A stretch of 64,000 bases of DNA from an uncultured Bacteroidota bacterium. Lineage in GTDB: Bacteria; Bacteroidota; Bacteroidia; B-17B0; Aurantibacillaceae. The position numbers and the translations under genes are program-made. The notes beneath the pieces are model-generated. The model did no database searches, was not told the origin of the DNA, and saw only the letters and a list, made by a program, of their open reading frames with translations. The DNA is taken from positions 62,001 through 126,000 of the forward strand of contig CAITNS010000018.1 in the NCBI GenBank assembly GCA_903893815.1, given 5' to 3'. Numbering within the stretch: the first letter of the stretch is position 1; every line of letters begins with the position of its first letter. Positions 1-64,000 of the stretch are shown one piece after another.

Positions 1-641
1 TGACCCAATGCTTTGATTGTTAGATTTTCATCAAGCACTTTAAACGTATAAAGTGTTTTACTTTCTATACTATTTTTTAATAAATCATCTAATAAAGCAA
101 CCGTCGGCTTAGTTAAATTCACCTCTCTTTCGAGAAAAGGGTTAAGATATTTTTGAGATAATGGTAGAACGTCCTTATCTTCTACTCTCTCAACAACAAA
201 TCCATTTTCAATAGCTTTATTAATGTTTCGTTTCGTGTTTTGATTAAACTTGTATTCGGATTGATAATTAATAATATAGGTGTTTTTGGGAGTAATGAAT
301 TCAGAAGCTATTTTATTTGATACATTTAATTCTATATCAATGAGTTTATAATGTAGAGTGATATAATTAAAAAATAATTGTTCAATTTCTAAACTCACTT
401 TTCCAAACAAACCTAATTGTGACGTAAAAGGTGGTTGAGGCAAATAATTAAAACCGAATTTAGATTTAGATGTTAAAGGAAATACACTTTCATAATCTCC
501 CATAATCAAAGCGCCCCATTGAGGGCAAGTTGCATTTAAGTAAAATGATTGAGCAAAAACAAAAGGAGTTTCTGAATTTAGAATCGTTTGATCCCACTTT
601 TTAAAATCAATATCCTGATGTTGAAGGCGAGTAATAGTCAT
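1..641 (-). CDS. FemAB/GNAT-like acyltransferase, C-terminus cut by window edge
   Basis: The reading frame starts at an ATG (639-641) and stays open to base 1, so only about 213 N-terminal residues are present. It begins MTITRLQHQDIDF. Around residues 50-80 it has the SKSKFGFNYLPQPPFTSQLG stretch that resembles Bacteroidota FemAB-like/GNAT-fold proteins, followed by a basic YKFNQNTKRNINKA segment that matches the NRNKINKS segment of the neighbouring gene. This family transfers amino-acyl or acyl groups to amines. The start codon abuts the stop of the upstream gene without a gap, so it is probably the next gene of the glycan operon. The acceptor, possibly an amino sugar of the exported glycan, is inference. 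Confidence 0.6.
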   Translation of the reverse strand, partial: MTITRLQHQDIDFKKWDQTILNSETPFVFAQSFYLNATCPQWGALIMGDYESVFPLTSKSKFGFNYLPQPPFTSQLGLFGKVSLEIEQLFFNYITLHYKLIDIELNVSNKIASEFITPKNTYIINYQSEYKFNQNTKRNINKAIENGFVVERVEDKDVLPLSQKYLNPFLEREVNLTKPTVALLDDLLKNSIESKTLYTFKVLDENLTIKALG

Positions 642-1598
642 TTAAAAAAGCTCTCTTTTTTTAAATTTCAATAATATCTCTAAAGGTAAAATTGCTTTAT
701 TTACAGTAAAATAAGGGATTAATTCAGGACCAAAACTTCTAAAAAATTTTTCCACCCCTTTTATCATAGAGCCTTCAAAATCAAATATTCTACACCCAAA
801 ATCTTTAGCTTTTTCAATAGATTTTTGAACCAATAAATTATTAACACCTTGTACTCCAGAATTTTTATTCACTGCTGCAAGTATATAATAGCAGGTGTTT
901 TTATCATAAATACAAAAAACAGCTCCTAGCAATTCGTTATTTTTTTTTGCAGAAAAACAAAAAGAGTTATTTTGGTTAGAAAATTTTGTAACAATATTTT
1001 TTAACACATTTTCATAAACATTAGCTCCTGTTGAAGAAAGAAATGATTCGAAAAAATCAAATTGAATATCTTTATCCAAAGCATTCTCTTCAATAATTAA
1101 ATCCTCTTTTAAAGACTTATTTATTTTATTACGATTTTTCGAATCAAAATTTGATTTAATTTCCTCGATTGACTTAGATAAATCTATTCGATAAGTATAA
1201 TTAGGAATGACTTTATATTTATCCCAAAATAAAGGTTGTAAATCTAATATCTCGGAAGGAAAAGCCAAAATGCATAAAGCTGCTTTTTGACGAGAAATGT
1301 ATTGACTCACTTCAGTCATTATTTCCTTAGTAGCATCGTTTTTGGCTGATTTATTTTTACTCTCATTTACAAAAAATAAACCACAATACGGAGAATATGG
1401 AGGAAGTTTTATAAAATCAAAACCAAATTTTTTAACTTTTAAATAATAAAACCCTCCTATTAGCTGTTCACTATTATTATAAATTCCTACACATGTGACA
1501 TTATCGTAGATAGATAACCACTCAACAGAACCTAAAACGCCAATGTGAGAAACGGCAATAGATGAATAGGCTGAAATACTTATCTCTTTTGAAATCAT
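642..1598 (-). CDS. FemAB/GNAT-like acyltransferase of glycan operon
   Basis: This 318-residue protein has the two-part GNAT-like layout of the FemAB family. An N-terminal half contains the KLPPYSPYCGLFF stretch, a basic KNRNKINKSL linker lies near residues 150-165, and the C-terminal half contains CIYDKNTCYYILAA and the RIFDFEGSMIKGVEKFFRSF block typical of Bacteroidota members. FemAB proteins use aminoacyl-tRNA or acyl-CoA donors; the donor here is unknown. It lies 17 bp downstream of a GT4 gene and abuts a second member of the same family. The location suggests aminoacylation or acylation of a sugar on the exported polysaccharide rather than peptidoglycan bridge synthesis, but that is inference. 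Confidence 0.7.
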   Translation of the reverse strand: MISKEISISAYSSIAVSHIGVLGSVEWLSIYDNVTCVGIYNNSEQLIGGFYYLKVKKFGFDFIKLPPYSPYCGLFFVNESKNKSAKNDATKEIMTEVSQYISRQKAALCILAFPSEILDLQPLFWDKYKVIPNYTYRIDLSKSIEEIKSNFDSKNRNKINKSLKEDLIIEENALDKDIQFDFFESFLSSTGANVYENVLKNIVTKFSNQNNSFCFSAKKNNELLGAVFCIYDKNTCYYILAAVNKNSGVQGVNNLLVQKSIEKAKDFGCRIFDFEGSMIKGVEKFFRSFGPELIPYFTVNKAILPLEILLKFKKRELF

Positions 1599-1615
1599 TT
1601 TATAAATTTATGAAT

Positions 1616-2719
1616 TTACTTTACTAATTCTTGATAAAATTCAACCAATCTCTTACTTTCTGCTTCCCAAGAAAATTCTTGATCTATTAATTGCTTTCCT
1701 GTTATTCCCATACTTTGTCTTAAACTACTATCTAATTTAAGTTTTTTAATGCTATTGGCGATTTCCTCTGCATCCATAGGATTTGCAAATATGGCAGCAT
1801 GATTAAATATCTTCTTCCAATACTCAAAATCCGACATGATCATAGCTTTACTACAAGCCATATATTCAAAAGCTTTCACAGGTAAACTAGTCACATGATT
1901 TTTAGTTGGATACAATAAAGCAATTCCAACGTCTGCACGTTTTATATAGGGATAAACATCTTCTAATTTAAATTGTCCGAAATAGGTTACATATTTATAA
2001 CCTTCCAATGCTTCACATTCTGCTTTATATGTGTTGCTTGACCAATCACCTAATAACCAAAGCTCAATAGCAGAATCATTAAGTATTTCCAAAGCCTTAA
2101 CTACTTCCTTAATACCTCTGATTTCTGATAGACCACCAACATATATTAATTTAAATGTATCATTATCATTTTTATAAACTGGCATACGGTCTATTAACTT
2201 CACTATAGCCAAATTTCTAATAGTGCACGTTTTTTTAGGATTAAATTTAGTTGCAATATCTGGAGTTGCGGGCATAATAGCATCAAAAAATAAACAACAA
2301 AATTTTTCACTTAAATAAATTATACCTGAAAATATTTTTCTTACTACCTGAAATTTTATCCAAGGTTTGTAAAGTACTTGTTTCGGTAAATCTTCATGAA
2401 CGTCATAAATTACTTTCTTACCAAATAACTTCAACCAAACACCAATAAACATTAATTCCGGATCATGAAAGTGATAAATCTTTGCATTAATTTTTAAAGC
2501 TTTAAAAAATGCAATCCAAGAGAGAATAAAAACACGAGTCAATCGAGAACTGGCTTTTTTTAAAGGAATTATTTTAACTCCATATTCAATGCGTTGATTT
2601 GCTGAAGGAACTAAATAATAGACTTCATAACCTACCTCTGATAAAGAAACGCATTCTTTATAAAATATTCTATCATCATTATGAGGATGAACAGTAGATA
2701 TATGACAAACTTTAATCAT
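1616..2719 (-). CDS. Glycosyltransferase family 4 (GT-B fold)
   Basis: This 367-residue protein opens MIKVCHISTVHPHNDDRIF, typical of GT4 enzymes. It carries a mid-protein YDVHEDLP stretch, the C-terminal nucleotide-sugar domain start LIYVGGLSEIRGIKEVV, and an E-x7-E-like block in LPVKAFEYMACSKAMIM. GT4 enzymes are retaining transferases that add sugars from activated nucleotide donors on the cytoplasmic face of the membrane. The start codon overlaps the stop of the upstream GT4 gene by one base (TAATG on the minus strand), which implies translational coupling. Donor and linkage cannot be read from sequence. Confidence 0.88.
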   Translation of the reverse strand: MIKVCHISTVHPHNDDRIFYKECVSLSEVGYEVYYLVPSANQRIEYGVKIIPLKKASSRLTRVFILSWIAFFKALKINAKIYHFHDPELMFIGVWLKLFGKKVIYDVHEDLPKQVLYKPWIKFQVVRKIFSGIIYLSEKFCCLFFDAIMPATPDIATKFNPKKTCTIRNLAIVKLIDRMPVYKNDNDTFKLIYVGGLSEIRGIKEVVKALEILNDSAIELWLLGDWSSNTYKAECEALEGYKYVTYFGQFKLEDVYPYIKRADVGIALLYPTKNHVTSLPVKAFEYMACSKAMIMSDFEYWKKIFNHAAIFANPMDAEEIANSIKKLKLDSSLRQSMGITGKQLIDQEFSWEAESKRLVEFYQELVK

Positions 2720-3759
2720 TAAATGCCAAGTTCCCTATAAATATTGGTAAACTTATTATAAGCAACTTCCACAGTTCCTTTTTTCAGAATTACTCGTTTA
2801 TTGATTTCTGCAACTCTATCTAAAACATCTTGGTCTTTTTCTAAAATAAAATTAAAATCCGACTTATAATAAGCCCCATTTACCCTATCACTAATCCACT
2901 CTCGTTTTGCTGGTAATGACGAAACAATAGGATAACAACCATAATACATTGCTTCTAACAAACTAATAGAAGTAGCATCGCTATCTGGAATTGAAATATA
3001 AAATTTTGATTTTGCATACCATTTCAAATTTTCATATAAGGACAGCCAGCCAACAAATGTTACTTTATCATTTAATTTTAAATCAAAAACTAGTTTCTTT
3101 AAATTTTCAGTTTCTTCGCCCGTAGCTGCAATAACTAATCTATAAGTGTTTCTGCCAGTATCTTCTAATTTTTTAAAAGCCCTAATAATTTCATCAATAT
3201 TATATAATGGCTTATGCAACCTATTACTATAAATAATATTTTCTTTTTCTATAAATAATTCGTCGTGAAGTTCCATTCCAAAATTAGCAATAACAATATT
3301 ACTCTTTTTTTTAGGCATATATTTCAAGACTTCCTGTCCCAAATACTCTGCATCTGCGGTAACAACATCTGCATTTCTTAAACAATATTTTACAATCTGC
3401 TTTAAAATAAAACTCTTTTTAGGAGCTAATAAAATATCACTTCCCCAAGCAGTTAAAACAATTGGAACTTTAAATGATTTTAAGGCTAATATAGAGAATA
3501 AGGCAACCGAATTCACCTGATGAACATGAACGACATCTGGTCTAAATTCAAGAAACACAGACTTTATTTTTTTTATCGTGTAGAAAAAATTACTGATTTT
3601 TTTGTACGAAAAATCAACAAACTCAACGGGCTCTATAGGAGATTTCTCATTTGATTTATTGGTAATTAGTAAAACTTCGTCAAAATAAGGCTTTACCAAA
3701 TGATAATAATTATTAACATGGATAGAGTGATTTCCTATTAACAATAATTTCTTACCCAT
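2719..3759 (-). CDS. Glycosyltransferase family 4 (GT-B fold)
   Basis: This 346-residue protein starts MGKKLLLIGNHSIHVNNYYHLV and has the GT-B signature HVHQVNSVALFS, then VVLTAWGSDILL near residue 105. The donor-binding half contains FVGWLSLYENLKWYAKSKFY, and the E-x7-E-type motif lies in SISLLEAMYYGCYPIVSS. It is predicted to be a cytoplasmic retaining glycosyltransferase in assembly of the exported glycan. It sits 5 bp downstream of a GT2 gene and overlaps the next GT4 gene by one base. Substrate unknown. Confidence 0.87.
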   Translation of the reverse strand: MGKKLLLIGNHSIHVNNYYHLVKPYFDEVLLITNKSNEKSPIEPVEFVDFSYKKISNFFYTIKKIKSVFLEFRPDVVHVHQVNSVALFSILALKSFKVPIVLTAWGSDILLAPKKSFILKQIVKYCLRNADVVTADAEYLGQEVLKYMPKKKSNIVIANFGMELHDELFIEKENIIYSNRLHKPLYNIDEIIRAFKKLEDTGRNTYRLVIAATGEETENLKKLVFDLKLNDKVTFVGWLSLYENLKWYAKSKFYISIPDSDATSISLLEAMYYGCYPIVSSLPAKREWISDRVNGAYYKSDFNFILEKDQDVLDRVAEINKRVILKKGTVEVAYNKFTNIYRELGI

Positions 3760-3764
3760 TTAGT

Positions 3765-4802
3765 TTAATGTTTATCAAGTTGACTATACTTTGTAATTGT
3801 TTTATACAAAAGCTTTATAAAGTCCCTAAATTTAAGATATTTTAGTTTAAAAAATGGCAATTTGAAGGCTAATTTTATATTCAATAAGCCCATACCAGAA
3901 TTACCACATATTTTCAACCATCTAGATACTACTACTTGAGAATGTTCTTCTAGATAATTAGGATATTTAATAGCAAATTGATGGTGTAACTTATCTAAAA
4001 ATGTTAAGCCTGAATTTAAATAATCTTCATCTTGTTTACTAATACCCTTAAACAAATTCAATAAAAACTCTGACTCTGAGAGGGATGGAAAAATATGAAA
4101 CTGTGATAATATATTAGATTGAATTTTTGATACACTTTGGTACTTATGATCTTCGAATACCGTAGATACTTGTTTATCATGAATTCGATAATTCAATAAA
4201 GATTCTGGTATATTTATAGTATTTCCAACAAAAACTAATCTACTCCATAAATCATAATCTTCCGAATATCTATAATCCTCTCTATAAAAATCGTTTAATT
4301 TAAGCAAAGCTTCTTTATTTATAATCACGCTAGGATGCGCGAAGGGGCACGTGAAAAATATAGAGGAAATAATTTGAGCATGAGATACAGGCATATAATC
4401 AATTAATCTTTCAGTCCCATTACCAAATGTTTTTATAAATGAGCCACAAACAACTAATTTTTCATCTTTTTTAAATTCTTCGATTTGTTTTTCAAATCTT
4501 GTAGCTACCGAAACGTCGTCCGCATCCATTCGGGCAATATATGTACCTTTAGATAATCCTATTCCTCTATTAAGTGTAAATATTAAACCTTTATTGGTTT
4601 CATTTTTTATATAAACAATCCTAGAATCCTCAAAGCCTTTAATGATTTGCTCACTGCTGTCAGACGATCCATCATCTATTATCAATAACTCAAAATGCTT
4701 ATAGGTTTGATTTAAAATACTCGCAATAGCCTCTGCAACATATTGCTGACCATTATACACTGGCATTAAAACCGATATCAAAGGGTTTACATCTTTAGCC
4801 AT
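3765..4802 (-). CDS. Glycosyltransferase family 2 (GT-A fold)
   Basis: This 345-residue inverting-type glycosyltransferase has an N-terminal GT2 domain: ISVLMPVYNG at 9-18, LLIIDDGSSDSS at 39-50, and the metal-binding MDADD at 92-96. About 120 residues of family-specific C-terminal sequence follow. Its GT2 domain closely resembles the first domain of the GT2-GT4 fusion in the same operon (same LNQTYKxFE and MDADD context), so the two are probably paralogues. The start overlaps the end of the GT11 gene by 16 bp, implying coupled translation. Donor sugar unknown. Confidence 0.9.
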   Translation of the reverse strand: MAKDVNPLISVLMPVYNGQQYVAEAIASILNQTYKHFELLIIDDGSSDSSEQIIKGFEDSRIVYIKNETNKGLIFTLNRGIGLSKGTYIARMDADDVSVATRFEKQIEEFKKDEKLVVCGSFIKTFGNGTERLIDYMPVSHAQIISSIFFTCPFAHPSVIINKEALLKLNDFYREDYRYSEDYDLWSRLVFVGNTINIPESLLNYRIHDKQVSTVFEDHKYQSVSKIQSNILSQFHIFPSLSESEFLLNLFKGISKQDEDYLNSGLTFLDKLHHQFAIKYPNYLEEHSQVVVSRWLKICGNSGMGLLNIKLAFKLPFFKLKYLKFRDFIKLLYKTITKYSQLDKH

Positions 4803-5671
4803 GAATTCGGAATTAAATCTTTTGTATTTAAACTTTTATCAGCAAACCATAATTGAGGAGCAATAACAATTTTTGATGAATTTTGATTTAACCATGCTCC
4901 CCACCAACTAAAACTACTATTAGCTATAATATTATGTTTGCATTGGCTCATCAAATACATATCAAACACGCTATTCTCTCCCGTATTAAAATCAACATAA
5001 ACACATTCATTAGTCAACTTCAAATTAGCTTTCACCCAATCCATATCATCAGAAAAGATAAATACTTTTAAATCTTTATATAATAAATTAAGTTGAGCCA
5101 TCGCTTTATAATAATAATCTAAAGGAAGAGTGCCATGAAATTCATTTGCATTTTTATCAGACAAATAATCTCCTCTTCTTATGTGTAAACTAACAGAATT
5201 AGAATTTAAAATTAAATCCTTTGTTAATTTGCATTGTTCAGTCATATCTCTTTTAATCACCAACTCCTTCGATAAAATCTCACGAATAGAACTAAAATAT
5301 TTTTCGGATTGCCAATAGCCATTTAAATATGTGCGTTTTGAAGAAGATGCAAAAAACTCCTCCATAAATCGAAAATCATTTTGATTAAAAATATTCTTTC
5401 TAAAAATACTATTTTGGGAAAATTCAGAAATCAATTTATCGAATAACGATTTCCTATAAAAAGCATCAATATCTTTAGGAGAAGCGATTAAATATTTTGT
5501 ATTGAATTTATTTAATTCTAATTCTCGTTTAGTATATTCATTTATTGGGTCTAAATTAAGAAAAGACACGTCAATTTTTAATTCAGTTTGATGTTTTAAT
5601 GCCAAAGCCCTTCCAGCTGCATACTGAAACAATTGATTTCCCAAACCACCCATTAATTTAACAACTATCAA
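4787..5671 (-). CDS. Alpha-1,2-fucosyltransferase family protein (GT11)
   Basis: This 294-residue GT11 protein shows the full family motif set: GGLGNQLFQYA at 8-18, the GDP-fucose-binding HIRRGD at 163-168, FIFSDD at 204-209, and NSSFSWWGAWL at 251-261. Family members transfer L-fucose from GDP-fucose in alpha-1,2 linkage, usually to galactose, as in H-antigen-type structures. Length is normal for bacterial members. It sits between two GT2 genes, 2 bp from the upstream one and overlapping the downstream one by 16 bp. GDP-fucose synthesis genes (gmd, fcl) are not in the window. Linkage specificity is inferred from the family. Confidence 0.9.
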   Translation of the reverse strand: MIVVKLMGGLGNQLFQYAAGRALALKHQTELKIDVSFLNLDPINEYTKRELELNKFNTKYLIASPKDIDAFYRKSLFDKLISEFSQNSIFRKNIFNQNDFRFMEEFFASSSKRTYLNGYWQSEKYFSSIREILSKELVIKRDMTEQCKLTKDLILNSNSVSLHIRRGDYLSDKNANEFHGTLPLDYYYKAMAQLNLLYKDLKVFIFSDDMDWVKANLKLTNECVYVDFNTGENSVFDMYLMSQCKHNIIANSSFSWWGAWLNQNSSKIVIAPQLWFADKSLNTKDLIPNSWLKM

Positions 5672-5673
5672 AA

Positions 5674-6621
5674 CTAATATTTTTCTATTTTAAAATAACG
5701 TCTATTATACTTACTATTAAGTAATCGATACTTAATTCGTTTCAGCGTTTTAAATTTATGCAATTTTCGAAACACTTTGACTAAAAATTCATTTAAGTTT
5801 TCAGGAACCTCACAAATTATTTTTAAGTCATGTAAAGAGTTTACTTCGTATCTCAGGAATAATTCATCAAAAAATAAAAAATAATTTTCATAAGAACTAA
5901 CATGATTAATAATCTTAGAAAACAGTAAAATATGCTCTTTAATTTGAACTGATTTTTTATAAGCAACCTGCTGGGTTATCTGACCTTCTGCCCCACTAGA
6001 TATACAAACTAAAGTCTTATCAATATATTTCACATTCTTATTTTTTTCTAAAACAGAAATATAAAAATCAACATCAACTAACCATATAAAACGTTTATCA
6101 TAATTAACATTTACTTTTTTCCTGTACAACGTAGTACTTGGAGCATTAATTACATTTTTAAAAAAAAGAAAATAAAAATCTTGATTAAATTTAAAAAAAC
6201 TTTTTTTAGACGGTTTCTGTATAATTCGTTTGTTAGAATTAACAAACAACACCTCAGGTAATGAAAAAACTAAATCAACCTGAGGGTTAGTATCAAGTAA
6301 ATTTACCAAACTCGATAAACTATATTTCTCGGTAAAAAAATCATCGTGATGTAATATTTTTATATATTCTCCTTCAGCTTTTGATATTGCATTATTCCAA
6401 TTATCAGGCGAACCTAATGATGGAGAATTATGATAATACTTAATGGTTTGATTTAAGCAAAGTGAATCAATATAGTTTTTCACTAAATCATTTGTTGAAT
6501 CGTCGGATATTATAATCTCGTAATCCAAGTAATCCTGAATAAGAATTGATTGAATACATTTTTGTAAATGATAAACCTGATTATAGGTAGGAATACATAT
6601 AGAAACTTTTACATTATACAT
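5674..6621 (-). CDS. Glycosyltransferase family 2
   Basis: This 315-residue protein has a GT2 domain starting VSICIPTYNQVYHL. It has an IIISDDSTND nucleotide-binding segment near 36-45 and HHDD at 91-94 in the position of the usual DXD motif. The C-terminal third is very rich in Lys, Phe, Asn and Tyr. The DNA is extremely A+T rich even for this window, with long A and T runs, which suggests acquisition separate from the housekeeping genes. It overlaps the preceding GT2 gene by 8 bp and ends 2 bp before the GT11 gene. Sugar specificity unknown. Confidence 0.86.
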   Translation of the reverse strand: MYNVKVSICIPTYNQVYHLQKCIQSILIQDYLDYEIIISDDSTNDLVKNYIDSLCLNQTIKYYHNSPSLGSPDNWNNAISKAEGEYIKILHHDDFFTEKYSLSSLVNLLDTNPQVDLVFSLPEVLFVNSNKRIIQKPSKKSFFKFNQDFYFLFFKNVINAPSTTLYRKKVNVNYDKRFIWLVDVDFYISVLEKNKNVKYIDKTLVCISSGAEGQITQQVAYKKSVQIKEHILLFSKIINHVSSYENYFLFFDELFLRYEVNSLHDLKIICEVPENLNEFLVKVFRKLHKFKTLKRIKYRLLNSKYNRRYFKIEKY

Positions 6622-7621
6622 ATCTTAACTTTTTTTTAAAATAATTATAAAAATAATTTAAAGTTATAGAAATCTTAAACGACATAAACTTTTTATTTTC
6701 AATTAACATTAACCAATTTATATATTTTTTATCAGGCATTGTATTGATTAAAAGCAATAATGACTCCTTTGAGAAATTAAAATCATTTTTGTTTTTATAA
6801 ATATTTTTTTCTAGCGAATAAATAGAAGATTTTTGCATTCTTAAAAATTTATTCCTAAGAAACTTAGTGTCAATTTTAGGTATATATTTTAAAGTAATTC
6901 TTAATGTTCCTATTAACATTTTAAATAAATTAGTACTACTATGACTCGTTTTATGAACCCGAATCAACGTTTTACTATCAGCATCATTGTCAAATAAAAA
7001 ATATTTGTTGGCAAAAACAAAACGTAACCAATATTCCCAGTCTTCATGAAAAGAAAGAGTCTCATCAAAGTAACCTATTTCATCTAAAACATTTTTTTTA
7101 ATTAAAGGAGAACTAATTACCATAATATTTCCAGTTAATATTGAAGGCATAATGTCATTTTTTCCTCCCTCAACATAACTCATCCAAGGCTTATCCTGAA
7201 TTTTATTTAACTGCATGGCATAAAACAGTTCGTTTTTATTTCCGTGAGCAAAATACCTCATATCAGAATAAACAATAGCTGCATCCGGATTATTATTAAA
7301 AATAGAAATTCCATTCTTAAATTTATTCACTTGCAATAAATCATCAGCATCTAAAAACTGAATGTACTCTCCTTTTGCCTGTTTAATTCCTATGTTTCTG
7401 GCAGCAGAAGGTCCCTTTATTGGCTGATATAAATATTTAATTCTATGATCTAATGCAGCAAAAGAATGGATTACATCTTTAGAATTATCCGTAGAGGCGT
7501 TATCCACTATTAAACATTCCCAATTGGTATGCGATTGATTTTTAAGATTTTCAAGACACTCCGGTAAGAAATGCGAATAATTATAACAAGGAATAATAAT
7601 AGATATTTTTGGCTCAGTCAT
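6614..7621 (-). CDS. Glycosyltransferase family 2
   Basis: This 335-residue protein has a clear GT2 core: ISIIIPCYNYSHFL at 6-19, CLIVDNASTDNS at 36-47, GPSAARNIGIKQAKGEYIQFLDADD at the metal site (DADD at 91-94), and FHEDWEYWLRF as the likely catalytic-base region. It is an inverting transferase of the exported glycan pathway. Its start overlaps the stop of the GT10-like gene by one base and its 3' end overlaps the next GT2 gene by 8 bp, so the genes are translationally chained. The base composition is strongly A+T rich. Confidence 0.9.
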   Translation of the reverse strand: MTEPKISIIIPCYNYSHFLPECLENLKNQSHTNWECLIVDNASTDNSKDVIHSFAALDHRIKYLYQPIKGPSAARNIGIKQAKGEYIQFLDADDLLQVNKFKNGISIFNNNPDAAIVYSDMRYFAHGNKNELFYAMQLNKIQDKPWMSYVEGGKNDIMPSILTGNIMVISSPLIKKNVLDEIGYFDETLSFHEDWEYWLRFVFANKYFLFDNDADSKTLIRVHKTSHSSTNLFKMLIGTLRITLKYIPKIDTKFLRNKFLRMQKSSIYSLEKNIYKNKNDFNFSKESLLLLINTMPDKKYINWLMLIENKKFMSFKISITLNYFYNYFKKKLRYV

Positions 7622-8475
7622 TATTTTACACTTTCAATTATATGATTTAATCGTTGAAATAAAAAAGCATAGTTCTCCTTTGCAATTTCAAAATTTCTAT
7701 TTATTGAATCCAATCTAGAAAAATAATCTTCTTCTGTTAGATTTGTTAAAACCTTTTCTAAATCAATTATAGAATTAATTATAATAATACCATTAATATC
7801 AAAGTATTTATCAATATTTGGACACCCCCAATATATCGGCAAAGTATAACTCACAAAGCAATCAATTATTTTTTCTGAAAAATAATTATCGTATTTAACG
7901 TTTTCAATAGTAATATGAAACATTGAGTCTATAAATAGAGATTCTTTTGAATTAATCCTTTGTTTTGGAAACAATACATCATAAGCATAATTTCTATTTA
8001 GCAAACCCACTACATCTGATCTAAATTTATGCCCTTCTAACTGATTTTTAGAACTTTTAATAAAACTTAACTTGAAATTTTTATTTGTACTAAATCTACT
8101 ATTGTAATTATTCTCATCACTTATCCAAGAGGATCCAAAACAAAAAAGTTCGCTGTTCGGAATTGCATTCAAAACTTTTAAATCAAAACTATATACTTTT
8201 GTAAAAGAACTAGCATATTTAATAATTTGAGTACTGATATTATTAAGCTCTGGAGGCTCACAACCGTGAATTAAAATTATTTTATCATATCGAAATTTAT
8301 CTATAGCTCTATTAATAAAAAAATATTTAGGTGTTGGATCTATCAGTAATTTGACTTTAGTATTTATATTTTTTATTTTTTCTCTTGGAATACCAAAAGG
8401 AGAATACATGTGAGGATAAGGTAGACCAATATATCCAAAAAAAATATTATAGATTTTTGATAGTATATTCAGCAT
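7621..8475 (-). CDS. GT10-family (alpha-1,3/4-fucosyltransferase-like) protein
   Basis: This 284-residue protein lacks GT2 or GT4 motifs but has the conserved C-terminal block of GT10 enzymes: FHITIENVKYDNYFSEKI at 186-203 and PIYWGCPNIDKYF at 213-225. These match the family pattern of an F-x-x-x-x-E-N start, a T/S-E-K-I middle and a P-I-Y-x-G-P/C end. GT10 enzymes transfer fucose (or related deoxysugars) from GDP donors in alpha-1,3/1,4 linkage. Together with the GT11 gene this suggests a doubly fucosylated glycan. The call rests on motif recognition; specificity is inference. Confidence 0.75.
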   Translation of the reverse strand: MLNILSKIYNIFFGYIGLPYPHMYSPFGIPREKIKNINTKVKLLIDPTPKYFFINRAIDKFRYDKIILIHGCEPPELNNISTQIIKYASSFTKVYSFDLKVLNAIPNSELFCFGSSWISDENNYNSRFSTNKNFKLSFIKSSKNQLEGHKFRSDVVGLLNRNYAYDVLFPKQRINSKESLFIDSMFHITIENVKYDNYFSEKIIDCFVSYTLPIYWGCPNIDKYFDINGIIIINSIIDLEKVLTNLTEEDYFSRLDSINRNFEIAKENYAFLFQRLNHIIESVK

Positions 8476-8476
8476 A

Positions 8477-10495
8477 TTAATTTAACAAAGTTGAATATGA
8501 TTTAAAAAAACGTTCTTTACTAAAATGTGTCAATGCATATTGATAAGCGTTAGATGATAATCTCTGTAATTCTTCTCTATTATTATTTAAATAGTTAAGC
8601 TTTTCTTCAAACTCATTCATAATATCTAATTCAGATATCGAATTTATTAAATACCCATTTTCATTTGGAATAATATGTTCTGAAATACCTCCCACATTAG
8701 TACTCAAAGGAACAGCTCTATTTACCATTCCCTCCATGATGACCATAGGAAAACCTTCTCTTGAAGAAGCTATTAAAATAACATGAAACTCTTTATACAA
8801 TTTTTGCAATTGCTGTTCATCCGAAACCACACCATAAAAAAAACAAGACTTATGCAGTTCTTCTGGTATAGCCCATTTTACATCTCCTACAAAATGAAAC
8901 TGTATAGATGGATTTAAACTTGACATTTTATTAGCAAGTTTTGCAATCAAGTCAACTCGCTTCTCTTCACTTCCTCTTCCAACAAATCCAATTTTAAAAA
9001 CATTTGTTTCTTTTGTAGGTAATTGATTTTGAGATTCAACAAAGTTCGGAATTGTAACAATATTAGATGTAAAACTATCAGAGATATGATGTTTTTTATA
9101 TAACTCTATAAAATCTGATTTAGTTTTTTGATTAATTACAATTCTGTTTTTCAATCTACTAACACAAGGTAAACTCCATTTTTCAGGTCCAGATTCATAT
9201 TTGTGAACAAAGGCATGAATTAAATCTATGTAATTTGCATGATTTGGTAAATGCGGAATTGTTTCATAAAAAAACTCCGAATTACACCCAAAAAAATTAA
9301 CTGATGAATTAACTGAGTATATGTTATTCATTTTTTTATAAAGCCAACGTTTTCCAAATTCTAATTTTATTAAATCGTAAACCTCCAATACATTGGAATA
9401 TTGAGAAAACTGTTTATAAAATACGTCGTTATCTGATTTTGAAGTGATGATTGTTAAACTGTTTTTTTGATTTACTGCCTCTAATATGGATGCATGAACT
9501 CTATCAGCTCCTCCTGTGTGGAATGAAGGAAAAAAATAAACTACAGGAACTTTAGATTGAATAGTGTTAAATAATTTTTTAGCTGCAAAATATTGCTTAA
9601 TAAAATTAGTTTTATTTAATTTAATCAAGGCAATTAAAACCATATAAAATCTTGGAAAACTACTTTCAAGAAAAAACTTTATAACGTCAATTGATAATGA
9701 ACGGATTAATTTAAAAACAATAAAATTTAGCTTAAAAAAATTATACTTGATGTAATTTAATTTAAAAAGAATTATTCTGTTTTTAACACCTGATAGATTA
9801 CCAGAAACAGTAATACTATTTGAATGAATACGATATCTCAACAAAACATCATCTAATTTATCAATTATATAATTATTCGACAAAATATCAAGCCAAAGAC
9901 CCCAATCTTCAATTCCATTAATATATTTAGTATTGTAGCCTATTTCCTTCATAACAGAATTCTTAATCATCACGGTAGGTTGGCCGATGCAATTAATTAT
10001 TGGTAAAACTTTTCTAATTTCATTTCTATCTGAAATATGATAATCTTCTGGCCAAATTCCAATTTCATCATTATTTTGATTTATTAATACTAGCTTAGAT
10101 GCTATAACAGCAACGTCTGGATTTTTTTCTAAAAATGTAAACTGCTTTTCTAATCTAGTTGGTAAACTAATATCATCTGCATCCATATTAGCAATATATT
10201 TTCCCTTTGCTAATTGCAAACCTTTATTTCTGGTTTTTATAATACCAAGATTCCGTTCATTATTTACAAGTTTAATTCTGGGATCTTTAAAGCTTTCAAT
10301 AATCTGTAATGAACTGTCGGTTGAACCATCATTTATGATGATAAATTCGAAATTCTTATAAGTTTGATTTAAAATACTCTCAATTGCTTCTCTTAAAAAC
10401 AAAGAAGCATTATAAACGGGCATTAAAACCGTAATTGGAGTATCTAAATTATCGTTCACTATTTGATATGATTCATTATAGTTATTTAAGACCAA
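8477..10495 (-). CDS. Bimodular glycosyltransferase, GT2-GT4 fusion
   Basis: This 672-residue protein joins two enzymes. Residues 20-250 form a GT2 domain (ITVLMPVYNA, IIINDGSTDSS, DADD at 105-108). Residues about 315-672 form a GT4 domain that starts VPVVYFFPSFHTGGADRVH and carries IGFVGRGSEEKRVDLIAKL and the E-x7-E-type block EGFPMVIMEGMVNRAVPL. A fused pair suggests that two consecutive sugars are added by one polypeptide. The GT2 half resembles the separate GT2 at 3765-4802. It overlaps the FkbM gene upstream by 14 bp. Confidence 0.88.
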   Translation of the reverse strand: MVLNNYNESYQIVNDNLDTPITVLMPVYNASLFLREAIESILNQTYKNFEFIIINDGSTDSSLQIIESFKDPRIKLVNNERNLGIIKTRNKGLQLAKGKYIANMDADDISLPTRLEKQFTFLEKNPDVAVIASKLVLINQNNDEIGIWPEDYHISDRNEIRKVLPIINCIGQPTVMIKNSVMKEIGYNTKYINGIEDWGLWLDILSNNYIIDKLDDVLLRYRIHSNSITVSGNLSGVKNRIILFKLNYIKYNFFKLNFIVFKLIRSLSIDVIKFFLESSFPRFYMVLIALIKLNKTNFIKQYFAAKKLFNTIQSKVPVVYFFPSFHTGGADRVHASILEAVNQKNSLTIITSKSDNDVFYKQFSQYSNVLEVYDLIKLEFGKRWLYKKMNNIYSVNSSVNFFGCNSEFFYETIPHLPNHANYIDLIHAFVHKYESGPEKWSLPCVSRLKNRIVINQKTKSDFIELYKKHHISDSFTSNIVTIPNFVESQNQLPTKETNVFKIGFVGRGSEEKRVDLIAKLANKMSSLNPSIQFHFVGDVKWAIPEELHKSCFFYGVVSDEQQLQKLYKEFHVILIASSREGFPMVIMEGMVNRAVPLSTNVGGISEHIIPNENGYLINSISELDIMNEFEEKLNYLNNNREELQRLSSNAYQYALTHFSKERFFKSYSTLLN

Positions 10496-11276
10496 AAAAT
10501 GATTTTATTCTCTCTTTACGAGCTTTATTTCTTCTGGCTCTTTTAAACGATTCTACTTTTTTTGAATCAAAATAATTTAAGTTAGCATATAATTGATCAC
10601 CCGCAACCTCATTAACTGTATCTAAAATATTAACGAAATTATTTTTCTGCATAAAACGTTCAACATCATTTTTCAGGGGTTGATTCTTATACAACTCAAC
10701 GGCTTCTACTTCCATCCAAATCAACTTGATGTTTTTCAAAAAGCTGCCAGCACCTTTTAAAACCATCAATTCAGCTCCTTGAACATCGATGTGAGCAAAG
10801 TCAATACAATCAACATTTTTTGATTTCACATAATCATCTAATCTCTTGGTTTCTACTTCAACCTTCTTATTAAACTGTAACCAAGAGGTATGCTTTTTCA
10901 TTTCATCAGATGGAGGTAATAACGAACTTGATTTGTTTCCAAAGTCCCATTCTTCGCTATTTTTCAAATCACCTGGTTCACCTTCAGATAAAAAGAATTC
11001 AGCTGTTCCATTTTTAATACTTAAGGCAATGTTTTCTAAAACAATATTTTGTCTGTTATATTTTTTGATAGATTCTAAACCTATTGCTAAATTATCTTGA
11101 CGAGGTTCGAATGCATAAACCGTTGAATTTGGGAACAATATTGAGTAACGAATAGAGTCTTCGGCTTCACAAGCTCCAATATCAAAAACCGATTTCACTT
11201 TATCTTTTTCAAGAAGTAAAAGCAATTCAATTTCAATTTCAATAGGACTATTTATATATTTTTCTCTATTAAACAT
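10482..11276 (-). CDS. FkbM family SAM-dependent methyltransferase
   Basis: This 264-residue class I methyltransferase has SAM-binding motif I VKSVFDIGACEAEDSIRYS near residue 33, the acidic loop VYAFEPRQDN near 54, and the FkbM-type IDFAHIDVQGAELMVLKGA block near 157. FkbM proteins O-methylate sugars or polyketides. In a glycan operon the likely substrate is a sugar hydroxyl, possibly a chain-terminating residue. It starts directly after the second FkbM gene (stop and start adjacent) and overlaps the fusion glycosyltransferase by 14 bp. The C-terminus is strongly basic (RARRNKARKERIK). Confidence 0.83.
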   Translation of the reverse strand: MFNREKYINSPIEIEIELLLLLEKDKVKSVFDIGACEAEDSIRYSILFPNSTVYAFEPRQDNLAIGLESIKKYNRQNIVLENIALSIKNGTAEFFLSEGEPGDLKNSEEWDFGNKSSSLLPPSDEMKKHTSWLQFNKKVEVETKRLDDYVKSKNVDCIDFAHIDVQGAELMVLKGAGSFLKNIKLIWMEVEAVELYKNQPLKNDVERFMQKNNFVNILDTVNEVAGDQLYANLNYFDSKKVESFKRARRNKARKERIKSFFGLK

Positions 11277-11963
11277 CTATCTTTTACTCCACTTTTTTTT
11301 GTCTACAAAAATTGAATTGATATAAGTGTCTGCATACAAAAAATAATCTTTATTTAGCATGTATTCAATTATATTATTCAGTTTACGTTCCGTATTATCT
11401 TCTGTATATGTTAATGTTTCAATACAAAATACCTCAGGACGATACTTGTCAAATTCATACGAATTCACAATTTCAAAATCCATACCTTCCACATCAAGAG
11501 AAACAAAGTTAGGAGCCTTACCTTTAAAATTAGACTGAATTATTTGATTTACTGTTAAGAGGGGGAGCATAATTACTTCTTTAATACTTTTTCCAGGGTA
11601 CGAAGCATATCGTTCAGCTTCTGATTTAGAAAAGGTATTTAAGGTTGGAATATTCATAATATAAAAATCAGCAACTTCACTACCTTCAATCCCTACACCA
11701 ACATTTAATGATATCTCATTCGGGCGTTCGTTTTTAATTAACTTGAATAAATCTGGATCAGGTTCAACTGAAACACCAAATGAATTTTTCAAATAAAAAA
11801 AAGCTGTATTACTTAAATAATATGGATGATGCGCACCAAGATCTAGATAAGTTGGAGATTCTATTTTTAACGTCGTGAAAATAAAATCAATGATTAAGTC
11901 TTCACCGCATTGCGAATAACTAACTTTTTTATTTATTTCTTTTAATTTATTTTTAAATAACAT
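11277..11963 (-). CDS. FkbM family SAM-dependent methyltransferase
   Basis: This 228-residue protein starts with the family-typical VSYSQCGEDLIIDFIF segment. SAM motif I YLDLGAHHPYYLSN is near residue 39, the acidic VSVEPDPDLF near 65, and VSLDVEGMDFEIVNSY near 140. It differs clearly in sequence from the adjacent FkbM protein, so the two are probably separate enzymes rather than a recent duplication. It sits 2 bp after the Wzt gene and abuts the next FkbM gene. Methylation of the exported glycan is inferred from context. Confidence 0.83.
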   Translation of the reverse strand: MLFKNKLKEINKKVSYSQCGEDLIIDFIFTTLKIESPTYLDLGAHHPYYLSNTAFFYLKNSFGVSVEPDPDLFKLIKNERPNEISLNVGVGIEGSEVADFYIMNIPTLNTFSKSEAERYASYPGKSIKEVIMLPLLTVNQIIQSNFKGKAPNFVSLDVEGMDFEIVNSYEFDKYRPEVFCIETLTYTEDNTERKLNNIIEYMLNKDYFLYADTYINSIFVDKKKWSKR

Positions 11964-11965
11964 GT

Positions 11966-13207
11966 TTAATCAGTTTTATGTATTGTTAATTTCATCGGAT
12001 TAAGTATAAGTCCACTTTGTGTATTGATAATTCTTTTATTGTTAATTATATCACCTGCGTCAGAAATACTAATAGACACTTCGTTGTCTGAATAGTGGAA
12101 TGTTCGAACATTACTAGATAACCCAATAACAATTTTATAGATGCCTGTGGTTAAAAAGATGTCGTTGTTATAAAAAACAGCTTCGAAATTTCCAGGGTTA
12201 ATATCGGACGGTTCACTCCAAGTAGTTCTTATTGGCATTTCAAATGAAGAGACTATGCCTACTGCAACAATAAAATGTGGTGTCGGTTTAGTAATAGTAA
12301 ATGTAACTCTGATTCTCCAATAACTTCCAACAGGAATTTCAATCAATGAATTTCCGTTTTCATCTTCAATAAAAACTTCGCACGCATAGCCGTAAGTTAC
12401 TTGTTCTGGAATATGCAATTTATAATCAGATTTATTTGTGTCACCAGATTGTAGGTAGTTATTTATGATATCATTAATATCACCTATGGAATTTAGTCTG
12501 CCTTTAGTTAGATACAAACCTTTATTACATAGATTTTGAACAGCACCCATATTATGACTCACAAACAAAATCGTTCGACCTTCCTTACTACTAACGTCAT
12601 TCATTTTTCCTAAACACTTCCTTTGAAAAGCAGCATCGCCAACGGCTAGCACTTCGTCTACAATTAAAATATCAGGTTCTAAATTTGCAGCAACAGCAAA
12701 TGCTAAACGCACGTACATTCCGCTACTATAACGCTTTACAGGAGTGTCTAAAAAATTCTCTACTTCTGAAAAATCAACAATTTCATCAAATTTCCGATCG
12801 ATTTCATGTTTGGTCATACCTAAAATAGACCCATTTAAATAAATATTTTCTCTGCCTGATAAATCGCCATGAAAACCTGTACCTACTTCTAATAAAGAGG
12901 CTAATCTTCCCGTAATTTCAATTCTACCTTTTGTAGGCGGAGTAATACGGGATAATATTTTTAATAAGGTTGATTTTCCAGCACCATTTCTACCAATAAT
13001 ACCTACTCTATCACCTTGTTGTATATCGAAGGATACATCTTTTAAAGCCCAAAAATCTTGGGTTTCTTTTTTTTGAGTAATGTTTTTTAAGTTTTTTATT
13101 CCATTAAAAAAATTACCATATAAAGTGTCACTTTTTTGCTCAGCACTTTTATTAAGCAAATAATGTTTACTTAATCCTTCAACTTTTATGATGGTATTAT
13201 TACTCAT
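11966..13207 (-). CDS. Polysaccharide ABC exporter ATPase, Wzt-like
   Basis: This 413-residue protein has an ABC ATPase domain (about 5-250) with Walker A GRNGAGKST at 72-80, signature SSGM at 161-164 and Walker B ILIVDEVLAVGD at 180-191. A C-terminal domain of about 150 residues resembles the beta-sandwich glycan-binding domain of Wzt. In O-antigen exporters that domain recognises the finished chain, so the exported polymer is probably selected here. The start overlaps the stop of the permease gene by one base. This pair defines the locus as ABC-transporter dependent rather than Wzx/Wzy dependent. Confidence 0.93.
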   Translation of the reverse strand: MSNNTIIKVEGLSKHYLLNKSAEQKSDTLYGNFFNGIKNLKNITQKKETQDFWALKDVSFDIQQGDRVGIIGRNGAGKSTLLKILSRITPPTKGRIEITGRLASLLEVGTGFHGDLSGRENIYLNGSILGMTKHEIDRKFDEIVDFSEVENFLDTPVKRYSSGMYVRLAFAVAANLEPDILIVDEVLAVGDAAFQRKCLGKMNDVSSKEGRTILFVSHNMGAVQNLCNKGLYLTKGRLNSIGDINDIINNYLQSGDTNKSDYKLHIPEQVTYGYACEVFIEDENGNSLIEIPVGSYWRIRVTFTITKPTPHFIVAVGIVSSFEMPIRTTWSEPSDINPGNFEAVFYNNDIFLTTGIYKIVIGLSSNVRTFHYSDNEVSISISDAGDIINNKRIINTQSGLILNPMKLTIHKTD

Positions 13208-14040
13208 TAAATATAATCTACAAAACTACGTTCGAACTTATAAAAATATTTTACTCCTATGAATAAAAACAAAAACGAAATACAAATTGATACCATAAAA
13301 TAATAAGTATTATAAATTGCATCACCACCAAATAATGCGTATTTAAATCCATCAATTGCACCAACCATTGGGTTTAAGCAAAACAACCAATGCAACCATT
13401 CAGGTAATCTATCCAAATAATATTTTGTGCTAAAAATAACAGGTGTAACATACATGCCAAATTGAAGTATAACTGGCACAATAAACTTCACATCCCGATA
13501 TTTCACATTAATAGTGGCAAAATATAATCCCATACCAAATCCATTAATTAACGTAAGTATTATAAATAATGGAGCTAAAATAATTTGCCAATGAATGCTT
13601 TGTCCTGAAATAATAAACAATACTATTAAAATAATTAGCGAAATTAAAAAATCGACTAGGCACACTAAAATACTACTTAAAGGAATAATAATTTTAGGAA
13701 AATAAACTTTTGAAAATAAATTAGAATTTCCAATAATTGAATTACTCACATCATTAAACACACTCGAAAACAATTGCCACAATAACATGGCTGAGGCCAC
13801 ATAAACAAAATTAATTGCTGTATTTTCTGTATTATTAATTTTACTGGAAATATAACCAAAAACCAAAATACTAATAAGTGGTTTTAAAATGGCCCACAAA
13901 ATGCCGGCAAAAGCTTGCTTGTAGCGCACTAAGAAGTCACGTTTCGCTAAATTATTCAGTAAACTTTTATATTTAAGAACATCTTTCAATGAGAAAAATG
14001 AACTTAAATTTGAATCTATAATTATTTTATCCTTGTTCAA
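13207..14040 (-). CDS. Polysaccharide ABC exporter permease, Wzm-like
   Basis: This 277-residue membrane protein of the ABC-2 type has about six hydrophobic segments. It has the family LAKRDFLVRYKQAFAGILWAILKPLI entry helix (residues about 31-56) and the VPVILQFGMYVTPVIFS and LHWLFCLNPMVGAIDGFK blocks. It forms the channel through the inner membrane with the adjacent Wzt ATPase to export a lipid-linked glycan. It is the first gene of the minus-strand operon; a -7-like box lies about 53 bp upstream. Confidence 0.92.
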   Translation of the reverse strand: MNKDKIIIDSNLSSFFSLKDVLKYKSLLNNLAKRDFLVRYKQAFAGILWAILKPLISILVFGYISSKINNTENTAINFVYVASAMLLWQLFSSVFNDVSNSIIGNSNLFSKVYFPKIIIPLSSILVCLVDFLISLIILIVLFIISGQSIHWQIILAPLFIILTLINGFGMGLYFATINVKYRDVKFIVPVILQFGMYVTPVIFSTKYYLDRLPEWLHWLFCLNPMVGAIDGFKYALFGGDAIYNTYYFMVSICISFLFLFIGVKYFYKFERSFVDYI

Positions 14041-14093
14041 TGCTTTATTTAGTAAATGTAACTATAGTATTATGTATAAAAGTTAACGAAAAA

Positions 14094-14101
14094 CAAAGAT
14101 A
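14094..14101 (-). promoter_or_regulatory. Candidate -7 box of the glycan operon
   Basis: The minus strand reads TATCTTTG, a match to the Bacteroidota TAnnTTTG element, 53 bp before the Wzm start. No TTG lies at the expected -33 spacing, so the call is tentative. Confidence 0.35.
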
Positions 14102-14233
14102 TTGACTTTATTTGTTTAATAACCACTTAAACCTAAATATACACAAGAAATTTGACAGTATATTTTGGCGGCGATAACAATTAATGATTTAACAAGGATA
14201 TATTAATTTAAGCAATATCCCACCATCAAACGT

Positions 14234-14266
14234 AAAAAAGCCAACTGCTATGCATTTGGCTTTTTT
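14234..14266. terminator. Bidirectional hairpin terminator
   Basis: A perfect 11-bp stem (AAAAAAGCCAA paired with TTGGCTTTTTT) encloses an 11-nt loop. A-tract and T-tract flank the stem, so it could act on either strand. It lies between the tRNA region and the glycan operon promoter. Confidence 0.6.
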
Positions 14267-14340
14267 ATTTCCTTACACATCGCTGAAAGCAAGATTGGAT
14301 TAGCTACGCTGATCCCTCCAACTTCGAGAGTCACAATGTA

Positions 14341-14372
14341 AAAAGTTATCCCGTTACACGGGATACTTTTTT
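14341..14372. terminator. Terminator-like hairpin
   Basis: TATCCCG (14347-14353) pairs with CGGGATA (14359-14365) across TTACA. An AAAAG/CTTTT extension is offset by one unpaired base, and a T-run follows on the plus strand. Confidence 0.5.
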
Positions 14373-14420
14373 ATTTTCCTGCAAATCTTTGAAAGCAAGC
14401 TTTCAGATGTTCGGGAAAAT

Positions 14421-14446
14421 AAAAAAGCGCCACAAGGGCGCTTTTT
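14421..14446 (-). terminator. Intrinsic terminator of tRNA-Ser
   Basis: On the minus strand GCGCC and GGCGC form a short GC-rich stem with loop CTTGT. It is followed by six T residues, 10 bp after the 3' end of the tRNA. Confidence 0.75.
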
Positions 14447-14456
14447 ACATTTATCG

Positions 14457-14543
14457 CGGAGAAGGAGGGATTCGAACCCTCGGAACAGTTTCCCGTTCGC
14501 ATGTTTAGCAAACATGTCCTTTCGGCCACTCAGGCACCTCTCC
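14457..14543 (-). tRNA. tRNA-Ser (anticodon GCU)
   Basis: This 87-nt class II tRNA is on the minus strand. The acceptor stem is GGAGAGG/CTTCTCC (one G-U pair) with discriminator G. The anticodon stem CATGT/ACATG encloses loop TTGCTAA, which gives anticodon GCT. A long variable arm follows, then the T arm GAGGG-TTCGAAT-CCCTC. CCA is not encoded; CGA follows instead. It reads AGC/AGU serine codons. A terminator follows 10 bp downstream. Confidence 0.97.
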
Positions 14544-14637
14544 AACTCAATATTAAAAATTGAGTGCGTAAATGTAACTATTTATTTTAAAATATATAAA
14601 TCTTCAATAAAAAAATATTTTTTTTCCCATGTTTTAG

Positions 14638-14645
14638 TACATTTA
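14638..14645 (+). promoter_or_regulatory. Candidate -7 box abutting start codon
   Basis: TACATTTA (TAnnTTTG with one mismatch) ends 5 nt before the ATG at 14651. Transcription starting at the usual distance would give an essentially leaderless mRNA. No TTG is seen at the -33 position. Confidence 0.35.
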
Positions 14646-14650
14646 GTACC

Positions 14651-16381
14651 ATGAAGTTTTTATGTTACTCTATCCTAATCCTATTAATCTGCTGCTTTCA
14701 GATTGGCTGCAAAAAACAACAAAATAATACCTTGGTAGTTCACTTATTAAGCGAACCTGATGATATGCACCCTACTAACGGAGCCTCAGCCATTAGAGCC
14801 GAAATTAATCTGTACACCAATTTAAGCTTATTACGCGTTAATTATAAAACAGGCGAATTGTTGCCTTGCTTAGCAAAAGCTCTTCCTGCCGTTTCTTCTG
14901 ATGGCTTGAGTTATACTTACGAAATACAAGATGGTCTTTCTTGGGATGATAAAAGCCACATTACCGCTGCCGATATTGCCTTTACTACTAAAGCCAGCAA
15001 GTGCTTGTTTACCAACAATCCAGGGTTAAAACCCTATTGGGAAAACATTAAAGAAATTAAAATAGACGGGGCTAATAAACAAAAATTTACCATCGTGATG
15101 AAGCGTCCTTATATTTTAAATACTTGGTTTTGGACCGATTTTCCAATTATTCAAGAAGGATTTTATGATAAAAATAAAACATTGGCAAAATACACCGAAG
15201 CACAGCTAACAGATTCTACTTTCTTAAAAACAAAAGCTGACATTAAACAATGGGCAGAGGAGTTTAATAGTCCTAAATATTATACCGACCCTAATTTTTT
15301 AAGCGGAGCTGGTCCATATAAAATTACTAAATGGGATAAAGGCGTGAGTATCACTCTTGAAAAGAAAAAAAATCATTGGTCGGAAAATTGTCAGGAAAAC
15401 TGGTATTGCCAAGCTAATGCCGATAAAATTATTTTAAAATTAAACACCAATAATGCATCTGCTGTTCTAGAATTAAAAAATGGCATCATGGATATTTCGG
15501 GAATGATTGATTACGCGTCGTTTACCGAATTATCACACGACGAAAACTTCACTAAAAACTACACTTTAAAATTAGCTGATACTTATAATTATACATATGT
15601 GGCCATGAACATGAAGCCAGATGGGCAAAAGCATCAAAAATTATTTAATGATGTGTTAGTAAGAAAAGCAATGGCTTTACTAACGCCTTACGAGCAAATA
15701 AATAAAACATTGTATGAAAATCACAACAAGCGTGTGGTTTGCCCTATTTCTCCAAATAAAATAGATTTTAATACCGATTTAAAACCAGTGAAATATAATG
15801 TAAAAAAAGCCAAAGAACTTTTAACGCAAGCTGGTTGGGCAGATACCGATAACGACCAGATTTTAGATAAACTAATTGATGGTAAAAAAGTGAAATTCGA
15901 ATTCGCTATCAATTTTATTTCAGGCTCTAAAGTTTGGGAAGACCTAGCCAAACAACTAGCAGAAAGCATGAATAAAGCTAATATCTTCGCCATGCTTAAT
16001 CCTTTAGATTATAATGGATTTTTTAGTTCGGTAACAAGTCACGAATTTGATATGAGCATTGGCGCTTGGCAAAGTAGCGCTACGCCCGAAGATTTTTCAC
16101 AATTATGGAGTTCTACAGCTTGGAAAGGTAACGGATTGAATTTTACAGGATTTGGAACACCTCAATCAGATGCATTGATTGATAGTATTAATGTAAGCGT
16201 TGACGAACAAAAACGAATTGCTTTATCTAAACGTTTTCAAAAACTAGTGTATGATGAGCAACCTTATATTTTCTTATTCACCCAAACAAGAAGAATTATT
16301 GTCAATAAACGTTGGGATAATTTAGAAGTGTATACTGAATATCCGGGCGTATTGCTCAACACTTTAAAGCTAAAAGACTAA
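14651..16381 (+). CDS. Peptide ABC transporter substrate-binding lipoprotein
   Basis: This 576-residue family 5 extracellular solute-binding protein (OppA/DppA type) starts with a lipoprotein signal: MKFLCYSILILLICCFQIGC, lipobox Cys at 20. The mature part has the family layout of LSEPDDMHPTNGAS near the N-terminus, YEIQDGLSWDDKSHITAADIAFT, a long lobe and C-terminal DEQKRIALSKRFQKLVYDEQPYIFL. It is predicted to bind oligopeptides or similar ligands at the periplasmic face of the inner membrane. It is the first gene of a three-gene set with two permeases; the spacing to the next gene is 3 bp. No ATPase gene follows. Confidence 0.88.
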   Translation: MKFLCYSILILLICCFQIGCKKQQNNTLVVHLLSEPDDMHPTNGASAIRAEINLYTNLSLLRVNYKTGELLPCLAKALPAVSSDGLSYTYEIQDGLSWDDKSHITAADIAFTTKASKCLFTNNPGLKPYWENIKEIKIDGANKQKFTIVMKRPYILNTWFWTDFPIIQEGFYDKNKTLAKYTEAQLTDSTFLKTKADIKQWAEEFNSPKYYTDPNFLSGAGPYKITKWDKGVSITLEKKKNHWSENCQENWYCQANADKIILKLNTNNASAVLELKNGIMDISGMIDYASFTELSHDENFTKNYTLKLADTYNYTYVAMNMKPDGQKHQKLFNDVLVRKAMALLTPYEQINKTLYENHNKRVVCPISPNKIDFNTDLKPVKYNVKKAKELLTQAGWADTDNDQILDKLIDGKKVKFEFAINFISGSKVWEDLAKQLAESMNKANIFAMLNPLDYNGFFSSVTSHEFDMSIGAWQSSATPEDFSQLWSSTAWKGNGLNFTGFGTPQSDALIDSINVSVDEQKRIALSKRFQKLVYDEQPYIFLFTQTRRIIVNKRWDNLEVYTEYPGVLLNTLKLKD

Positions 16382-16384
16382 TAC

Positions 16385-17536
16385 ATGTTAGGCTATGTAT
16401 TAAAAAGAATTCTTTGGTTTGTTCCTACTCTTTTTGCAGTAACAATCATTGGATTTATATTACTAGCTAATGCTCCAGGCGATCCTGTAAATTTATTAAG
16501 TAACGGCGCTAAAGCTAGTGGTAATATAGAGGAACAAAAAACATTTTGGCGCAAGAAATTAGGTTTAGATTTACCATTATTTTATTTTTCGATTACCACT
16601 TTATCTGAGCCCGATACCTTATATAAAGTTTATGATGAACAACAACTCAAAATAATCAAAAAAGACCTTAAAGAAAATGGTGGCTACAAAAACTATATCC
16701 CAAAAATAATTTGGTATGGTTATCATAACCAATACCATCAATGGTTGTTTGGTGGAGCTAATTCAAAAGGTATTATTCGTGGCGATTTTGGAATTTCCTA
16801 TATCAAAAAAGAACCTGTCATATCAATCATAAAAGATAAACTCATTTGGTCGGTATTTTTTTCGGTTGTTTCTATTATCTTAGCTTACATGATAAGTATT
16901 CCCATTGGCATTAAATTGGCAGAAAAGCCTAATAGTAAGTCAAGTAAAATCACACAAGTTACTTTGTTTTTATTATACTCTATGCCATCTTTTTTTGTAG
17001 GTATTTTGTTATTGATGCTGTTTGCTAATCCTGATGTGATTTCTATCTTTCCACCTTCGGGCATTAAACCAATTGAAGGATACGCAGACGGTGCTTCAAT
17101 CTTTTCAAAATTTATAGATTCTTTCCCATATATGATTTTACCAATGATTTGTTATACCTATTCTTCGCTGGCATTTATATCAAAATTAACTGCGACTTCT
17201 ATCAATGAACAATTAAGTTTAGATTATATTAAAACTGCCAGAGCAAAGGGCTTAAGCGAAAACAACATCATATGGAAACACGCTCTTAAAAATAGTGCCT
17301 TGCCTTTAATTACTGTTTTTTCTGCTGTATTTCCTGGCATTATTGGCGGCTCGGTGATTATCGAAAGTATTTTTACAATTCCAGGAATGGGATTAGAAAC
17401 CGTAAAAGCCATCATTTCAAAAGATTATCCAATTGTTATTGCAGTTATTACATTATCATCTGTACTCACCATTTTTAGTTATTTGTTAGCCGATATATTA
17501 TACGCTTGGGTTGATCCGAGGATAAGAAATAAGTAA
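16385..17536 (+). CDS. Peptide ABC transporter permease, OppB/DppB type
   Basis: This 383-residue inner-membrane permease has an N-terminal MLGYVLKRILWFVPTLFAVTII helix, then a large polar insert (about residues 50-135), then five hydrophobic segments. The EAA loop YIKTARAKGLSENNIIWKHALKN is the site that contacts the ABC ATPase. C-terminal IESIFTIPGMGLETVKAI and WVDPRIR are typical of OppB. The polar insert after helix 1 makes the protein longer than the usual ~310 residues. It partners the permease at 17632-18912. Confidence 0.9.
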   Translation: MLGYVLKRILWFVPTLFAVTIIGFILLANAPGDPVNLLSNGAKASGNIEEQKTFWRKKLGLDLPLFYFSITTLSEPDTLYKVYDEQQLKIIKKDLKENGGYKNYIPKIIWYGYHNQYHQWLFGGANSKGIIRGDFGISYIKKEPVISIIKDKLIWSVFFSVVSIILAYMISIPIGIKLAEKPNSKSSKITQVTLFLLYSMPSFFVGILLLMLFANPDVISIFPPSGIKPIEGYADGASIFSKFIDSFPYMILPMICYTYSSLAFISKLTATSINEQLSLDYIKTARAKGLSENNIIWKHALKNSALPLITVFSAVFPGIIGGSVIIESIFTIPGMGLETVKAIISKDYPIVIAVITLSSVLTIFSYLLADILYAWVDPRIRNK

Positions 17537-17556
17537 TGAAATTAGGTGCAAACTAA

Positions 17557-17586
17557 ATTTTAAATGTTCAATGTTCAGTTTAAAAT
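17557..17586. repeat. Short palindromic intergenic repeat (GTTCAAT words)
   Basis: ATTTTAAA (17557-17564) and TTTAAAAT (17579-17586) flank two overlapping copies of ATGTTCA. It lies in the 95-bp spacer between the two permease genes and is one of several word-type palindromes in the window. Confidence 0.45.
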
Positions 17587-17631
17587 AGTGAAAAATGAAA
17601 ATTGAAAAGGTAAAATTAAACATGTGTAAAA

Positions 17632-18912
17632 TTGAATTTTAAAGAAACATATCACTCCTACAAAACACTGCTCTCAAAAAACCGAGCATTGAAACTTTGT
17701 GTGCGTGTATTTTTAATATTTGTATGCGTAGCATTACTAGCACCCTTTTTATCAAACGATAAACCCTTAATTTGCAAATACAAAGGGCAATGGTTGTTTC
17801 CTGCTTTTTCATTTAAAAATCAACATATTATTTCTGAAAACGACATCATTAATTATAATATGGGTAATGACTGGAAAACTTTAAATACAGATTTCAGTGT
17901 ATTTGCACCTTGCGCCTACTCTCCAAACACGATTGACGCAGCTAATGCTCCACGAAAAAGTCCGTTTGATGCACAAGAATTTGTTTCAAAAAATAACACA
18001 ACAACTTCAATTCCATACAAATTCAGACATTGGTTAGGTACGACGCAAAATGGAAACGATGTTTTGTCTGGTATTATTCATGGTACAAAAATATCCTTAA
18101 GCGTTGGCATTTTTTCGATGCTCATTGCCTCCATCATTGGCATTATTTTAGGCGCCTGCGCAGGTTATTTTGAAAATAATAGCATCAAAATTGGGTATGT
18201 TCAATTGCTATTTTTATTAATAGGAATTTTCATTTCTTATTTTTATTGTGTGGTTGTGCGAGGTAGTAATTTAGCAGCAGCTTTTACAATTAGCAATGCT
18301 TTAGACATTTTACGAGTCTTTCTTTTATTGTACTTATCTTACATTGTTATTAAATGTCTATTGAAGATTGGAAATAAAATTGATGTCACATTAAAAACAG
18401 ATAACATATTAAATTTCCCTTTAGATGCAATCGTTTCGAGAATCATTGAAATATTAAATTCTATTCCTTCGTTATTACTCATCATCGCATTATCAGCCAT
18501 CACTAAACCATCTTACACTTTATTAATTTCAATTATTGGTTTTTTAAGTTGGACAACCATTGCTCGCTTAACTCGTGCCGAATATTTAAAAACTAAACAG
18601 TTAGATTATATCACATCTAGTAAAGCTATTGGCATGAGTGATTTTGCTATAATGAGAAAACATATTTTACCAAATGTGTTTCCCATCATTTTAGTACAAA
18701 TCATTTTTGGAATGGCTGGTGCGGTTTTAATAGAAGCATCTTTATCGTTTATTGGCGTTGGCATACCAAGTAACACTGTAAGTTGGGGAAGTTTATTAAA
18801 CGAAGCGAGAGATCATTTTTCAGCATGGTGGTTGGTAGTTTTTCCGGGATTATGCGTGTTTACTTTGATTTTTATTTATAATCGAATTGCAACGGAAATC
18901 ATGGGAAAATAG
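17632..18912 (+). CDS. Peptide ABC transporter permease, OppC/DppC type
   Basis: This 426-residue protein uses a TTG start at 17632; the nearest ATGs upstream are out of frame or followed by stops. The order is an N-terminal helix (about 25-43), a long extracytoplasmic segment with FRHWLGTTQNGNDVLSGIIHGT (the OppC hallmark), transmembrane helices, and the EAA loop YITSSKAIGMSDFAIMRKHILPN near residue 325. Two extra hydrophobic segments (about 190-210 and 225-245) enlarge it relative to typical ~300-residue OppC proteins. It pairs with the OppB-type protein; an ATPase must be supplied from elsewhere. Confidence 0.88.
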   Translation: MNFKETYHSYKTLLSKNRALKLCVRVFLIFVCVALLAPFLSNDKPLICKYKGQWLFPAFSFKNQHIISENDIINYNMGNDWKTLNTDFSVFAPCAYSPNTIDAANAPRKSPFDAQEFVSKNNTTTSIPYKFRHWLGTTQNGNDVLSGIIHGTKISLSVGIFSMLIASIIGIILGACAGYFENNSIKIGYVQLLFLLIGIFISYFYCVVVRGSNLAAAFTISNALDILRVFLLLYLSYIVIKCLLKIGNKIDVTLKTDNILNFPLDAIVSRIIEILNSIPSLLLIIALSAITKPSYTLLISIIGFLSWTTIARLTRAEYLKTKQLDYITSSKAIGMSDFAIMRKHILPNVFPIILVQIIFGMAGAVLIEASLSFIGVGIPSNTVSWGSLLNEARDHFSAWWLVVFPGLCVFTLIFIYNRIATEIMGK

Positions 18913-19033
18913 AACGCAGATACCGCAGATCTGTTATGATTTTAAATGATTTTTTTTATGTGTTAGTAGATCAAAATATAGATTAAATATTTATTATATG
19001 TGCAAATCTGCTAAATCAGTGTCATCAACGTTC
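18912..19033. repeat. Inverted intergenic repeat (AACGCAGAT words)
   Basis: The left arm begins GAACGCAGATACCGCAGAT. The right arm, read on the minus strand, begins GAACGTTGATGACACTGATT. The arms are imperfect inverted copies around an A+T-rich centre and fill the spacer between the convergent OppC-type and T9SS genes. The element type resembles dispersed GAACGC-x-GAT phrases familiar from other Bacteroidota intergenic regions. Confidence 0.5.
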
Positions 19034-19045
19034 CATTTATAAAAA

Positions 19046-21274
19046 CTACTGCACCACAACCTTTTTAGTAACAGCATTAAATTGCTTTGAATCTTTACTT
19101 TGTAATTGAATAAAGTAAACACCCTTGCTAAATTGAGAGACATCTATATCAATTAGTTTATTAAACGTATTTCTTTCAAAAACAACTTTACCTATAACAT
19201 CATAGCATCTAATAGCTAATTCTTGATAGCTGTTATCTTTAATAGCAATCGTAATTTTATCAGATGCAGGATTAGGAAATACCGTTACATTTTCTTCAGT
19301 AAATAACTCCTTCACTCCCACTTGATTGACATTAGTTGAATTAAAAAAAGCTAAACCGCCTGCATAATTCCCCACAAACAGATCACGTAAGCCATCATTG
19401 GTAATATCTTCAAAAAAAGGTGCGCAACGAGGTCCTTCGTTTACATGAAATAAGGCGGTATCAACTTCGTTAAAGGTTCCAGTTAAATTTCCATCAATGT
19501 TATCGTACAAATAAACATTACCAATTTCGCTACCAACTAATAATTTTGTTACACCCGCATCGCTATACATAAATGGCATACTGTAGCCAGTCGTCCAACC
19601 ATATTGTTTAACATCTACTCCACCAAAAAAACCTGTTACTAAACTAAAAGTTGGACTACTTGCTGAACCAACATTTTTATAATAGGTTAATTTACCATTT
19701 GTAGAACCCAACAATAAATCCAATGTTCCGTTTTTATCTACATCAAACAATTGTGGATACACAAAATTACTCCCCAATATATTTTGATAATTGGCCACAT
19801 AGTTTCCAAAAACGGCGGAATTACCTGCTCCAGCAGTATTTTCAAAAAAATGAACTTTACCATTAGTAGCACCAACAATTAAATCTTTATCTCCATCACC
19901 ATCTAAATCACCAAAAGTAGGTGCCATCGAAAATATATTATAGCTTGATAAAAATTGATAATCTCTTGTGATTAAAGAAAAGGAAGGCGATGTGTTTGTT
20001 CCAATATTTCTATAATACGCTAGCTTAGATTTATTAGTATTGACGGTGTAATAACCTAAGTTTCCAACTATCAAATCCTTTTTACCATCCGCGTCCGCAT
20101 CAAACAAAACTGGGTAGGCGCCTTCTCCCAATTCAATCATATCTTCTTGTAAAAAATTCTTTTTTTGAAATACAAAATTTACTGTTGGTGTAATGGATGC
20201 ATTTTTATAATACCATACACTTTGATAATTTTCTGCACCTGAAATTGCATTTGGACTACCAATTAAATCCTTGAATCCGTCATTATCCACATCTAAATTA
20301 TAGGTACATGGAAATGAATTTAATTTAATAATACTTGTACTGGCTTTGTTAGGATAATTAGGATATAAAACAGTGGTATCGCCAATATGTGCATTTGAAA
20401 TACTTCCTGTATTTTCGGCATAAAACACATTACTGCAAGATATGTCTCCCATAATAATTTCTTTATCACCGTCTCCATCCCTGTCAAAACACATTAAACA
20501 AGAACCAGAGTGTAATACTTTATCCACGTTATTTTCAATACTATTTTCATATAGTTTCATAAATGGGCAAATATTCATATCAACTTGACAACCACTTTCT
20601 TTAAAATCTCCCCAACATTCATCTATCATATCAAACACTAAACTATCTGGTGTTCCGTACAACTCTTGACTCATATTTTTATGATATTCAGCTTTAACCC
20701 CAATAACCGAAAAAGTCAAAATATCTAAATCCCCGTCATTATCTAAATCAGAAATTCCTGGTATCCCAACCGAACTCACGGGGATATTACTTAAACTAGG
20801 CGCACCAAAGGGGTTGTAATCACTTCTTAGCAAGGATTTTACTAAAGTAAACACTAAAGTTTGCCCAACGGTATTATTCTTAAAAACCTTTACTCCACCT
20901 GGTGTGTAGGTAAAAAGATCAGATTTACCATCAAAATCATAATCAAAAAAAAGTGCCCAATCTGAAACCTCTGGAAATTGTTCTTGGTGAGTAAAATCAT
21001 GTTTATATTTAGATTCACCAACAGCTCCAACATTTAAATAAGCTCTAAATCGTCCTCCTGAACCTCCTATTTTATCATAAGCTACAATATCGTTTACTCC
21101 ATCTCCGTTTAGATCAATGTTAGTAAAAGAACTAAAATTAATCCCTCCAGCCCAAGGCATAAATATGCGGTTGTTTGATTCAAAAACAGGGATAGTATCT
21201 CTATAAACATTAGTTTGAGCCCAAGTCAGTTTCAGAGTCACTAAAAGAAAGAGTAAAATTTTAACACGGCTCAT
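19046..21274 (-). CDS. Secreted FG-GAP/VCBS repeat protein with T9SS sorting domain
   Basis: This 742-residue protein has a Sec signal peptide (MSRVKILLFLLVTLKLTWA, cleavage before Q). It then has many FG-GAP/VCBS-type repeats recognisable as DxDxDGxxDI/L calcium-loop motifs (for example DLNGDGVNDIVAYD, DLDNDGDLDILTF, DLDGDGDKDLIVG). The C-terminal ~75 residues form a type A T9SS sorting domain (VFPNPASDKITI to GVYFIQLQS). The repeats probably form a beta-propeller; export across the outer membrane would use the type IX system, which is not encoded in the window. Ligand unknown. Confidence 0.9.
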   Translation of the reverse strand: MSRVKILLFLLVTLKLTWAQTNVYRDTIPVFESNNRIFMPWAGGINFSSFTNIDLNGDGVNDIVAYDKIGGSGGRFRAYLNVGAVGESKYKHDFTHQEQFPEVSDWALFFDYDFDGKSDLFTYTPGGVKVFKNNTVGQTLVFTLVKSLLRSDYNPFGAPSLSNIPVSSVGIPGISDLDNDGDLDILTFSVIGVKAEYHKNMSQELYGTPDSLVFDMIDECWGDFKESGCQVDMNICPFMKLYENSIENNVDKVLHSGSCLMCFDRDGDGDKEIIMGDISCSNVFYAENTGSISNAHIGDTTVLYPNYPNKASTSIIKLNSFPCTYNLDVDNDGFKDLIGSPNAISGAENYQSVWYYKNASITPTVNFVFQKKNFLQEDMIELGEGAYPVLFDADADGKKDLIVGNLGYYTVNTNKSKLAYYRNIGTNTSPSFSLITRDYQFLSSYNIFSMAPTFGDLDGDGDKDLIVGATNGKVHFFENTAGAGNSAVFGNYVANYQNILGSNFVYPQLFDVDKNGTLDLLLGSTNGKLTYYKNVGSASSPTFSLVTGFFGGVDVKQYGWTTGYSMPFMYSDAGVTKLLVGSEIGNVYLYDNIDGNLTGTFNEVDTALFHVNEGPRCAPFFEDITNDGLRDLFVGNYAGGLAFFNSTNVNQVGVKELFTEENVTVFPNPASDKITIAIKDNSYQELAIRCYDVIGKVVFERNTFNKLIDIDVSQFSKGVYFIQLQSKDSKQFNAVTKKVVVQ

Positions 21275-21281
21275 ACATTAG

Positions 21282-21289
21282 CAAAAATA
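21282..21289 (-). promoter_or_regulatory. Candidate -7 box of the T9SS FG-GAP gene
   Basis: The minus strand reads TATTTTTG (exact TAnnTTTG), ending 7 nt before the start codon. No TTG lies at -33. It is divergent from the SecDF promoter. Confidence 0.45.
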
Positions 21290-21343
21290 CGAATTAAACT
21301 TTAAATTAATTGCTAACTACTTAATTTTCAGCATTAAATTAAT

Positions 21344-21374
21344 TTGCTTTATATATACCATAAACTTATATTTG
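21344..21374 (+). promoter_or_regulatory. Promoter of secDF
   Basis: TTG (21344-21346), 20 bp spacer, then TATATTTG (21367-21374), an exact TAnnTTTG match. It lies 33 bp upstream of the SecDF start. Confidence 0.65.
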
Positions 21375-21407
21375 CACCCTTAATTTTATTCGATTTAAAT
21401 CAATTTT

Positions 21408-24400
21408 ATGCAAAACAAAGGTGCCATCAAAATTTTCGCTATACTTTTAGCGCTTGCCTGTATTTTTTACTTATCCTTTACATGGGTAACTCGTGGGGTA
21501 GAAACTGAAGCAAAAGAATATGCTGAAAGCATTTCTAGTTCAGCTGGAGTTCAAGCTAATGCTAAAAAATATGCTAACGGAGACGCTACAAAAGAACTAT
21601 TCTATGTAGATTCTTTAAAAGAGAAGTTAGCTGATAAGTATTTAGATTCTTTGAAAACTCAACCAGTTTACGATTTAATTATTGCTAGCTACACATACGA
21701 AGAGTGTAAAAAGCGTGAAATCAACTTAGGTTTAGATTTACGTGGTGGTATGAACGTAACATTAGAAATTTCGGTTGCTGATATCGTTAAAAACTTATCT
21801 AACTTAAATCCTGATGCAGCTTTCATTAAGTCTATTAAAGATGCTCAAGACAATATGGGTGTTGGTAACAACGATGATTTCTTAACTTTATTTGCTAAAA
21901 AATATAAAGCAAACTCACCTTCAGGGCAATTAGCTCCTTTATTTCAAACGATTGAATTAAAAGGTAAAGTTGCTTATAACGCTACTAATGAAGAAGTAAT
22001 TACATTTTTACGTACAAAGGTTGACGAGTCAATCTCTAACTCCGAAAAAACATTCCGTTCTCGTATCGACCGTTTTGGGGTTGCTCAACCAAATATCCAA
22101 AAATTAGGAAACAGCGGACGTATCTTAGTTGAATTACCGGGCGTAAAAGACAAAGAGCGTGTTCGTGAATTATTACAAGGTACTGCAAACTTAGAGTTTT
22201 GGGAAACTTATGATAATGCCGAATTAGGAAACTTATTAATTGGAGCTAACGATAAATTATCAAAAGCATTATATCCAAATTTTAACACTAAAAATGATAC
22301 AGCGTCAAAATCAACTGATACAACTAATGTAGCTAAACCAGCAGTTGCTAATGCGGATACAGCAGCTGGAAAAATTGACACATCGGCTGTTTCATCTGTT
22401 ACTACAAATTCAGCGGTTCCAACTTCTTTAGATTCATTTAACATGCGTTTCCCATTAATTTATGTGGGTAATGTACCTTGTCCTTTAAAAGCAAACGTAT
22501 CTTTCAATCAACAAACACAACAACCTGAGCAATTTTTACCAGGTCCAGTAATTGCTCGTGCTTATAGCAAAGAAGATACAGCAAAAGCGAATGCTTTATT
22601 AAAACACCCAGCATTAAAATCATACCTACCTAATAAATTGAAATTTATGTGGGGTTCTAAACCAGAAGAAGTGAAAAACGAAGCTGGTGAAGTAGTTGGT
22701 GCTTATTACGAATTATATGCTATTAAAATCACAGACAGAAGTGGTAAAGCTGCGATGTATGGTGATATTATTACAGATGCTCGTAAAGATTTTGATGCAC
22801 AAAGCGGTGGTCACCCATACATTAGTATGCAAATGACTGGTGAAGCAGCTATTAAATGGGCTAAATTAACAAAAGACAATTCTCCACAAGGAGACAAAAA
22901 AGGTCGTTCAATTGCTGTAGTGATGGATAATATGGTTTATTCGGCTCCAACAGTTAATGGCGAAATTAAAGGTGGTAACTCTCAAATTACAGGAAACTTT
23001 ACAGTAGAAGAAGCTGAAACATTAGCAGCAGTATTAAGTGCTGGTAAATTACCTGCTCCTGCTCGTATTGTTGAAGAAAGCGTTGTTGGTCCTACTTTAG
23101 GTCAAGAAGCAATTGATTCAGGTTTAATGTCAACATTAATTGCCTTATTAGTAATCTTAGTATTCATGTACATGTACTATAATAAAGCAGGTATGGTTGC
23201 CAACGTTGCGTTGATTGCCAACATGTTCTTTATTATGGGTATTCTCGCCTCCATGAATGCGGTATTAACATTACCTGGTATTGCTGGTATCGTGCTCACC
23301 ATTGGATTAGCGGTGGATGCCAACATCCTTATCTTTGAGCGTATTCGTGAAGAATTAGCATTAGGTAAATCTTCTGCTCAAGCTATCAAAGAAGGTTTCA
23401 AACACGCTATGAGTTCTATTATTGACTCTAATGTGACTTTAGCGATTTTAGCGATTATCTTAATGGTATTTGGTTCAGGACCAGTTCAAGGTTTTGCAAC
23501 TACTTTATTAATTGGTATTGGAGCATCTTTATTCTCTGCTATATTAATTACTCGTGTTATTTTTGACTGGATGTTATCTCGCAAAATGGAAATTCCATTT
23601 GATAACTCTGCTACTCGTAATTCTTTCAAAAATGTAGCTTTCAACTTTGTTGGACGCAGAAAAGTATACTATGCTATTTCTACTGTAATTATTGTTTTAG
23701 GTACTGTGATGTATTTTGCTCATGGCGGATTAAAATTAGGTGTTGATTTTAAAGGTGGTCGTACCTACCAAGTTCGTTTTGATAAAGAAATGAATACGGA
23801 AGAAGTGAAACAATCATTAAAAGACGCTTTCAAAGACGCATCGTTAGAAGTAAAAACAGTTGGTGGAAACAACCAAATGAAAATCACTACTTCTTACCGT
23901 GTAACAGATAATTCTCCAACGGTTGATACAGAAGTTGAAAAAGCATTAAACGATGGTTTAAATACATTACAAGCTAAACACGAATTAGTAAGTCAACAAA
24001 AAGTAGGTCCTACAATTGCAACAGATATTTTATATGGAGCTTACGCTGCTATTTTATTCTCTTGTTTAGTGATGTTTATTTACATCGTGGTTCGATTCAA
24101 AAAATGGCAATATGGTTTAGGTGCTGTAGTGGCATTATTCCATGACGTGTTAGTAGTATTATCATTCTATACAATTTTAGATGGAATCGTTCCTTTCTCT
24201 TTAGAAATTGGACAAGATTTTATTGCTGCTATCTTAACGGTTATGGGTTACACGATGACAGAAACAGTTGTTGTATTTGACCGTATCCGTGAGCGTTTAG
24301 CTGAAAATGAAAAAGCTGACTCTACAACTGAAGAGCGTAACTCATTAATTAATTACGCGTTAAACAGTACATTAAGTCGTACCATTTTAACATCGTTAAC

Positions 24401-24551
24401 TGTATTCTTCGTATTATTAGTGATCTTCATCTTCGGTGGTGAGAGTATCCGTGGTTTCATCTTCGCATTATTAATTGGTCGTATCATTGGTACATATTCT
24501 TCATTATGTATCTCAACACCAATTGTTGTTGATTTTGATAAAAGAAAATAA
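21408..24551 (+). CDS. secDF: Protein translocase SecDF fusion
   Basis: This 1047-residue fusion of SecD and SecF assists SecYEG-dependent export using the proton-motive force. The SecD half (about 1-735) has LGLDLRGGMNVTLE near residue 108, SRIDRFGVAQPNIQKLG near 220, and the transmembrane block with GIAGIVLTIGLAVDANILIFERIREE. The SecF half (about 740-1047) has LGVDFKGGRTYQVRF, KVGPTIATDILYGA and MGYTMTETVVVFDRIRE. A low-complexity Ala/Thr/Ser/Asp-rich insert lies near residues 295-345 in the SecD periplasmic part. It is a single-gene unit with its own promoter and terminator. Confidence 0.97.
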   Translation: MQNKGAIKIFAILLALACIFYLSFTWVTRGVETEAKEYAESISSSAGVQANAKKYANGDATKELFYVDSLKEKLADKYLDSLKTQPVYDLIIASYTYEECKKREINLGLDLRGGMNVTLEISVADIVKNLSNLNPDAAFIKSIKDAQDNMGVGNNDDFLTLFAKKYKANSPSGQLAPLFQTIELKGKVAYNATNEEVITFLRTKVDESISNSEKTFRSRIDRFGVAQPNIQKLGNSGRILVELPGVKDKERVRELLQGTANLEFWETYDNAELGNLLIGANDKLSKALYPNFNTKNDTASKSTDTTNVAKPAVANADTAAGKIDTSAVSSVTTNSAVPTSLDSFNMRFPLIYVGNVPCPLKANVSFNQQTQQPEQFLPGPVIARAYSKEDTAKANALLKHPALKSYLPNKLKFMWGSKPEEVKNEAGEVVGAYYELYAIKITDRSGKAAMYGDIITDARKDFDAQSGGHPYISMQMTGEAAIKWAKLTKDNSPQGDKKGRSIAVVMDNMVYSAPTVNGEIKGGNSQITGNFTVEEAETLAAVLSAGKLPAPARIVEESVVGPTLGQEAIDSGLMSTLIALLVILVFMYMYYNKAGMVANVALIANMFFIMGILASMNAVLTLPGIAGIVLTIGLAVDANILIFERIREELALGKSSAQAIKEGFKHAMSSIIDSNVTLAILAIILMVFGSGPVQGFATTLLIGIGASLFSAILITRVIFDWMLSRKMEIPFDNSATRNSFKNVAFNFVGRRKVYYAISTVIIVLGTVMYFAHGGLKLGVDFKGGRTYQVRFDKEMNTEEVKQSLKDAFKDASLEVKTVGGNNQMKITTSYRVTDNSPTVDTEVEKALNDGLNTLQAKHELVSQQKVGPTIATDILYGAYAAILFSCLVMFIYIVVRFKKWQYGLGAVVALFHDVLVVLSFYTILDGIVPFSLEIGQDFIAAILTVMGYTMTETVVVFDRIRERLAENEKADSTTEERNSLINYALNSTLSRTILTSLTVFFVLLVIFIFGGESIRGFIFALLIGRIIGTYSSLCISTPIVVDFDKRK

Positions 24552-24565
24552 TAAATAATTCATTA

Positions 24566-24597
24566 AAAACGCCTCAAAGAAATTTGGGGCGTTTTTG
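24566..24597 (+). terminator. Intrinsic terminator after secDF
   Basis: The stem AAAAACGCCTCAAA / TTTGGGGCGTTTTT (one G-T wobble) with loop GAAA ends in a T-run, 15 bp after the stop codon. Confidence 0.8.
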
Positions 24598-24649
24598 TTT
24601 TATAAAACTAAATTAATTAACAGTCCACCTAAAATCAGTATTTCATTCG

Positions 24650-24657
24650 TACCTTTA
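24650..24657 (+). promoter_or_regulatory. Candidate -7 box of recF
   Basis: TACCTTTA (one mismatch to TAnnTTTG) ends 7 nt before the recF start codon. No clear -33 TTG is present. Confidence 0.35.
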
Positions 24658-24664
24658 AGGTGCT

Positions 24665-25771
24665 ATGATTTTAGAGAAATTATCACTTATCAATTTTAAA
24701 AATTACGACGAAGCTCAACTAGAGTTTTGCTCGAAATTTAATTGCTTTGTAGGTAATAATGGCATGGGTAAAACCAATTTATTAGATGCCATACATTACG
24801 TGTCTTTCTGTAAAAGTTTTTTTAATGCTATTGATAGTCAAAATATCAAACACGATTTACCATTTTTTGTTATTCAAGCTTGGATTAATAAAAATGGAGA
24901 TACGCACGAAATTTATTGTGGTGTAAAACGTGGTGCAAAAAAACAATTTAAACAGAATAAAAAAGAATACGAGCGCTTATCTGAACATATTGGATTATAT
25001 CCTTTGGTTATGATTTCTCCTTCTGATATTGAATTGATTTGGGATGGTAGTGAAGTGCGTCGCAAATTTATGGATAGTATAATTTCTCAGTACGATAAAG
25101 TGTATTTAGAGAAACTAATTGCTTACAATCATGTTTTACAGCAACGCAATGCTTTATTAAAACAGTTTTACGAAAGCAGAACTTTTGATAATATGAGCTT
25201 GGAGATTTGGGATGATCAACTCATTATTCATGGCGAAGAAATTATTAAAATTCGCACTCATTTCTTACAAGAGTTTATTCCATTGTTCACTAAAAACTAC
25301 CAGTTTATTAGTGGAAGTAATGAAAACGTTAGTTTAGAATATGAATCTTCTATTAAAGATTTATCCTACAAAACTGTATTAACGGCAAGTTTAGCAAGAG
25401 ATAGAGCGGTTCATCATACAACCGTTGGTCCACACCGAGATGATTTGGATTTTAAATTAATGGGCAATAGCCTAAAGAAATTTGCTTCTCAAGGTCAACA
25501 AAAATCTTACTTGTTAGCTTTAAAATTAGCACAGTTTGAATTTATTAAAGAGAAAAAACACACGAAGCCTTTATTGTTGTTGGATGACATCTATGACAAA
25601 TTGGATGAAACACGTTTTAAGAAACTAATTGAGCTAGTAAGTGGAGATGAGTTTGGGCAAGTTTTTATAACCGATACACACCCAGGAAGAATACAAGAAT
25701 TATTTGAGCAAAATAATTCGGAACATCTTATTTATGAAGTAAACAACGGCATCATTAATAAACATGGCTAA
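24665..25771 (+). CDS. recF: DNA replication and repair protein RecF
   Basis: This 368-residue SMC-like ABC ATPase opens MILEKLSLINFKNYDEAQLEF with Walker A GNNGMGKT at 30-37. The YPLVMISPSDIELI motif, the signature FASQGQQKSYLLALKLAQ, Walker B LLLLDDIYDKLD and the D-loop-adjacent VFITDTHPGR all match RecF. It loads RecA at single-strand gaps together with RecO and RecR. It overlaps the DciA-like gene by 8 bp (ATGGCTAA). Confidence 0.96.
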   Translation: MILEKLSLINFKNYDEAQLEFCSKFNCFVGNNGMGKTNLLDAIHYVSFCKSFFNAIDSQNIKHDLPFFVIQAWINKNGDTHEIYCGVKRGAKKQFKQNKKEYERLSEHIGLYPLVMISPSDIELIWDGSEVRRKFMDSIISQYDKVYLEKLIAYNHVLQQRNALLKQFYESRTFDNMSLEIWDDQLIIHGEEIIKIRTHFLQEFIPLFTKNYQFISGSNENVSLEYESSIKDLSYKTVLTASLARDRAVHHTTVGPHRDDLDFKLMGNSLKKFASQGQQKSYLLALKLAQFEFIKEKKHTKPLLLLDDIYDKLDETRFKKLIELVSGDEFGQVFITDTHPGRIQELFEQNNSEHLIYEVNNGIINKHG

Positions 25772-26057
25772 AAATAATAACCTCATAAAACTAGGTGATG
25801 CTATTTCTCAAATTTTCAAAGAAGAAAAATTGGATGAGAAATACAGCATCTTTGCAATTAGAAATGGCTGGGAAGGTATTGTTGGAAAAACAGTTGCAAA
25901 ACATACCACTCAAATAAACTATGCGCAAGGTATTTTGTTTGTTTCAATAGATTCACCTATCATCCGAAATGAAACGGCATATGCAAAAGAAGCAATTATT
26001 GAGAAAGTAAATAAATTTGTAGGGAAAAGATTGATAAAGGAGTTAGTTTTAAAATAA
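25764..26057 (+). CDS. DUF721/DciA-like protein
   Basis: This 97-residue protein of the DUF721 family shows the core ISQIFKEEKLDEKYSIFAIRNGWEGIVGKTVAKHTTQINYAQGILFVSIDSPIIRNE. Some members (DciA) load or recruit the replicative helicase DnaB in bacteria lacking DnaC. The gene overlaps recF by 8 bp, the common Bacteroidota arrangement, and is probably co-translated. A helicase-operator role here is inferred from the family. Confidence 0.85.
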   Translation: MAKNNNLIKLGDAISQIFKEEKLDEKYSIFAIRNGWEGIVGKTVAKHTTQINYAQGILFVSIDSPIIRNETAYAKEAIIEKVNKFVGKRLIKELVLK

Positions 26058-26061
26058 ATAA

Positions 26062-26120
26062 AGTGATAAGTGATTAGAGTTTAGTGATAAGATATAACTA
26101 AACTCTAATCACTTATCACT
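26062..26120. repeat. Perfect 24-bp inverted repeat (GTGATAAG words)
   Basis: The left arm 26062-26085 and right arm 26097-26120 are exact reverse complements around an 11-nt loop (GATAAGATATA). Within the left half AGTGATAAG occurs twice (26062-26070 and 26083-26091). It lies in the spacer between the DciA-like gene and ispH. There is no T-tract after the stem, so it is not a typical terminator, although a transcript would form a long hairpin. Confidence 0.9.
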
Positions 26121-26135
26121 AACCACTAAAAAAAG

Positions 26136-27359
26136 ATGAAAGCATTTAACGTACCGGAGTTTTACAGAAGTCCGATTATTAGTAAAATAAAGCAATACCG
26201 TAAGTTGCAAGATCCTCGTAAAAGAGACAACTCGCCTACTCTATTAGATTTTGGAGCAGTTCAATTTTTAATTGCTCGTCATTTTGGTTTTTGTTATGGT
26301 GTAGAGAATGCTATCGAAATTTCGTTTAAAGCCTTAGATGAAAATCCAGGAAAACGTATTTTCTTATTAAGCCAAATGATTCATAATCCTGATGTGAATA
26401 ATGATTTGATAGAAAGAGGTGTTCAATTTTTACAGGACACTAATGGTAATCAACTCATATCGTTTGACACCTTAACTCCTGATGATGTGGTTATTATTCC
26501 TGCATTTGGCGCGCCTTTAGATATTATTGCATTATTAGAATCAAAACAAATAAAAACAGAAGCTTATAATACAACTTGTCCATTTGTTGAACGTGTCTGG
26601 AAAAAATCAGAATCTATTGGTAAAGATAATTACACCATTATTATTCACGGAAAACATAATCACGAAGAAACAAAAGCAACCTTTTCAAGAAGTGACAAAC
26701 ACAACAAAGCAATCATCGTTAGAGATTTAACGGAATCAAAATTATTGGCAGAGTATATTTTAGGAAACAAAACAAAAGAACAATTTGCCATTGATTTTAA
26801 AGGACGTTATTCTGAAAATTTAGATTTAGAAAAAGACTTGCAACGCGTGGGCGTTATTAATCAAACCACCATGCTCGCAAGCGAAACACAGGAAATAGCA
26901 GACTACTTTAAAACAGTGATGTTAGAAAAATACAGTGCTGTCGATATTGCTAATCATTTTGCTGATACACGTGATACGTTATGTTATGCTACTAACGAAA
27001 ATCAAGATGCTACTTATGGTTTATTGGAAACAGAAGCTGATTTAGCTATTGTTGTTGGTGGTTATAATAGCAGTAATACGTCTCACTTAGTAGAATTGTG
27101 TGAACATAAATTCCATACTTACTTTATTTCATCTGAAAAAGAAATAACCGACAAAAATACGATTCATCATTTTGATTACCCCAATAAAAAACATTTAACG
27201 AGTTCTAATTTCTTACCGAACAAAACACCTGTGCGTATTATATTAACCAGCGGAGCTTCTTGTCCTGACTCGGTTATAGAAGGCGTTATTCATAAAATAA
27301 ATAGTTTTTACTCAGATATAAAGCCTGTGGAAGAAGCAATCAAACAATTATCTAACTAA
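26136..27359 (+). CDS. ispH: 4-hydroxy-3-methylbut-2-enyl diphosphate reductase
   Basis: This 407-residue IspH catalyses the last step of the MEP isoprenoid pathway, reducing HMBPP to IPP and DMAPP with a 4Fe-4S cluster. The three cluster cysteines are in GFCYGV (C53), NTTCPFV (C148) and DTLCYATNENQ (C283). IIHGKHNHEET supplies the substrate-binding region and SGASCPDSVIEGV lies near the C-terminus. The protein is longer than the ~310-residue E. coli enzyme because of an N-terminal extension and internal inserts, as in other Bacteroidota. The next gene starts 1 bp after the stop. Confidence 0.95.
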   Translation: MKAFNVPEFYRSPIISKIKQYRKLQDPRKRDNSPTLLDFGAVQFLIARHFGFCYGVENAIEISFKALDENPGKRIFLLSQMIHNPDVNNDLIERGVQFLQDTNGNQLISFDTLTPDDVVIIPAFGAPLDIIALLESKQIKTEAYNTTCPFVERVWKKSESIGKDNYTIIIHGKHNHEETKATFSRSDKHNKAIIVRDLTESKLLAEYILGNKTKEQFAIDFKGRYSENLDLEKDLQRVGVINQTTMLASETQEIADYFKTVMLEKYSAVDIANHFADTRDTLCYATNENQDATYGLLETEADLAIVVGGYNSSNTSHLVELCEHKFHTYFISSEKEITDKNTIHHFDYPNKKHLTSSNFLPNKTPVRIILTSGASCPDSVIEGVIHKINSFYSDIKPVEEAIKQLSN

Positions 27360-27360
27360 C

Positions 27361-28161
27361 ATGAATTTAAATTTAACTAAACCACTCGCTTTTTTTGACT
27401 TAGAAACTACAGGCATAAATGTTGGTAGCGACCGTATCGTAGAAATTTCTATTGTTCGCGTCAACATTGATAATACAACCGATATATTAACTAAAAAAGT
27501 AAATCCTACCATTCCAATTCCAGAATTTACTTCTAAAATACATGGTATTTACGATAAAGATGTGGCTGATTGTAATACATTTAAAGAGTTAGCACCACAA
27601 CTGTCTCAGTTTTTAACCAATTGTGATTTAGCAGGATTCAATTCTAATAAATTTGATGTACCTGTTTTAGTAGAGGAATTTTTACGTGCCGATATTGATT
27701 TTGATTTAAGAAATAGAAAATTAATTGACGTTCAAAATATTTTCCATACTATGGAACCTCGTAATTTAACGGCTGCTTATAAATTTTATTGCGAAAAACC
27801 ATTAATCAATGCGCACTCTGCTGAAGCTGATACTTTGGCTACATACGAAATTTTTAAAGCTCAAATTGCTCGTTACGAAAATACAGAAGTAGAAGATGAA
27901 AAAGGAAATAAAATTAAGCCTGTAAAAAACGACATGGCCGCTTTAAGCACTTTGACTACTCGTACTAAAAATGTTGATTTAGCTGGTAGAATCGTTTATA
28001 ACGAAAAAGGCGAAGAAATATTTAGTTTTGGAAAGCATAAAGATAAAACAGTAAAAGAAGTCTTTACCAAAGAACCATCTTATTATAACTGGATGATGCA
28101 GGGAGATTTTCCTTTATATACTAAAAAAATTATTACTCAAATTCGTTTGAGCATGAAATAA
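27361..28161 (+). CDS. DnaQ-like 3'-5' exonuclease with ExoX-type C-terminus
   Basis: This 266-residue DEDDh exonuclease has D13 and E15 in FFDLETTG, D99 in NKFDVPVL, and H152/D157 in HSAEADTLATYEI. A second small domain near the C-terminus (FSFGKHKDKTVKEV to YYNWMMQGDFP) resembles the ExoX C-terminal module. It would remove nucleotides from 3' ends of DNA or RNA, as proofreading subunits or repair exonucleases do. It follows ispH by 1 bp and precedes an unknown gene by 4 bp, so the run from recF reads as one transcription unit. Confidence 0.9.
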   Translation: MNLNLTKPLAFFDLETTGINVGSDRIVEISIVRVNIDNTTDILTKKVNPTIPIPEFTSKIHGIYDKDVADCNTFKELAPQLSQFLTNCDLAGFNSNKFDVPVLVEEFLRADIDFDLRNRKLIDVQNIFHTMEPRNLTAAYKFYCEKPLINAHSAEADTLATYEIFKAQIARYENTEVEDEKGNKIKPVKNDMAALSTLTTRTKNVDLAGRIVYNEKGEEIFSFGKHKDKTVKEVFTKEPSYYNWMMQGDFPLYTKKIITQIRLSMK

Positions 28162-28165
28162 CAAA

Positions 28166-28738
28166 ATGCACGAATTAGAACCTTTTTATAACTGGCAACA
28201 TTTATACATCGCTTCGGAGGATGAGGATTCGCCATTTTATGGTGCTGAGTATAGTGAATTTACGTTTAGCAATACCGTTTACAATTACTACATACATCCA
28301 CAATGGGATGATATGGGAAGTGAAACCTTATACCTCAAAATTTTGTTTGTAGATTATGATGAGCATTACGCTATTATCGAATTAATTGGCGAATGGAACG
28401 ATGCTATTAATAACGACATCATGCTTTTAAAACGTGATATTATTGATGAATTAGCATTCCATGGCATCAATAAATACATCATCATTGGCGAAAATGTATT
28501 AAACTTCCATCACTCTGATGATTCATACTATGAAGAATGGTTTGAAGATGTACAAGACAATGACGGATGGATTACCTTTATCAATTTTCAGGAGCATGTT
28601 TTGAAAGAATTTAAGCAAGCTAATTTGGATTATTATTTTATTACTGGTGGCGAACTAAACGACCATGAATGGCGAAAATTTTCACCAGGACAAGTGTTTG
28701 GGAATATTTCTAAAATTATTTCTAAGAGATTAGCTTAA
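28166..28738 (+). CDS. Acidic protein of unknown function
   Basis: I do not recognise this 190-residue protein. It is strongly acidic (many Asp/Glu), rich in aromatic residues, and has no signal peptide or membrane segment, so it is probably cytoplasmic. Notable segments are YNWQHLYIASEDEDSPFYG at the N-terminus, DDSYYEEWFEDVQDNDGWITF in the middle and HEWRKFSPGQVFGNISKIIS at the end. It begins 4 bp after the exonuclease gene and is likely co-transcribed with it. It is followed by about 90 bp before uvrA. Confidence 0.8.
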   Translation: MHELEPFYNWQHLYIASEDEDSPFYGAEYSEFTFSNTVYNYYIHPQWDDMGSETLYLKILFVDYDEHYAIIELIGEWNDAINNDIMLLKRDIIDELAFHGINKYIIIGENVLNFHHSDDSYYEEWFEDVQDNDGWITFINFQEHVLKEFKQANLDYYFITGGELNDHEWRKFSPGQVFGNISKIISKRLA

Positions 28739-28830
28739 ATTTTAAACTAAAAAAGTGTGTTCTTGTTAATAGTTTAGCTGATAATTCAGCTCACAATCTA
28801 CTATATTTGATACTGATTTAAACTACAATT

Positions 28831-31650
28831 TTGGCTACTCAAAAAGACATCACTACGCTCAATCCTAAAGAATTTATTATTATAAAAGGTGCTCGCATGC
28901 ATAACCTTAAAGGTATTGATGTGGCATTACCTCGAAATAAATTTATTGTGATAACTGGTTTATCAGGTTCTGGTAAATCATCTTTAGCATTCGATACATT
29001 ATATGCAGAAGGCCAAAGACGTTATGTAGAAAGTTTATCGGCTTATGCTCGTCAGTTTTTAGGACGTTTAGAGAAACCAAAAGTAGATTATATCAAAGGG
29101 ATTTCTCCTGCCATTGCTATTGAGCAAAAGGTGATTTCTCGTAACCCACGCAGCACTGTTGGTACTATTACCGAGATTTATGATTACTTAAAATTATTAT
29201 ACGCGCGCGTTGGTAAAACCTACAGTCCTGTTTCTGGAAAAATCGTCAAGCGTGATTCAGTAAGTGATGTGGTTGATTTTGTAAACACATTAAGCAACGA
29301 AACCAAATGTTTAATTCTTTCTAAACTCATTGTTCCAAAAGACAGAGACTTAGCCAAACATTTAGATTTATTGAATCAACAAGGTTTTGCAAGGGTTTTA
29401 GTAAATAATCAAATTACTAAAATATCTGACTTTGATGCAAAAAAATCAAAAAAGACAGATGTTATTTTTTTATTAGTTGATAGAATTGTTGTTGATATAA
29501 CGGATGAAGATTTTCAGAACCGAGTAGCGGATAGCGTGCAAACTGCTTTTTTTGAAGGCAATGGCGAATGTGATGTCTTTATTGAAAAAGATGATAAGTC
29601 ATATAATCAACATCATTTCTCTAATTTATTTGAAGCAGATGGAATAATCTTTGAAGAACCTGACATGAATTTTTTCAGCTTTAATAATCCAATAGGTGCT
29701 TGTAAAACCTGCGAAGGTTTTGGAAGTATTATTGGCATTGATCCTGATTTAGCCATTCCAAACAAAAGTATTTCTGTATATGACAGTGCTGTTGCTTGTT
29801 GGAACGGCGAAACCATGTCGTACTATAAAAATCAATTGGTTAAGAGTGCACATAAATTTGATTTCCCCATACATAAACCTATTGCACAATTAACTAAAGC
29901 GCAATATAATTTATTATGGAGCGGTAACCAACATTTTGAAGGTATCACCGCTTTCTTTAAAATGTTAGAAAAAGAAAGTTACAAAATACAATACCGCGTC
30001 ATGTTAGCCCGCTATCGTGGCAAGACATCTTGTCCTGATTGTAACGGCACAAGGTTGCGTAAAGACGCTAACTATGTAAAGATCGGCGATATGGGTATTT
30101 CTGAATTAGTACTAATGCCCGTTTCAGATATTGCTTCCTTCTTTAAAAAACTAAAACTTAACGAACACGATACATCTATTGCTAAACGATTGTTATTAGA
30201 AATTAATAGCCGCTTACAATTTTTATTAGATGTTGGTTTAGGTTATTTAAGTTTAAATCGAGTTGCCAATACTTTGAGCGGCGGAGAAAGCCAACGTATT
30301 AATTTAGCAACATCTTTAGGCAGTAGTTTAGTAGGAAGTTTATATATTTTAGATGAACCAAGCATTGGTTTACATTCAAGAGACACTGAACGATTAATCG
30401 GTGTTTTAAAATCTCTGAAAGCACAAGGCAATACAGTCATCGTTGTTGAGCATGATGAAGAAATTATGCAAGCGGCTGATCAACTTATTGATATTGGGCC
30501 AGAAGCTGGAACCAATGGTGGAGAACTCGTATTTCAAGGCAATCAAAAAGATTTATTAAAAGATTCGAAAAGCTTTACAGCAAAATATTTAACTAATAAA
30601 TTACGAATTGAAGTTCCAAAAACACGCCGCAAATGGAAAAAGTTTATTGAAGTTCATAATGCTACGGAGAACAATTTAAAAGATATTACTGTTAAATTTC
30701 CCTTAAATACATTGTGCTGCGTAACAGGTGTGAGCGGCTCAGGAAAATCAACCTTAGTCAAAAAAGTATTATACCCTAATGTCAAAAAACACTTAGAAGG
30801 ATATTTTGCGAATGCAAAAAGTGATAAAATTTCAGGAAGCTTAAAACAAATTCAACATGTAGAGTTTATTGATCAAAACCCAATTGGTAAATCTTCTCGC
30901 AGTAATCCTGTAACTTACACAAAAGCATACGATGAAATCCGTAATTTATTTTCGGAACAAGCTCTTGCAAAAGTTCGAAACTATAAACCCTCTCATTTTT
31001 CATTTAACGTAGATGGCGGAAGATGCGAAGTTTGCGAAGGCGAAGGAACCATTACGGTTGAAATGCAGTTTATGGCTGATATTTCATTACCATGTGAAGC
31101 CTGCAACAGCAAACGTTTTAAGGCTGAAACCTTAGAGATATTATATAAAGGCAAATCCATTAGCGATGTATTAGAAATGACGATTGATGATGCTGTGATT
31201 TATTTTAGTCAAGATGAAAGCGATAGGATTTGTAAACGCATTATTGAACGCTTAAAACCATTACAGGAAGTTGGCTTAGGATATGTACAATTAGGCCAAT
31301 CATCAAGTACTTTAAGTGGTGGCGAGGCGCAACGTATTAAATTAGCTACCTTTTTAATTGGAGGAAGTTCTACCACACAAACCTTATTTATTTTTGATGA
31401 ACCCACTACTGGCTTACATTTTCACGATGTGGCTAAATTGTTAAAATCCTTCAATGCTTTAATCAACAGAGGGCATTCCATTGTAGTAATTGAGCATAAT
31501 TTAGACGTTATTAAATGTGCCGATTGGGTTATTGATATTGGTCCGGAAGGTGGAGAAGAAGGCGGAACTATTGTTGCGCAGGGAACACCTGAAGAGGTAG
31601 CCAAAAATAAGATAAGCTACACGGCCAAGTACTTGAAAGAGAAGTTATAA
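28831..31650 (+). CDS. uvrA: Excinuclease ABC subunit A
   Basis: This 939-residue UvrA is the damage-recognition ATPase of nucleotide excision repair. It has the first Walker A GLSGSGKSS at 43-51, the zinc module CKTCEGFGS, a first signature LSGGESQRINLATSLG and Walker B YILDEPSIGLHSRD. The second half has Walker A GVSGSGKST, zinc motifs CEVCEGEGT and CEACNSKRF, the signature LSGGEAQRIKLATFL and Walker B FIFDEPTTGLHFHD. The start is a TTG: the frame closes at a stop 12 bp upstream, and the first ATG (residue 23) would remove the conserved IIIKGARMHNL start. Confidence 0.97.
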   Translation: MATQKDITTLNPKEFIIIKGARMHNLKGIDVALPRNKFIVITGLSGSGKSSLAFDTLYAEGQRRYVESLSAYARQFLGRLEKPKVDYIKGISPAIAIEQKVISRNPRSTVGTITEIYDYLKLLYARVGKTYSPVSGKIVKRDSVSDVVDFVNTLSNETKCLILSKLIVPKDRDLAKHLDLLNQQGFARVLVNNQITKISDFDAKKSKKTDVIFLLVDRIVVDITDEDFQNRVADSVQTAFFEGNGECDVFIEKDDKSYNQHHFSNLFEADGIIFEEPDMNFFSFNNPIGACKTCEGFGSIIGIDPDLAIPNKSISVYDSAVACWNGETMSYYKNQLVKSAHKFDFPIHKPIAQLTKAQYNLLWSGNQHFEGITAFFKMLEKESYKIQYRVMLARYRGKTSCPDCNGTRLRKDANYVKIGDMGISELVLMPVSDIASFFKKLKLNEHDTSIAKRLLLEINSRLQFLLDVGLGYLSLNRVANTLSGGESQRINLATSLGSSLVGSLYILDEPSIGLHSRDTERLIGVLKSLKAQGNTVIVVEHDEEIMQAADQLIDIGPEAGTNGGELVFQGNQKDLLKDSKSFTAKYLTNKLRIEVPKTRRKWKKFIEVHNATENNLKDITVKFPLNTLCCVTGVSGSGKSTLVKKVLYPNVKKHLEGYFANAKSDKISGSLKQIQHVEFIDQNPIGKSSRSNPVTYTKAYDEIRNLFSEQALAKVRNYKPSHFSFNVDGGRCEVCEGEGTITVEMQFMADISLPCEACNSKRFKAETLEILYKGKSISDVLEMTIDDAVIYFSQDESDRICKRIIERLKPLQEVGLGYVQLGQSSSTLSGGEAQRIKLATFLIGGSSTTQTLFIFDEPTTGLHFHDVAKLLKSFNALINRGHSIVVIEHNLDVIKCADWVIDIGPEGGEEGGTIVAQGTPEEVAKNKISYTAKYLKEKL

Positions 31651-31668
31651 TTATTATTATTATTATTT
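31649..31668. repeat. ATT trinucleotide microsatellite
   Basis: About six tandem ATT units directly follow, and partly overlap, the uvrA stop codon. A slippage-prone tract in a 3' flank with no evident role. Confidence 0.7.
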
Positions 31669-31690
31669 AATCAGGATTTTTTAGGCGAAT

Positions 31691-31796
31691 AAGATTTTAA
31701 AAACGAAGTATACAAAACGTATATGAGGCTTTTAAAATTGAAGTTCAAAGACAAAAAGACGATTAAATAGTGATGCTTACAAGTTTTTAAAAACCT
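31691..31796. repeat. Structured palindromic intergenic element upstream of carA
   Basis: ATTTTAAAA (31694-31702) pairs with TTTTAAAAT (31730-31738). Inside, GTATAC (31708-31713) pairs with GTATAT (31719-31724, one G-U) around AAAAC. A perfect palindrome GTTTTTAAAAAC follows at 31783-31794 and nearly repeats the left word GATTTTAAAAAC (31693-31704). It fills most of the uvrA-carA spacer. No open frame was found. The role is unknown; it could be an RNA leader of carA or a dispersed repeat. Confidence 0.5.
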
Positions 31797-31866
31797 ATTA
31801 ACAACGCTTTTCCATTCTTTAATTTATTCGCACCTTTGGTTTTTAGAAAAACCTTTCTAAAAATCT

Positions 31867-32991
31867 ATGCAACTAAAATATCAAACTAAGCCAAAAGCCA
31901 TCCTATTATTAGAAGACGGTAAAATTTTTGAAGGCAAAGCTGCCGGAAAAATTGGAACTACTACCGGAGAAATTTGTTTTAATACAGGTATGACTGGCTA
32001 CCAAGAAATTTTCACTGATCCTTCTTATTTCGGACAAATAGTAGTCATGAACAACGTTCATGTTGGAAATTATGGCATTGAAGAAAGCGAAGTAGAAAGC
32101 GACAGCATCAAAATTTCAGGTATGATTTGCAAGAAGTTTAATGATGGCTTTTCTCGTAAACGCGCTCAACAATCATTACAAGATTATTTTGTAAACGATG
32201 GTGTTGTTGCAATTAGTGACGTCGATACAAGAGCAATCGTTAGATATATCAGAGATAAAGGTGCTATGAATTGCATTATCTCTTCTGACAATGCTGATAT
32301 CGATTCTTTAAAAGCATTATTAGCAAAGGTCCCTAAAATGGAAGGCTTAGAGTTATCTTCTAAAGTTGCAACAACTAAAGCTTACAATTTTGGAGAATCC
32401 AACGCAGCTCATAAAGTAGCGGTTTTAGATTTTGGTGTAAAGAAAAACATCTTACGTTCGTTAGCGGAAAGAGATTGTTACTTGAAAGTATTTCCAATGA
32501 AATCTTCTATCAAAGATATTTTAGATTTTAACCCAGATGGCATTATGTTAAGTAATGGTCCTGGAGATCCAGGAGTGATGAAAGAGGAGATTGCTTTAAT
32601 TAAAGAATTGGTTGCTACCGGAAAACCAGTTTTCGGCATCTGTTTAGGGCACCAATTATTAGCTGAATCTCAAGGAATTTCGACTTATAAAATGCATGCC
32701 GGTCACCGTGGTATTAACCATCCTGTGAAAAATATTATTACCGGAAAATCAGAGATTACATCTCAAAACCACGGTTTTACAGTAAACGCTGATGATATTG
32801 CTAAAAATCCAGCAATTGAAATAACTCATGTGAATTTGAACGATAACACTATTGAAGGAATTCGGATAAAAAATAAACCCGTATTTTCGGTACAATATCA
32901 TCCAGAGGCTTGCCCTGGTCCATTAGACTCTCGTTACTTATTTGATGATTTTGTGAGCAATATCAAGGCTTCAAAAAATAACAATGTCTAA
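31867..32991 (+). CDS. carA: Carbamoyl-phosphate synthase small subunit
   Basis: This 374-residue glutaminase subunit supplies ammonia for carbamoyl phosphate in arginine and pyrimidine synthesis. The N-terminal CPSase domain contains GEICFNTGMTGYQEIFTDPSY and ISDVDTRAIVRYIRDKG. The class I glutamine amidotransferase has nucleophile C259 in GICLGH and H345/E347 in QYHPEACPGP. carB is not in the window. Its last 8 bases overlap the start of a CHAP-domain gene, which is unusual company for carA. Confidence 0.96.
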   Translation: MQLKYQTKPKAILLLEDGKIFEGKAAGKIGTTTGEICFNTGMTGYQEIFTDPSYFGQIVVMNNVHVGNYGIEESEVESDSIKISGMICKKFNDGFSRKRAQQSLQDYFVNDGVVAISDVDTRAIVRYIRDKGAMNCIISSDNADIDSLKALLAKVPKMEGLELSSKVATTKAYNFGESNAAHKVAVLDFGVKKNILRSLAERDCYLKVFPMKSSIKDILDFNPDGIMLSNGPGDPGVMKEEIALIKELVATGKPVFGICLGHQLLAESQGISTYKMHAGHRGINHPVKNIITGKSEITSQNHGFTVNADDIAKNPAIEITHVNLNDNTIEGIRIKNKPVFSVQYHPEACPGPLDSRYLFDDFVSNIKASKNNNV

Positions 32992-33583
32992 AAAACTCAA
33001 AATAGTCATTGCGCTAAGCTTGGCAATTATTGTAGGGTATATTTCTTTCAGATTAATTAAAAAAATTAATCCAAATCCAAAATTTCAGGTTGGACAAGCT
33101 CTTGACAGCCTCAATGGAGTTAAAGTATATTACAATGGCGGAGTTAGTCACACTGGCAAAAGAAATGTTTCAGAAGATGGCTACAATATTGGTTTAACGT
33201 ATCAATGTGTTGAATTTGTTAAACGTTATTATTACGAATATTATCATCACAAGATGCCTGATTCTTATGGTAATGCAAAAGACTTTTATGATAATTCTGT
33301 AAAAGATGGTTTTATTAGTACAAAGCGAGGTTTAGTTCAATACACAAATCCCAGCGAATCAAAACCAGCTATTGGCGATTTGGTAGTTTTCGATGGAACT
33401 ATTGGTAATCCATATGGTCACGTGGCTATTATTTCAGATGTTAAAGCAAGATATATTGAAATTATCCAACAAAATCCTGGACCATTTGCCAGTTCAAGAG
33501 TGATTTTAGGATTAGATTCAAACTTAACTGGTTTTAAAATTCTGGAACCCAAGCTATTAAGTTGGCTAAGAATGATAGACTAG
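32984..33583 (+). CDS. CHAP-domain protein with N-terminal membrane anchor
   Basis: This 199-residue protein has one N-terminal hydrophobic helix (about 6-25, after KK), so it is probably an inner-membrane-anchored or secreted periplasmic protein. The CHAP papain-like amidase domain has nucleophile C75 in LTYQCVEFVKRYYYE and H146 in NPYGHVAIISDV. CHAP enzymes cut peptidoglycan cross-links or glutathionylspermidine-like amides. The start overlaps carA by 8 bp, so translation is probably coupled, but no functional link is evident. Substrate unknown. Confidence 0.85.
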   Translation: MSKKLKIVIALSLAIIVGYISFRLIKKINPNPKFQVGQALDSLNGVKVYYNGGVSHTGKRNVSEDGYNIGLTYQCVEFVKRYYYEYYHHKMPDSYGNAKDFYDNSVKDGFISTKRGLVQYTNPSESKPAIGDLVVFDGTIGNPYGHVAIISDVKARYIEIIQQNPGPFASSRVILGLDSNLTGFKILEPKLLSWLRMID

Positions 33584-33630
33584 GTCAAGTCTTTTAGTTA
33601 AAATAAGGTGCAAAAAACCTTATTTTTTGT

Positions 33631-33638
33631 TACCTTCG
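33631..33638 (+). promoter_or_regulatory. Candidate -7 box abutting der start
   Basis: TACCTTCG (one mismatch to TAnnTTTG) ends exactly 4 nt before the ATG at 33643. This is the spacing seen upstream of the SpeA-like, DEAD-box and DUF4293 genes. No -33 TTG is at the expected distance. Confidence 0.4.
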
Positions 33639-33642
33639 CGCC

Positions 33643-34953
33643 ATGTCAAATTTAGTAGCCATCGTTGGTCGCCCTAATGTTGGGAAATCAACACTTTTTA
33701 ATAGATTAACCGAATCGCGTGAAGCCATTGTTGATGATGAACCTGGTGTAACCCGTGATAGACATTATGGTAAGTCTAACTGGAATGGTGTTGAATTTTC
33801 GGTAGTAGATACTGGCGGTTACATTAAAGGTAGCGACGATATTTTTGAAGAAGAAATCCGTAAACAAGTACAAATTGCCGTTGATGAAAGTACAACGATC
33901 ATTTTTATGGTGGATGTAACTGATGGCGTTACTCAATTTGATAAAGACGTAGCAAATATTGTTCGTCGTAGTAAAAAACCAGTTTTATTAGTCGTTAATA
34001 AAGTAGATAATAGCGAGCGTAATTCCTATGCAGCTGAATTTTATAGCCTAGGTTTAGGAGATCCTTACTGTGTTTCTTCGAATAGCGGAATGGGAACTGG
34101 TGATTTAATGGATGCCTTAGTTAAAACATTTCCTGATGATACAGGTGCTATTGAAGGTAGTGATTTACCTAAAATTGCTATTGTTGGCCGACCAAACGTT
34201 GGTAAATCTTCTTTAACTAATGCTTTACTAGGGGAAGAAAGAAATATTGTGACTGCTATTGCAGGTACAACCAGAGATACGATTCATACACGTTACAATA
34301 AATTTGGACATGATTTCCTATTGATTGATACCGCTGGCATGCGTAAGAAAGCTAAAGTACACGAAGATATTGAGTTCTATAGTGTGATGCGTACCATCAG
34401 AGCTATCGAAACATCTGATGTATGTGTACTAATGTTAGATGCTACTCAAGGTATCGAATCGCAAGATTTAAATATCATTCACTTAATTGTAAAAAATCAT
34501 AAAGGCATTGTTGTAGTTGTAAATAAATGGGATTTAGTTGAAGAAAAAAATACCATGACTACCAAACACTTTGAAGAGCAAATCAGAATTAGTATGATGC
34601 CTTTTAAAGATGTGCCTATTATTTTTACATCTGTTACCGAAAAGCAACGTATCATGAAAGTGATCGATGTTGCGATGGAAGTTTATAAAAATCGTTCCAC
34701 TAAAATTCCAACAAGTAAATTAAACGAGTATTTTTTACCGTTAATTGAAAACTTTCCACCACCAGCAGTGAAAGGAAAAATTGTAAAAATTAAATACGTA
34801 ACTCAAATTAAAGATACCTGTGCTTTTGTTTTCTTTTGTAATTCGCCACAGTATTTAACTGATGCATATAAACGATTCTTAGAAAATAAATTTCGCGAAA
34901 GCTTTAATTTTACTGGTGTTCCCTTATCATTTTATTTTAGGGCTAAGAGCTAA
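33643..34953 (+). CDS. der: Ribosome assembly GTPase Der (EngA)
   Basis: This 436-residue protein has two tandem GTPase domains and a C-terminal KH-like domain. The first G1 is GRPNVGKST at 9-17 with DTGG and NKVD; the second is GRPNVGKSS at 182-190 with DTAGMRKK and NKWD. The double-G architecture is unique to Der, which acts in maturation of the 50S ribosomal subunit. It is flanked by a -7-like box and a convergent terminator shared with purL. Confidence 0.97.
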   Translation: MSNLVAIVGRPNVGKSTLFNRLTESREAIVDDEPGVTRDRHYGKSNWNGVEFSVVDTGGYIKGSDDIFEEEIRKQVQIAVDESTTIIFMVDVTDGVTQFDKDVANIVRRSKKPVLLVVNKVDNSERNSYAAEFYSLGLGDPYCVSSNSGMGTGDLMDALVKTFPDDTGAIEGSDLPKIAIVGRPNVGKSSLTNALLGEERNIVTAIAGTTRDTIHTRYNKFGHDFLLIDTAGMRKKAKVHEDIEFYSVMRTIRAIETSDVCVLMLDATQGIESQDLNIIHLIVKNHKGIVVVVNKWDLVEEKNTMTTKHFEEQIRISMMPFKDVPIIFTSVTEKQRIMKVIDVAMEVYKNRSTKIPTSKLNEYFLPLIENFPPPAVKGKIVKIKYVTQIKDTCAFVFFCNSPQYLTDAYKRFLENKFRESFNFTGVPLSFYFRAKS

Positions 34954-34958
34954 AGTTG

Positions 34959-34996
34959 AAAAAAAGAGGCTGTTTCAAATAAACAGCCTCTTTTAA
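34959..34996. terminator. Bidirectional terminator between der and purL
   Basis: AAAAGAGGCTGTTT pairs with AACAGCCTCTTTT across a short loop. A- and T-runs on both sides fit termination of both convergent genes. Confidence 0.8.
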
Positions 34997-35007
34997 AATT
35001 AAAAAAA

Positions 35008-38000
35008 TTATTTCTTTTCAATCCATTTTTTAGCATTCACAAAAGCTTCTAACCAAGGAGAAACTTCATCATGTCTCTCAGGATAGTTAGCCCAGTTCCA
35101 AGGAAAAGTTGAACGCTCAATATGAGGCATCATTACTAAATGTCTACCAGTTGTATCACACATCATGGCCGTATTAAAATCTGAACCATTTGGATTAGCA
35201 GGATAATTAGCATACGCATACTTTGCAACAATGTTATATTTATCTTCTGCATAAGGTAATTTAAATTTACCTTCTCCATGCGAAATCCAAACTCCTAAAG
35301 TTGCTCCTTCTAAGGAAGATAACATCACCGAATTATTTTTTTGAATCTTCACTGATGTAAATCCGCTCTCATGCTTTTGTGAAGTATTATGTTTCATCTT
35401 TCCATGAACTTCATGTTCAGGATTAATTAATTCTAATTCCATCATTAACTGACAACCATTGCAAATACCAACTGATAAAGTATCTTCACGCTTAAAGAAA
35501 TTCTTTAAAGCAGTGTTTGCTTTTTCGTTATATAAAAATGCACCAGCCCAACCTTTAGCAGAACCTAAAACATCTGAATTAGAGAAACCTCCAACTGCTC
35601 CAATAAACTGAACATCTTCCAAATTTTCTCTACCCGAAATTAAATCTGTCATATGAATATCCTTCACATCAAAGCCTGCTAAATACATCGCATTGGCCAT
35701 TTCACGTTCTGAGTTAGAACCTTTTTCACGAATAATGGCTGCTTTAGGACGAGGTTTTGACGAATCAATTACAGGTAATTTGCCATCAAACCGTTTAGGG
35801 AAAGTAAACTGTAAAGCTTGGTTTTTATAGTTAGTATAACGCTCCACCGCCATTCCGTTTTTAGATTGTTTTGAATCTAATAAGAACGATGTTTTATACC
35901 AAATATCTCTAGTTTCAGAAACATTGAAAGTAAAAGTATCCGCATTGTTCTTAATGGTTACTGAATTACCTTCAGCAACCGAACCAATTTTAAAAACCTC
36001 AACCTTATGTTTTGCAAACTCTGACTCTACAGAAGCATCTGCTTGGAAAACAACCGCGATATTTTCATTAAATAAGGCTTTTACGGTATCACTTTCTTTT
36101 AAAGTAGATAAATCATAATTCGCACCTAAGTTTACATCTGCAAAACACAGCTCTAATAAAGTGGTAACTAAACCACCGCTACCAACATCATGTCCTGCTT
36201 TGATTTTACGTTCCTTGATTAAATCTTGTAATACATTAAATGCTTTTTTAAAGTAAGCACCATCTTTAATGGTTGGAACTTCAGTCCCAATTTTATTTGA
36301 TACTTGCGCAAAAGATGTACCTCCTAACTTGAATGCATCTTGAGATAAATTCAAATAATAAATGTTACCACCGTTACGTTTCAACACTGGTTCAACCACT
36401 TTAGTAATATTTGAACAGTTTCCTGCAGCTGAAATAATAACAGTTCCAGGAGCAATCACCTCATCGTTAGGATATTTTTGTTTCATGGATAAAGAATCTT
36501 TTCCTGTTGGAATATTGATTCCTAATTCAATGGCAAAATCCGAACAAGCTTTTACTGCTTCGTATAAACGAGCATCTTCTCCTTCGTTCTTGCAAGGCCA
36601 CATCCAGTTTGCCGATAATGAAACCGATTGTAAATTATCTTTTAATGGCGCCCAAACTAAATTAGATAAAGCTTCTGCAATCGCAGTTCTTGAGCCTGCT
36701 GCTGGATCTATTAATGCCGCAATTGATGAATGACCAATAGTTGTGGCAATACCTTCTTCACCTTTATAATCTAATGCCATTACACCAACATTGTTTAATG
36801 GTAATTGTAATGAACCCGCACATTGTTGTTTGGCAACACGTCCGCCTACACAACGGTCAACTTTATTAGTTAACCAATCTTTACAAGCAACAGCTTCTAA
36901 TTGTAACACTTGATTTAAGTATGAAGGAACATTAGCTGTTGAATAGGTTAACTCTGCATAATGACGTTGAACGTTTTTATCCGTCATGATAGTTTTTGGA
37001 GAGCTTCCAAAAAAATCTTCCAAAGCATAATCCATTGGTTTTAAACCAGTCGATTTTGATTGAAAGGTAAAACGGTGGTCGTTCGTTACATCACCTACTT
37101 GATACATTGGCGAACGCTCGCGGTCGGCAATGCGTTGTAAAGTCGCAATATCTTTTTCACCAATCACTAAGCCCATGCGTTCTTGTGATTCGTTACCAAT
37201 AATTTCTTTAGCTGATAAGGTTGGATCGCCCACAGGCAATTTATCCAAATCAATTAAACCACCAGTTGCTTCTACTAATTCTGATAAACAGTTTAAGTGG
37301 CCGCCAGCACCATGATCGTGAATAGATACAATTGGATTGTTATCGCTTTCCACTAAACCACGAATGGCATTAGCAGCACGTTTTTGCATTTCGGGATTAG
37401 AACGTTGTATCGCATTTAATTCAATACCCGAACCAAAAGCACCTGTATCTGCAGACGAAACTGCTGCTCCGCCCATTCCGATACGGTAATTTTCTCCACC
37501 TAAAATAACAATCTTATCTCCTTTGCTTGGCGTTTTTTTAATGGCTTGATTTAATTTCCCGTAACCAATTCCGCCAGCTTGCATAATTACTTTATCATAA
37601 CCAATCTTGCGATTATTTTCATCGTGCTCAAAGGTTAATACCGAACCTGTAATTAAAGGCTGACCAAATTTATTTCCAAAATCAGAAGCACCATTAGAAG
37701 CTTTAATTAAAATATCCATTGGTGTTTGATACAACCATTTTCTTTCTTTCATCCCTCCCTCCCACTTTCTTCCTTCTTCTAATCTCGAATAGGAAGTCAT
37801 GTAAACGGCTGTTCCTGCCAATGGCAACGAACCTTGACCGCCAGCTAAACGGTCGCGAATTTCTCCACCAGAACCAGTTGCGGCGCCATTAAAAGGCTCA
37901 ACCGTTGTTGGGAAATTATGTGTTTCTGCTTTTAAAGAAAGAACAGAATCAAATTCTTTTTCTTCGTAAAAATCTGCTTTGTCGGATGTCTTAGGCGCAA

Positions 38001-38664
38001 ACTGAACAACTTTAGGTCCTTTCACAAAAGCCACATTGTCTTTATAAGCAGAAACGATATCGTTAGGATTCGTCTCTGATGTTTTTTTAATTAATTTGAA
38101 AAGAGAAGTTGGTTTTGTTTCTCCATCAATCACAAATGTTCCGTTAAATATTTTATGGCGACAGTGTTCAGAATTTGCTTGAGAGAACGCGAAAATTTCA
38201 GAGTCGGTCAATTTACGTCCTAACTTAGTAGATAAGTTATTTAAGTAATCTACTTCTTCGCTACTTAATGCTAAGCCTTCTGATTTATTGTAAGCGGCAA
38301 TGTCTGTAATATCTAAAATTAGTTCAGGCTTTACATTAATCGTATAAATATCTTGATTCAGTTCCGTATACTTTTGAGAAAGCATTGGATCAAAAGCAGT
38401 AAAGTCTGCTGCTACTTTTTCAAATTCTTCAATTCGGATAATGCCAGTAATTCCCATATTTTGGGTAATCTCAACCGCATTTGTACTCCAAGGTGTAATC
38501 ATTGCGGCACGTGGACCAACAAAAAAATCCGTTAGTACGGATTTCTCTATTTTATGAGCATCAGCAAAAAGCCAATTTAATTTTTGAATGTTTTCTGATG
38601 AGATGGAATCTTGTGCTTGAACTGCAAAAACGGTGTTGGATTGGTTTCCGAAGAAATGAATCAT
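35008..38664 (-). CDS. purL: Phosphoribosylformylglycinamidine synthase (large form)
   Basis: This 1218-residue large-type FGAM synthase carries out the fourth step of purine synthesis (FGAR plus glutamine and ATP to FGAM). It has the N-terminal linker domain and the AIRS-like repeats with [45 protein letters not shown] and [12 protein letters not shown]. The C-terminal class I glutaminase has nucleophile Cys in [13 protein letters not shown] and the [10 protein letters not shown] and MMPHIERS motifs. All domains are in one chain, as in Proteobacteria. It is a single gene with a consensus promoter 32 bp upstream. Confidence 0.97.
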
Positions 38665-38696
38665 ATGTAGTGATTTAGTAATTGATTTTGAAGGTA

Positions 38697-38727
38697 CAAA
38701 GTTAACTTTATAGAATTAATTAGCCAA
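38697..38727 (-). promoter_or_regulatory. Promoter of purL
   Basis: On the minus strand TTG (38725-38727), 20 bp spacer, then TAACTTTG (38697-38704): an exact match to both Bacteroidota elements. The predicted leader is about 25-30 nt. No purine riboswitch is recognisable there. Confidence 0.65.
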
Positions 38728-38762
38728 CTACTATTTATCCATAAAAACCCGTAGATTTAAAC

Positions 38763-38790
38763 AAAAAAGGCTCGATATAAAATCGAGCCA
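38763..38790 (-). terminator. Intrinsic terminator of the DUF4412-like gene
   Basis: On the minus strand GGCTCGAT and ATCGAGCC form an 8-bp stem with loop TTTAT, followed by six T residues, 23 bp after the stop codon. Confidence 0.82.
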
Positions 38791-38812
38791 TTTAATAATT
38801 TAAGAACGGGAA

Positions 38813-39493
38813 TTATTTCCCGCCTTGCATTGCTTTTAATTCGTCCATCGTCATCATTTTGTAACCTTCAGTAGATAATTCAAATTTTGAATCCGCCACT
38901 GGTTCAATAGATACTTCTTTGGCAACCATTTTAAATTTCATTGGACCTTGAGCTCCTGAATATTCAAAAGGAACACCTTTTAAACCTTTCATAAAACTTT
39001 GTCCGCGACCTTTACCTTCTTTATTTAAGTTTTCGAATTTATCAGAATACCAAATTTCCATTTTTTCTTCTTTTTTATCTTTACCAACCATAGTAACGAT
39101 TGCTTTTTTACACTCATAGCCAGCAATTGTTTTTGTTTCGGCAGTGTATTCAATTTTTGGATCGGCAGGCTTTTCTTTTTGCTTCGCCTCTTCTTTTTCC
39201 ATTTCTTCCTTAGTTTGTTTAACAGCAATTTTATTTCCCATTTGCTCCATCAACATCACCATTCCTTTATCATCTACTAAAGTTTGATTTGTAAACATCA
39301 TTGACGACATTTCTGTTAAAACCATAGTGTTTTTAAATGTTGATTTTAATTCCATATCACCTATCATGGCTGCTTGCTCTGGAGGAAGACCTTCCATCGT
39401 CATAGCATAAGTAATAGTTCCTTCTTTAATTTGTGCATTTAATGATAATGCTGATAATGCAACAACAGCTAGCGTAGAGAATAATTTGTTCAT
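38813..39493 (-). CDS. Secreted DUF4412-like protein
   Basis: The ATG at 39493 is chosen because it begins a signal peptide (MNKLFSTLAVVALSALSLNA, cleavage before Q). A longer frame to 39541 only adds 16 non-signal residues. The mature part (226 residues in total) has EGTITYAMTMEGLPPEQAAM, a KTIAGYECKKAIVTM block and a basic/acidic KEEMEKEEAKQKEK linker. It resembles the DUF4412 family of Bacteroidota periplasmic proteins of unknown function. The next gene upstream is a paralogue with the same IAGYxCKK core. It is Met-rich (several MM pairs). Confidence 0.75.
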   Translation of the reverse strand: MNKLFSTLAVVALSALSLNAQIKEGTITYAMTMEGLPPEQAAMIGDMELKSTFKNTMVLTEMSSMMFTNQTLVDDKGMVMLMEQMGNKIAVKQTKEEMEKEEAKQKEKPADPKIEYTAETKTIAGYECKKAIVTMVGKDKKEEKMEIWYSDKFENLNKEGKGRGQSFMKGLKGVPFEYSGAQGPMKFKMVAKEVSIEPVADSKFELSTEGYKMMTMDELKAMQGGK

Positions 39494-39629
39494 TTGATTT
39501 ATTTTAAAAATTTGATTTGATGTTTTCAATTGGTATGCCAAGTTACCAATTTGATAGTTTTGAAATGTAAAAATATGCTAAATGGTAAAATAAATTGATG
39601 AATTGTAGAAAAACGAGTTAGTTATTAAA

Positions 39630-40349
39630 CTACTTTTGGATATCTTCAAATAGCTTCTCCATCTCGGTGCGAGTTATTATTTTATAAAAAGCTGGAACTT
39701 CAAAATCCTCATCTTTTATTTCTTCTTTCTTTACCGCTGTTGCGGTAAAACACATTTCTAGTCCTAGTTTCTTTAAACGGTATTGCATTAACATTCCTTT
39801 GATTTCTTTATAAGGTCCAATGTTATTAATACTATCTAATCCTAATTCATCTGTATAATATACATCAAACGTAACGTTTGGATCGCTAACCATTGTAGCT
39901 TTTACTTTTTTACAATCGTAGCCAGCTATTTTCTTAGTTCCTTTTACTTCTTCCAATTTTAATTCATAATTTTTACTTTCTGCTACTAAATCACTTTCTC
40001 CTTGAATACAAGCATTTTTGATATCCATAAACTTAACCATTTGAGTTAATGTTTTTTTATGAGGATCGCTTATAAACGTAGTATTAAAAATACCCATTGT
40101 ACTCATTTCAACCTGTAATTTATTTCCTTTAAACTTAATGATTGCTAAGCTTGGAGCTAAGCCTGCCATAGGATGAGATTGATCTACTACCTCAGCGTTA
40201 TACTCAATTAAACCTTCAGTTAAAGAGTTCTCAGTTCTTTTAGAGTCGCCACATGAGCAAAGTATCAATAATGAAACTAGATAGAAGAATGACAGTATTC
40301 GTTTTGTTTTTCTCAAAAAGATAAGTAATAGAAATCGAAAGATAATCAT
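39630..40349 (-). CDS. Lipoprotein paralogue of the DUF4412-like protein
   Basis: This 239-residue protein has a long basic/hydrophobic leader ending in LLILCSCGDSK, where the lipobox Cys (about residue 33) would be lipidated. An internal start near the second hydrophobic run is possible. The mature region shares GLIEYNAEV, KKIAGYDCKKVKATMV, a VYYTDEL step and KEIKGMLMQY with the downstream neighbour, so the two are tandem paralogues, one anchored and one soluble. Function unknown. The genes lie about 136 bp apart and may be transcribed separately. Confidence 0.75.
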   Translation of the reverse strand: MIIFRFLLLIFLRKTKRILSFFYLVSLLILCSCGDSKRTENSLTEGLIEYNAEVVDQSHPMAGLAPSLAIIKFKGNKLQVEMSTMGIFNTTFISDPHKKTLTQMVKFMDIKNACIQGESDLVAESKNYELKLEEVKGTKKIAGYDCKKVKATMVSDPNVTFDVYYTDELGLDSINNIGPYKEIKGMLMQYRLKKLGLEMCFTATAVKKEEIKDEDFEVPAFYKIITRTEMEKLFEDIQK

Positions 40350-40429
40350 TTGATTTAAACCGACAAATTAATCTCTTAAATTTCATAAATTATTTTTTAA
40401 ACCGTTTAACAAGATATAATTAACAGAAA

Positions 40430-41827
40430 CTAGTAACCTAAAATTTTCAACATCGATTTATAACTCTGCTCCTTCGCAAACAACTTCGTGGTTAATTTAC
40501 CGTCTTCATCCTTATCAATTAATACATGTTTTGGTGCAGGTACTAAACAATGTTGGGTTCCACCATAACCACTTAAAGCCTCTTGGTAAGCACCAGTATG
40601 GAAAAATCCAATGTATAACGGTTGTTTATCTGTTTTTTCTATTTTAGGTAAAAACACCTGATTGGTATGTGCTTCGGTATTATAATAATCCATACTATCG
40701 CACGTTAAGCCACCTAAATTAACAGGTATATAAGGTTTTTCCCAGTTATTAACTGCTAGCATAATAAAATGCTGTTTTATACCCCAAGTATCGGGAAGAG
40801 TTGTAATAAACGAACTATCAATCATATACCATTGTTCTCTATCGTTTTGTTGTTTTTGATCTATGATAGAGTATAACGTAGCGCCACTTTCAGCAACAGT
40901 AAATGAGCCAAACTCAGTAAATATATTTGGTTCATCCAATTCGTGTTGGGTACAGAATGACTTTATCTGTGATACGATTTCTTCAATCATGTACTCATAA
41001 TTATAGTCAAAGCTCAAAGAGGTGCGGATTGGCATCCCGCCTCCAATATTCAATGAATCTAGGGTTGGGCAAATCTTTTTTAATTCTTTATAAATGTTTA
41101 AACACTTGTTTAGTTCGGTCCAATAATAGATGGTATCTTTAATACCATTATTGATAAAGAAATGCAATAACTTCAATTCAAATTTTGGATTATTTTGTAT
41201 TTTCTCGGTATATAAACTAACAATATCCGTGTAACGCACTCCTAAACGAGATGAATAAAAGGCAAAAGATGGCTCTTCTTCCGTACTAATTCTAATTCCA
41301 AGTTGACATTTTGGAGCTTTAACATTCTTTCTGTAATGTTCAAACTCATCCAAATGATCTAAAACGGGAATCACATTGTAACCATCATTTAATAATTCCG
41401 AGATATATTGTTTGTAGTTAGTTTTCTTATAACCATTACAAATGATAAAAGTTTCTTTAGAAATCATCTTCTTTTTTATTTGCTCTCTGATAATTTGTAT
41501 ATCATAAGCAGAAGAAGTCTCAATATGCACATCATTTTTAAGCACTTCATCCAAAACAAAGCTAAAGTGAGAGCTTTTGGTGCAATAACAATACACATAT
41601 TTTCCCTTGTAATCGGCTTTTGCCATAGCCACATTAAACATACGTTTTGCTTTTTGTATTTGAGACGTAATTTTTGGTAAATATGTTACTTTCAAAGGAG
41701 TACCATATTGTTTTATAATATCCATTAGTGGAATATCATTAAAGTACAATTCATCATCAATTACCTCAAATGATTCTTGCGGGAAATCGAAGGTTTGCTG
41801 AATTAGATTTTGGTATTTGTTTTCCAT
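40430..41827 (-). CDS. PLP-dependent arginine decarboxylase-like protein
   Basis: This 465-residue fold-III (alanine-racemase-like) decarboxylase has the PLP lysine probably at K84 in YCYCTKSSHFSFVLDEVL. It also has ETSSAYDIQII, a GIRISTEEEPSFAFYSSRLG block, LNIGGGMPIRTSLSFDY, and C-terminal FFHTGAYQEALSGYGGTQHCLVPAP with the decarboxylase Gly/Tyr region. It matches the ~465-residue SpeA-type proteins of Bacteroidota that make agmatine from arginine for polyamine synthesis. Ornithine or diaminopimelate as substrate cannot be excluded. No agmatinase gene is adjacent. A consensus promoter lies 4 bp from the start codon. Confidence 0.8.
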   Translation of the reverse strand: MENKYQNLIQQTFDFPQESFEVIDDELYFNDIPLMDIIKQYGTPLKVTYLPKITSQIQKAKRMFNVAMAKADYKGKYVYCYCTKSSHFSFVLDEVLKNDVHIETSSAYDIQIIREQIKKKMISKETFIICNGYKKTNYKQYISELLNDGYNVIPVLDHLDEFEHYRKNVKAPKCQLGIRISTEEEPSFAFYSSRLGVRYTDIVSLYTEKIQNNPKFELKLLHFFINNGIKDTIYYWTELNKCLNIYKELKKICPTLDSLNIGGGMPIRTSLSFDYNYEYMIEEIVSQIKSFCTQHELDEPNIFTEFGSFTVAESGATLYSIIDQKQQNDREQWYMIDSSFITTLPDTWGIKQHFIMLAVNNWEKPYIPVNLGGLTCDSMDYYNTEAHTNQVFLPKIEKTDKQPLYIGFFHTGAYQEALSGYGGTQHCLVPAPKHVLIDKDEDGKLTTKLFAKEQSYKSMLKILGY

Positions 41828-41831
41828 GATA

Positions 41832-41861
41832 CAAATGTAAGTTACTTGGATTATAGAACAA
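41832..41861 (-). promoter_or_regulatory. Consensus promoter abutting the SpeA-type gene
   Basis: On the minus strand TTG (41859-41861), 19 bp spacer, then TACATTTG (41832-41839): exact matches to both elements. Only TATC separates the -7 box from the ATG, so the start codon is probably at or next to +1. Confidence 0.75.
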
Positions 41862-41899
41862 AGGGTTAATGTAAGTAATTTAGATTTATTAATAATTAT

Positions 41900-42004
41900 T
41901 TAACCGCAAAGAACGCTAAGTAAAATACAAAGAACGCAAAATGTAGATTTTAGGAAATTATTATTAGTGAACTTTGCGAAAAACCTTTGCCTCTTTGCAG
42001 TTAA
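41900..42004. repeat. Inverted intergenic repeat (AACCGCAAAG words)
   Basis: The left arm starts TTTAACCGCAAAGAACGC. The right arm, read on the minus strand, starts TTTAACTGCAAAGAGGC and continues with GCAAAGG and CGCAAAG words. The centre is A+T rich. It occupies most of the spacer between the divergent SpeA-type and DUF4293 genes, and its right arm ends 17 bp before the DUF4293 start. A TTG in that arm lies 20 bp from the -7-like box of that gene. Confidence 0.6.
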
Positions 42005-42017
42005 AAAAGTACTTTTA
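41987..42017 (+). promoter_or_regulatory. Candidate promoter of the DUF4293 gene inside a repeat arm
   Basis: TTG (41987-41989), 20 bp spacer, TACTTTTA (42010-42017, one mismatch), then 4 nt to the ATG at 42022. The TTG belongs to the CCTTTGC word of the inverted repeat. Confidence 0.4.
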
Positions 42018-42021
42018 CGCC

Positions 42022-42462
42022 ATGATTCAACGTAAACAAACCCTTTTTTTATTAGCAGTAGCTCTTATTGCTATTTCTATGTTTTTTGTGCCTTTTATTA
42101 TGTTAGCAGGAGATACACATAACGAGAATATCTGTTTATCAAGTGTACTTCAGGGGTACAATAACTCTAATATTTATTATCCCTTAATTTTAAATTTTAT
42201 AGTCATTATATTAAGTGTAATTATTATCTTTTTATATAAAAATCGCGTATTACAATATAAGTTATCTAACTTATTAATAGTATTCAATGTATTTATAACA
42301 GGATTATTCTTCATTTTATCATTCGAAGTAGCATTTGGGACTTTGCATAGTTATTCTTTTGGAGCATTTTTACCAATTATTTCTGCTGTTTTCGCATACT
42401 TAGCGGCTCATTTTATCAAAAAAGATGAGCAATTAGTGAGAAGTGCGGATAGAATTAGATAA
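42022..42462 (+). CDS. DUF4293 family membrane protein
   Basis: The start at 42022 gives MIQRKQTLFLLAVALIAISM, matching the MIQR-x-QT start of DUF4293. An upstream in-frame extension to 41974 would read into the intergenic repeat. The 146-residue product has four hydrophobic segments (about 8-28, 50-72, 82-104, 112-130) and a charged C-terminus. It is an inner-membrane protein of unknown function that is common in Bacteroidota. An intergenic repeat lies on each side of the gene. Confidence 0.8.
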   Translation: MIQRKQTLFLLAVALIAISMFFVPFIMLAGDTHNENICLSSVLQGYNNSNIYYPLILNFIVIILSVIIIFLYKNRVLQYKLSNLLIVFNVFITGLFFILSFEVAFGTLHSYSFGAFLPIISAVFAYLAAHFIKKDEQLVRSADRIR

Positions 42463-42464
42463 GA

Positions 42465-42616
42465 AGTTCGAGTTTGGAATAACGATTTTAAAACGACGAT
42501 TGACTAATTAGAAATTATGAATTTTCGATTAACTTTTCAAAATTTCTAATTCGCAAATCACAAATCGAAACTCGTAAATCATAAATCGTCGTTCGTAAAT
42601 CCTAATTCTGAATTTT
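42465..42616. repeat. Intergenic repeat of CGTAAATC-type words, copy 1
   Basis: The right part holds TCGCAAATC, CACAAATCG, CTCGTAAATC, ATAAATCGTCG and TTCGTAAATC in series. The left part holds partial reverse complements (ACGACGATT, TTCGAGTTTGG), so the whole can fold back on itself. It lies between the DUF4293 gene and accB. Confidence 0.5.
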
Positions 42617-42704
42617 AAACTGTTAATAATTAGTGCTTTTTTTAACATTTAGTTCATTTTCGACCAAAAAGGGATGATTTTTCTCTTTTTTTGTAAATAA
42701 ATGG

Positions 42705-42712
42705 TATTTTTG
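42705..42712 (+). promoter_or_regulatory. Candidate -7 box of accB
   Basis: TATTTTTG is an exact TAnnTTTG match, 26 bp before the accB start. The nearest TTG upstream is only 11 bp away, so no -33 element is supported. Confidence 0.4.
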
Positions 42713-42738
42713 CCCCACTAACTAAAAGACACACATAA

Positions 42739-43227
42739 ATGAAATTAACTGAAATTCAAGATTTAATTAAATTTGTTTCAAAGAGCGGAGTAAACGAAGT
42801 TGAACTAGAGACTAAAGAAATTAAAATCGTTATTAAAACTGGCAAGCAAGCTGCTCCGATTATGTACCAAGCTGCACCAGCTCAAATTACAACAGCTCCT
42901 GCACAAGTAATGGCTGCTCCAATTGCAAATACTACAGCTGCTGAAACTTCAACTCCAGTTACTACTGCTGCTTCTAACGAGGCTAAATATGTAACTGTTA
43001 AATCTCCTATGATTGGAACATTCTATCGCTCAGCTGGTCCAGATAAGCCTGCATTTGTGAACGTAGGTGATGATATTGAAATTGGCAAAGCAGTTTGTAT
43101 CATTGAAGCGATGAAATTATTTAACGAAATTGAAAGCGAAGTAAAAGGTAAAATCGTTAAGGTATTGGTAAATGATGCTACTCCTGTTGAGTATGATCAA
43201 CCTTTATTCCTTGTTGACCCTTCGTAA
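42739..43227 (+). CDS. accB: Biotin carboxyl carrier protein of acetyl-CoA carboxylase
   Basis: This 162-residue protein has an N-terminal LTEIQDLIKFVSKSGVNEVELE segment, an Ala/Pro/Thr-rich flexible linker (about 38-80) and a C-terminal biotinyl domain with biotinylated K126 in IIEAMKLFNEIES. It carries the carboxyl group from AccC to the carboxyltransferase in fatty-acid synthesis. accC follows after 128 bp, a spacer filled by a repeat of the same word type as the one upstream of accB. Confidence 0.96.
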   Translation: MKLTEIQDLIKFVSKSGVNEVELETKEIKIVIKTGKQAAPIMYQAAPAQITTAPAQVMAAPIANTTAAETSTPVTTAASNEAKYVTVKSPMIGTFYRSAGPDKPAFVNVGDDIEIGKAVCIIEAMKLFNEIESEVKGKIVKVLVNDATPVEYDQPLFLVDPS

Positions 43228-43352
43228 AAACGACGAATTAAAAAGGTAGATTGACGATTTGAAAATTTACCACAGTTAAAATTATTTGTAAACTGATTTA
43301 CCTTTTAAGATTTCAAAAATCGTAAATCGTAAATCGTAAAATCTTAAATCGA
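43226..43352. repeat. Intergenic repeat of CGTAAATC-type words, copy 2
   Basis: Three tandem CGTAAAT-type units lie at 43321-43341, followed by CTTAAATCG. The left arm (ACGACGAATT, AAAAAGGTAGATTGACGATTT) is largely complementary to the right (GATTTACCTTTTAAGA). It lies between accB and accC and shares its words with the copy upstream of accB. Confidence 0.5.
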
Positions 43353-43355
43353 GAG

Positions 43356-44699
43356 ATGTTTAAAAAAATATTAATTGCCAATCGTGGCGAGATTGCTTTA
43401 CGTGTGATAAGAACATGTAAGGAAATGGGAATTAAAACCGTTGCGGTTTATTCTACAGCCGATAAAGAATCGTTGCACGTTAAGTTTGCTGATGAAGCTG
43501 TTTGTATTGGGCCTCCGCCAAGTAAAGACAGTTACTTAAACATGGCAAACATTATTGCAGCAGCCGAGATTACCAATGCAGATGCTATTCACCCAGGATA
43601 TGGTTTCTTAAGCGAGAATGCTAAGTTTTCTGAAATTTGCCGCCAAAACAATATTAAGTTTATTGGTGCTTCTCCTGAGATGATTAACCAAATGGGAGAT
43701 AAGAGTAATGCTAAAACTACCATGATTAATGCTGGTGTTCCTTGCGTTCCTGGCTCTGAAGGTTTATTAGAAAGCGCTGCTCAAGGCATGGAATTAGCCA
43801 AAGGTATTAAGTATCCAGTTATTATTAAAGCTACTGCCGGTGGTGGTGGAAAAGGGATGCGCATTATTTGGAAAGAAGAAGATTTTCAAAATGCATGGGA
43901 TAGTGCTACACACGAAGCTACGGCTGCGTTTGGAAACGGTGCCATGTACATGGAAAAATATATTGAAGAACCACGCCATATTGAAATTCAGATTGTGGGC
44001 GATGCACACGGTAAAGCTTGCCACTTAAGTGAGCGTGACTGTTCGGTACAACGTCGTCACCAAAAATTGGTGGAAGAAACTCCTTCTCCATTTATGACTC
44101 CTGAGTTACGTGAATTAATGGGTGATGCTGCTGTGAAAGCGGCTTTATCTATTGGTTACGAAGGTGTTGGTACAGTTGAGTTTTTGGTTGATAAACATCG
44201 CAATTTCTATTTCATGGAAATGAATACTCGTATTCAAGTGGAGCACCCAATTACTGAAGAGGTAATTAACTACGATTTAATACGCGAGCAAATTTTAGTG
44301 GCTGCAGGTGTTCCTATTAGTGGTAAAAACTACTACCCACAATTGCATGCTATTGAGTGCCGTATTAATGCGGAAGATCCATTTAAAAACTTTACACCAT
44401 CTCCAGGTAAAATAACTACTTTACACACTCCCGGCGGACACGGTATTCGTGTTGACTCGCATGTGTATAGCGGTTATACAATCCCACCAAACTATGATAG
44501 TATGGTGGGTAAATTAATTACTGTGGCGCAAACACGCGAAGAAGCCATTGCAAAAATGCACCGTGCTTTAAGTGAGTATGTAATTGAAGGCGTAAAAACA
44601 ACCATTCCTTTTCACATTAAGTTAATGCAAAACGAAGATTTTAAAGCAGGAAACTATACTACCAAGTTTATGGAAACTTGGGATTTTAATAAAGCTTAA
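43356..44699 (+). CDS. accC: Biotin carboxylase subunit of acetyl-CoA carboxylase
   Basis: This 447-residue ATP-grasp enzyme carboxylates biotin on AccB using bicarbonate and ATP. It opens [26 protein letters not shown] and has [16 protein letters not shown], the ATP-binding loop [36 protein letters not shown] and the catalytic [18 protein letters not shown] block. Length is normal. It follows accB and ends in a strong terminator. Confidence 0.97.
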
Positions 44700-44717
44700 T
44701 TTAAAAGCGCATATTTT

Positions 44718-44760
44718 AAAAAGCCTTTCAGTCCCGATCGATCGGGAGAAAGGCTTTTTT
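44718..44760 (+). terminator. Intrinsic terminator after accC
   Basis: AAAAAGCCTTTC pairs with GAAAGGCTTTTT. The loop contains the self-complementary TCCCGATCGATCGGGA, so the hairpin is long and GC-rich at its tip. A T-run follows. Confidence 0.85.
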
Positions 44761-45182
44761 GTTTTGGTTCAAATCTTAGCTTAAGAACTGTCACTTCGAG
44801 AAAAAAATATGATAATTTGATTATATTTTATAAACTATAAAGAACTAAAAAAACTGGTGCTTACTTTTTTATTTTTCAGAAAACTCCTTATAATACTCTT
44901 TCACAAGTATAGGAAACTCTTCTACATACAATTTCTCAAGTCTATCTAATCTATCGTTATACATAATTTATTTAAATAAACATACAACATTTAATTCATT
45001 TACAAAATATTACTTATATTATTTTGGCAGCCATTTAAGATATGTTTAAACCATATAAAGCGCCGAACATATAACACGCCCTACTTCGTTGTTTAATAAA
45101 AAAAGTTTTTGTAAATTTTTAAGACTGCATCATTCCCTCCTAACCTAAATTTCAATAGCTTTACTCTATCAATACAATTACC
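44761..45182. other. Long spacer without a confident gene
   Basis: About 420 bp of A+T-rich sequence. The only open frame with a start is a 31-codon frame on the minus strand (44869-44964, starting MYNDRLDRLEKLYVEEF), charged and helix-like but without further support. I see no RNA gene or repeat array here. Confidence 0.5.
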
Positions 45183-45362
45183 ATGAAATACGATTGGATA
45201 ACTGGAGTATTTATTTATTTGCATGCTACTGCTTTGGTGGCGCAAGTTTTTGGTGCTCACCGAGAAATTGGTTATCGTAAATCGGTTTATTGGTGCATTG
45301 TATTAACGCCCATTATTGGCTTAATAGTTACTTTAGCATGTACAAAAATTAAAAAGGAATAG
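45183..45362 (+). CDS. Small membrane protein (59 residues)
   Basis: A 59-codon frame opens MKYDWITGVFIYLHATALV and ends LTPIIGLIVTLACTKIKKE. It has two hydrophobic segments (about 7-24 and 37-53) separated by the polar loop GAHREIGYRKS, and a lysine-rich cytoplasmic-type tail. The G-x-x-R-x-I-G-Y-x-x-S loop followed by a TPIIGL helix resembles small membrane proteins seen in Bacteroidota. A hairpin with a T-run follows 22 bp after the stop, which supports an independent transcript. Function unknown. Confidence 0.65.
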   Translation: MKYDWITGVFIYLHATALVAQVFGAHREIGYRKSVYWCIVLTPIIGLIVTLACTKIKKE

Positions 45363-45384
45363 TAAATTAGTTTAACGTTTATTT

Positions 45385-45412
45385 AAAATGGGTTTATGGC
45401 AAACTCATTTTT
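45385..45412 (+). terminator. Terminator-like hairpin after the small membrane protein
   Basis: AAAATGGGTTT pairs with AAACTCATTTT (one G-T) across ATGGC, ending in a short T-run. Confidence 0.6.
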
Positions 45413-45461
45413 AAACAAGGATATTTATTAAACAATAGCCTTCTTTTAACGTTACTTACGT

Positions 45462-46556
45462 ATGATAGGATTTAGATTTTCTAACTACACACAACCCAAT
45501 CAAACGCCTTTTGATAAACTATTTGATATTTTTAAACAGTTAATCACCTATACTAGTGGCGATTTTGATGAAGCTATCAATTGGCTAACAGAGTTGGATA
45601 AAGAATACAAATTAACTGAGCCTGATTATACCATTAAAGACTTTATTGAGGAATTAAAAGACAAAAACTACATAAAATACGACTCTCCAAATTCGGGAAA
45701 TGTTATTATTACTCCTAAAACAGAACAAGCCATTAGAGCGCAAGCCTTAGAGAAAATTTTTGGTAAACTAAAAAAAGGAACTACCGGAAATCACTCTACC
45801 AAATATTCGGGACAAGGTGATGAAATGACCAATGATGTGAGACCTTTTCAGTTTGGAGATTCATTAGAGCAAATTTCGATGCTCGAATCATTTAAAAACG
45901 CTCAAGTTAATAATGGTATTGCCGATTTTCACATGACAGAAAATGACTTAGCCGTTTCAGAAAAAGAACATAAAAGTCAAACGTCTACCGTTTTAATGAT
46001 TGACATTTCGCACTCCATGATTTTGTATGGCGAGGATAGAATTACGCCTGCTAAAAATGTGGCGATGGCTCTATCTGAATTGATTAAACGAAAATATCCA
46101 AAAGATACATTAGATATTATTGTATTTGGAAACGATGCTTGGCAAATAGAAGTGAAAGATTTGCCTTATTTACAAGTTGGCCCCTACCACACCAACACCG
46201 TTGCCGGTTTAGAGTTAGCCATGGATTTGTTGCGTAGACGAAAAAACGCCAATAAGCAAATATTTATGATTACAGATGGCAAGCCCACTTGCTTGAAAGA
46301 AAACGGAAGCTATTACAAAAACAGTAATGGTTTAGATACCAAAATCGTGAACAAATGTTTAACCTTGGCGCAAAGCTGCCGAAGATTAAAAATACCAATC
46401 ACTACTTTTATGGTGGCCAACGACCCCTATTTACAAAACTTTGTACACGATTTTACAGAAGCCAATAACGGCAAGGCTTTTTATACATCCTTGCAAGGTT
46501 TAGGCGAATTTATTTTTGAGGATTTTGAACGCAATAAAAAAAGAAATTTTAAATAA
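45462..46556 (+). CDS. VWA-domain protein, partner of MoxR-type AAA ATPase
   Basis: This 364-residue protein has an N-terminal helical region (1-170) and a C-terminal von Willebrand A domain. The metal-ion-dependent adhesion site is intact: DISHS at 181-185, the NTVAGLEL threonine, and the MITDGKPT aspartate. There is no signal peptide or membrane helix, so it is cytoplasmic. The adjacent AAA ATPase gene follows after 14 bp, the typical VWA/MoxR or chelatase-like pairing in which the two form a metal- or cofactor-inserting or remodelling machine. The target is unknown. Confidence 0.88.
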   Translation: MIGFRFSNYTQPNQTPFDKLFDIFKQLITYTSGDFDEAINWLTELDKEYKLTEPDYTIKDFIEELKDKNYIKYDSPNSGNVIITPKTEQAIRAQALEKIFGKLKKGTTGNHSTKYSGQGDEMTNDVRPFQFGDSLEQISMLESFKNAQVNNGIADFHMTENDLAVSEKEHKSQTSTVLMIDISHSMILYGEDRITPAKNVAMALSELIKRKYPKDTLDIIVFGNDAWQIEVKDLPYLQVGPYHTNTVAGLELAMDLLRRRKNANKQIFMITDGKPTCLKENGSYYKNSNGLDTKIVNKCLTLAQSCRRLKIPITTFMVANDPYLQNFVHDFTEANNGKAFYTSLQGLGEFIFEDFERNKKRNFK

Positions 46557-46570
46557 CGATCATTCATATT

Positions 46571-48058
46571 ATGACACCAACTATCAACACTTTAGGGGAA
46601 TTAAAAAAAGCAGGATACATCAGTAAATCTATTAAAGATGAGTTACGTGATAATTTAATTTTAAAAATCAAACAAAAAGAAAATGTCTTTAAAGGTATTG
46701 TAGGTTATGAAGACACCGTAATTCCTGAAATAGAACGTGCTATTTTATCTCGTCACAATATGAATTTATTGGGTTTACGTGGGCAAGCTAAAACGCGTAT
46801 AGCTCGTCAAATGGTTGAATTATTGGATGAATACATTCCTTTTGTTGTGGGAAGTGAATTAAATGATGATCCATTAAATCCAATTTCTAATTCAAGCAAA
46901 CAATTAATTGCAGAGCAAGGTGATAAAACACCCATAGCTTGGTTGCACCGTGCAGAACGTTATGTTGAAAAATTAGCCACTCCGGATGTATCAATTTCTG
47001 ATTTAATTGGTGATGTAGATCCTATTAAAGCGGCTAATTTAAAATTGAGTTATGCTGATGAACGCGTGATTCATTATGGCATTATTCCTAGAAGCAACCG
47101 TTGTATTTTTGTGATTAACGAATTGCCCGATTTACAAGCACGTATTCAAGTAGCTTTATTTAATATTTTACAAGAAGGCGATATTCAAATTAGAGGATTT
47201 AAATTACGAATTCCTTTAGATATTGAATTTATATTTACGGCTAATCCTGAAGATTACACCAATAGAGGAAGTATTGTAACTCCTTTAAAAGATAGAATTG
47301 GAAGCCAGATTTTAACGCACTATCCAAAAAGCATTGAACTATCCAAACAAATTACTGCACAAGAAGCCAAATTAAGTATAGCTCAAAAACAACATATTGA
47401 AGTCAATGATTTAATTGCAACTTTAATTGAACGCGTTGCATTTGAAGCAAGAGAAAGTGAATACGTAGATTCTAAAAGCGGCGTTTCGGCTCGTTTAACT
47501 ATTTCGGCTTATGAAAATTTAGTGAGTACCGCCGAACGAAGAATGCTCATGAACAACGAAGAAAAAACGGTTGCCCGAATTAGTGATTTAATTGGAATTA
47601 TACCTGCTGTAAATGGTAAAATAGAATTGGTGTATGAAGGTGAGCAAGAAGGCGCAGGCATTGTAGCTCATAATTTACTAGGCAAGGCCATCAGAAATGA
47701 ATTTACAAACTTGTTTCCTGATCCAGCAAAATTAAAGAAAAGAAAAGAGCCTAGTCCGTATCAATACATTATCAATTGGTTTGGAGAAGGCAACATGATT
47801 GATTTAATGCTCTCTGAAAACGACAAAACGTATAAAAAAAGCTTAGAAAGTATTCCTAGTTTAGCAGATTTAGTAGATACCTACACCGAAAAATTAACTA
47901 AAAATCAAAAGTTAACGATGATGGAATTTGTGCTATTTGGATTAGCGGAACATTCGTTAATTGGAAAAAATAATTTGGAAAGAGGTATTCAGTTCAAGGA
48001 TATATTAGGCTCTATGTTTTCTGAAAAAGATTTTTTTGGAGATGATACTGGAAACTAA
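46571..48058 (+). CDS. MoxR/magnesium-chelatase-like AAA+ ATPase
   Basis: This 495-residue AAA+ protein has a MoxR-like Walker A GLRGQAKT at 68-75. The Walker B strand reads CIFVINELPDL, with Asn at 183 where Asp is usual and the catalytic Glu at 184 kept. The sensor region is FIFTANPEDYTNRGSIVTPLKDRIGSQ, followed by a C-terminal lid and a ~150-residue tail. It resembles chelatase subunit I-like proteins. It is co-oriented with the VWA gene and probably acts with it. It is unlikely to be a true Mg-chelatase, since no tetrapyrrole genes are nearby. Confidence 0.87.
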   Translation: MTPTINTLGELKKAGYISKSIKDELRDNLILKIKQKENVFKGIVGYEDTVIPEIERAILSRHNMNLLGLRGQAKTRIARQMVELLDEYIPFVVGSELNDDPLNPISNSSKQLIAEQGDKTPIAWLHRAERYVEKLATPDVSISDLIGDVDPIKAANLKLSYADERVIHYGIIPRSNRCIFVINELPDLQARIQVALFNILQEGDIQIRGFKLRIPLDIEFIFTANPEDYTNRGSIVTPLKDRIGSQILTHYPKSIELSKQITAQEAKLSIAQKQHIEVNDLIATLIERVAFEARESEYVDSKSGVSARLTISAYENLVSTAERRMLMNNEEKTVARISDLIGIIPAVNGKIELVYEGEQEGAGIVAHNLLGKAIRNEFTNLFPDPAKLKKRKEPSPYQYIINWFGEGNMIDLMLSENDKTYKKSLESIPSLADLVDTYTEKLTKNQKLTMMEFVLFGLAEHSLIGKNNLERGIQFKDILGSMFSEKDFFGDDTGN

Positions 48059-48079
48059 GAATTATTAAAAAAAAGAAAA

Positions 48080-48478
48080 CTAGTTTTCAGAAATAGAAAT
48101 CATTTTAAAAGGCAAATCAACCATGCCTTCAAAATTTTTGCCAGCTGCTAAAATATCTTCGTCGTTTTCTTCATAAATCCAATTAATAGTAACTGGTGAA
48201 CCTTTGCCTTTATTATATTTTTCAAGCTTTTTAAACACACTTAATAAACAAACTGAAGAACTACTGTTATAATATTCTAATTGAATATTTAAGATAGTTG
48301 CATTTTTAGGGTTTGGATCTGCTAAATATTTATCAAGTACCGCAAATAATGGATTATAAAATTCAATGGAATTTTCAGGAATGGAACGACCAAAAATAGT
48401 TAATTCTCCTTTTTCTAAATCAAAATTAATATCAGGAGTATTTGATGTACCGTTAATTGAATATTTTTCCATGGACAT
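48080..48478 (-). CDS. SiaC-like (DUF1987) regulatory protein
   Basis: This 132-residue cytoplasmic protein of the DUF1987/SiaC family has NTPDINFDLEKGELTIFGRSIPENSIEFYNPLF at the N-terminus, the phospho-acceptor region LEYYNSSSS at about 67-75, and INWIYEENDEDILAAGKNFEGMVDLPF at the end. In the known system SiaC is phosphorylated on Thr by SiaB and dephosphorylated by SiaA; here the residues at the site are serines. No SiaA or SiaB gene is adjacent. Two possible starts, two codons apart, cannot be separated. Confidence 0.8.
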   Translation of the reverse strand: MSMEKYSINGTSNTPDINFDLEKGELTIFGRSIPENSIEFYNPLFAVLDKYLADPNPKNATILNIQLEYYNSSSSVCLLSVFKKLEKYNKGKGSPVTINWIYEENDEDILAAGKNFEGMVDLPFKMISISEN

Positions 48479-48587
48479 AAATTAAATGCAGACAATTCAA
48501 AATGAAATTGTTACATAAGTAAATTTAAAGTTTTTTCTTATAAATGGTATATAATAATCGTAAACTTTAAAATTAATAAGTGAAATA

Positions 48588-49283
48588 CTAGTTTAACTGA
48601 GCGAACAATTCATCTAGCTCCGTTTGTGTTAAATCGCGCCATTCTCCAATTTTTAGCTTATCTAACTTGATATTCATGACACGAATTCGTTGAAGCTTTA
48701 TTACTTGATAATCAAAGGCGTTACACATGCGACGAATCTGTCTGTTTAAACCTTGAGTTAAGGTAATTCTGAAAATCCGTTTTGAGTTTGGTTCTCTTGA
48801 AACCACACATGGTTTTGTTTTGACACCTTGAATGTCAATTCCTTCTGATATTTCCTTTAAAAAGACTGTTCTTACTGGTAAGTTAAGCGTAACGATGTAT
48901 TCTTTTTCGTGCTCAAACTTCGAATTGCCAATTTTATTGATAATCTCACCATGGTTAGTAAGCAAAATCAATCCTTCCGACTCTTTATCTAATCGCCCCA
49001 CAGGGTAAATAGCTTGTGAATGACCAATAGCATCAATGATATTATTTTCTATTTTTTCGGAAGTACATTCAATGCCTTTAGGCTTGTTGTAAACAATATA
49101 GGTTGGTATAAACTCTTTCTTTTTAAGTTCTACTCCATCAATCAAAATAACGTCTCCTTCAGTAATTTTTGTACTGAAAGTGGCTACTTTTCCATTTACC
49201 ATAACCCTATTAGCATCCACTAATTCATAAGCCTTACGTCTCGATGTATAGCCAGAATGACCTATATATTTATCTACTTTCAC
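48588..49283 (-). CDS. RluF-like pseudouridine synthase
   Basis: This 231-residue protein comprises an S4 domain (VKVDKYIGHSGYTSRRKAYELV) and a pseudouridine synthase domain of the RsuA/RluB/E/F family with catalytic Asp in VGRLDKESEGLILLTNHG, KEYIVTLNLPV and LTQGLNRQIRRMCNAF. It modifies a uridine of 23S rRNA; the KFEHEKEY block favours RluF. A GTG start at 49283 is chosen, because the longer frame to 49334 would begin inside the upstream gene's terminator hairpin and lacks homology before the S4 domain. Confidence 0.85.
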   Translation of the reverse strand: MKVDKYIGHSGYTSRRKAYELVDANRVMVNGKVATFSTKITEGDVILIDGVELKKKEFIPTYIVYNKPKGIECTSEKIENNIIDAIGHSQAIYPVGRLDKESEGLILLTNHGEIINKIGNSKFEHEKEYIVTLNLPVRTVFLKEISEGIDIQGVKTKPCVVSREPNSKRIFRITLTQGLNRQIRRMCNAFDYQVIKLQRIRVMNIKLDKLKIGEWRDLTQTELDELFAQLN

Positions 49284-49300
49284 AATTGTATGTTTTAAAT

Positions 49301-49333
49301 AAAAAATGCCTGCAAAAAATATTTTTGCAGGCA
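49301..49333 (-). terminator. Intrinsic terminator of the heme/copper T9SS gene
   Basis: On the minus strand TGCCTGCAAAAAT pairs with ATTTTTTGCAGGCA with almost no loop, followed by six T residues, 23 bp after the stop. Confidence 0.85.
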
Positions 49334-49356
49334 CAAATGTAATCTATTATCTCAGT

Positions 49357-50934
49357 TTAATTTTGTTTAATAATTTTTCCTTCATAAGAGAAATTATTAG
49401 CTTTCAATTTATAGAAATAAATCCCAGAAGGAACTTTGTTTCCATTTGCATCTATTCCCTTCCATTCTATATTATGACTTCCTACTATTTGTTTTCCAAG
49501 ATTGGATTTAAAGATTTGTTTTCCAATAATGTCTGTTATTTCAACACTCACGTCTGCATTTTCGTTGATACTATACTGCATAGTAATTAAATCATTAAAA
49601 GGATTAGGAAATACTTTTGAGTTTAAAGAAAATTCCTTCGTTTGATTTTCGTTAATACCTGTATTTAATAATGGATCTCCAGCCACGATAGCTTCCAAAT
49701 CAATTAACTCATCACCTGTTTGATAGGCTAAATACATCATTCCATCAAACAACATTTCATCGTCGGTACCTGTGTTAGAATATACAGTGATGGGAGGTGA
49801 ATTAGGATTATTAGGGTTACTAGCCGTATTATCGTAATAATGTTTTGAGTACAATCTATATCCATTAGGAATCTTTACTAATTTTTTAAATGTATAATAA
49901 TCCTGCCACTCAAAATCCCACTCATTAATTTTAACTAAAGGAATGGTATCAATTCCTGGCTTAACGGCATAGTATATGATACTTTTACATAATAAATGAG
50001 AATGTGGCATTACGGCAAATGCTGATAAAGCAACTGGCAAAGTTCCAGATGTTGGATAATAGGCGGAATAAGGTGTTATTGCGTTTGGAGGAATTGCCAT
50101 CGACCAATTTTGTAGAGGAGTGGATGTATATATTTTTCGAACACCTAGAGTGCCTAAAGGATAAAAATATAGGCGGATTTTAGTACTATCTACTTCTCCG
50201 GCACTACCTGCTGGATAATGTAATTGGATAATAATCTTTGCACCAGCTTTTATTGTAATTCCCGCTTTTATAGCAGCACTATTTGGAAAAATAACTGCTG
50301 CCGAACCAGGTGCATAGGTACCTAATCCTACATTACCAGGCAAACTAAAACAACCGCCTGATAAATCACCTGCGTATGTGCCCGTAGAATCAATAGAAAT
50401 AACTGCATGGTGTACAATTGGCTTATTACCTGGAATAATTTCAAATGCTCTAACAACTCTATCTTGAGTTAAGCCAGAAGGTAATGAGAAACAATAGTAT
50501 TTATCAGCAGATGCAGCAGTACTTGTAAACTGACCAATGCTTAAAGTTAAATCAGCATTACCTACTAATTGATATCCTGTTGGATAAACAGGGGCAGCAG
50601 GTGCCAAAGTCGTATCTCCTTTTAAAGAACCGCCTGAAATCCAATTTAATATCAATTGTTTTTCTGAAGCAGTAATAATACGTTCGTGCTGAAATCTTGT
50701 ATAAGAAGTATCTGCACTCCATGGTGGCATAATATTATTGGTTAAATCATATTGAATGGAACCTGATAATGCTGCCGTTTCTGTATAATTCATATAGGGG
50801 AAATTCGACGCCCCTGTATGATGGCAACTTGTGCAACGTGCATAAAAAATGCCAGCTACATCTTTATAATCAACTTGAGATGTGATTGAATTAACCATTA
50901 AACCACAAAGAACAGAAAGTAAAAATTTTTTCAT
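49357..50934 (-). CDS. Secreted cytochrome c / type II copper monooxygenase-like protein with T9SS domain
   Basis: This 525-residue protein has a signal peptide (about 1-19) and a c-type heme motif CTSCH at 34-38. A two-domain region follows with copper ligands in the positions of the peptidylglycine/dopamine monooxygenase fold: HH at 175-176, H239 in IIQLHY, HSH at 311-313 and M394 in DDEMLF. A T9SS type A sorting domain (VFPNPFNDLITM to GIYFYKLKA) ends the protein. The set suggests an extracellular copper redox enzyme with an attached heme. Its substrate is unknown. Confidence 0.8.
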   Translation of the reverse strand: MKKFLLSVLCGLMVNSITSQVDYKDVAGIFYARCTSCHHTGASNFPYMNYTETAALSGSIQYDLTNNIMPPWSADTSYTRFQHERIITASEKQLILNWISGGSLKGDTTLAPAAPVYPTGYQLVGNADLTLSIGQFTSTAASADKYYCFSLPSGLTQDRVVRAFEIIPGNKPIVHHAVISIDSTGTYAGDLSGGCFSLPGNVGLGTYAPGSAAVIFPNSAAIKAGITIKAGAKIIIQLHYPAGSAGEVDSTKIRLYFYPLGTLGVRKIYTSTPLQNWSMAIPPNAITPYSAYYPTSGTLPVALSAFAVMPHSHLLCKSIIYYAVKPGIDTIPLVKINEWDFEWQDYYTFKKLVKIPNGYRLYSKHYYDNTASNPNNPNSPPITVYSNTGTDDEMLFDGMMYLAYQTGDELIDLEAIVAGDPLLNTGINENQTKEFSLNSKVFPNPFNDLITMQYSINENADVSVEITDIIGKQIFKSNLGKQIVGSHNIEWKGIDANGNKVPSGIYFYKLKANNFSYEGKIIKQN

Positions 50935-50970
50935 ACTTGTTTTGTTTTACATAAAAATAAACAAATTTTT

Positions 50971-52203
50971 CTATTTCTTCTTTTTCTTTTTGCCTTTATA
51001 AGCTTTATCTTCCTTTTCGGCATCTAATATCAGCTTCTTCCAGTTATCATTTACATCCTCTGTTAAAGCTAATGTTTCGCTATAATCAGCTTTATCAACT
51101 GATAATACCGTTACTTTTTTATCCATAAAACTTTCAATCTCATCTAATACAGGCTTTTCTTCTGGGCTACAAAACGATACTGCCACGCCTTTGTTATTTC
51201 CTCTACCTGTTCTCCCTACTCTATGCACATAATTTTCAGCAACATCTGGTAAATCATAATTCACCACATAATCCACATTAGCAATATCAACACCACGCGC
51301 ACTAATGTCTGTAGCAATTAATAATTTAAAGTCGCCGTTCTTAAAACCGTTCATTACTTCCAATCGGTTTTCTTGGTCTTTACCACCGTGCATCGTTTGG
51401 CTTTTAATACCAACTCTGTTCATCGCTTCAAATACTCGCTCTGCACGCACTTTTGTTCTTACAAATACCAATATTCTACTTTCAGGATTTTCATTTACAA
51501 TTCGCTCCAAAAAGAAACGTTTGTCATCCATGCTCACAAACATGACTGAGTGAGTTACATTTTTTGAAACAGGGTCTTTAGGAGATATTTGAATACGAAT
51601 AGCATTACGTACAATTGAATACGCTAATTTCTTAATCTTTTCGTTAATAGTTGCAGAAAAAAATAAGGTTTGACGGTGACGTGGCAAATATTTAATTAAG
51701 TCTTCAATATCTTTATAAAAGCCTAAATCCAACATTAAATCGGCCTCATCCAACACTAATACTTTAATTTCTCTTAATTTTAAATAACCTTGATTTACTA
51801 AATCAAACACACGACCAGGTGTGGCAATAACAATATCAACGCCTTGATGTAATTTTTCAATTTGCGGATCTTGATCTACACCACCATAAATACCAAGTGT
51901 TGTAACGCTTGCATATTTAGCTAGTTTATCAAATACTTCAGTAATTTGTATCGCTAGCTCGTGAGTTGGAACCATCACAATAGCTTGCACACCTTGCCCT
52001 ACTCCTGCTTTTTCAATTAAATGAATAATTGGAATAGCAAAAGCTGCTGTTTTACCAGTTCCCGTTTGCGCAATAGCCAAAACATCTTCTCCATTTAAAA
52101 TGTTAGGGATAGCTTTAAACTGAATATCAGTTGGACGCTTAAATCCTAATTCATTTAAACTCTGTTTAAGTTCGGGTATAATATGATATTCTTCAAACTT
52201 CAT
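50971..52203 (-). CDS. DEAD-box RNA helicase (RhlE-like)
   Basis: This 410-residue DEAD-box helicase has the Q motif region FKRPTDIQFKAIPNIL, Walker A AQTGTGKT at 45-52, DEAD at 152-155, SAT at 183-185, ATDISARGVDI and HRVGRTGRG. A short basic tail (KGKKKKKK) may bind RNA. It unwinds structured RNA, probably in ribosome assembly or cold adaptation. A -7 box lies 4 nt upstream of the start codon, so its mRNA may be leaderless. Which RhlE/SrmB/CsdA subgroup it belongs to is uncertain. Confidence 0.93.
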   Translation of the reverse strand: MKFEEYHIIPELKQSLNELGFKRPTDIQFKAIPNILNGEDVLAIAQTGTGKTAAFAIPIIHLIEKAGVGQGVQAIVMVPTHELAIQITEVFDKLAKYASVTTLGIYGGVDQDPQIEKLHQGVDIVIATPGRVFDLVNQGYLKLREIKVLVLDEADLMLDLGFYKDIEDLIKYLPRHRQTLFFSATINEKIKKLAYSIVRNAIRIQISPKDPVSKNVTHSVMFVSMDDKRFFLERIVNENPESRILVFVRTKVRAERVFEAMNRVGIKSQTMHGGKDQENRLEVMNGFKNGDFKLLIATDISARGVDIANVDYVVNYDLPDVAENYVHRVGRTGRGNNKGVAVSFCSPEEKPVLDEIESFMDKKVTVLSVDKADYSETLALTEDVNDNWKKLILDAEKEDKAYKGKKKKKK

Positions 52204-52207
52204 AGTG

Positions 52208-52215
52208 CAAAGGTA
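52208..52215 (-). promoter_or_regulatory. -7 box abutting the DEAD-box helicase start
   Basis: The minus strand reads TACCTTTG (exact TAnnTTTG), then CACT, then the ATG. The nearest upstream TTG is 25 bp away, longer than usual. Confidence 0.5.
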
Positions 52216-52249
52216 ACATAATTAGTTTTATGAGTGATAGCAAATGAAT

Positions 52250-52513
52250 TTACACAATCCTTTCTAAGTAAAATAACAACAAATCGTATTGCGACTGATA
52301 TTCGCGTGCGTAACCTGAAGTGTTATATTCTTTAGGATTTTCGTAGCAAAGCCTTTCGAAATTCGTTAATAAATGATTGAAATTATCAGCATTCATTTTC
52401 TTTAAAAACACATCTCTGTTTCCTTCTAATAATTTATAAATATCTAAAGCAGATTTATGAATAGAAGTGTTTTTATAGTTTTTAATTTCGAGAATCACAT
52501 CATTTATAAGCAT
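52250..52513 (-). CDS. Small protein of unknown function (87 residues)
   Basis: I do not recognise this 87-residue protein. It has no signal peptide or membrane segment and is predicted mostly helical: MLINDVILEIKNYKNTSIHKS, then KLLEGNRDVFLKKM, then EYQSQYDLLLFYLERIV. It lies 46 bp upstream of the DEAD-box helicase on the same strand and is preceded by a GC-rich repeat. It may be cytoplasmic. Confidence 0.65.
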   Translation of the reverse strand: MLINDVILEIKNYKNTSIHKSALDIYKLLEGNRDVFLKKMNADNFNHLLTNFERLCYENPKEYNTSGYAREYQSQYDLLLFYLERIV

Positions 52514-52540
52514 GTTGTAAAGTTAATGTTTTTTATTAGT

Positions 52541-52680
52541 TGGGCGTATCGGCGCAAAAGAGGCAGCGCCGTCGGTCCGCCAGCTGGCGGATACAATCTT
52601 TTTGTTGCTCCTACGCTGCAGCTTCGGCGCAAGCGTAAAAGAACACAAAAAGGATTTTCGCTCGCATCCCTTACGCAGAT
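52541..52680. repeat. GC-rich nested palindromic repeat, copy 1 (half element)
   Basis: Far richer in G+C than its surroundings. It contains the perfect 16-bp palindrome TCCGCCAGCTGGCGGA (52576-52591), then CAATCTTTTTG, then AAAAAGGATTTTCGCTCGC followed by ATCCCTTACGC. The last two phrases recur almost exactly in the element at 57907-58145, in the same order. It begins TGGGCGTATCGG, related to the GGGCGTG ends of the other copy. It lies between divergent genes. Confidence 0.8.
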
Positions 52681-52721
52681 AATGCAAAAAAATATTACAT
52701 TTAAATTCTGAAACTAAAAAC

Positions 52722-53108
52722 ATGAAAACAATTATTACTTCCGAAAACGCTCCACTTCCTATTGGTCCTTATAGTCACGCAAACATGGTTCCTGCTTCTG
52801 GAAATATGTTATTTGTATCAGGCCAAGTGGCAAAAGACGCTAAAACTGGCGAACTAATTTTAGGCGACATAAAAAGCGAAACTAAAAAAGTAATGGAAAA
52901 TGTGTCTGCCATTTTAAAAGATGCTGGGATGGATTTAACCAATGTAGTTAAAACAACCATTTTTATGAAAGATATGAATAATTTTGGAGCAATGAATGAA
53001 GTATATGGTTCATTTTTTACTGGTAATTTCCCAGCGCGCGAAACCGTTCAAGTATCAAGATTACCATTAGATGTAAATGTGGAAATTTCAGTGATTGCTG
53101 TGAAGTAG
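52722..53108 (+). CDS. ridA: RidA family enamine/imine deaminase
   Basis: This 128-residue YjgF/YER057c/UK114-family protein opens with the family start ITSENAPLPIGPYSHANMV. It has LFVSGQVAKDAKTGEL, VVKTTIFMKDMNNFGAMNEVYGSFF and the catalytic-Arg block FPARETVQVSRLPLDVNVEISVIA. RidA hydrolyses reactive enamines and imines released by PLP-dependent dehydratases, protecting other PLP enzymes. Length is normal and the trimer-forming residues are in place. It is a single gene flanked by two different intergenic repeats. Confidence 0.94.
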   Translation: MKTIITSENAPLPIGPYSHANMVPASGNMLFVSGQVAKDAKTGELILGDIKSETKKVMENVSAILKDAGMDLTNVVKTTIFMKDMNNFGAMNEVYGSFFTGNFPARETVQVSRLPLDVNVEISVIAVK

Positions 53109-53128
53109 TCTTTTCTCTTGCTAAAAAA

Positions 53129-53284
53129 TTTAACCACATAGAAAACATAGGATATCAAATGATGCAAAGGCTAGTATAGAAAATAAGTTTTTCTCACATA
53201 GCAAATACTATGTTTATCAAGCGAAGCTTGAACTATCCTAATACTCTCATATATGTTCTTAAAACTATGTGCCTATGCGGTTAA
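53129..53284. repeat. Inverted intergenic repeat (AACCACATAG words)
   Basis: The left arm starts TTTAACCACATAGAAAACATAG. The right arm on the minus strand starts TTAACCGCATAGGCACATAG. A small hairpin TCAAGC-GAA-GCTTGA lies inside. The arm ends match those of the repeat at 41900-42004 (TTAACC-x-CA-x-AG), with different inner words. It fills the front half of the 341-bp spacer after ridA. Confidence 0.6.
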
Positions 53285-53449
53285 TTTTCCACCAACTATT
53301 TAACACATTAAACCATTTTGCTACATCCAGAATTTTACTAAATTTGGTATAACTAAACTAAGCAACATGAAATAACCATGTTTACTGAAACACAAAAAAG
53401 TAATCTAAACTGGTTATACTATGAGACAACTAAAAAATAATTTATCCTC
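53285..53449. other. Leader region of the outer-membrane-like gene
   Basis: This stretch holds the consensus promoter at 53318-53346 and about 100 nt of leader. Two very short frames (20 and 10 codons) lie in the leader, the second overlapping the next start as TCATGA; neither has other support. Confidence 0.4.
53318..53346 (+). promoter_or_regulatory. Consensus promoter
   Basis: TTG (53318-53320), 18 bp spacer, TAAATTTG (53339-53346): exact matches to both elements. It would give a leader of about 100 nt for the gene at 53450. Confidence 0.6.
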
Positions 53450-54103
53450 ATGAAAAAAAATTACGCTCTTGTTCTATTAGCTACTATTCATTTTTCGGCA
53501 AACGCTCAAGCCTATCGCAAAGGTTCCTTATCTATTAGTATTTCCGAAGGACATACTTTAGCCAATTATAGAACTAACGATATTAGTTCTGGGAAAGAAG
53601 TGCTTGTTAACGAAGATGTGATTATTGGTGTGCGCGACCCATTAGTGATTGAATATGGCATTTCAAACCGTTGGAGCGTTGCATTAAGTTCAGGTAACGA
53701 TATTTTCGCCGTTAATCCTTCTAAATATTACGGTTTTTCTACAAGCGATAATCAGGTGAAAATTTCAACGTCTGAATTAAACGCCGAGTGCAGCTACCAT
53801 GTATTTGTAAATAAGCGTTTAGATTTATCGGTGTTTGTGTCACACGGTATCTTTTCAATTAAAATGAAAGGGAACGATAATGATAATTACTATAACCATA
53901 CATCAAACGGTACGATTGTAAGATATGGAACACGCGTTCATTATTACTTTTGGAAACGCTTAGGTGCTGTGGGAATGATTAGTTCTTATTTAGCAAATAG
54001 CTCTCCTAAAGACGTAAAAGATAATAATGTAGCAAAAAAATATTCCACAAACATTAATGGGATTGCCATTGAAGGTGGTTTAGTTTTTAAGATTTTGAAG
54101 TAA
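53450..54103 (+). CDS. Secreted, probably outer-membrane beta-barrel-like protein
   Basis: I do not recognise the family. The 217-residue protein has a clear signal peptide (MKKNYALVLLATIHFSANA, cleavage before Q). The rest is rich in alternating polar and hydrophobic beta-strand segments, for example GSLSISISEGHTL, NRWSVALSSGNDIF, YHVFVNKRLDLSVFVSHGIF, and ends in IEGGLVFKILK, an alternating-strand ending, though without the classic terminal Phe/Tyr. It is probably a small outer-membrane barrel. Its last 24 bp overlap the convergent next gene. Confidence 0.7.
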   Translation: MKKNYALVLLATIHFSANAQAYRKGSLSISISEGHTLANYRTNDISSGKEVLVNEDVIIGVRDPLVIEYGISNRWSVALSSGNDIFAVNPSKYYGFSTSDNQVKISTSELNAECSYHVFVNKRLDLSVFVSHGIFSIKMKGNDNDNYYNHTSNGTIVRYGTRVHYYFWKRLGAVGMISSYLANSSPKDVKDNNVAKKYSTNINGIAIEGGLVFKILK

Positions 54104-54604
54104 ACTTGCGTTATGCCAATACGCAGTAATTTGCTTTAAGTTCTCTTCTTTATTACCTTTAAGTATATCAAAATGAATCGTAAAAGTTGCTTTAAACAAC
54201 TTTGTATTCAATCTATACAATTTTTTAATAAAACCATTTTTCATTTTATTAATATAAATAGCAGGGTCTTTCAAGGCAATAGACAGATAACGACTTTTCA
54301 AATCGCCATCTCTTATTTCTAAAATATCAATCCAATTTATTTTTCTGTTATTAAAATTATCTATTAATTGTGTTTCATTTAAAATTAGAACCGGTATCTT
54401 TTTAAATAAAAAAAATAAAATTCTTAATTCAATAAAAGAAAACCATAATGTTATTGGTATTACAAAAAATAAAAAAATAAATACTTTGTAATCAGTAAAA
54501 TCACGAATTAAAAAAAATATTGGAACGTACAACATCATTACTACATACAAAAGCCCAAAAACAGGTAAAGGCTTAAAATATAAATGGGTTGTCATTTTAT
54601 TCAT
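54080..54604 (-). CDS. STM3941-like membrane protein
   Basis: This 174-residue protein has two N-terminal transmembrane segments (about 15-33 and 40-60), followed by a soluble PH-like part with VLILNETQLIDNFNNRKINWIDILEIRD, the core of STM3941-like proteins. It is predicted to be anchored in the inner membrane with the domain in the cytoplasm. It lies 1 bp after the M3 peptidase gene on the same strand, so it is co-transcribed. Its 3' end overlaps the convergent gene at 53450-54103 by 24 bp. Function unknown. Confidence 0.7.
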   Translation of the reverse strand: MNKMTTHLYFKPLPVFGLLYVVMMLYVPIFFLIRDFTDYKVFIFLFFVIPITLWFSFIELRILFFLFKKIPVLILNETQLIDNFNNRKINWIDILEIRDGDLKSRYLSIALKDPAIYINKMKNGFIKKLYRLNTKLFKATFTIHFDILKGNKEENLKQITAYWHNASLLQNLKN

Positions 54605-54605
54605 T

Positions 54606-56654
54606 TCAAACCGTATCCTTAATCAATCCCGATCTTCTTAATAAAGCTTTAGGGTCAGCCTCTCTGCCTCTAAATCTGTTATATAAAATTGATGGATGTT
54701 CGCTACCACCAGCAGATAGCACATTTTTATAAAAGGCAGTAGCCACTTCTTGATTAAAAATTCCTTTTTCTTTAAAGGCTTCAAACGCATCGGCATCAAT
54801 TACTTCGGCCCATTTGTAAGAATAGTAACCTGAAGAATAACCTCCTGGGAAAATATGTGAGAATGAACAAGAAGTACATGTTTCAGGAACCGAAGGCATC
54901 AAATCTGTTTTGGCAGTCACGCCTATTTCAAAGTCTTTTACACTGATAATATCTTTTGGATTTTGACTGTGCCAAGCCATATCCAAGGTTGCTAAACCAA
55001 TTTGACGAATGGTTGCTAAACCACTTTGAAAATTTGAAGAGTCAACTATTTTTTGAATAAAATCAGATGGGATAGCTTCTCCAGTTTGGTAATGCTTTGC
55101 AAATAAATCCAAGCATTCTTTTTCGTAACACCAGTTTTCTAAAATTTGAGAAGGTAATTCCACAAAATCCCAATACACGCTAGTACCTGTCAAACTTCCA
55201 AATTGTCCATTCGCACACATACCATGTAGCGCATGTCCAAATTCATGAAACAAAGTAGTTACTTCATCAAAACTTAATAAAGAAGGTTTACTTTCTGTTG
55301 GCTTAGTAAAATTACAAACGATAGACACATGTGGCCTAACGTTTTCCCCATTTTCTATTTTCTGATTCACAAACGACGTCATCCAAGCACCTTGGCGTTT
55401 GCCAGCACGAGGAAAGAAATCGGCGTAAAACACTGCTAAAAATTCCCCTTGTGCATTTTTTACTTCATAAGTAGTAACGTCTTTATGATATAAAGGAATA
55501 TCGCTACGTTGAATAAAAGTAAATCCATATAAACGTTTGGCAGTTTCAAAAACACCTTCAATCACGTTTTCTAATTTAAAATACGGACGTAACAACTCAT
55601 CATCTATGGCAAATTTCTCTTTCTTTAGTTTCTCGGCGTAATAAGGAATATCCCATTTCTTCAAATCTTCAGGACCGTTATTTGCTTTGATATATTCTTT
55701 TAATTCTTCTAATTCATCTTTTGCAAAAGACAAAGAATTATCCAACAAATTCTCTAAAAACAAAAATACTTTTGTTGGTGATTCTGCCATGCGTTCTTCT
55801 AACACAAAATCAGCGTGAGATTTATAGCCTAATAAGACAGCACGTTCGTGTCGAAGAATGGCAATTTGTTTTAAGACATTTTGATTATCATGTTCGTTAT
55901 TTTTAAATGCCTTAGAACCATAGGCTTTAAACATCTGTTCCTTTAATGTTCTATTTTCAGAGTAGGTCATAAAGGGACCATAGCTAGGATAATCCAAAGT
56001 AAACACCCAAGCGTTTTCATTTCCTTTTTCTTTAGCAGTTATTTTAGCTGCTTCTATAGTTCCTTCTGGCAATCCTGCTAAATCAGATGCGCTCGTAATT
56101 ACTAGTTCAAAAGCATTACTTTCTGCTAATACATTTTCGCTATAGGTTAATGAACATTGAGATTTTTCTTTATCAATCGTTCGTAGTTTTTCTTTTTGCT
56201 CTGCATTTAATTTAGAACCATTGCGCACAAAGCTTTTATAGGTTTTATCTAATAAAGTACTTTGTTCTGGAGTAAGAGTCAATGTGTTTTTAATAGCATA
56301 CACTGCCTCTACTCGCTTAAACAACGCATCATTTAAAATAATATCGTTAGAGTAATCGCTTAACTTAGGTGAAATAACCTTTGCCAAAGCTTGCATTTCT
56401 TTAGAAGTCTCCGCTAAATTTAAATTTGAAAAAGTGGAACTAACAATTTCTAATAAAGGCCCTACTTTCTCTAAAGCTTCAATAGTATTAGCAAATGTAG
56501 GCGTTTCCGCGTTTGTTACAATGGTATCAATTTCTGAAAAACCTTGTTTAATACCTTCTTCAAAGGCCGGTAAATAATGGTCAACTGTAATTTTATCGAA
56601 AGGAATGGTATTGAAAGGTGTGTTGAATTTTGATAGGAATGGATTACTGCTCAT
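54606..56654 (-). CDS. M3 family zinc oligopeptidase
   Basis: This 682-residue thimet-oligopeptidase-like enzyme has zinc-site HEFGH at 470-474 and the third ligand E499 in WDFVELPSQ. It has no signal peptide, so it is likely cytoplasmic. The family (Dcp, OpdA) degrades short peptides, often those released by signal-peptide cleavage or imported. The SFVNQKIENGENVRPHVSIVCNF block and the C-terminal SCSFSHIFPGGYSSGYYSYKW are typical. It could process peptides delivered by the ABC importer at 14651-18912, which is inference. Confidence 0.93.
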   Translation of the reverse strand: MSSNPFLSKFNTPFNTIPFDKITVDHYLPAFEEGIKQGFSEIDTIVTNAETPTFANTIEALEKVGPLLEIVSSTFSNLNLAETSKEMQALAKVISPKLSDYSNDIILNDALFKRVEAVYAIKNTLTLTPEQSTLLDKTYKSFVRNGSKLNAEQKEKLRTIDKEKSQCSLTYSENVLAESNAFELVITSASDLAGLPEGTIEAAKITAKEKGNENAWVFTLDYPSYGPFMTYSENRTLKEQMFKAYGSKAFKNNEHDNQNVLKQIAILRHERAVLLGYKSHADFVLEERMAESPTKVFLFLENLLDNSLSFAKDELEELKEYIKANNGPEDLKKWDIPYYAEKLKKEKFAIDDELLRPYFKLENVIEGVFETAKRLYGFTFIQRSDIPLYHKDVTTYEVKNAQGEFLAVFYADFFPRAGKRQGAWMTSFVNQKIENGENVRPHVSIVCNFTKPTESKPSLLSFDEVTTLFHEFGHALHGMCANGQFGSLTGTSVYWDFVELPSQILENWCYEKECLDLFAKHYQTGEAIPSDFIQKIVDSSNFQSGLATIRQIGLATLDMAWHSQNPKDIISVKDFEIGVTAKTDLMPSVPETCTSCSFSHIFPGGYSSGYYSYKWAEVIDADAFEAFKEKGIFNQEVATAFYKNVLSAGGSEHPSILYNRFRGREADPKALLRRSGLIKDTV

Positions 56655-56783
56655 AAAAACGTTTTGTTAAATTGTATACATACAAGATACAAAGTAAATA
56701 TACAATGGTTTAAGAAATTGAGCTATAAAAAAGTCTGCTTATTTATTCAAAATAAGTTGTAGAATGTGTTCCTAAATAGGAAA

Positions 56784-57233
56784 TTAAACAGCCATAGCAG
56801 CTTTTGCTACATTTCTATACATAAAAGATGTATAAATATGTCTACGAGCAAAACGACCTTGTGAATCGGCATTCACCAATTTCACGTAAGTATTTTCAGG
56901 AACTGAAAAATATTCGTACGCACTTCCATCTTGGAAATCGATACGTAAACGTTTACCAGTAAAGGTTATATCAGCAATGTTTGAATTAGTGATGGTATTA
57001 TTATATTCAGGAAGAGTCGCTTCAATAGTTTCAGGAGCAATACTTACTAAAAAGTGATAGGCTTCAATAATTTTTTTACTTTTTTCTTCAACCTCTAATT
57101 TCAATTCTTCGTTATCCTGAATTTTATCAGGATGAAACTCTTTCATAAAATTACGGTAAAGGCTTTTTAATTCAGCTAAAGTAACGGCTTTATCTACCCC
57201 TAATAATTTTCTGTATTCAATCACTTTTCTCAT
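56784..57233 (-). CDS. J-domain protein with KTSC domain
   Basis: This 149-residue protein joins a short J domain (LAELKSLYRNFMKEFHPDK, HPD at 34-36) to a C-terminal KTSC domain (about 84-145: ITFTGKRLRIDFQDGSAYEYFSVPENTYVKLVNADSQGRFARRHI). J domains stimulate DnaK-type chaperones; the KTSC domain is of unknown function and often linked to nucleic acid proteins. No zinc finger is present. Probably a specialised cochaperone. Confidence 0.85.
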   Translation of the reverse strand: MRKVIEYRKLLGVDKAVTLAELKSLYRNFMKEFHPDKIQDNEELKLEVEEKSKKIIEAYHFLVSIAPETIEATLPEYNNTITNSNIADITFTGKRLRIDFQDGSAYEYFSVPENTYVKLVNADSQGRFARRHIYTSFMYRNVAKAAMAV

Positions 57234-57372
57234 TATCTGTTATTCCTTGTATTTTCGGCAAAGATAAGCCAAAATCAGGTACAAAAAACATAAAACACGA
57301 GCTTAACATTTTTTTAATAAACTTCTAAGCAGCATTCTGTAACTTTATAGCTCATTATTGCATTATATCATC

Positions 57373-57888
57373 ATGAAGTCTATCTTTTTAATAATTACCC
57401 TACTTGTAGTTTCATTAAGCTCATTTACATCATACAAATCTTTTGTTGCATCCATTAGTTTAATTCAAACAAACGATAGTATTCCAGAAATGAACAAACA
57501 AATTATTGAATTTGTAAAAACAAAAATCAAGAAAAAAGTAGGAACTGGTGAATGTTGGGACTTAGCAGCAGAAGCATTAAAAATAGTAAATGCAAAATGG
57601 GACATGAAGTATAAATTTGGGAAAGAAATTGATTTCAAAAAAGAACCTATTTACCCTGGTGATATCATTCAGTTTGAAAACGTGATTTTGAATTATGAAA
57701 AAGACGGAAAAAAATTTACCGAAAAAATGTCACATCATACGGCAATCATTTTTGAAGTAATTGATAAAACTAATTTTACCTTGGCTCATCAAAACAATGG
57801 CTATACAAGAAAAAAAGTGGGAATAAGTCCTATTGATTTAGCGACTTTAACTAAAGGAAAATTTAAGATTTATAGAGCGCAGAGTTGA
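57373..57888 (+). CDS. Secreted papain-like-fold candidate (GECW/HH protein)
   Basis: The ATG at 57373 starts a signal peptide (MKSIFLIITLLVVSLSSFTS). A TTG 15 bp upstream is in frame but less likely. The 171-residue protein has KVGTGECWDLAAEALK with C61, MSHHTAIIFEV with H121/H122, and HQNN near 139-142. These could be the Cys, His and Asn/Gln of a papain-like catalytic site, as in CHAP and related amidases, and the order Cys-His-Asn fits. Substrate unknown; a binding-only role is possible. Confidence 0.6.
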   Translation: MKSIFLIITLLVVSLSSFTSYKSFVASISLIQTNDSIPEMNKQIIEFVKTKIKKKVGTGECWDLAAEALKIVNAKWDMKYKFGKEIDFKKEPIYPGDIIQFENVILNYEKDGKKFTEKMSHHTAIIFEVIDKTNFTLAHQNNGYTRKKVGISPIDLATLTKGKFKIYRAQS

Positions 57889-57906
57889 TTTTTTATTCTT
57901 AGTATC

Positions 57907-58145
57907 AGGGCGTGGCCTTATGGGCCCGGGCTGACCCACTGCAATCTTTTTGCAAAGAGCAGCAAAAAGGATTTTCGTTCGCATCCCTCACGCGGGTCTT
58001 ATAGTAAAATTCGAAATGTAATCTTCGATTATTGAATAGTAAACGCGCGTGAGGGATAGAGGCATTTGTTTGAGCTCTTTTTATTTATCCCGCGGATAAA
58101 TAAAAAAGCGAGTGCCGAAAGCCCGACCCGAAGGGACACGCCCAA
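57907..58145. repeat. GC-rich nested palindromic repeat, copy 2 (full element)
   Basis: Outer arms: GGGCGTGGCCTTATGGGCC on the left, and on the minus strand GGGCGTGTCCCTTCGGGTC on the right. Inner arms ATCCCTCACGCG (left) and CGCGTGAGGGAT (right) are exact reverse complements. The phrases CAATCTTTTTG and AAAAAGGATTTTCG plus TTCGCATCCCT match the copy at 52541-52680. The right half also holds TTTATCCCGCGGATAAAT. It lies between convergent genes, just before the end of the trifunctional gene. Confidence 0.85.
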
Positions 58146-58158
58146 TCATTAAAAAAGT

Positions 58159-61100
58159 CTACCCAACATTTTTGGCAACATAAATAATATTAGAAGTGAG
58201 CTTAGTTGTATCTAATACTTCTAGAGTTAAATGAGGATGCTTAGCAATGGTATCTTTAATTAAAGTTCCACTCACAAAGTGTAAACCATCGGTTTTAGTT
58301 TTGTTAAAGCCAAATACTTTGGTACTCATAAACTCGGTGTACCAAGTTCCTTTTTGGCGAGTAGCAATATCTTTATCCGCATCACGAATCACCAAGACAC
58401 CACCTTTATTTAATTTAGAAACACAATTTTCAATCACTTGAATTTGTTGCTCTTCTTTTAAATAATGTAAGACATCGCTGATAATAAATCCGTCCACTTG
58501 AGGAAAATCAAATACAGTCACATCACCCACAGCAAAAGAAAGCTTATCTGATTTGTCTATACAACCATCTGCTACGGCTATTTTTTCATCATCATAATCC
58601 ACTCCCAAAATTTGGCGGTTACGACCTTTATACATTAACATATAAGGCAAGAAACCATAACCACAACCAACGTCCACAATTTTTCCAGTTTTAGGCATCA
58701 GGCTTTCAAACAATTGATAATTATTTTCTAAGCCAGTTTTAATACGGCAATACCATTCTAACACAGGTCCTTTAAAAATATAATTGCGAATTAAACGAGA
58801 ACGGAAGTAACCAACGGTCTCTTTTTCTTGTTTTAATAAGTCGTATTCTTTGCGCATTAACTTACAAATAGCTTTGGTGCGTTCTTGATATGTCGCTCCA
58901 AAAGAAGTTTCAGTCGGTTTAATGCGTTCTAATAATTTTACAGTTAAAGAACCATCTTTAAAATGAAAATCCCCTTTAGTAACCGTGTCCCCTGCTCCAT
59001 GTAATAATAAAGGAACAATATCCAATTGCATTTGTTCTGCTAATAAAAAGGCGCCTTTATGGAAACGCAAGATATCACCTGTCACGCTGCGCGTTCCTTC
59101 TGGGAAAATTAATATAGAATAACCTTGTTTTACTAATTCGGTTAACGACGGAATACATTTTTCGTAACCATCAGAAGCACGGTAATAATCGGCTTTCTTT
59201 ACAATCCACCCGTAGAAAGGAGAATTGTAAACCCAATCGTTTGTAAAGACAACAATTTTAGGATATAGCTGTAACGTTAGCGCTAAATCAATATGCGATT
59301 GATGGTTGGAAATAATGATCGCTGGTTTTTCAAACGTTTCGTTGTGTGGATTCACAATTGTTTTTTTGACATTGAAAAAGCAAGCCAAAATAAAACGGAA
59401 CGTGTACATGATGATATAATGAAATATCAATTTACGAGTAGCTGTTTTGGCTGGGAAGATTGTAAATAGTAAAGCACCACAAATTGTAATCAACAATGAC
59501 CCTACAACAAAACCAAAAAAGCCAACAACCGTAATTAAAATGTATTTAGCAGTAAATGGCAGCAAACCTTTATTTCTTCGATTTAAAACCAACCAATTAA
59601 ATAATAATGGTTGTGCAATAAAAGAAATAAAAACTACGCACAACATGCCAATTAGCGTAATTAAAGCAATAGATTGCAATGCAGGATGTTTAGCAAACAC
59701 CATCACCCCTATTCCAATAATAGTAACTAAAGCTGATAAGAGAATAGATGATTTAAAAGAGTTTAATGTTTTTTTACCAAACTTATATTCGTTAAGTAAT
59801 CCATCCATGATAAAAATACTGTAATCATCTCCCAAACCAAAAATAAAAGTTGAGATGATGATATTGATGATATTGAATTTAATACCAAATATGCCCATGA
59901 TTCCTAAAATCCACAACCAACTAATTAACATAGGTAAGAAGTTAATCACTGCTAATTCAATACGTCCATGATTTAACAACATAAAGCCAAATACCAAAAT
60001 AGAAGTAATCATTAAAATGGTATTGAAATCAGAACTGATCACTTCAACAAACTTAGAAGTCAGGTTTTGTTTATCAAATACCACAATGTTAGGATTGGAT
60101 TCAAAAGCTTTATAAATTAATTCTCTATTCTCAGCATCCACTTTTACATGGTTAATAATAGATGGCTTACCATTTACTTTCCCAATCCATTCTTTAAACA
60201 AATATTTATTCAACGAATCCGAATCCGCCTGAGATAATTTAGAAACAGGATTATCTAATAAATTGTAAAACGATTGAAAAGCAGTTTCTTTAAACTTAAA
60301 ATTCAATCCTGTAGCAATTAATTGTTGTTTTAAACTATCTTTTTTAGCTTGGCTAAAAAATGTATTCCAACGGTTAATACGCACTTCTTGTTCTTTGGCA
60401 GACATAAACAAGGCGCTTACCGAAGAATATTTTTTAATAAGACCTTGCTGCTTTAATGCCTCTAACTTTTCTGAAACAACTGTGTTATTATCTAAAGCTT
60501 CATTCAATGTATTCCCGTTACTAAATACGTAAACCGAACGAGCAGCAAAATTATTAACTTCATCTAAATGTTTTTCAGCATCACGAGTTTCTTTGGTCAT
60601 GAAACTCATCTTGTTCATGTCACTTTCAAATTCAACATCACCTGCAAAAAAAGTAAACACAATTGTTAAAATGAATGCAGAAATTACAATTACTTTGTTT
60701 TTATCAAATCGATAGGATGTAAATCTATCAATCCATGAATGTGAAGCTTCATCCGTCTCAACATGCTCTTTTTCTTTTCTGAAACTAAATTTTAATAATT
60801 GAGGCAAGACAAAAATCGAGAATAACATCGCTCCTATCAACGAAAAGGCAGCAAACAAACCAAAATCGTGTAGCGCTTCTGACTTAGCAAATAATAAACT
60901 TAAAAAAGCTCCAACGGTGGTTGTACAGCCAATTAACATCGGCACGGTTAAATCTTGTAAAACTGTTTTTACATCTCGTGTATGTTTGTAATGCGTAAAA
61001 AAATGTAAGGAATAATTAATGGCAATACCCAGTACCACCGCCCCTGCTCCTATAGCAATGGCAGAGACAACACCTTTTAATAAAAACAAAAAGCTTAAGG

Positions 61101-62016
61101 CAAATGCCATCCCAAAACCTACTGGGAACAAAATGAAAATAGTAACTAAGGGATTTTTAAAGTACAAGCCTAATAATAAAGCAATCACAATGACTGCAAC
61201 ACTGGAAGTGTATAAACTATCTTTTCGCAACTGATTAGCATTACCTGCCGATACAACAGCCGCACCAAAATTCTCTATTAAAACCGTTTCATTACTAAAT
61301 GCTTTACAAGTGCTATCAACTACATTTATTAAATGTGTATTGCCTTTGGTATCATTAGGTAAATGAGCTGGAGTGATGAATAACAACACATGCTGATGAT
61401 CTTTGGTAACAATATGACTATTATAGGTTTCAAATTTTTCATCTAACTGAATATTTTGTAATTTTTTAAGTGCAATAGGTGTGAAATTAAGTGGGTCGCG
61501 CTGAATATATTTTCCTAAAACAACACCAGAAGGAGAAAGCAAAGTTGCATAATCTCGTTCAATTGTGACATCAATACTATCTTTTAAAATGAGGTTTGAG
61601 ATTTTCGCGTAATCCTTTTCTTCTAAAAACAAAGGCAAATTATGATAAAACACATCATACACTTGCTGCATTCTATCGTCAGATAAGGTATAAGTAATAT
61701 CAATATAATCTTCTTTACTTAACTTTTGTTGGATACGGCTATAAACAGAATCTGTTTGAGCAATGAGTTGGTCTATATTTTCTCCATTTTTAGCAGAAGC
61801 ATGTACAATTAATTTATCCTTAGATTTTAAATTATCTAAAATAGAATTGATGGATTGCGAATTTTTATCAGAAGGAACAAAACGAGTGATGTCTTCTTCT
61901 AATTTAATTTTTGAAGCAAAAAATCCTAGTGCACCACAAGCAATTAAAATCAACAGAATGAAAATAACTTTTCGTTTTTGAAAAAAGGAATATATAAAAT
62001 ACGAGAAATTAAACAT
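58159..62016 (-). CDS. Trifunctional MMPL transporter / lysophospholipid acyltransferase / SAM methyltransferase
   Basis: A giant fusion of three modules (1285 residues from the ATG at 62016; a TTG 18 bp upstream is less likely). Residues about 1-830 are an MMPL/RND-type lipid exporter with two sets of transmembrane helices and long extracytoplasmic loops. Residues about 900-1090 are a PlsC-type acyltransferase (NHQSHIDLAL, FPEGTRS). Residues about 1115-1285 are a class I methyltransferase (VDVGCGYGFLPYML). The same fusion occurs in flexirubin or aryl-polyene lipid clusters of Bacteroidota; no other such genes are near. It would modify and export a lipid. Confidence 0.88.
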   Translation of the reverse strand: MFNFSYFIYSFFQKRKVIFILLILIACGALGFFASKIKLEEDITRFVPSDKNSQSINSILDNLKSKDKLIVHASAKNGENIDQLIAQTDSVYSRIQQKLSKEDYIDITYTLSDDRMQQVYDVFYHNLPLFLEEKDYAKISNLILKDSIDVTIERDYATLLSPSGVVLGKYIQRDPLNFTPIALKKLQNIQLDEKFETYNSHIVTKDHQHVLLFITPAHLPNDTKGNTHLINVVDSTCKAFSNETVLIENFGAAVVSAGNANQLRKDSLYTSSVAVIVIALLLGLYFKNPLVTIFILFPVGFGMAFALSFLFLLKGVVSAIAIGAGAVVLGIAINYSLHFFTHYKHTRDVKTVLQDLTVPMLIGCTTTVGAFLSLLFAKSEALHDFGLFAAFSLIGAMLFSIFVLPQLLKFSFRKEKEHVETDEASHSWIDRFTSYRFDKNKVIVISAFILTIVFTFFAGDVEFESDMNKMSFMTKETRDAEKHLDEVNNFAARSVYVFSNGNTLNEALDNNTVVSEKLEALKQQGLIKKYSSVSALFMSAKEQEVRINRWNTFFSQAKKDSLKQQLIATGLNFKFKETAFQSFYNLLDNPVSKLSQADSDSLNKYLFKEWIGKVNGKPSIINHVKVDAENRELIYKAFESNPNIVVFDKQNLTSKFVEVISSDFNTILMITSILVFGFMLLNHGRIELAVINFLPMLISWLWILGIMGIFGIKFNIINIIISTFIFGLGDDYSIFIMDGLLNEYKFGKKTLNSFKSSILLSALVTIIGIGVMVFAKHPALQSIALITLIGMLCVVFISFIAQPLLFNWLVLNRRNKGLLPFTAKYILITVVGFFGFVVGSLLITICGALLFTIFPAKTATRKLIFHYIIMYTFRFILACFFNVKKTIVNPHNETFEKPAIIISNHQSHIDLALTLQLYPKIVVFTNDWVYNSPFYGWIVKKADYYRASDGYEKCIPSLTELVKQGYSILIFPEGTRSVTGDILRFHKGAFLLAEQMQLDIVPLLLHGAGDTVTKGDFHFKDGSLTVKLLERIKPTETSFGATYQERTKAICKLMRKEYDLLKQEKETVGYFRSRLIRNYIFKGPVLEWYCRIKTGLENNYQLFESLMPKTGKIVDVGCGYGFLPYMLMYKGRNRQILGVDYDDEKIAVADGCIDKSDKLSFAVGDVTVFDFPQVDGFIISDVLHYLKEEQQIQVIENCVSKLNKGGVLVIRDADKDIATRQKGTWYTEFMSTKVFGFNKTKTDGLHFVSGTLIKDTIAKHPHLTLEVLDTTKLTSNIIYVAKNVG

Positions 62017-62022
62017 AGTGTT

Positions 62023-62030
62023 TAAAGATA
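62023..62030 (-). promoter_or_regulatory. Candidate -7 box of the trifunctional gene
   Basis: The minus strand reads TATCTTTA (one mismatch to TAnnTTTG), 6 nt before the start codon at 62016. No -33 TTG is seen. Confidence 0.3.
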
Positions 62031-62122
62031 GCAAAAAGGGGGGTTCTTATAAAAATATACTGTAAAAAATACTTTTTTATAGAAAAAATAAATCGTTACA
62101 TTTACTCTGAAAACTTACTTTT

Positions 62123-62965
62123 ATGTCCATTTTAATTGCCGATAGTGGTTCTACAAAAACAGACTGGGTTCTGTTAGATAATAATAATATTATACTTCAA
62201 TTTCAAACGATTGGTTTTAATCCCTATTTTCAAAGTAGTGATGATATTTATACCGAAATAAAAAATAAGTTAATTCCTGTACTGCATGATCAATTGCATG
62301 CTATTAAGCATATAGCTTATTACGGGGCAGGTTGTTCAACTCCCGAAAAGACACAAGTTGTTAAGCAAGGTTTATACTTGGCTTTTGGAAATATTCACTC
62401 CGAAGTTAATCATGATTTATTGGCTGCTGCGAGAGCGCTATGTGGTAAAGAAAAAGGCATAGCCTGTATTTTAGGAACAGGTAGCAATAGCTGCTTATAC
62501 GATGGAAAGGAAGTAACCGAAAATGTGCCATCGGTTGGTTATTTATTTGGCGACCATGGAAGCGGTGCAACTATTGGAAGAACTTTTGTACAACATTATT
62601 TTGATGGCAATCTGCCAATTCATTTAATAACTGCTTTTGAAAGTTCAGGATATCAAAGAGAAATTATTTTAGAAAACGTATACAAAAAACCAATGCCAAG
62701 CAAATACCTAGCAAGCATTGTCAAGTTTTTATCTGATTATAACAACGACAGTTATATTAAAGCTTTAATCAAAAACTGTTTCTTAGATTTTTTTGATGCT
62801 CAAGTGTCAAAATATACAGACGCTAAAAACTTGCCTATAAATTCTGTTGGATCAATTGGCTTTTATTATAAAGAATTATTAGCAGATGCCGCCAAAGAAA
62901 AAGGCTTTATAATTGGTAATATTATTAAATCACCAATCGACGGATTAATAAAATACCATAGCTAA
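62123..62965 (+). CDS. BadF/BadG/BcrA/BcrD-type ATPase, N-acetylglucosamine kinase-like
   Basis: This 280-residue sugar-kinase-fold (ASKHA) protein has the phosphate-1 motif ADSGSTKTDWVL near the N-terminus, phosphate-2 CILGTGSNSCLYDG near 112, and GYLFGDHGSGATIGR near 138. Bacteroidota members of this length are usually annotated as N-acetylglucosamine kinases that phosphorylate GlcNAc released from glycan turnover; specificity is inferred. The stop overlaps the start of the TauE gene by one base (TAATG), so the two are translationally coupled. Confidence 0.85.
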   Translation: MSILIADSGSTKTDWVLLDNNNIILQFQTIGFNPYFQSSDDIYTEIKNKLIPVLHDQLHAIKHIAYYGAGCSTPEKTQVVKQGLYLAFGNIHSEVNHDLLAAARALCGKEKGIACILGTGSNSCLYDGKEVTENVPSVGYLFGDHGSGATIGRTFVQHYFDGNLPIHLITAFESSGYQREIILENVYKKPMPSKYLASIVKFLSDYNNDSYIKALIKNCFLDFFDAQVSKYTDAKNLPINSVGSIGFYYKELLADAAKEKGFIIGNIIKSPIDGLIKYHS

Positions 62966-63741
62966 TGTCATTTATCATTATCCCATTAACCGCGTTAATT
63001 GCTTCTATTTTAACCTTTTTTTCGGGATTTGGACTAGGCACCATTTTATTACCTGTTTTTACAATCTATTATCCAGCTCCTATTGCTGTTGGATTAACTG
63101 CCATTGTTCATTTTTTGAATAATGCCTTTAAAATTGGACTAGTATACAAACATATTAATTGGAAAGTGGTATTGAAATTCGGAATACCGTCATTAATAGC
63201 AGCTTTATTAGGAGCTTTGGTATTAGAGAGATTATCAGAGTCAACACTTCATTTATATGCTTATCAATTAAACAACCACACTTTTCAAATCACTTTATTT
63301 AATGTATTAATTGGGACATTAATTATTTTCTTTTCGTTATTTGAGATAATTCCTTATTTCAAAAACTTAAGTTTTAATGAAAGTAAATTAACCGTAGGTG
63401 GTTTACTAAGTGGTTTTTTCGGGGGCCTTAGCGGACATCAAGGCGCCTTGCGCAGTGCCTTTTTAGTAAGATTAAATTTAAGTAAAGAAACTTTTGTATC
63501 AACAGGCACTGCTATTGCCTGTATTGTAGATGTTGGCAGAATGAGTATTTATGCGATGACTTTTAATTTTACACATGTTCAAAATAATTCAACCGTAATT
63601 TTAATGGCTGTAGCTGCTGCATTTTCAGGTGCATTAATTGGTAATAAATTATTAAAGAAAACAACTTTAGGATTTTTGAAATGGTTTGTAACCATCTTCA
63701 TGTTTAGCATTGCATTGCTAATGATATTAGGTATTTTATAA
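62965..63741 (+). CDS. TauE/SafE family membrane transporter
   Basis: This 258-residue inner-membrane protein of the TauE/SafE (sulfite/anion exporter) family has about eight hydrophobic segments. It has the family ALIASILTFFSGFGLGTILLPVF at the N-terminus and the mid-protein repeat VGGLLSGFFGGLSGHQGALRSAF. The substrate is unknown; sulfite, sulfoacetate or other organic anions are known for relatives. It is coupled to the upstream sugar-kinase-like gene and followed by a bidirectional terminator. Confidence 0.88.
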   Translation: MSFIIIPLTALIASILTFFSGFGLGTILLPVFTIYYPAPIAVGLTAIVHFLNNAFKIGLVYKHINWKVVLKFGIPSLIAALLGALVLERLSESTLHLYAYQLNNHTFQITLFNVLIGTLIIFFSLFEIIPYFKNLSFNESKLTVGGLLSGFFGGLSGHQGALRSAFLVRLNLSKETFVSTGTAIACIVDVGRMSIYAMTFNFTHVQNNSTVILMAVAAAFSGALIGNKLLKKTTLGFLKWFVTIFMFSIALLMILGIL

Positions 63742-63757
63742 TTAACAAAACGGTCAT

Positions 63758-63791
63758 AAAAAAAGACAACCCAATTGGATTGTCTTTTTTA
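63758..63791. terminator. Bidirectional terminator between TauE-like gene and rplT
   Basis: AAAAAAAGACAA pairs with TTGTCTTTTTT across a loop that contains CCAATTGG. T-runs on both strands fit both convergent genes. Confidence 0.8.
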
Positions 63792-63811
63792 TTCTATATC
63801 AGCAGTAAATT

Positions 63812-64000
63812 TTATTTTACTTGCTCAACAACTGCTTTGAAAGCTTCAGGATGATTCATTGCTAAATCAGCTAATACTTTACGATTTAAGTTGATGTTTT
63901 TAGCGTTTACTTTTCCAATAAACTCAGAATAACTCATTCCGTATTGACGAACACCTGCATTGATACGTTGTATCCATAATGAACGCATAGTACGTTTTTT
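63812..64000 (-). CDS. rplT: 50S ribosomal protein L20, C-terminal part
   Basis: The last 62 residues of L20 are present ([20 protein letters not shown] through [14 protein letters not shown]); the N-terminus lies beyond the right edge. The stretch matches L20, which binds 23S rRNA early in 50S assembly and in many bacteria regulates its own infC-rpmI-rplT operon. It is convergent with the TauE-like gene across the terminator. Confidence 0.95.

Follow-up and report, generated by a model that had tools for sequence, protein, structure and literature searches.

A head-to-head doublet of branched repeat units in a Bacteroidota genome, probably copies of a non-autonomous, REPIN-like mobile DNA repeat

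What is the nested inverted repeat that separates two convergent genes in the genome of an uncultured Bacteroidota bacterium, and why is it there? The repeat lies within the 64,000-nucleotide stretch of DNA analysed here (the window; contig C18:62001-126000 of the 3.69-Mb draft genome G000), in the gap between a gene at 57358-57888 (+) and one at 58159-62034 (-). A sequence-only reading had placed it, correctly, between convergent genes, and had described it as a palindrome within a palindrome at 57907-58145. A nested inverted repeat is indeed present, with outer arms GGGCGTG (57908-57914) and CACGCCC (58137-58143) and inner arms ATCCCTCACGCG (57983-57994) and CGCGTGAGGGAT (58046-58057); the limits were off by one base on the left and two on the right, the true ends being 57908 and 58143. 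Folding of the 251-nt stretch that contains it is predicted to yield -100.8 kcal/mol for the + strand and -94.0 kcal/mol for the - strand (z -7.75 and -6.60, respectively), energies reached by none of 200 shuffles. The arms are inverted as described, but the outer ones do not join into one large palindrome; the partner of each is the inner arm within the same unit. What looked like one unit is two structured repeat units arranged head to head, a doublet.

The two opposed units have their 5' ends innermost. Unit A (86 nt, 57908-57993, - strand) reads GCGTGAGGGAT ... CACGCCC on its own strand, its closing stem pairs 57989-57993 with 57910-57914, and model R1 matches it at 57904-57997 with 73.0 bits (E 1.8e-15). 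An A+T-rich spacer of 53 nt (57994-58046) separates it from unit B (97 nt, 58047-58143, + strand), which is divergent in the middle (GAGCTCTTTTT..AAAAAAGCGAGTGCC) and has the same ends and three-way-junction fold; model R1 finds it at 58043-58147 with 32.9 bits (E 1.1e-5). When unit B is folded as single-stranded DNA, identical stems are predicted on either strand (z -3.29 and -2.97). The phrases that the doublet was said to share with 52541-52680 belong to a third, single unit at 52542-52676 on the - strand (model R1 52538-52680, 45.6 bits, E 9.1e-9), which lies between genes at 52250-52513 (-) and 52722-53108 (+). Elsewhere in the window, two nearly perfect inverted arms of 28 nt enclose a 3-nt loop at 26062-26120.

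The structure of the unit was derived from the genome's own copies. Forty-two matches of G000 to the Rfam family Flavo-1 (RF01705), read in register, gave the recurrent ends GCGTGAGGGAT (5') and CACGCCC (3'). Alignment A1 holds 38 of them, with stems assigned by eye from the columns; the four left out are Flavo-1 copies of another type on contigs C53 and C78, a degenerate copy on C73 and the long copy at 52542. The unit, ~82-135 nt across the family, folds as a three-way junction composed of a closing stem GCGTG/CACGC, an inner GGG/CCC stem, a T-rich hairpin and a variable hairpin, and column inspection adds AG-CG inner pairs and a bulged C in the T-rich hairpin. Some variable hairpin precedes the closing 3' strand in 38 of 38 segments, the weakest at -1.3 kcal/mol. 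In this alignment 95.2% of 682 cells are paired, as against 35-53% when the structure is slid along it; 12 of the 18 pairs are changed on both sides, and 56 cells are doubly changed versus a shuffled mean of 9.5, a value reached in none of 500 shuffles. A larger set of 103 units from many genomes, aligned by fitting to the model, is 96.6% paired, with 178 doubly changed cells versus a shuffled mean of 36.1. The pairing is local to each unit. Across 12 doublets with five closing-stem pairs per unit, 118 of 120 pairs are Watson-Crick within the unit, whereas matches between units number 45 of 60 for the inner arms and 43 of 60 for the outer arms; the window doublet is absent from this count because unit B is not in alignment A1. 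This difference rules out one big nested palindrome, and the palindrome-in-palindrome appearance arises because two units stand in opposite directions. Outside the family, units are preceded by pyrimidines and followed, after CACGCCC, by AAA (A at the first three positions in 27, 27 and 29 of 30 units), the remainder of the flanks being unrelated.

The arrangement of neighbouring units has a fixed polarity. Among the 103 units, drawn from 70 sources (the window, the host's own loci found through Flavo-1, and loci of relatives found through Flavo-1 or model R1), pairs of neighbours less than 300 nt apart are arranged head to head in 24 cases, tail to tail in none and direct in 8, and the spacer measures 43-53 nt in 17 of the 24 head-to-head doublets (usually ~48 nt). 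These spacers are A+T-rich and weakly alike. One set of direct neighbours, on G018:C1, is a tandem array of four copies. Direct runs on G012:C19 and G018:C101 had raised the possibility of cassette or attC-like arrays, which was rejected because the genes between the units are unrelated and the runs are either single units spread out or short tandem repeats. Units also commonly occur singly, with the same ends. The doublet is not universal: 30 units in 29 loci outside the family all lack a neighbouring unit within 300 nt. Two own loci depart from the usual layout: at L039:604-770 (G000:C69) another palindrome (CTGAACTTGATTCAG...CTGAATCAAGTTCAG) sits inside the doublet spacer as a nested repeat, and at L037:543-1956 (G000:C81) one ~1.2-kb gene for a secreted-looking protein lies between two single units oriented head to head, a site of which only the left flank aligns in relative G017.

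The check on genome-wide copy number proposed with the sequence-only reading returned dozens of dispersed copies. A DNA search of G000 gave 36 matches at E<=1, Flavo-1 gave 42 at E<=1 (10 of which reach its gathering score, a cut-off passed in 0 of 14 named control genomes), and model R1 recognised 44 units. Within the genus, Flavo-1 matches at E<=0.001 occur in 19 of 20 congeners (G000 included), from 0 to 89 copies per genome, and the close relatives G016 and G017 are nearly empty, with 0 to 2. Units were found by model R1 in at least 62 of 87 family genomes (at least 7 of 10 genera) and at least 125 of 295 genomes of the class Bacteroidia (at least 62 of 156 genera), minimum figures, since scoring was limited to the best candidates of each genome; the impression that GGGCGTG...TCGGGC phrases are widespread in Bacteroidota thus holds for the class. 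Open frames of 150 or more codons span 5 of 133 units versus 1137 of 1780 random stretches, and the units are therefore intergenic. A distant-mode search of phages and plasmids with one unit gave no match. Age shows in the copies within G000, whose median identity is 57% and whose closest pair reaches 91%, and for this reason there is no recent burst that would prove movement.

Evidence for turnover comes from orthologous sites. At the window site, the right-hand gene is kept in 15 of the 20 congeners (G000 included). G004 has a single unit there, as does G005, whose unit is of B type and lies at a contig end; G008 has both genes and no unit, and G003 another repeat at a contig end; the remaining congeners have other neighbours or contig ends. 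At this orthologous site, at the junctions after a methyltransferase gene (L071, L068), other palindromic repeats (CCCTCTTGAAGAGGG..., CTTTCTTTGCC...AAAGAAAG) replace the unit in G008 and G003, as if this gap accepted several repeat families. One flank of 26 of the 29 own sites was then searched in two relatives, G003 and G017, which gave 35 matches, 30 of them with loci. In G017 both flanks aligned at 14 of 15 loci and a unit was present at none of the 15; at site g12, which carries another Flavo-1 type invisible to R1, the absence rests on a 27-base gap. In G003, 9 of 15 loci are occupied, 5 are empty with both flanks aligned (the gap at one of these, g18, containing ~800 bases of other DNA) and 1 was left uncalled. 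Empty sites, which the sequence-only reading had proposed to look for, are therefore present in relatives, and its refuting case of a single copy with no such sites does not apply. The species with empty sites are ~80-96% identical and intergenic DNA between relatives is too diverged to locate insertion junctions to the exact base, so that gain and loss are inseparable at any one site.

One doublet has also changed its orientation. On contig C10, the G000 and G003 copies are 0.851 identical when flipped and 0.592 when collinear, with flanking genes collinear in both; unpaired differences per unit are 6/54 and 10/56 in the flipped comparison and 26/53 and 25/52 in the collinear one. The whole doublet is inverted in place between the two genomes. 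Two other shared doublets are collinear (0.935 and 0.980) and a fourth is diverged (0.656). Across ten orthologous units of G000 and G003, counted without both units of site g1 and with the C10 doublet compared flipped, differences number 8 in 358 stem positions versus 63 in 618 unpaired ones (p 1e-6). Because orthologous stems change less and old copies are still 95-97% paired, the fold is kept after insertion; upkeep by selection at the site and by palindrome correction are both possible.

Taken together, we give a probability of about 0.6 to the reading that the unit is a non-autonomous, REPIN-like mobile DNA repeat of Bacteroidia whose fold matters as DNA. We favour it because copies with constant ends (pyrimidines-GCGTG ... 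CACGCCC-AAA) are dispersed in unrelated intergenic places, because sites are occupied or empty in relatives and one doublet is inverted in place, and because the covarying fold is local, the doublets share a single polarity and a spacer of fairly uniform length, and no target duplication is seen. The suggestion of a non-autonomous mobile unit made from the sequence is likewise supported by the dispersal, the presence and absence at orthologous sites, the 0-89 copies among congeners and the inversion. In such a scheme the unit would be recognised as a folded DNA strand (or a cruciform), a nuclease or transposase would act at its ends, and it would move without target duplication, and hairpin or template-switch copying, as in REPINs, could give rise to the doublets; after insertion its fold would be maintained by selection at the site or palindrome correction. 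The likeness to REP, REPIN and BIME repeats is considerable, as the units are intergenic, dispersed and palindromic, form inverted doublets of one polarity (24 versus 0) and, in places, tandem arrays, and lack target duplications. IS200/REP systems are not known to make target duplications. The unit differs in being several-fold longer and branched, in lacking both a GTAG foot and a linked RAYT, in having fewer copies, and in standing single in the 29 loci examined outside the family.

A genuine REP/REPIN moved by a RAYT (a Y1 HUH transposase) is the alternative that survives best, and we consider it improbable, though worth weighing. It would account for the doublet architecture and the absent target duplication, and PMC6006769 describes a Bacteroidetes RAYT subclass, 2.6, with atypical structures on its flanks that recur elsewhere in the genome. 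Y1_Tnp matches occur in 100 of 125 class genomes with units versus 103 of 170 without (p 0.0004, a test that ignores phylogeny and genome size) and in 23 of 25 genomes with at least 10 listed units, a co-occurrence that may reflect general mobile-DNA load. Against this, 5 of 10 congeners with at least 19 copies lack any Y1_Tnp match, including G012 with 52 copies, and the RAYT-like protein encoded on contig C59 was detected in 6 of 20 genomes, with G004, G005, G009, G012 and G018 not among them. A linked RAYT flanked by the repeat was seen in 0 of 39 Y1_Tnp neighbourhoods of unit-rich genomes; a 40th, cut wide, holds two units ~3 and ~4 kb away. The four Y1_Tnp genes of G000 (L063-L066), one of them ~2 kb from a doublet, are by our own reading flanked by other repeats, a fact that, with the copy-rich genomes lacking Y1_Tnp and the empty neighbourhoods, weakens the link they had suggested; these are different short palindromes of their own, such as a GCTCCTAAGGAGC-like one and GACCCGAAAGGTTT..AAACCTTTCGGGTC. 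The GTAG tetranucleotide placed at the foot of REP palindromes in PMC3733652 does not occur at the foot of the unit, which has pyrimidines before GCGTG and AAA after CACGCCC. Nor did a common neighbouring gene emerge as mobiliser: 351 frames of at least 80 codons beside units were clustered and read by eye without a transposase being seen, the largest cluster (9 loci) looking like a secreted repeat-protein family. Neither an autonomous copy nor a mobiliser of the units was found.

Could the units instead be host-maintained DNA sites, bound by a nucleoid, gyrase-like or structure-specific protein and kept in place by selection? The lower rate of change in orthologous stem bases and the high pairing of old copies would suit such a role, but G016 and G017, close relatives, do with 0 to 2 copies and the sites are not conserved among relatives, which makes this unlikely as a general explanation. 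Old, stem-keeping copies could nonetheless serve their host locally.

Equally doubtful is the view of Flavo-1 as an RNA, small or cis-regulatory, with the window doublet as a pair of divergent RNA genes or leaders. Judged by sequence and fold, the unit core is a relative of Flavo-1 that stays below its cut-off: unit A scores 30.8 bits (57920-58003) and the single unit 19.4 against a gathering score of 42, and unit B is not listed. The function of such phrases had been called unknown, which needs a partial correction, as a relative is catalogued as an RNA. The two share the core hairpin ATCCTTTT/AAAAGAT, an AGCG/AGCG internal part, an inner three-pair stem and the phylum; the unit of L045 aligns with Flavo-1 over positions 1-76 with the core pairs kept, and the core stems covary. 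The Rfam consensus has neither closing stem nor variable hairpin, whereas the unit adds the closing stem GCGTG/CACGC and a third hairpin, which make the three-way junction; the inner stem is CCC/GGG in Flavo-1 and GGG/CCC in the unit, and the unit occurs in doublets. Besides the Rfam filing, the strong covariation (12 of 18 pairs doubly changed) and the conserved orthologous stems would fit an RNA, as would the high-scoring CCCG-closed Flavo-1 copies beside constant genes in several congeners. The top-scoring copies (L035:597-672 on G000:C78, L036:499-575 on G000:C53, and L096-L101) have a CCCG/CGGG inner stem and no GCGTG closing stem, and adjoin two constant genes that, from their translations, we read as bioA-like (G000, G005, G008, G012) and DegT aminotransferase-like (G001, G003, G018; the G000 copy by sequence); these copies may represent a lineage of the family that has become fixed and domesticated.

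The wobble pairs bear on the choice between DNA and RNA. An RNA fold selected on one strand is expected to show more G-U than A-C pairs, but the unit stems contain 21 G-T and 31 A-C in the family alignment and 6 and 8 in the non-family alignment, versus 5 and 0 in a small control of nine distinct tRNAs of the genus (Fisher p 0.015). The stems thus carry no RNA signature, to the extent that so small a tRNA control allows, and the evidence points to DNA. Copies also lie on either strand relative to neighbouring genes, in all gap types. A 2010 survey lists Flavo-1 as a likely RNA with no cis-regulatory or switch role (PMC2864571). A transcriptome study of F. psychrophilum reports Flavo-1 matches in sense or antisense indistinctly, many of them outside transcribed regions (PMC9723704).

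That the repeat is a MITE, with terminal inverted repeats on which a DDE transposase acts, is improbable to the point of being set aside. The unit shares with MITEs its shortness, lack of autonomy, inverted ends and intergenic position, and the doublet could pass for a ~240-bp element with inverted ends inserted at unrelated sites, but no adjacent direct repeat of at least 4 nt exceeds shuffled expectation in 24 doublets under four boundary choices, an absence of target duplication that speaks against a DDE MITE; moreover, single units with identical ends are common, half units stand alone with a fold local to each half, terminal pairs covary inside the unit and not across doublet ends, and neighbouring frames and listed unit positions revealed no relative carrying a transposase gene between such ends. 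The double-sided transcription barrier that had also been proposed, or bidirectional terminator, is the least credible. The window doublet does lie between convergent genes and has strong hairpins, and its 500-bp surroundings contain two terminator-like patterns where shuffles average 0.5, but the G000 doublets occupy 4 convergent, 5 divergent and 6 co-directional gaps (1 unclear) and AAA(T), with no T-run, follows the stem.

Finally, we tentatively suggest a broader view, itself rather unlikely on present evidence: the units may be a class-wide mobile single-strand DNA element of Bacteroidia with a three-way-junction fold, moved by an enzyme not yet described and distinct from RAYT, and the Flavo-1 "small RNA" may largely be a member or descendant of that DNA family rather than an RNA. 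No description of the unit family as a DNA repeat was found in the titles and abstract openings of the openly licensed literature. Dispersed head-to-head DNA units would explain the Flavo-1 matches on both strands, for which the F. psychrophilum study had no explanation (PMC9723704), the Flavo-1 model gains the closing stem and hairpin that it lacks, and the case would be a warning that covariation alone is not proof of RNA. It also raises the question of which enzyme moves branched palindromes in Bacteroidia, and whether such repeats act on neighbouring genes.
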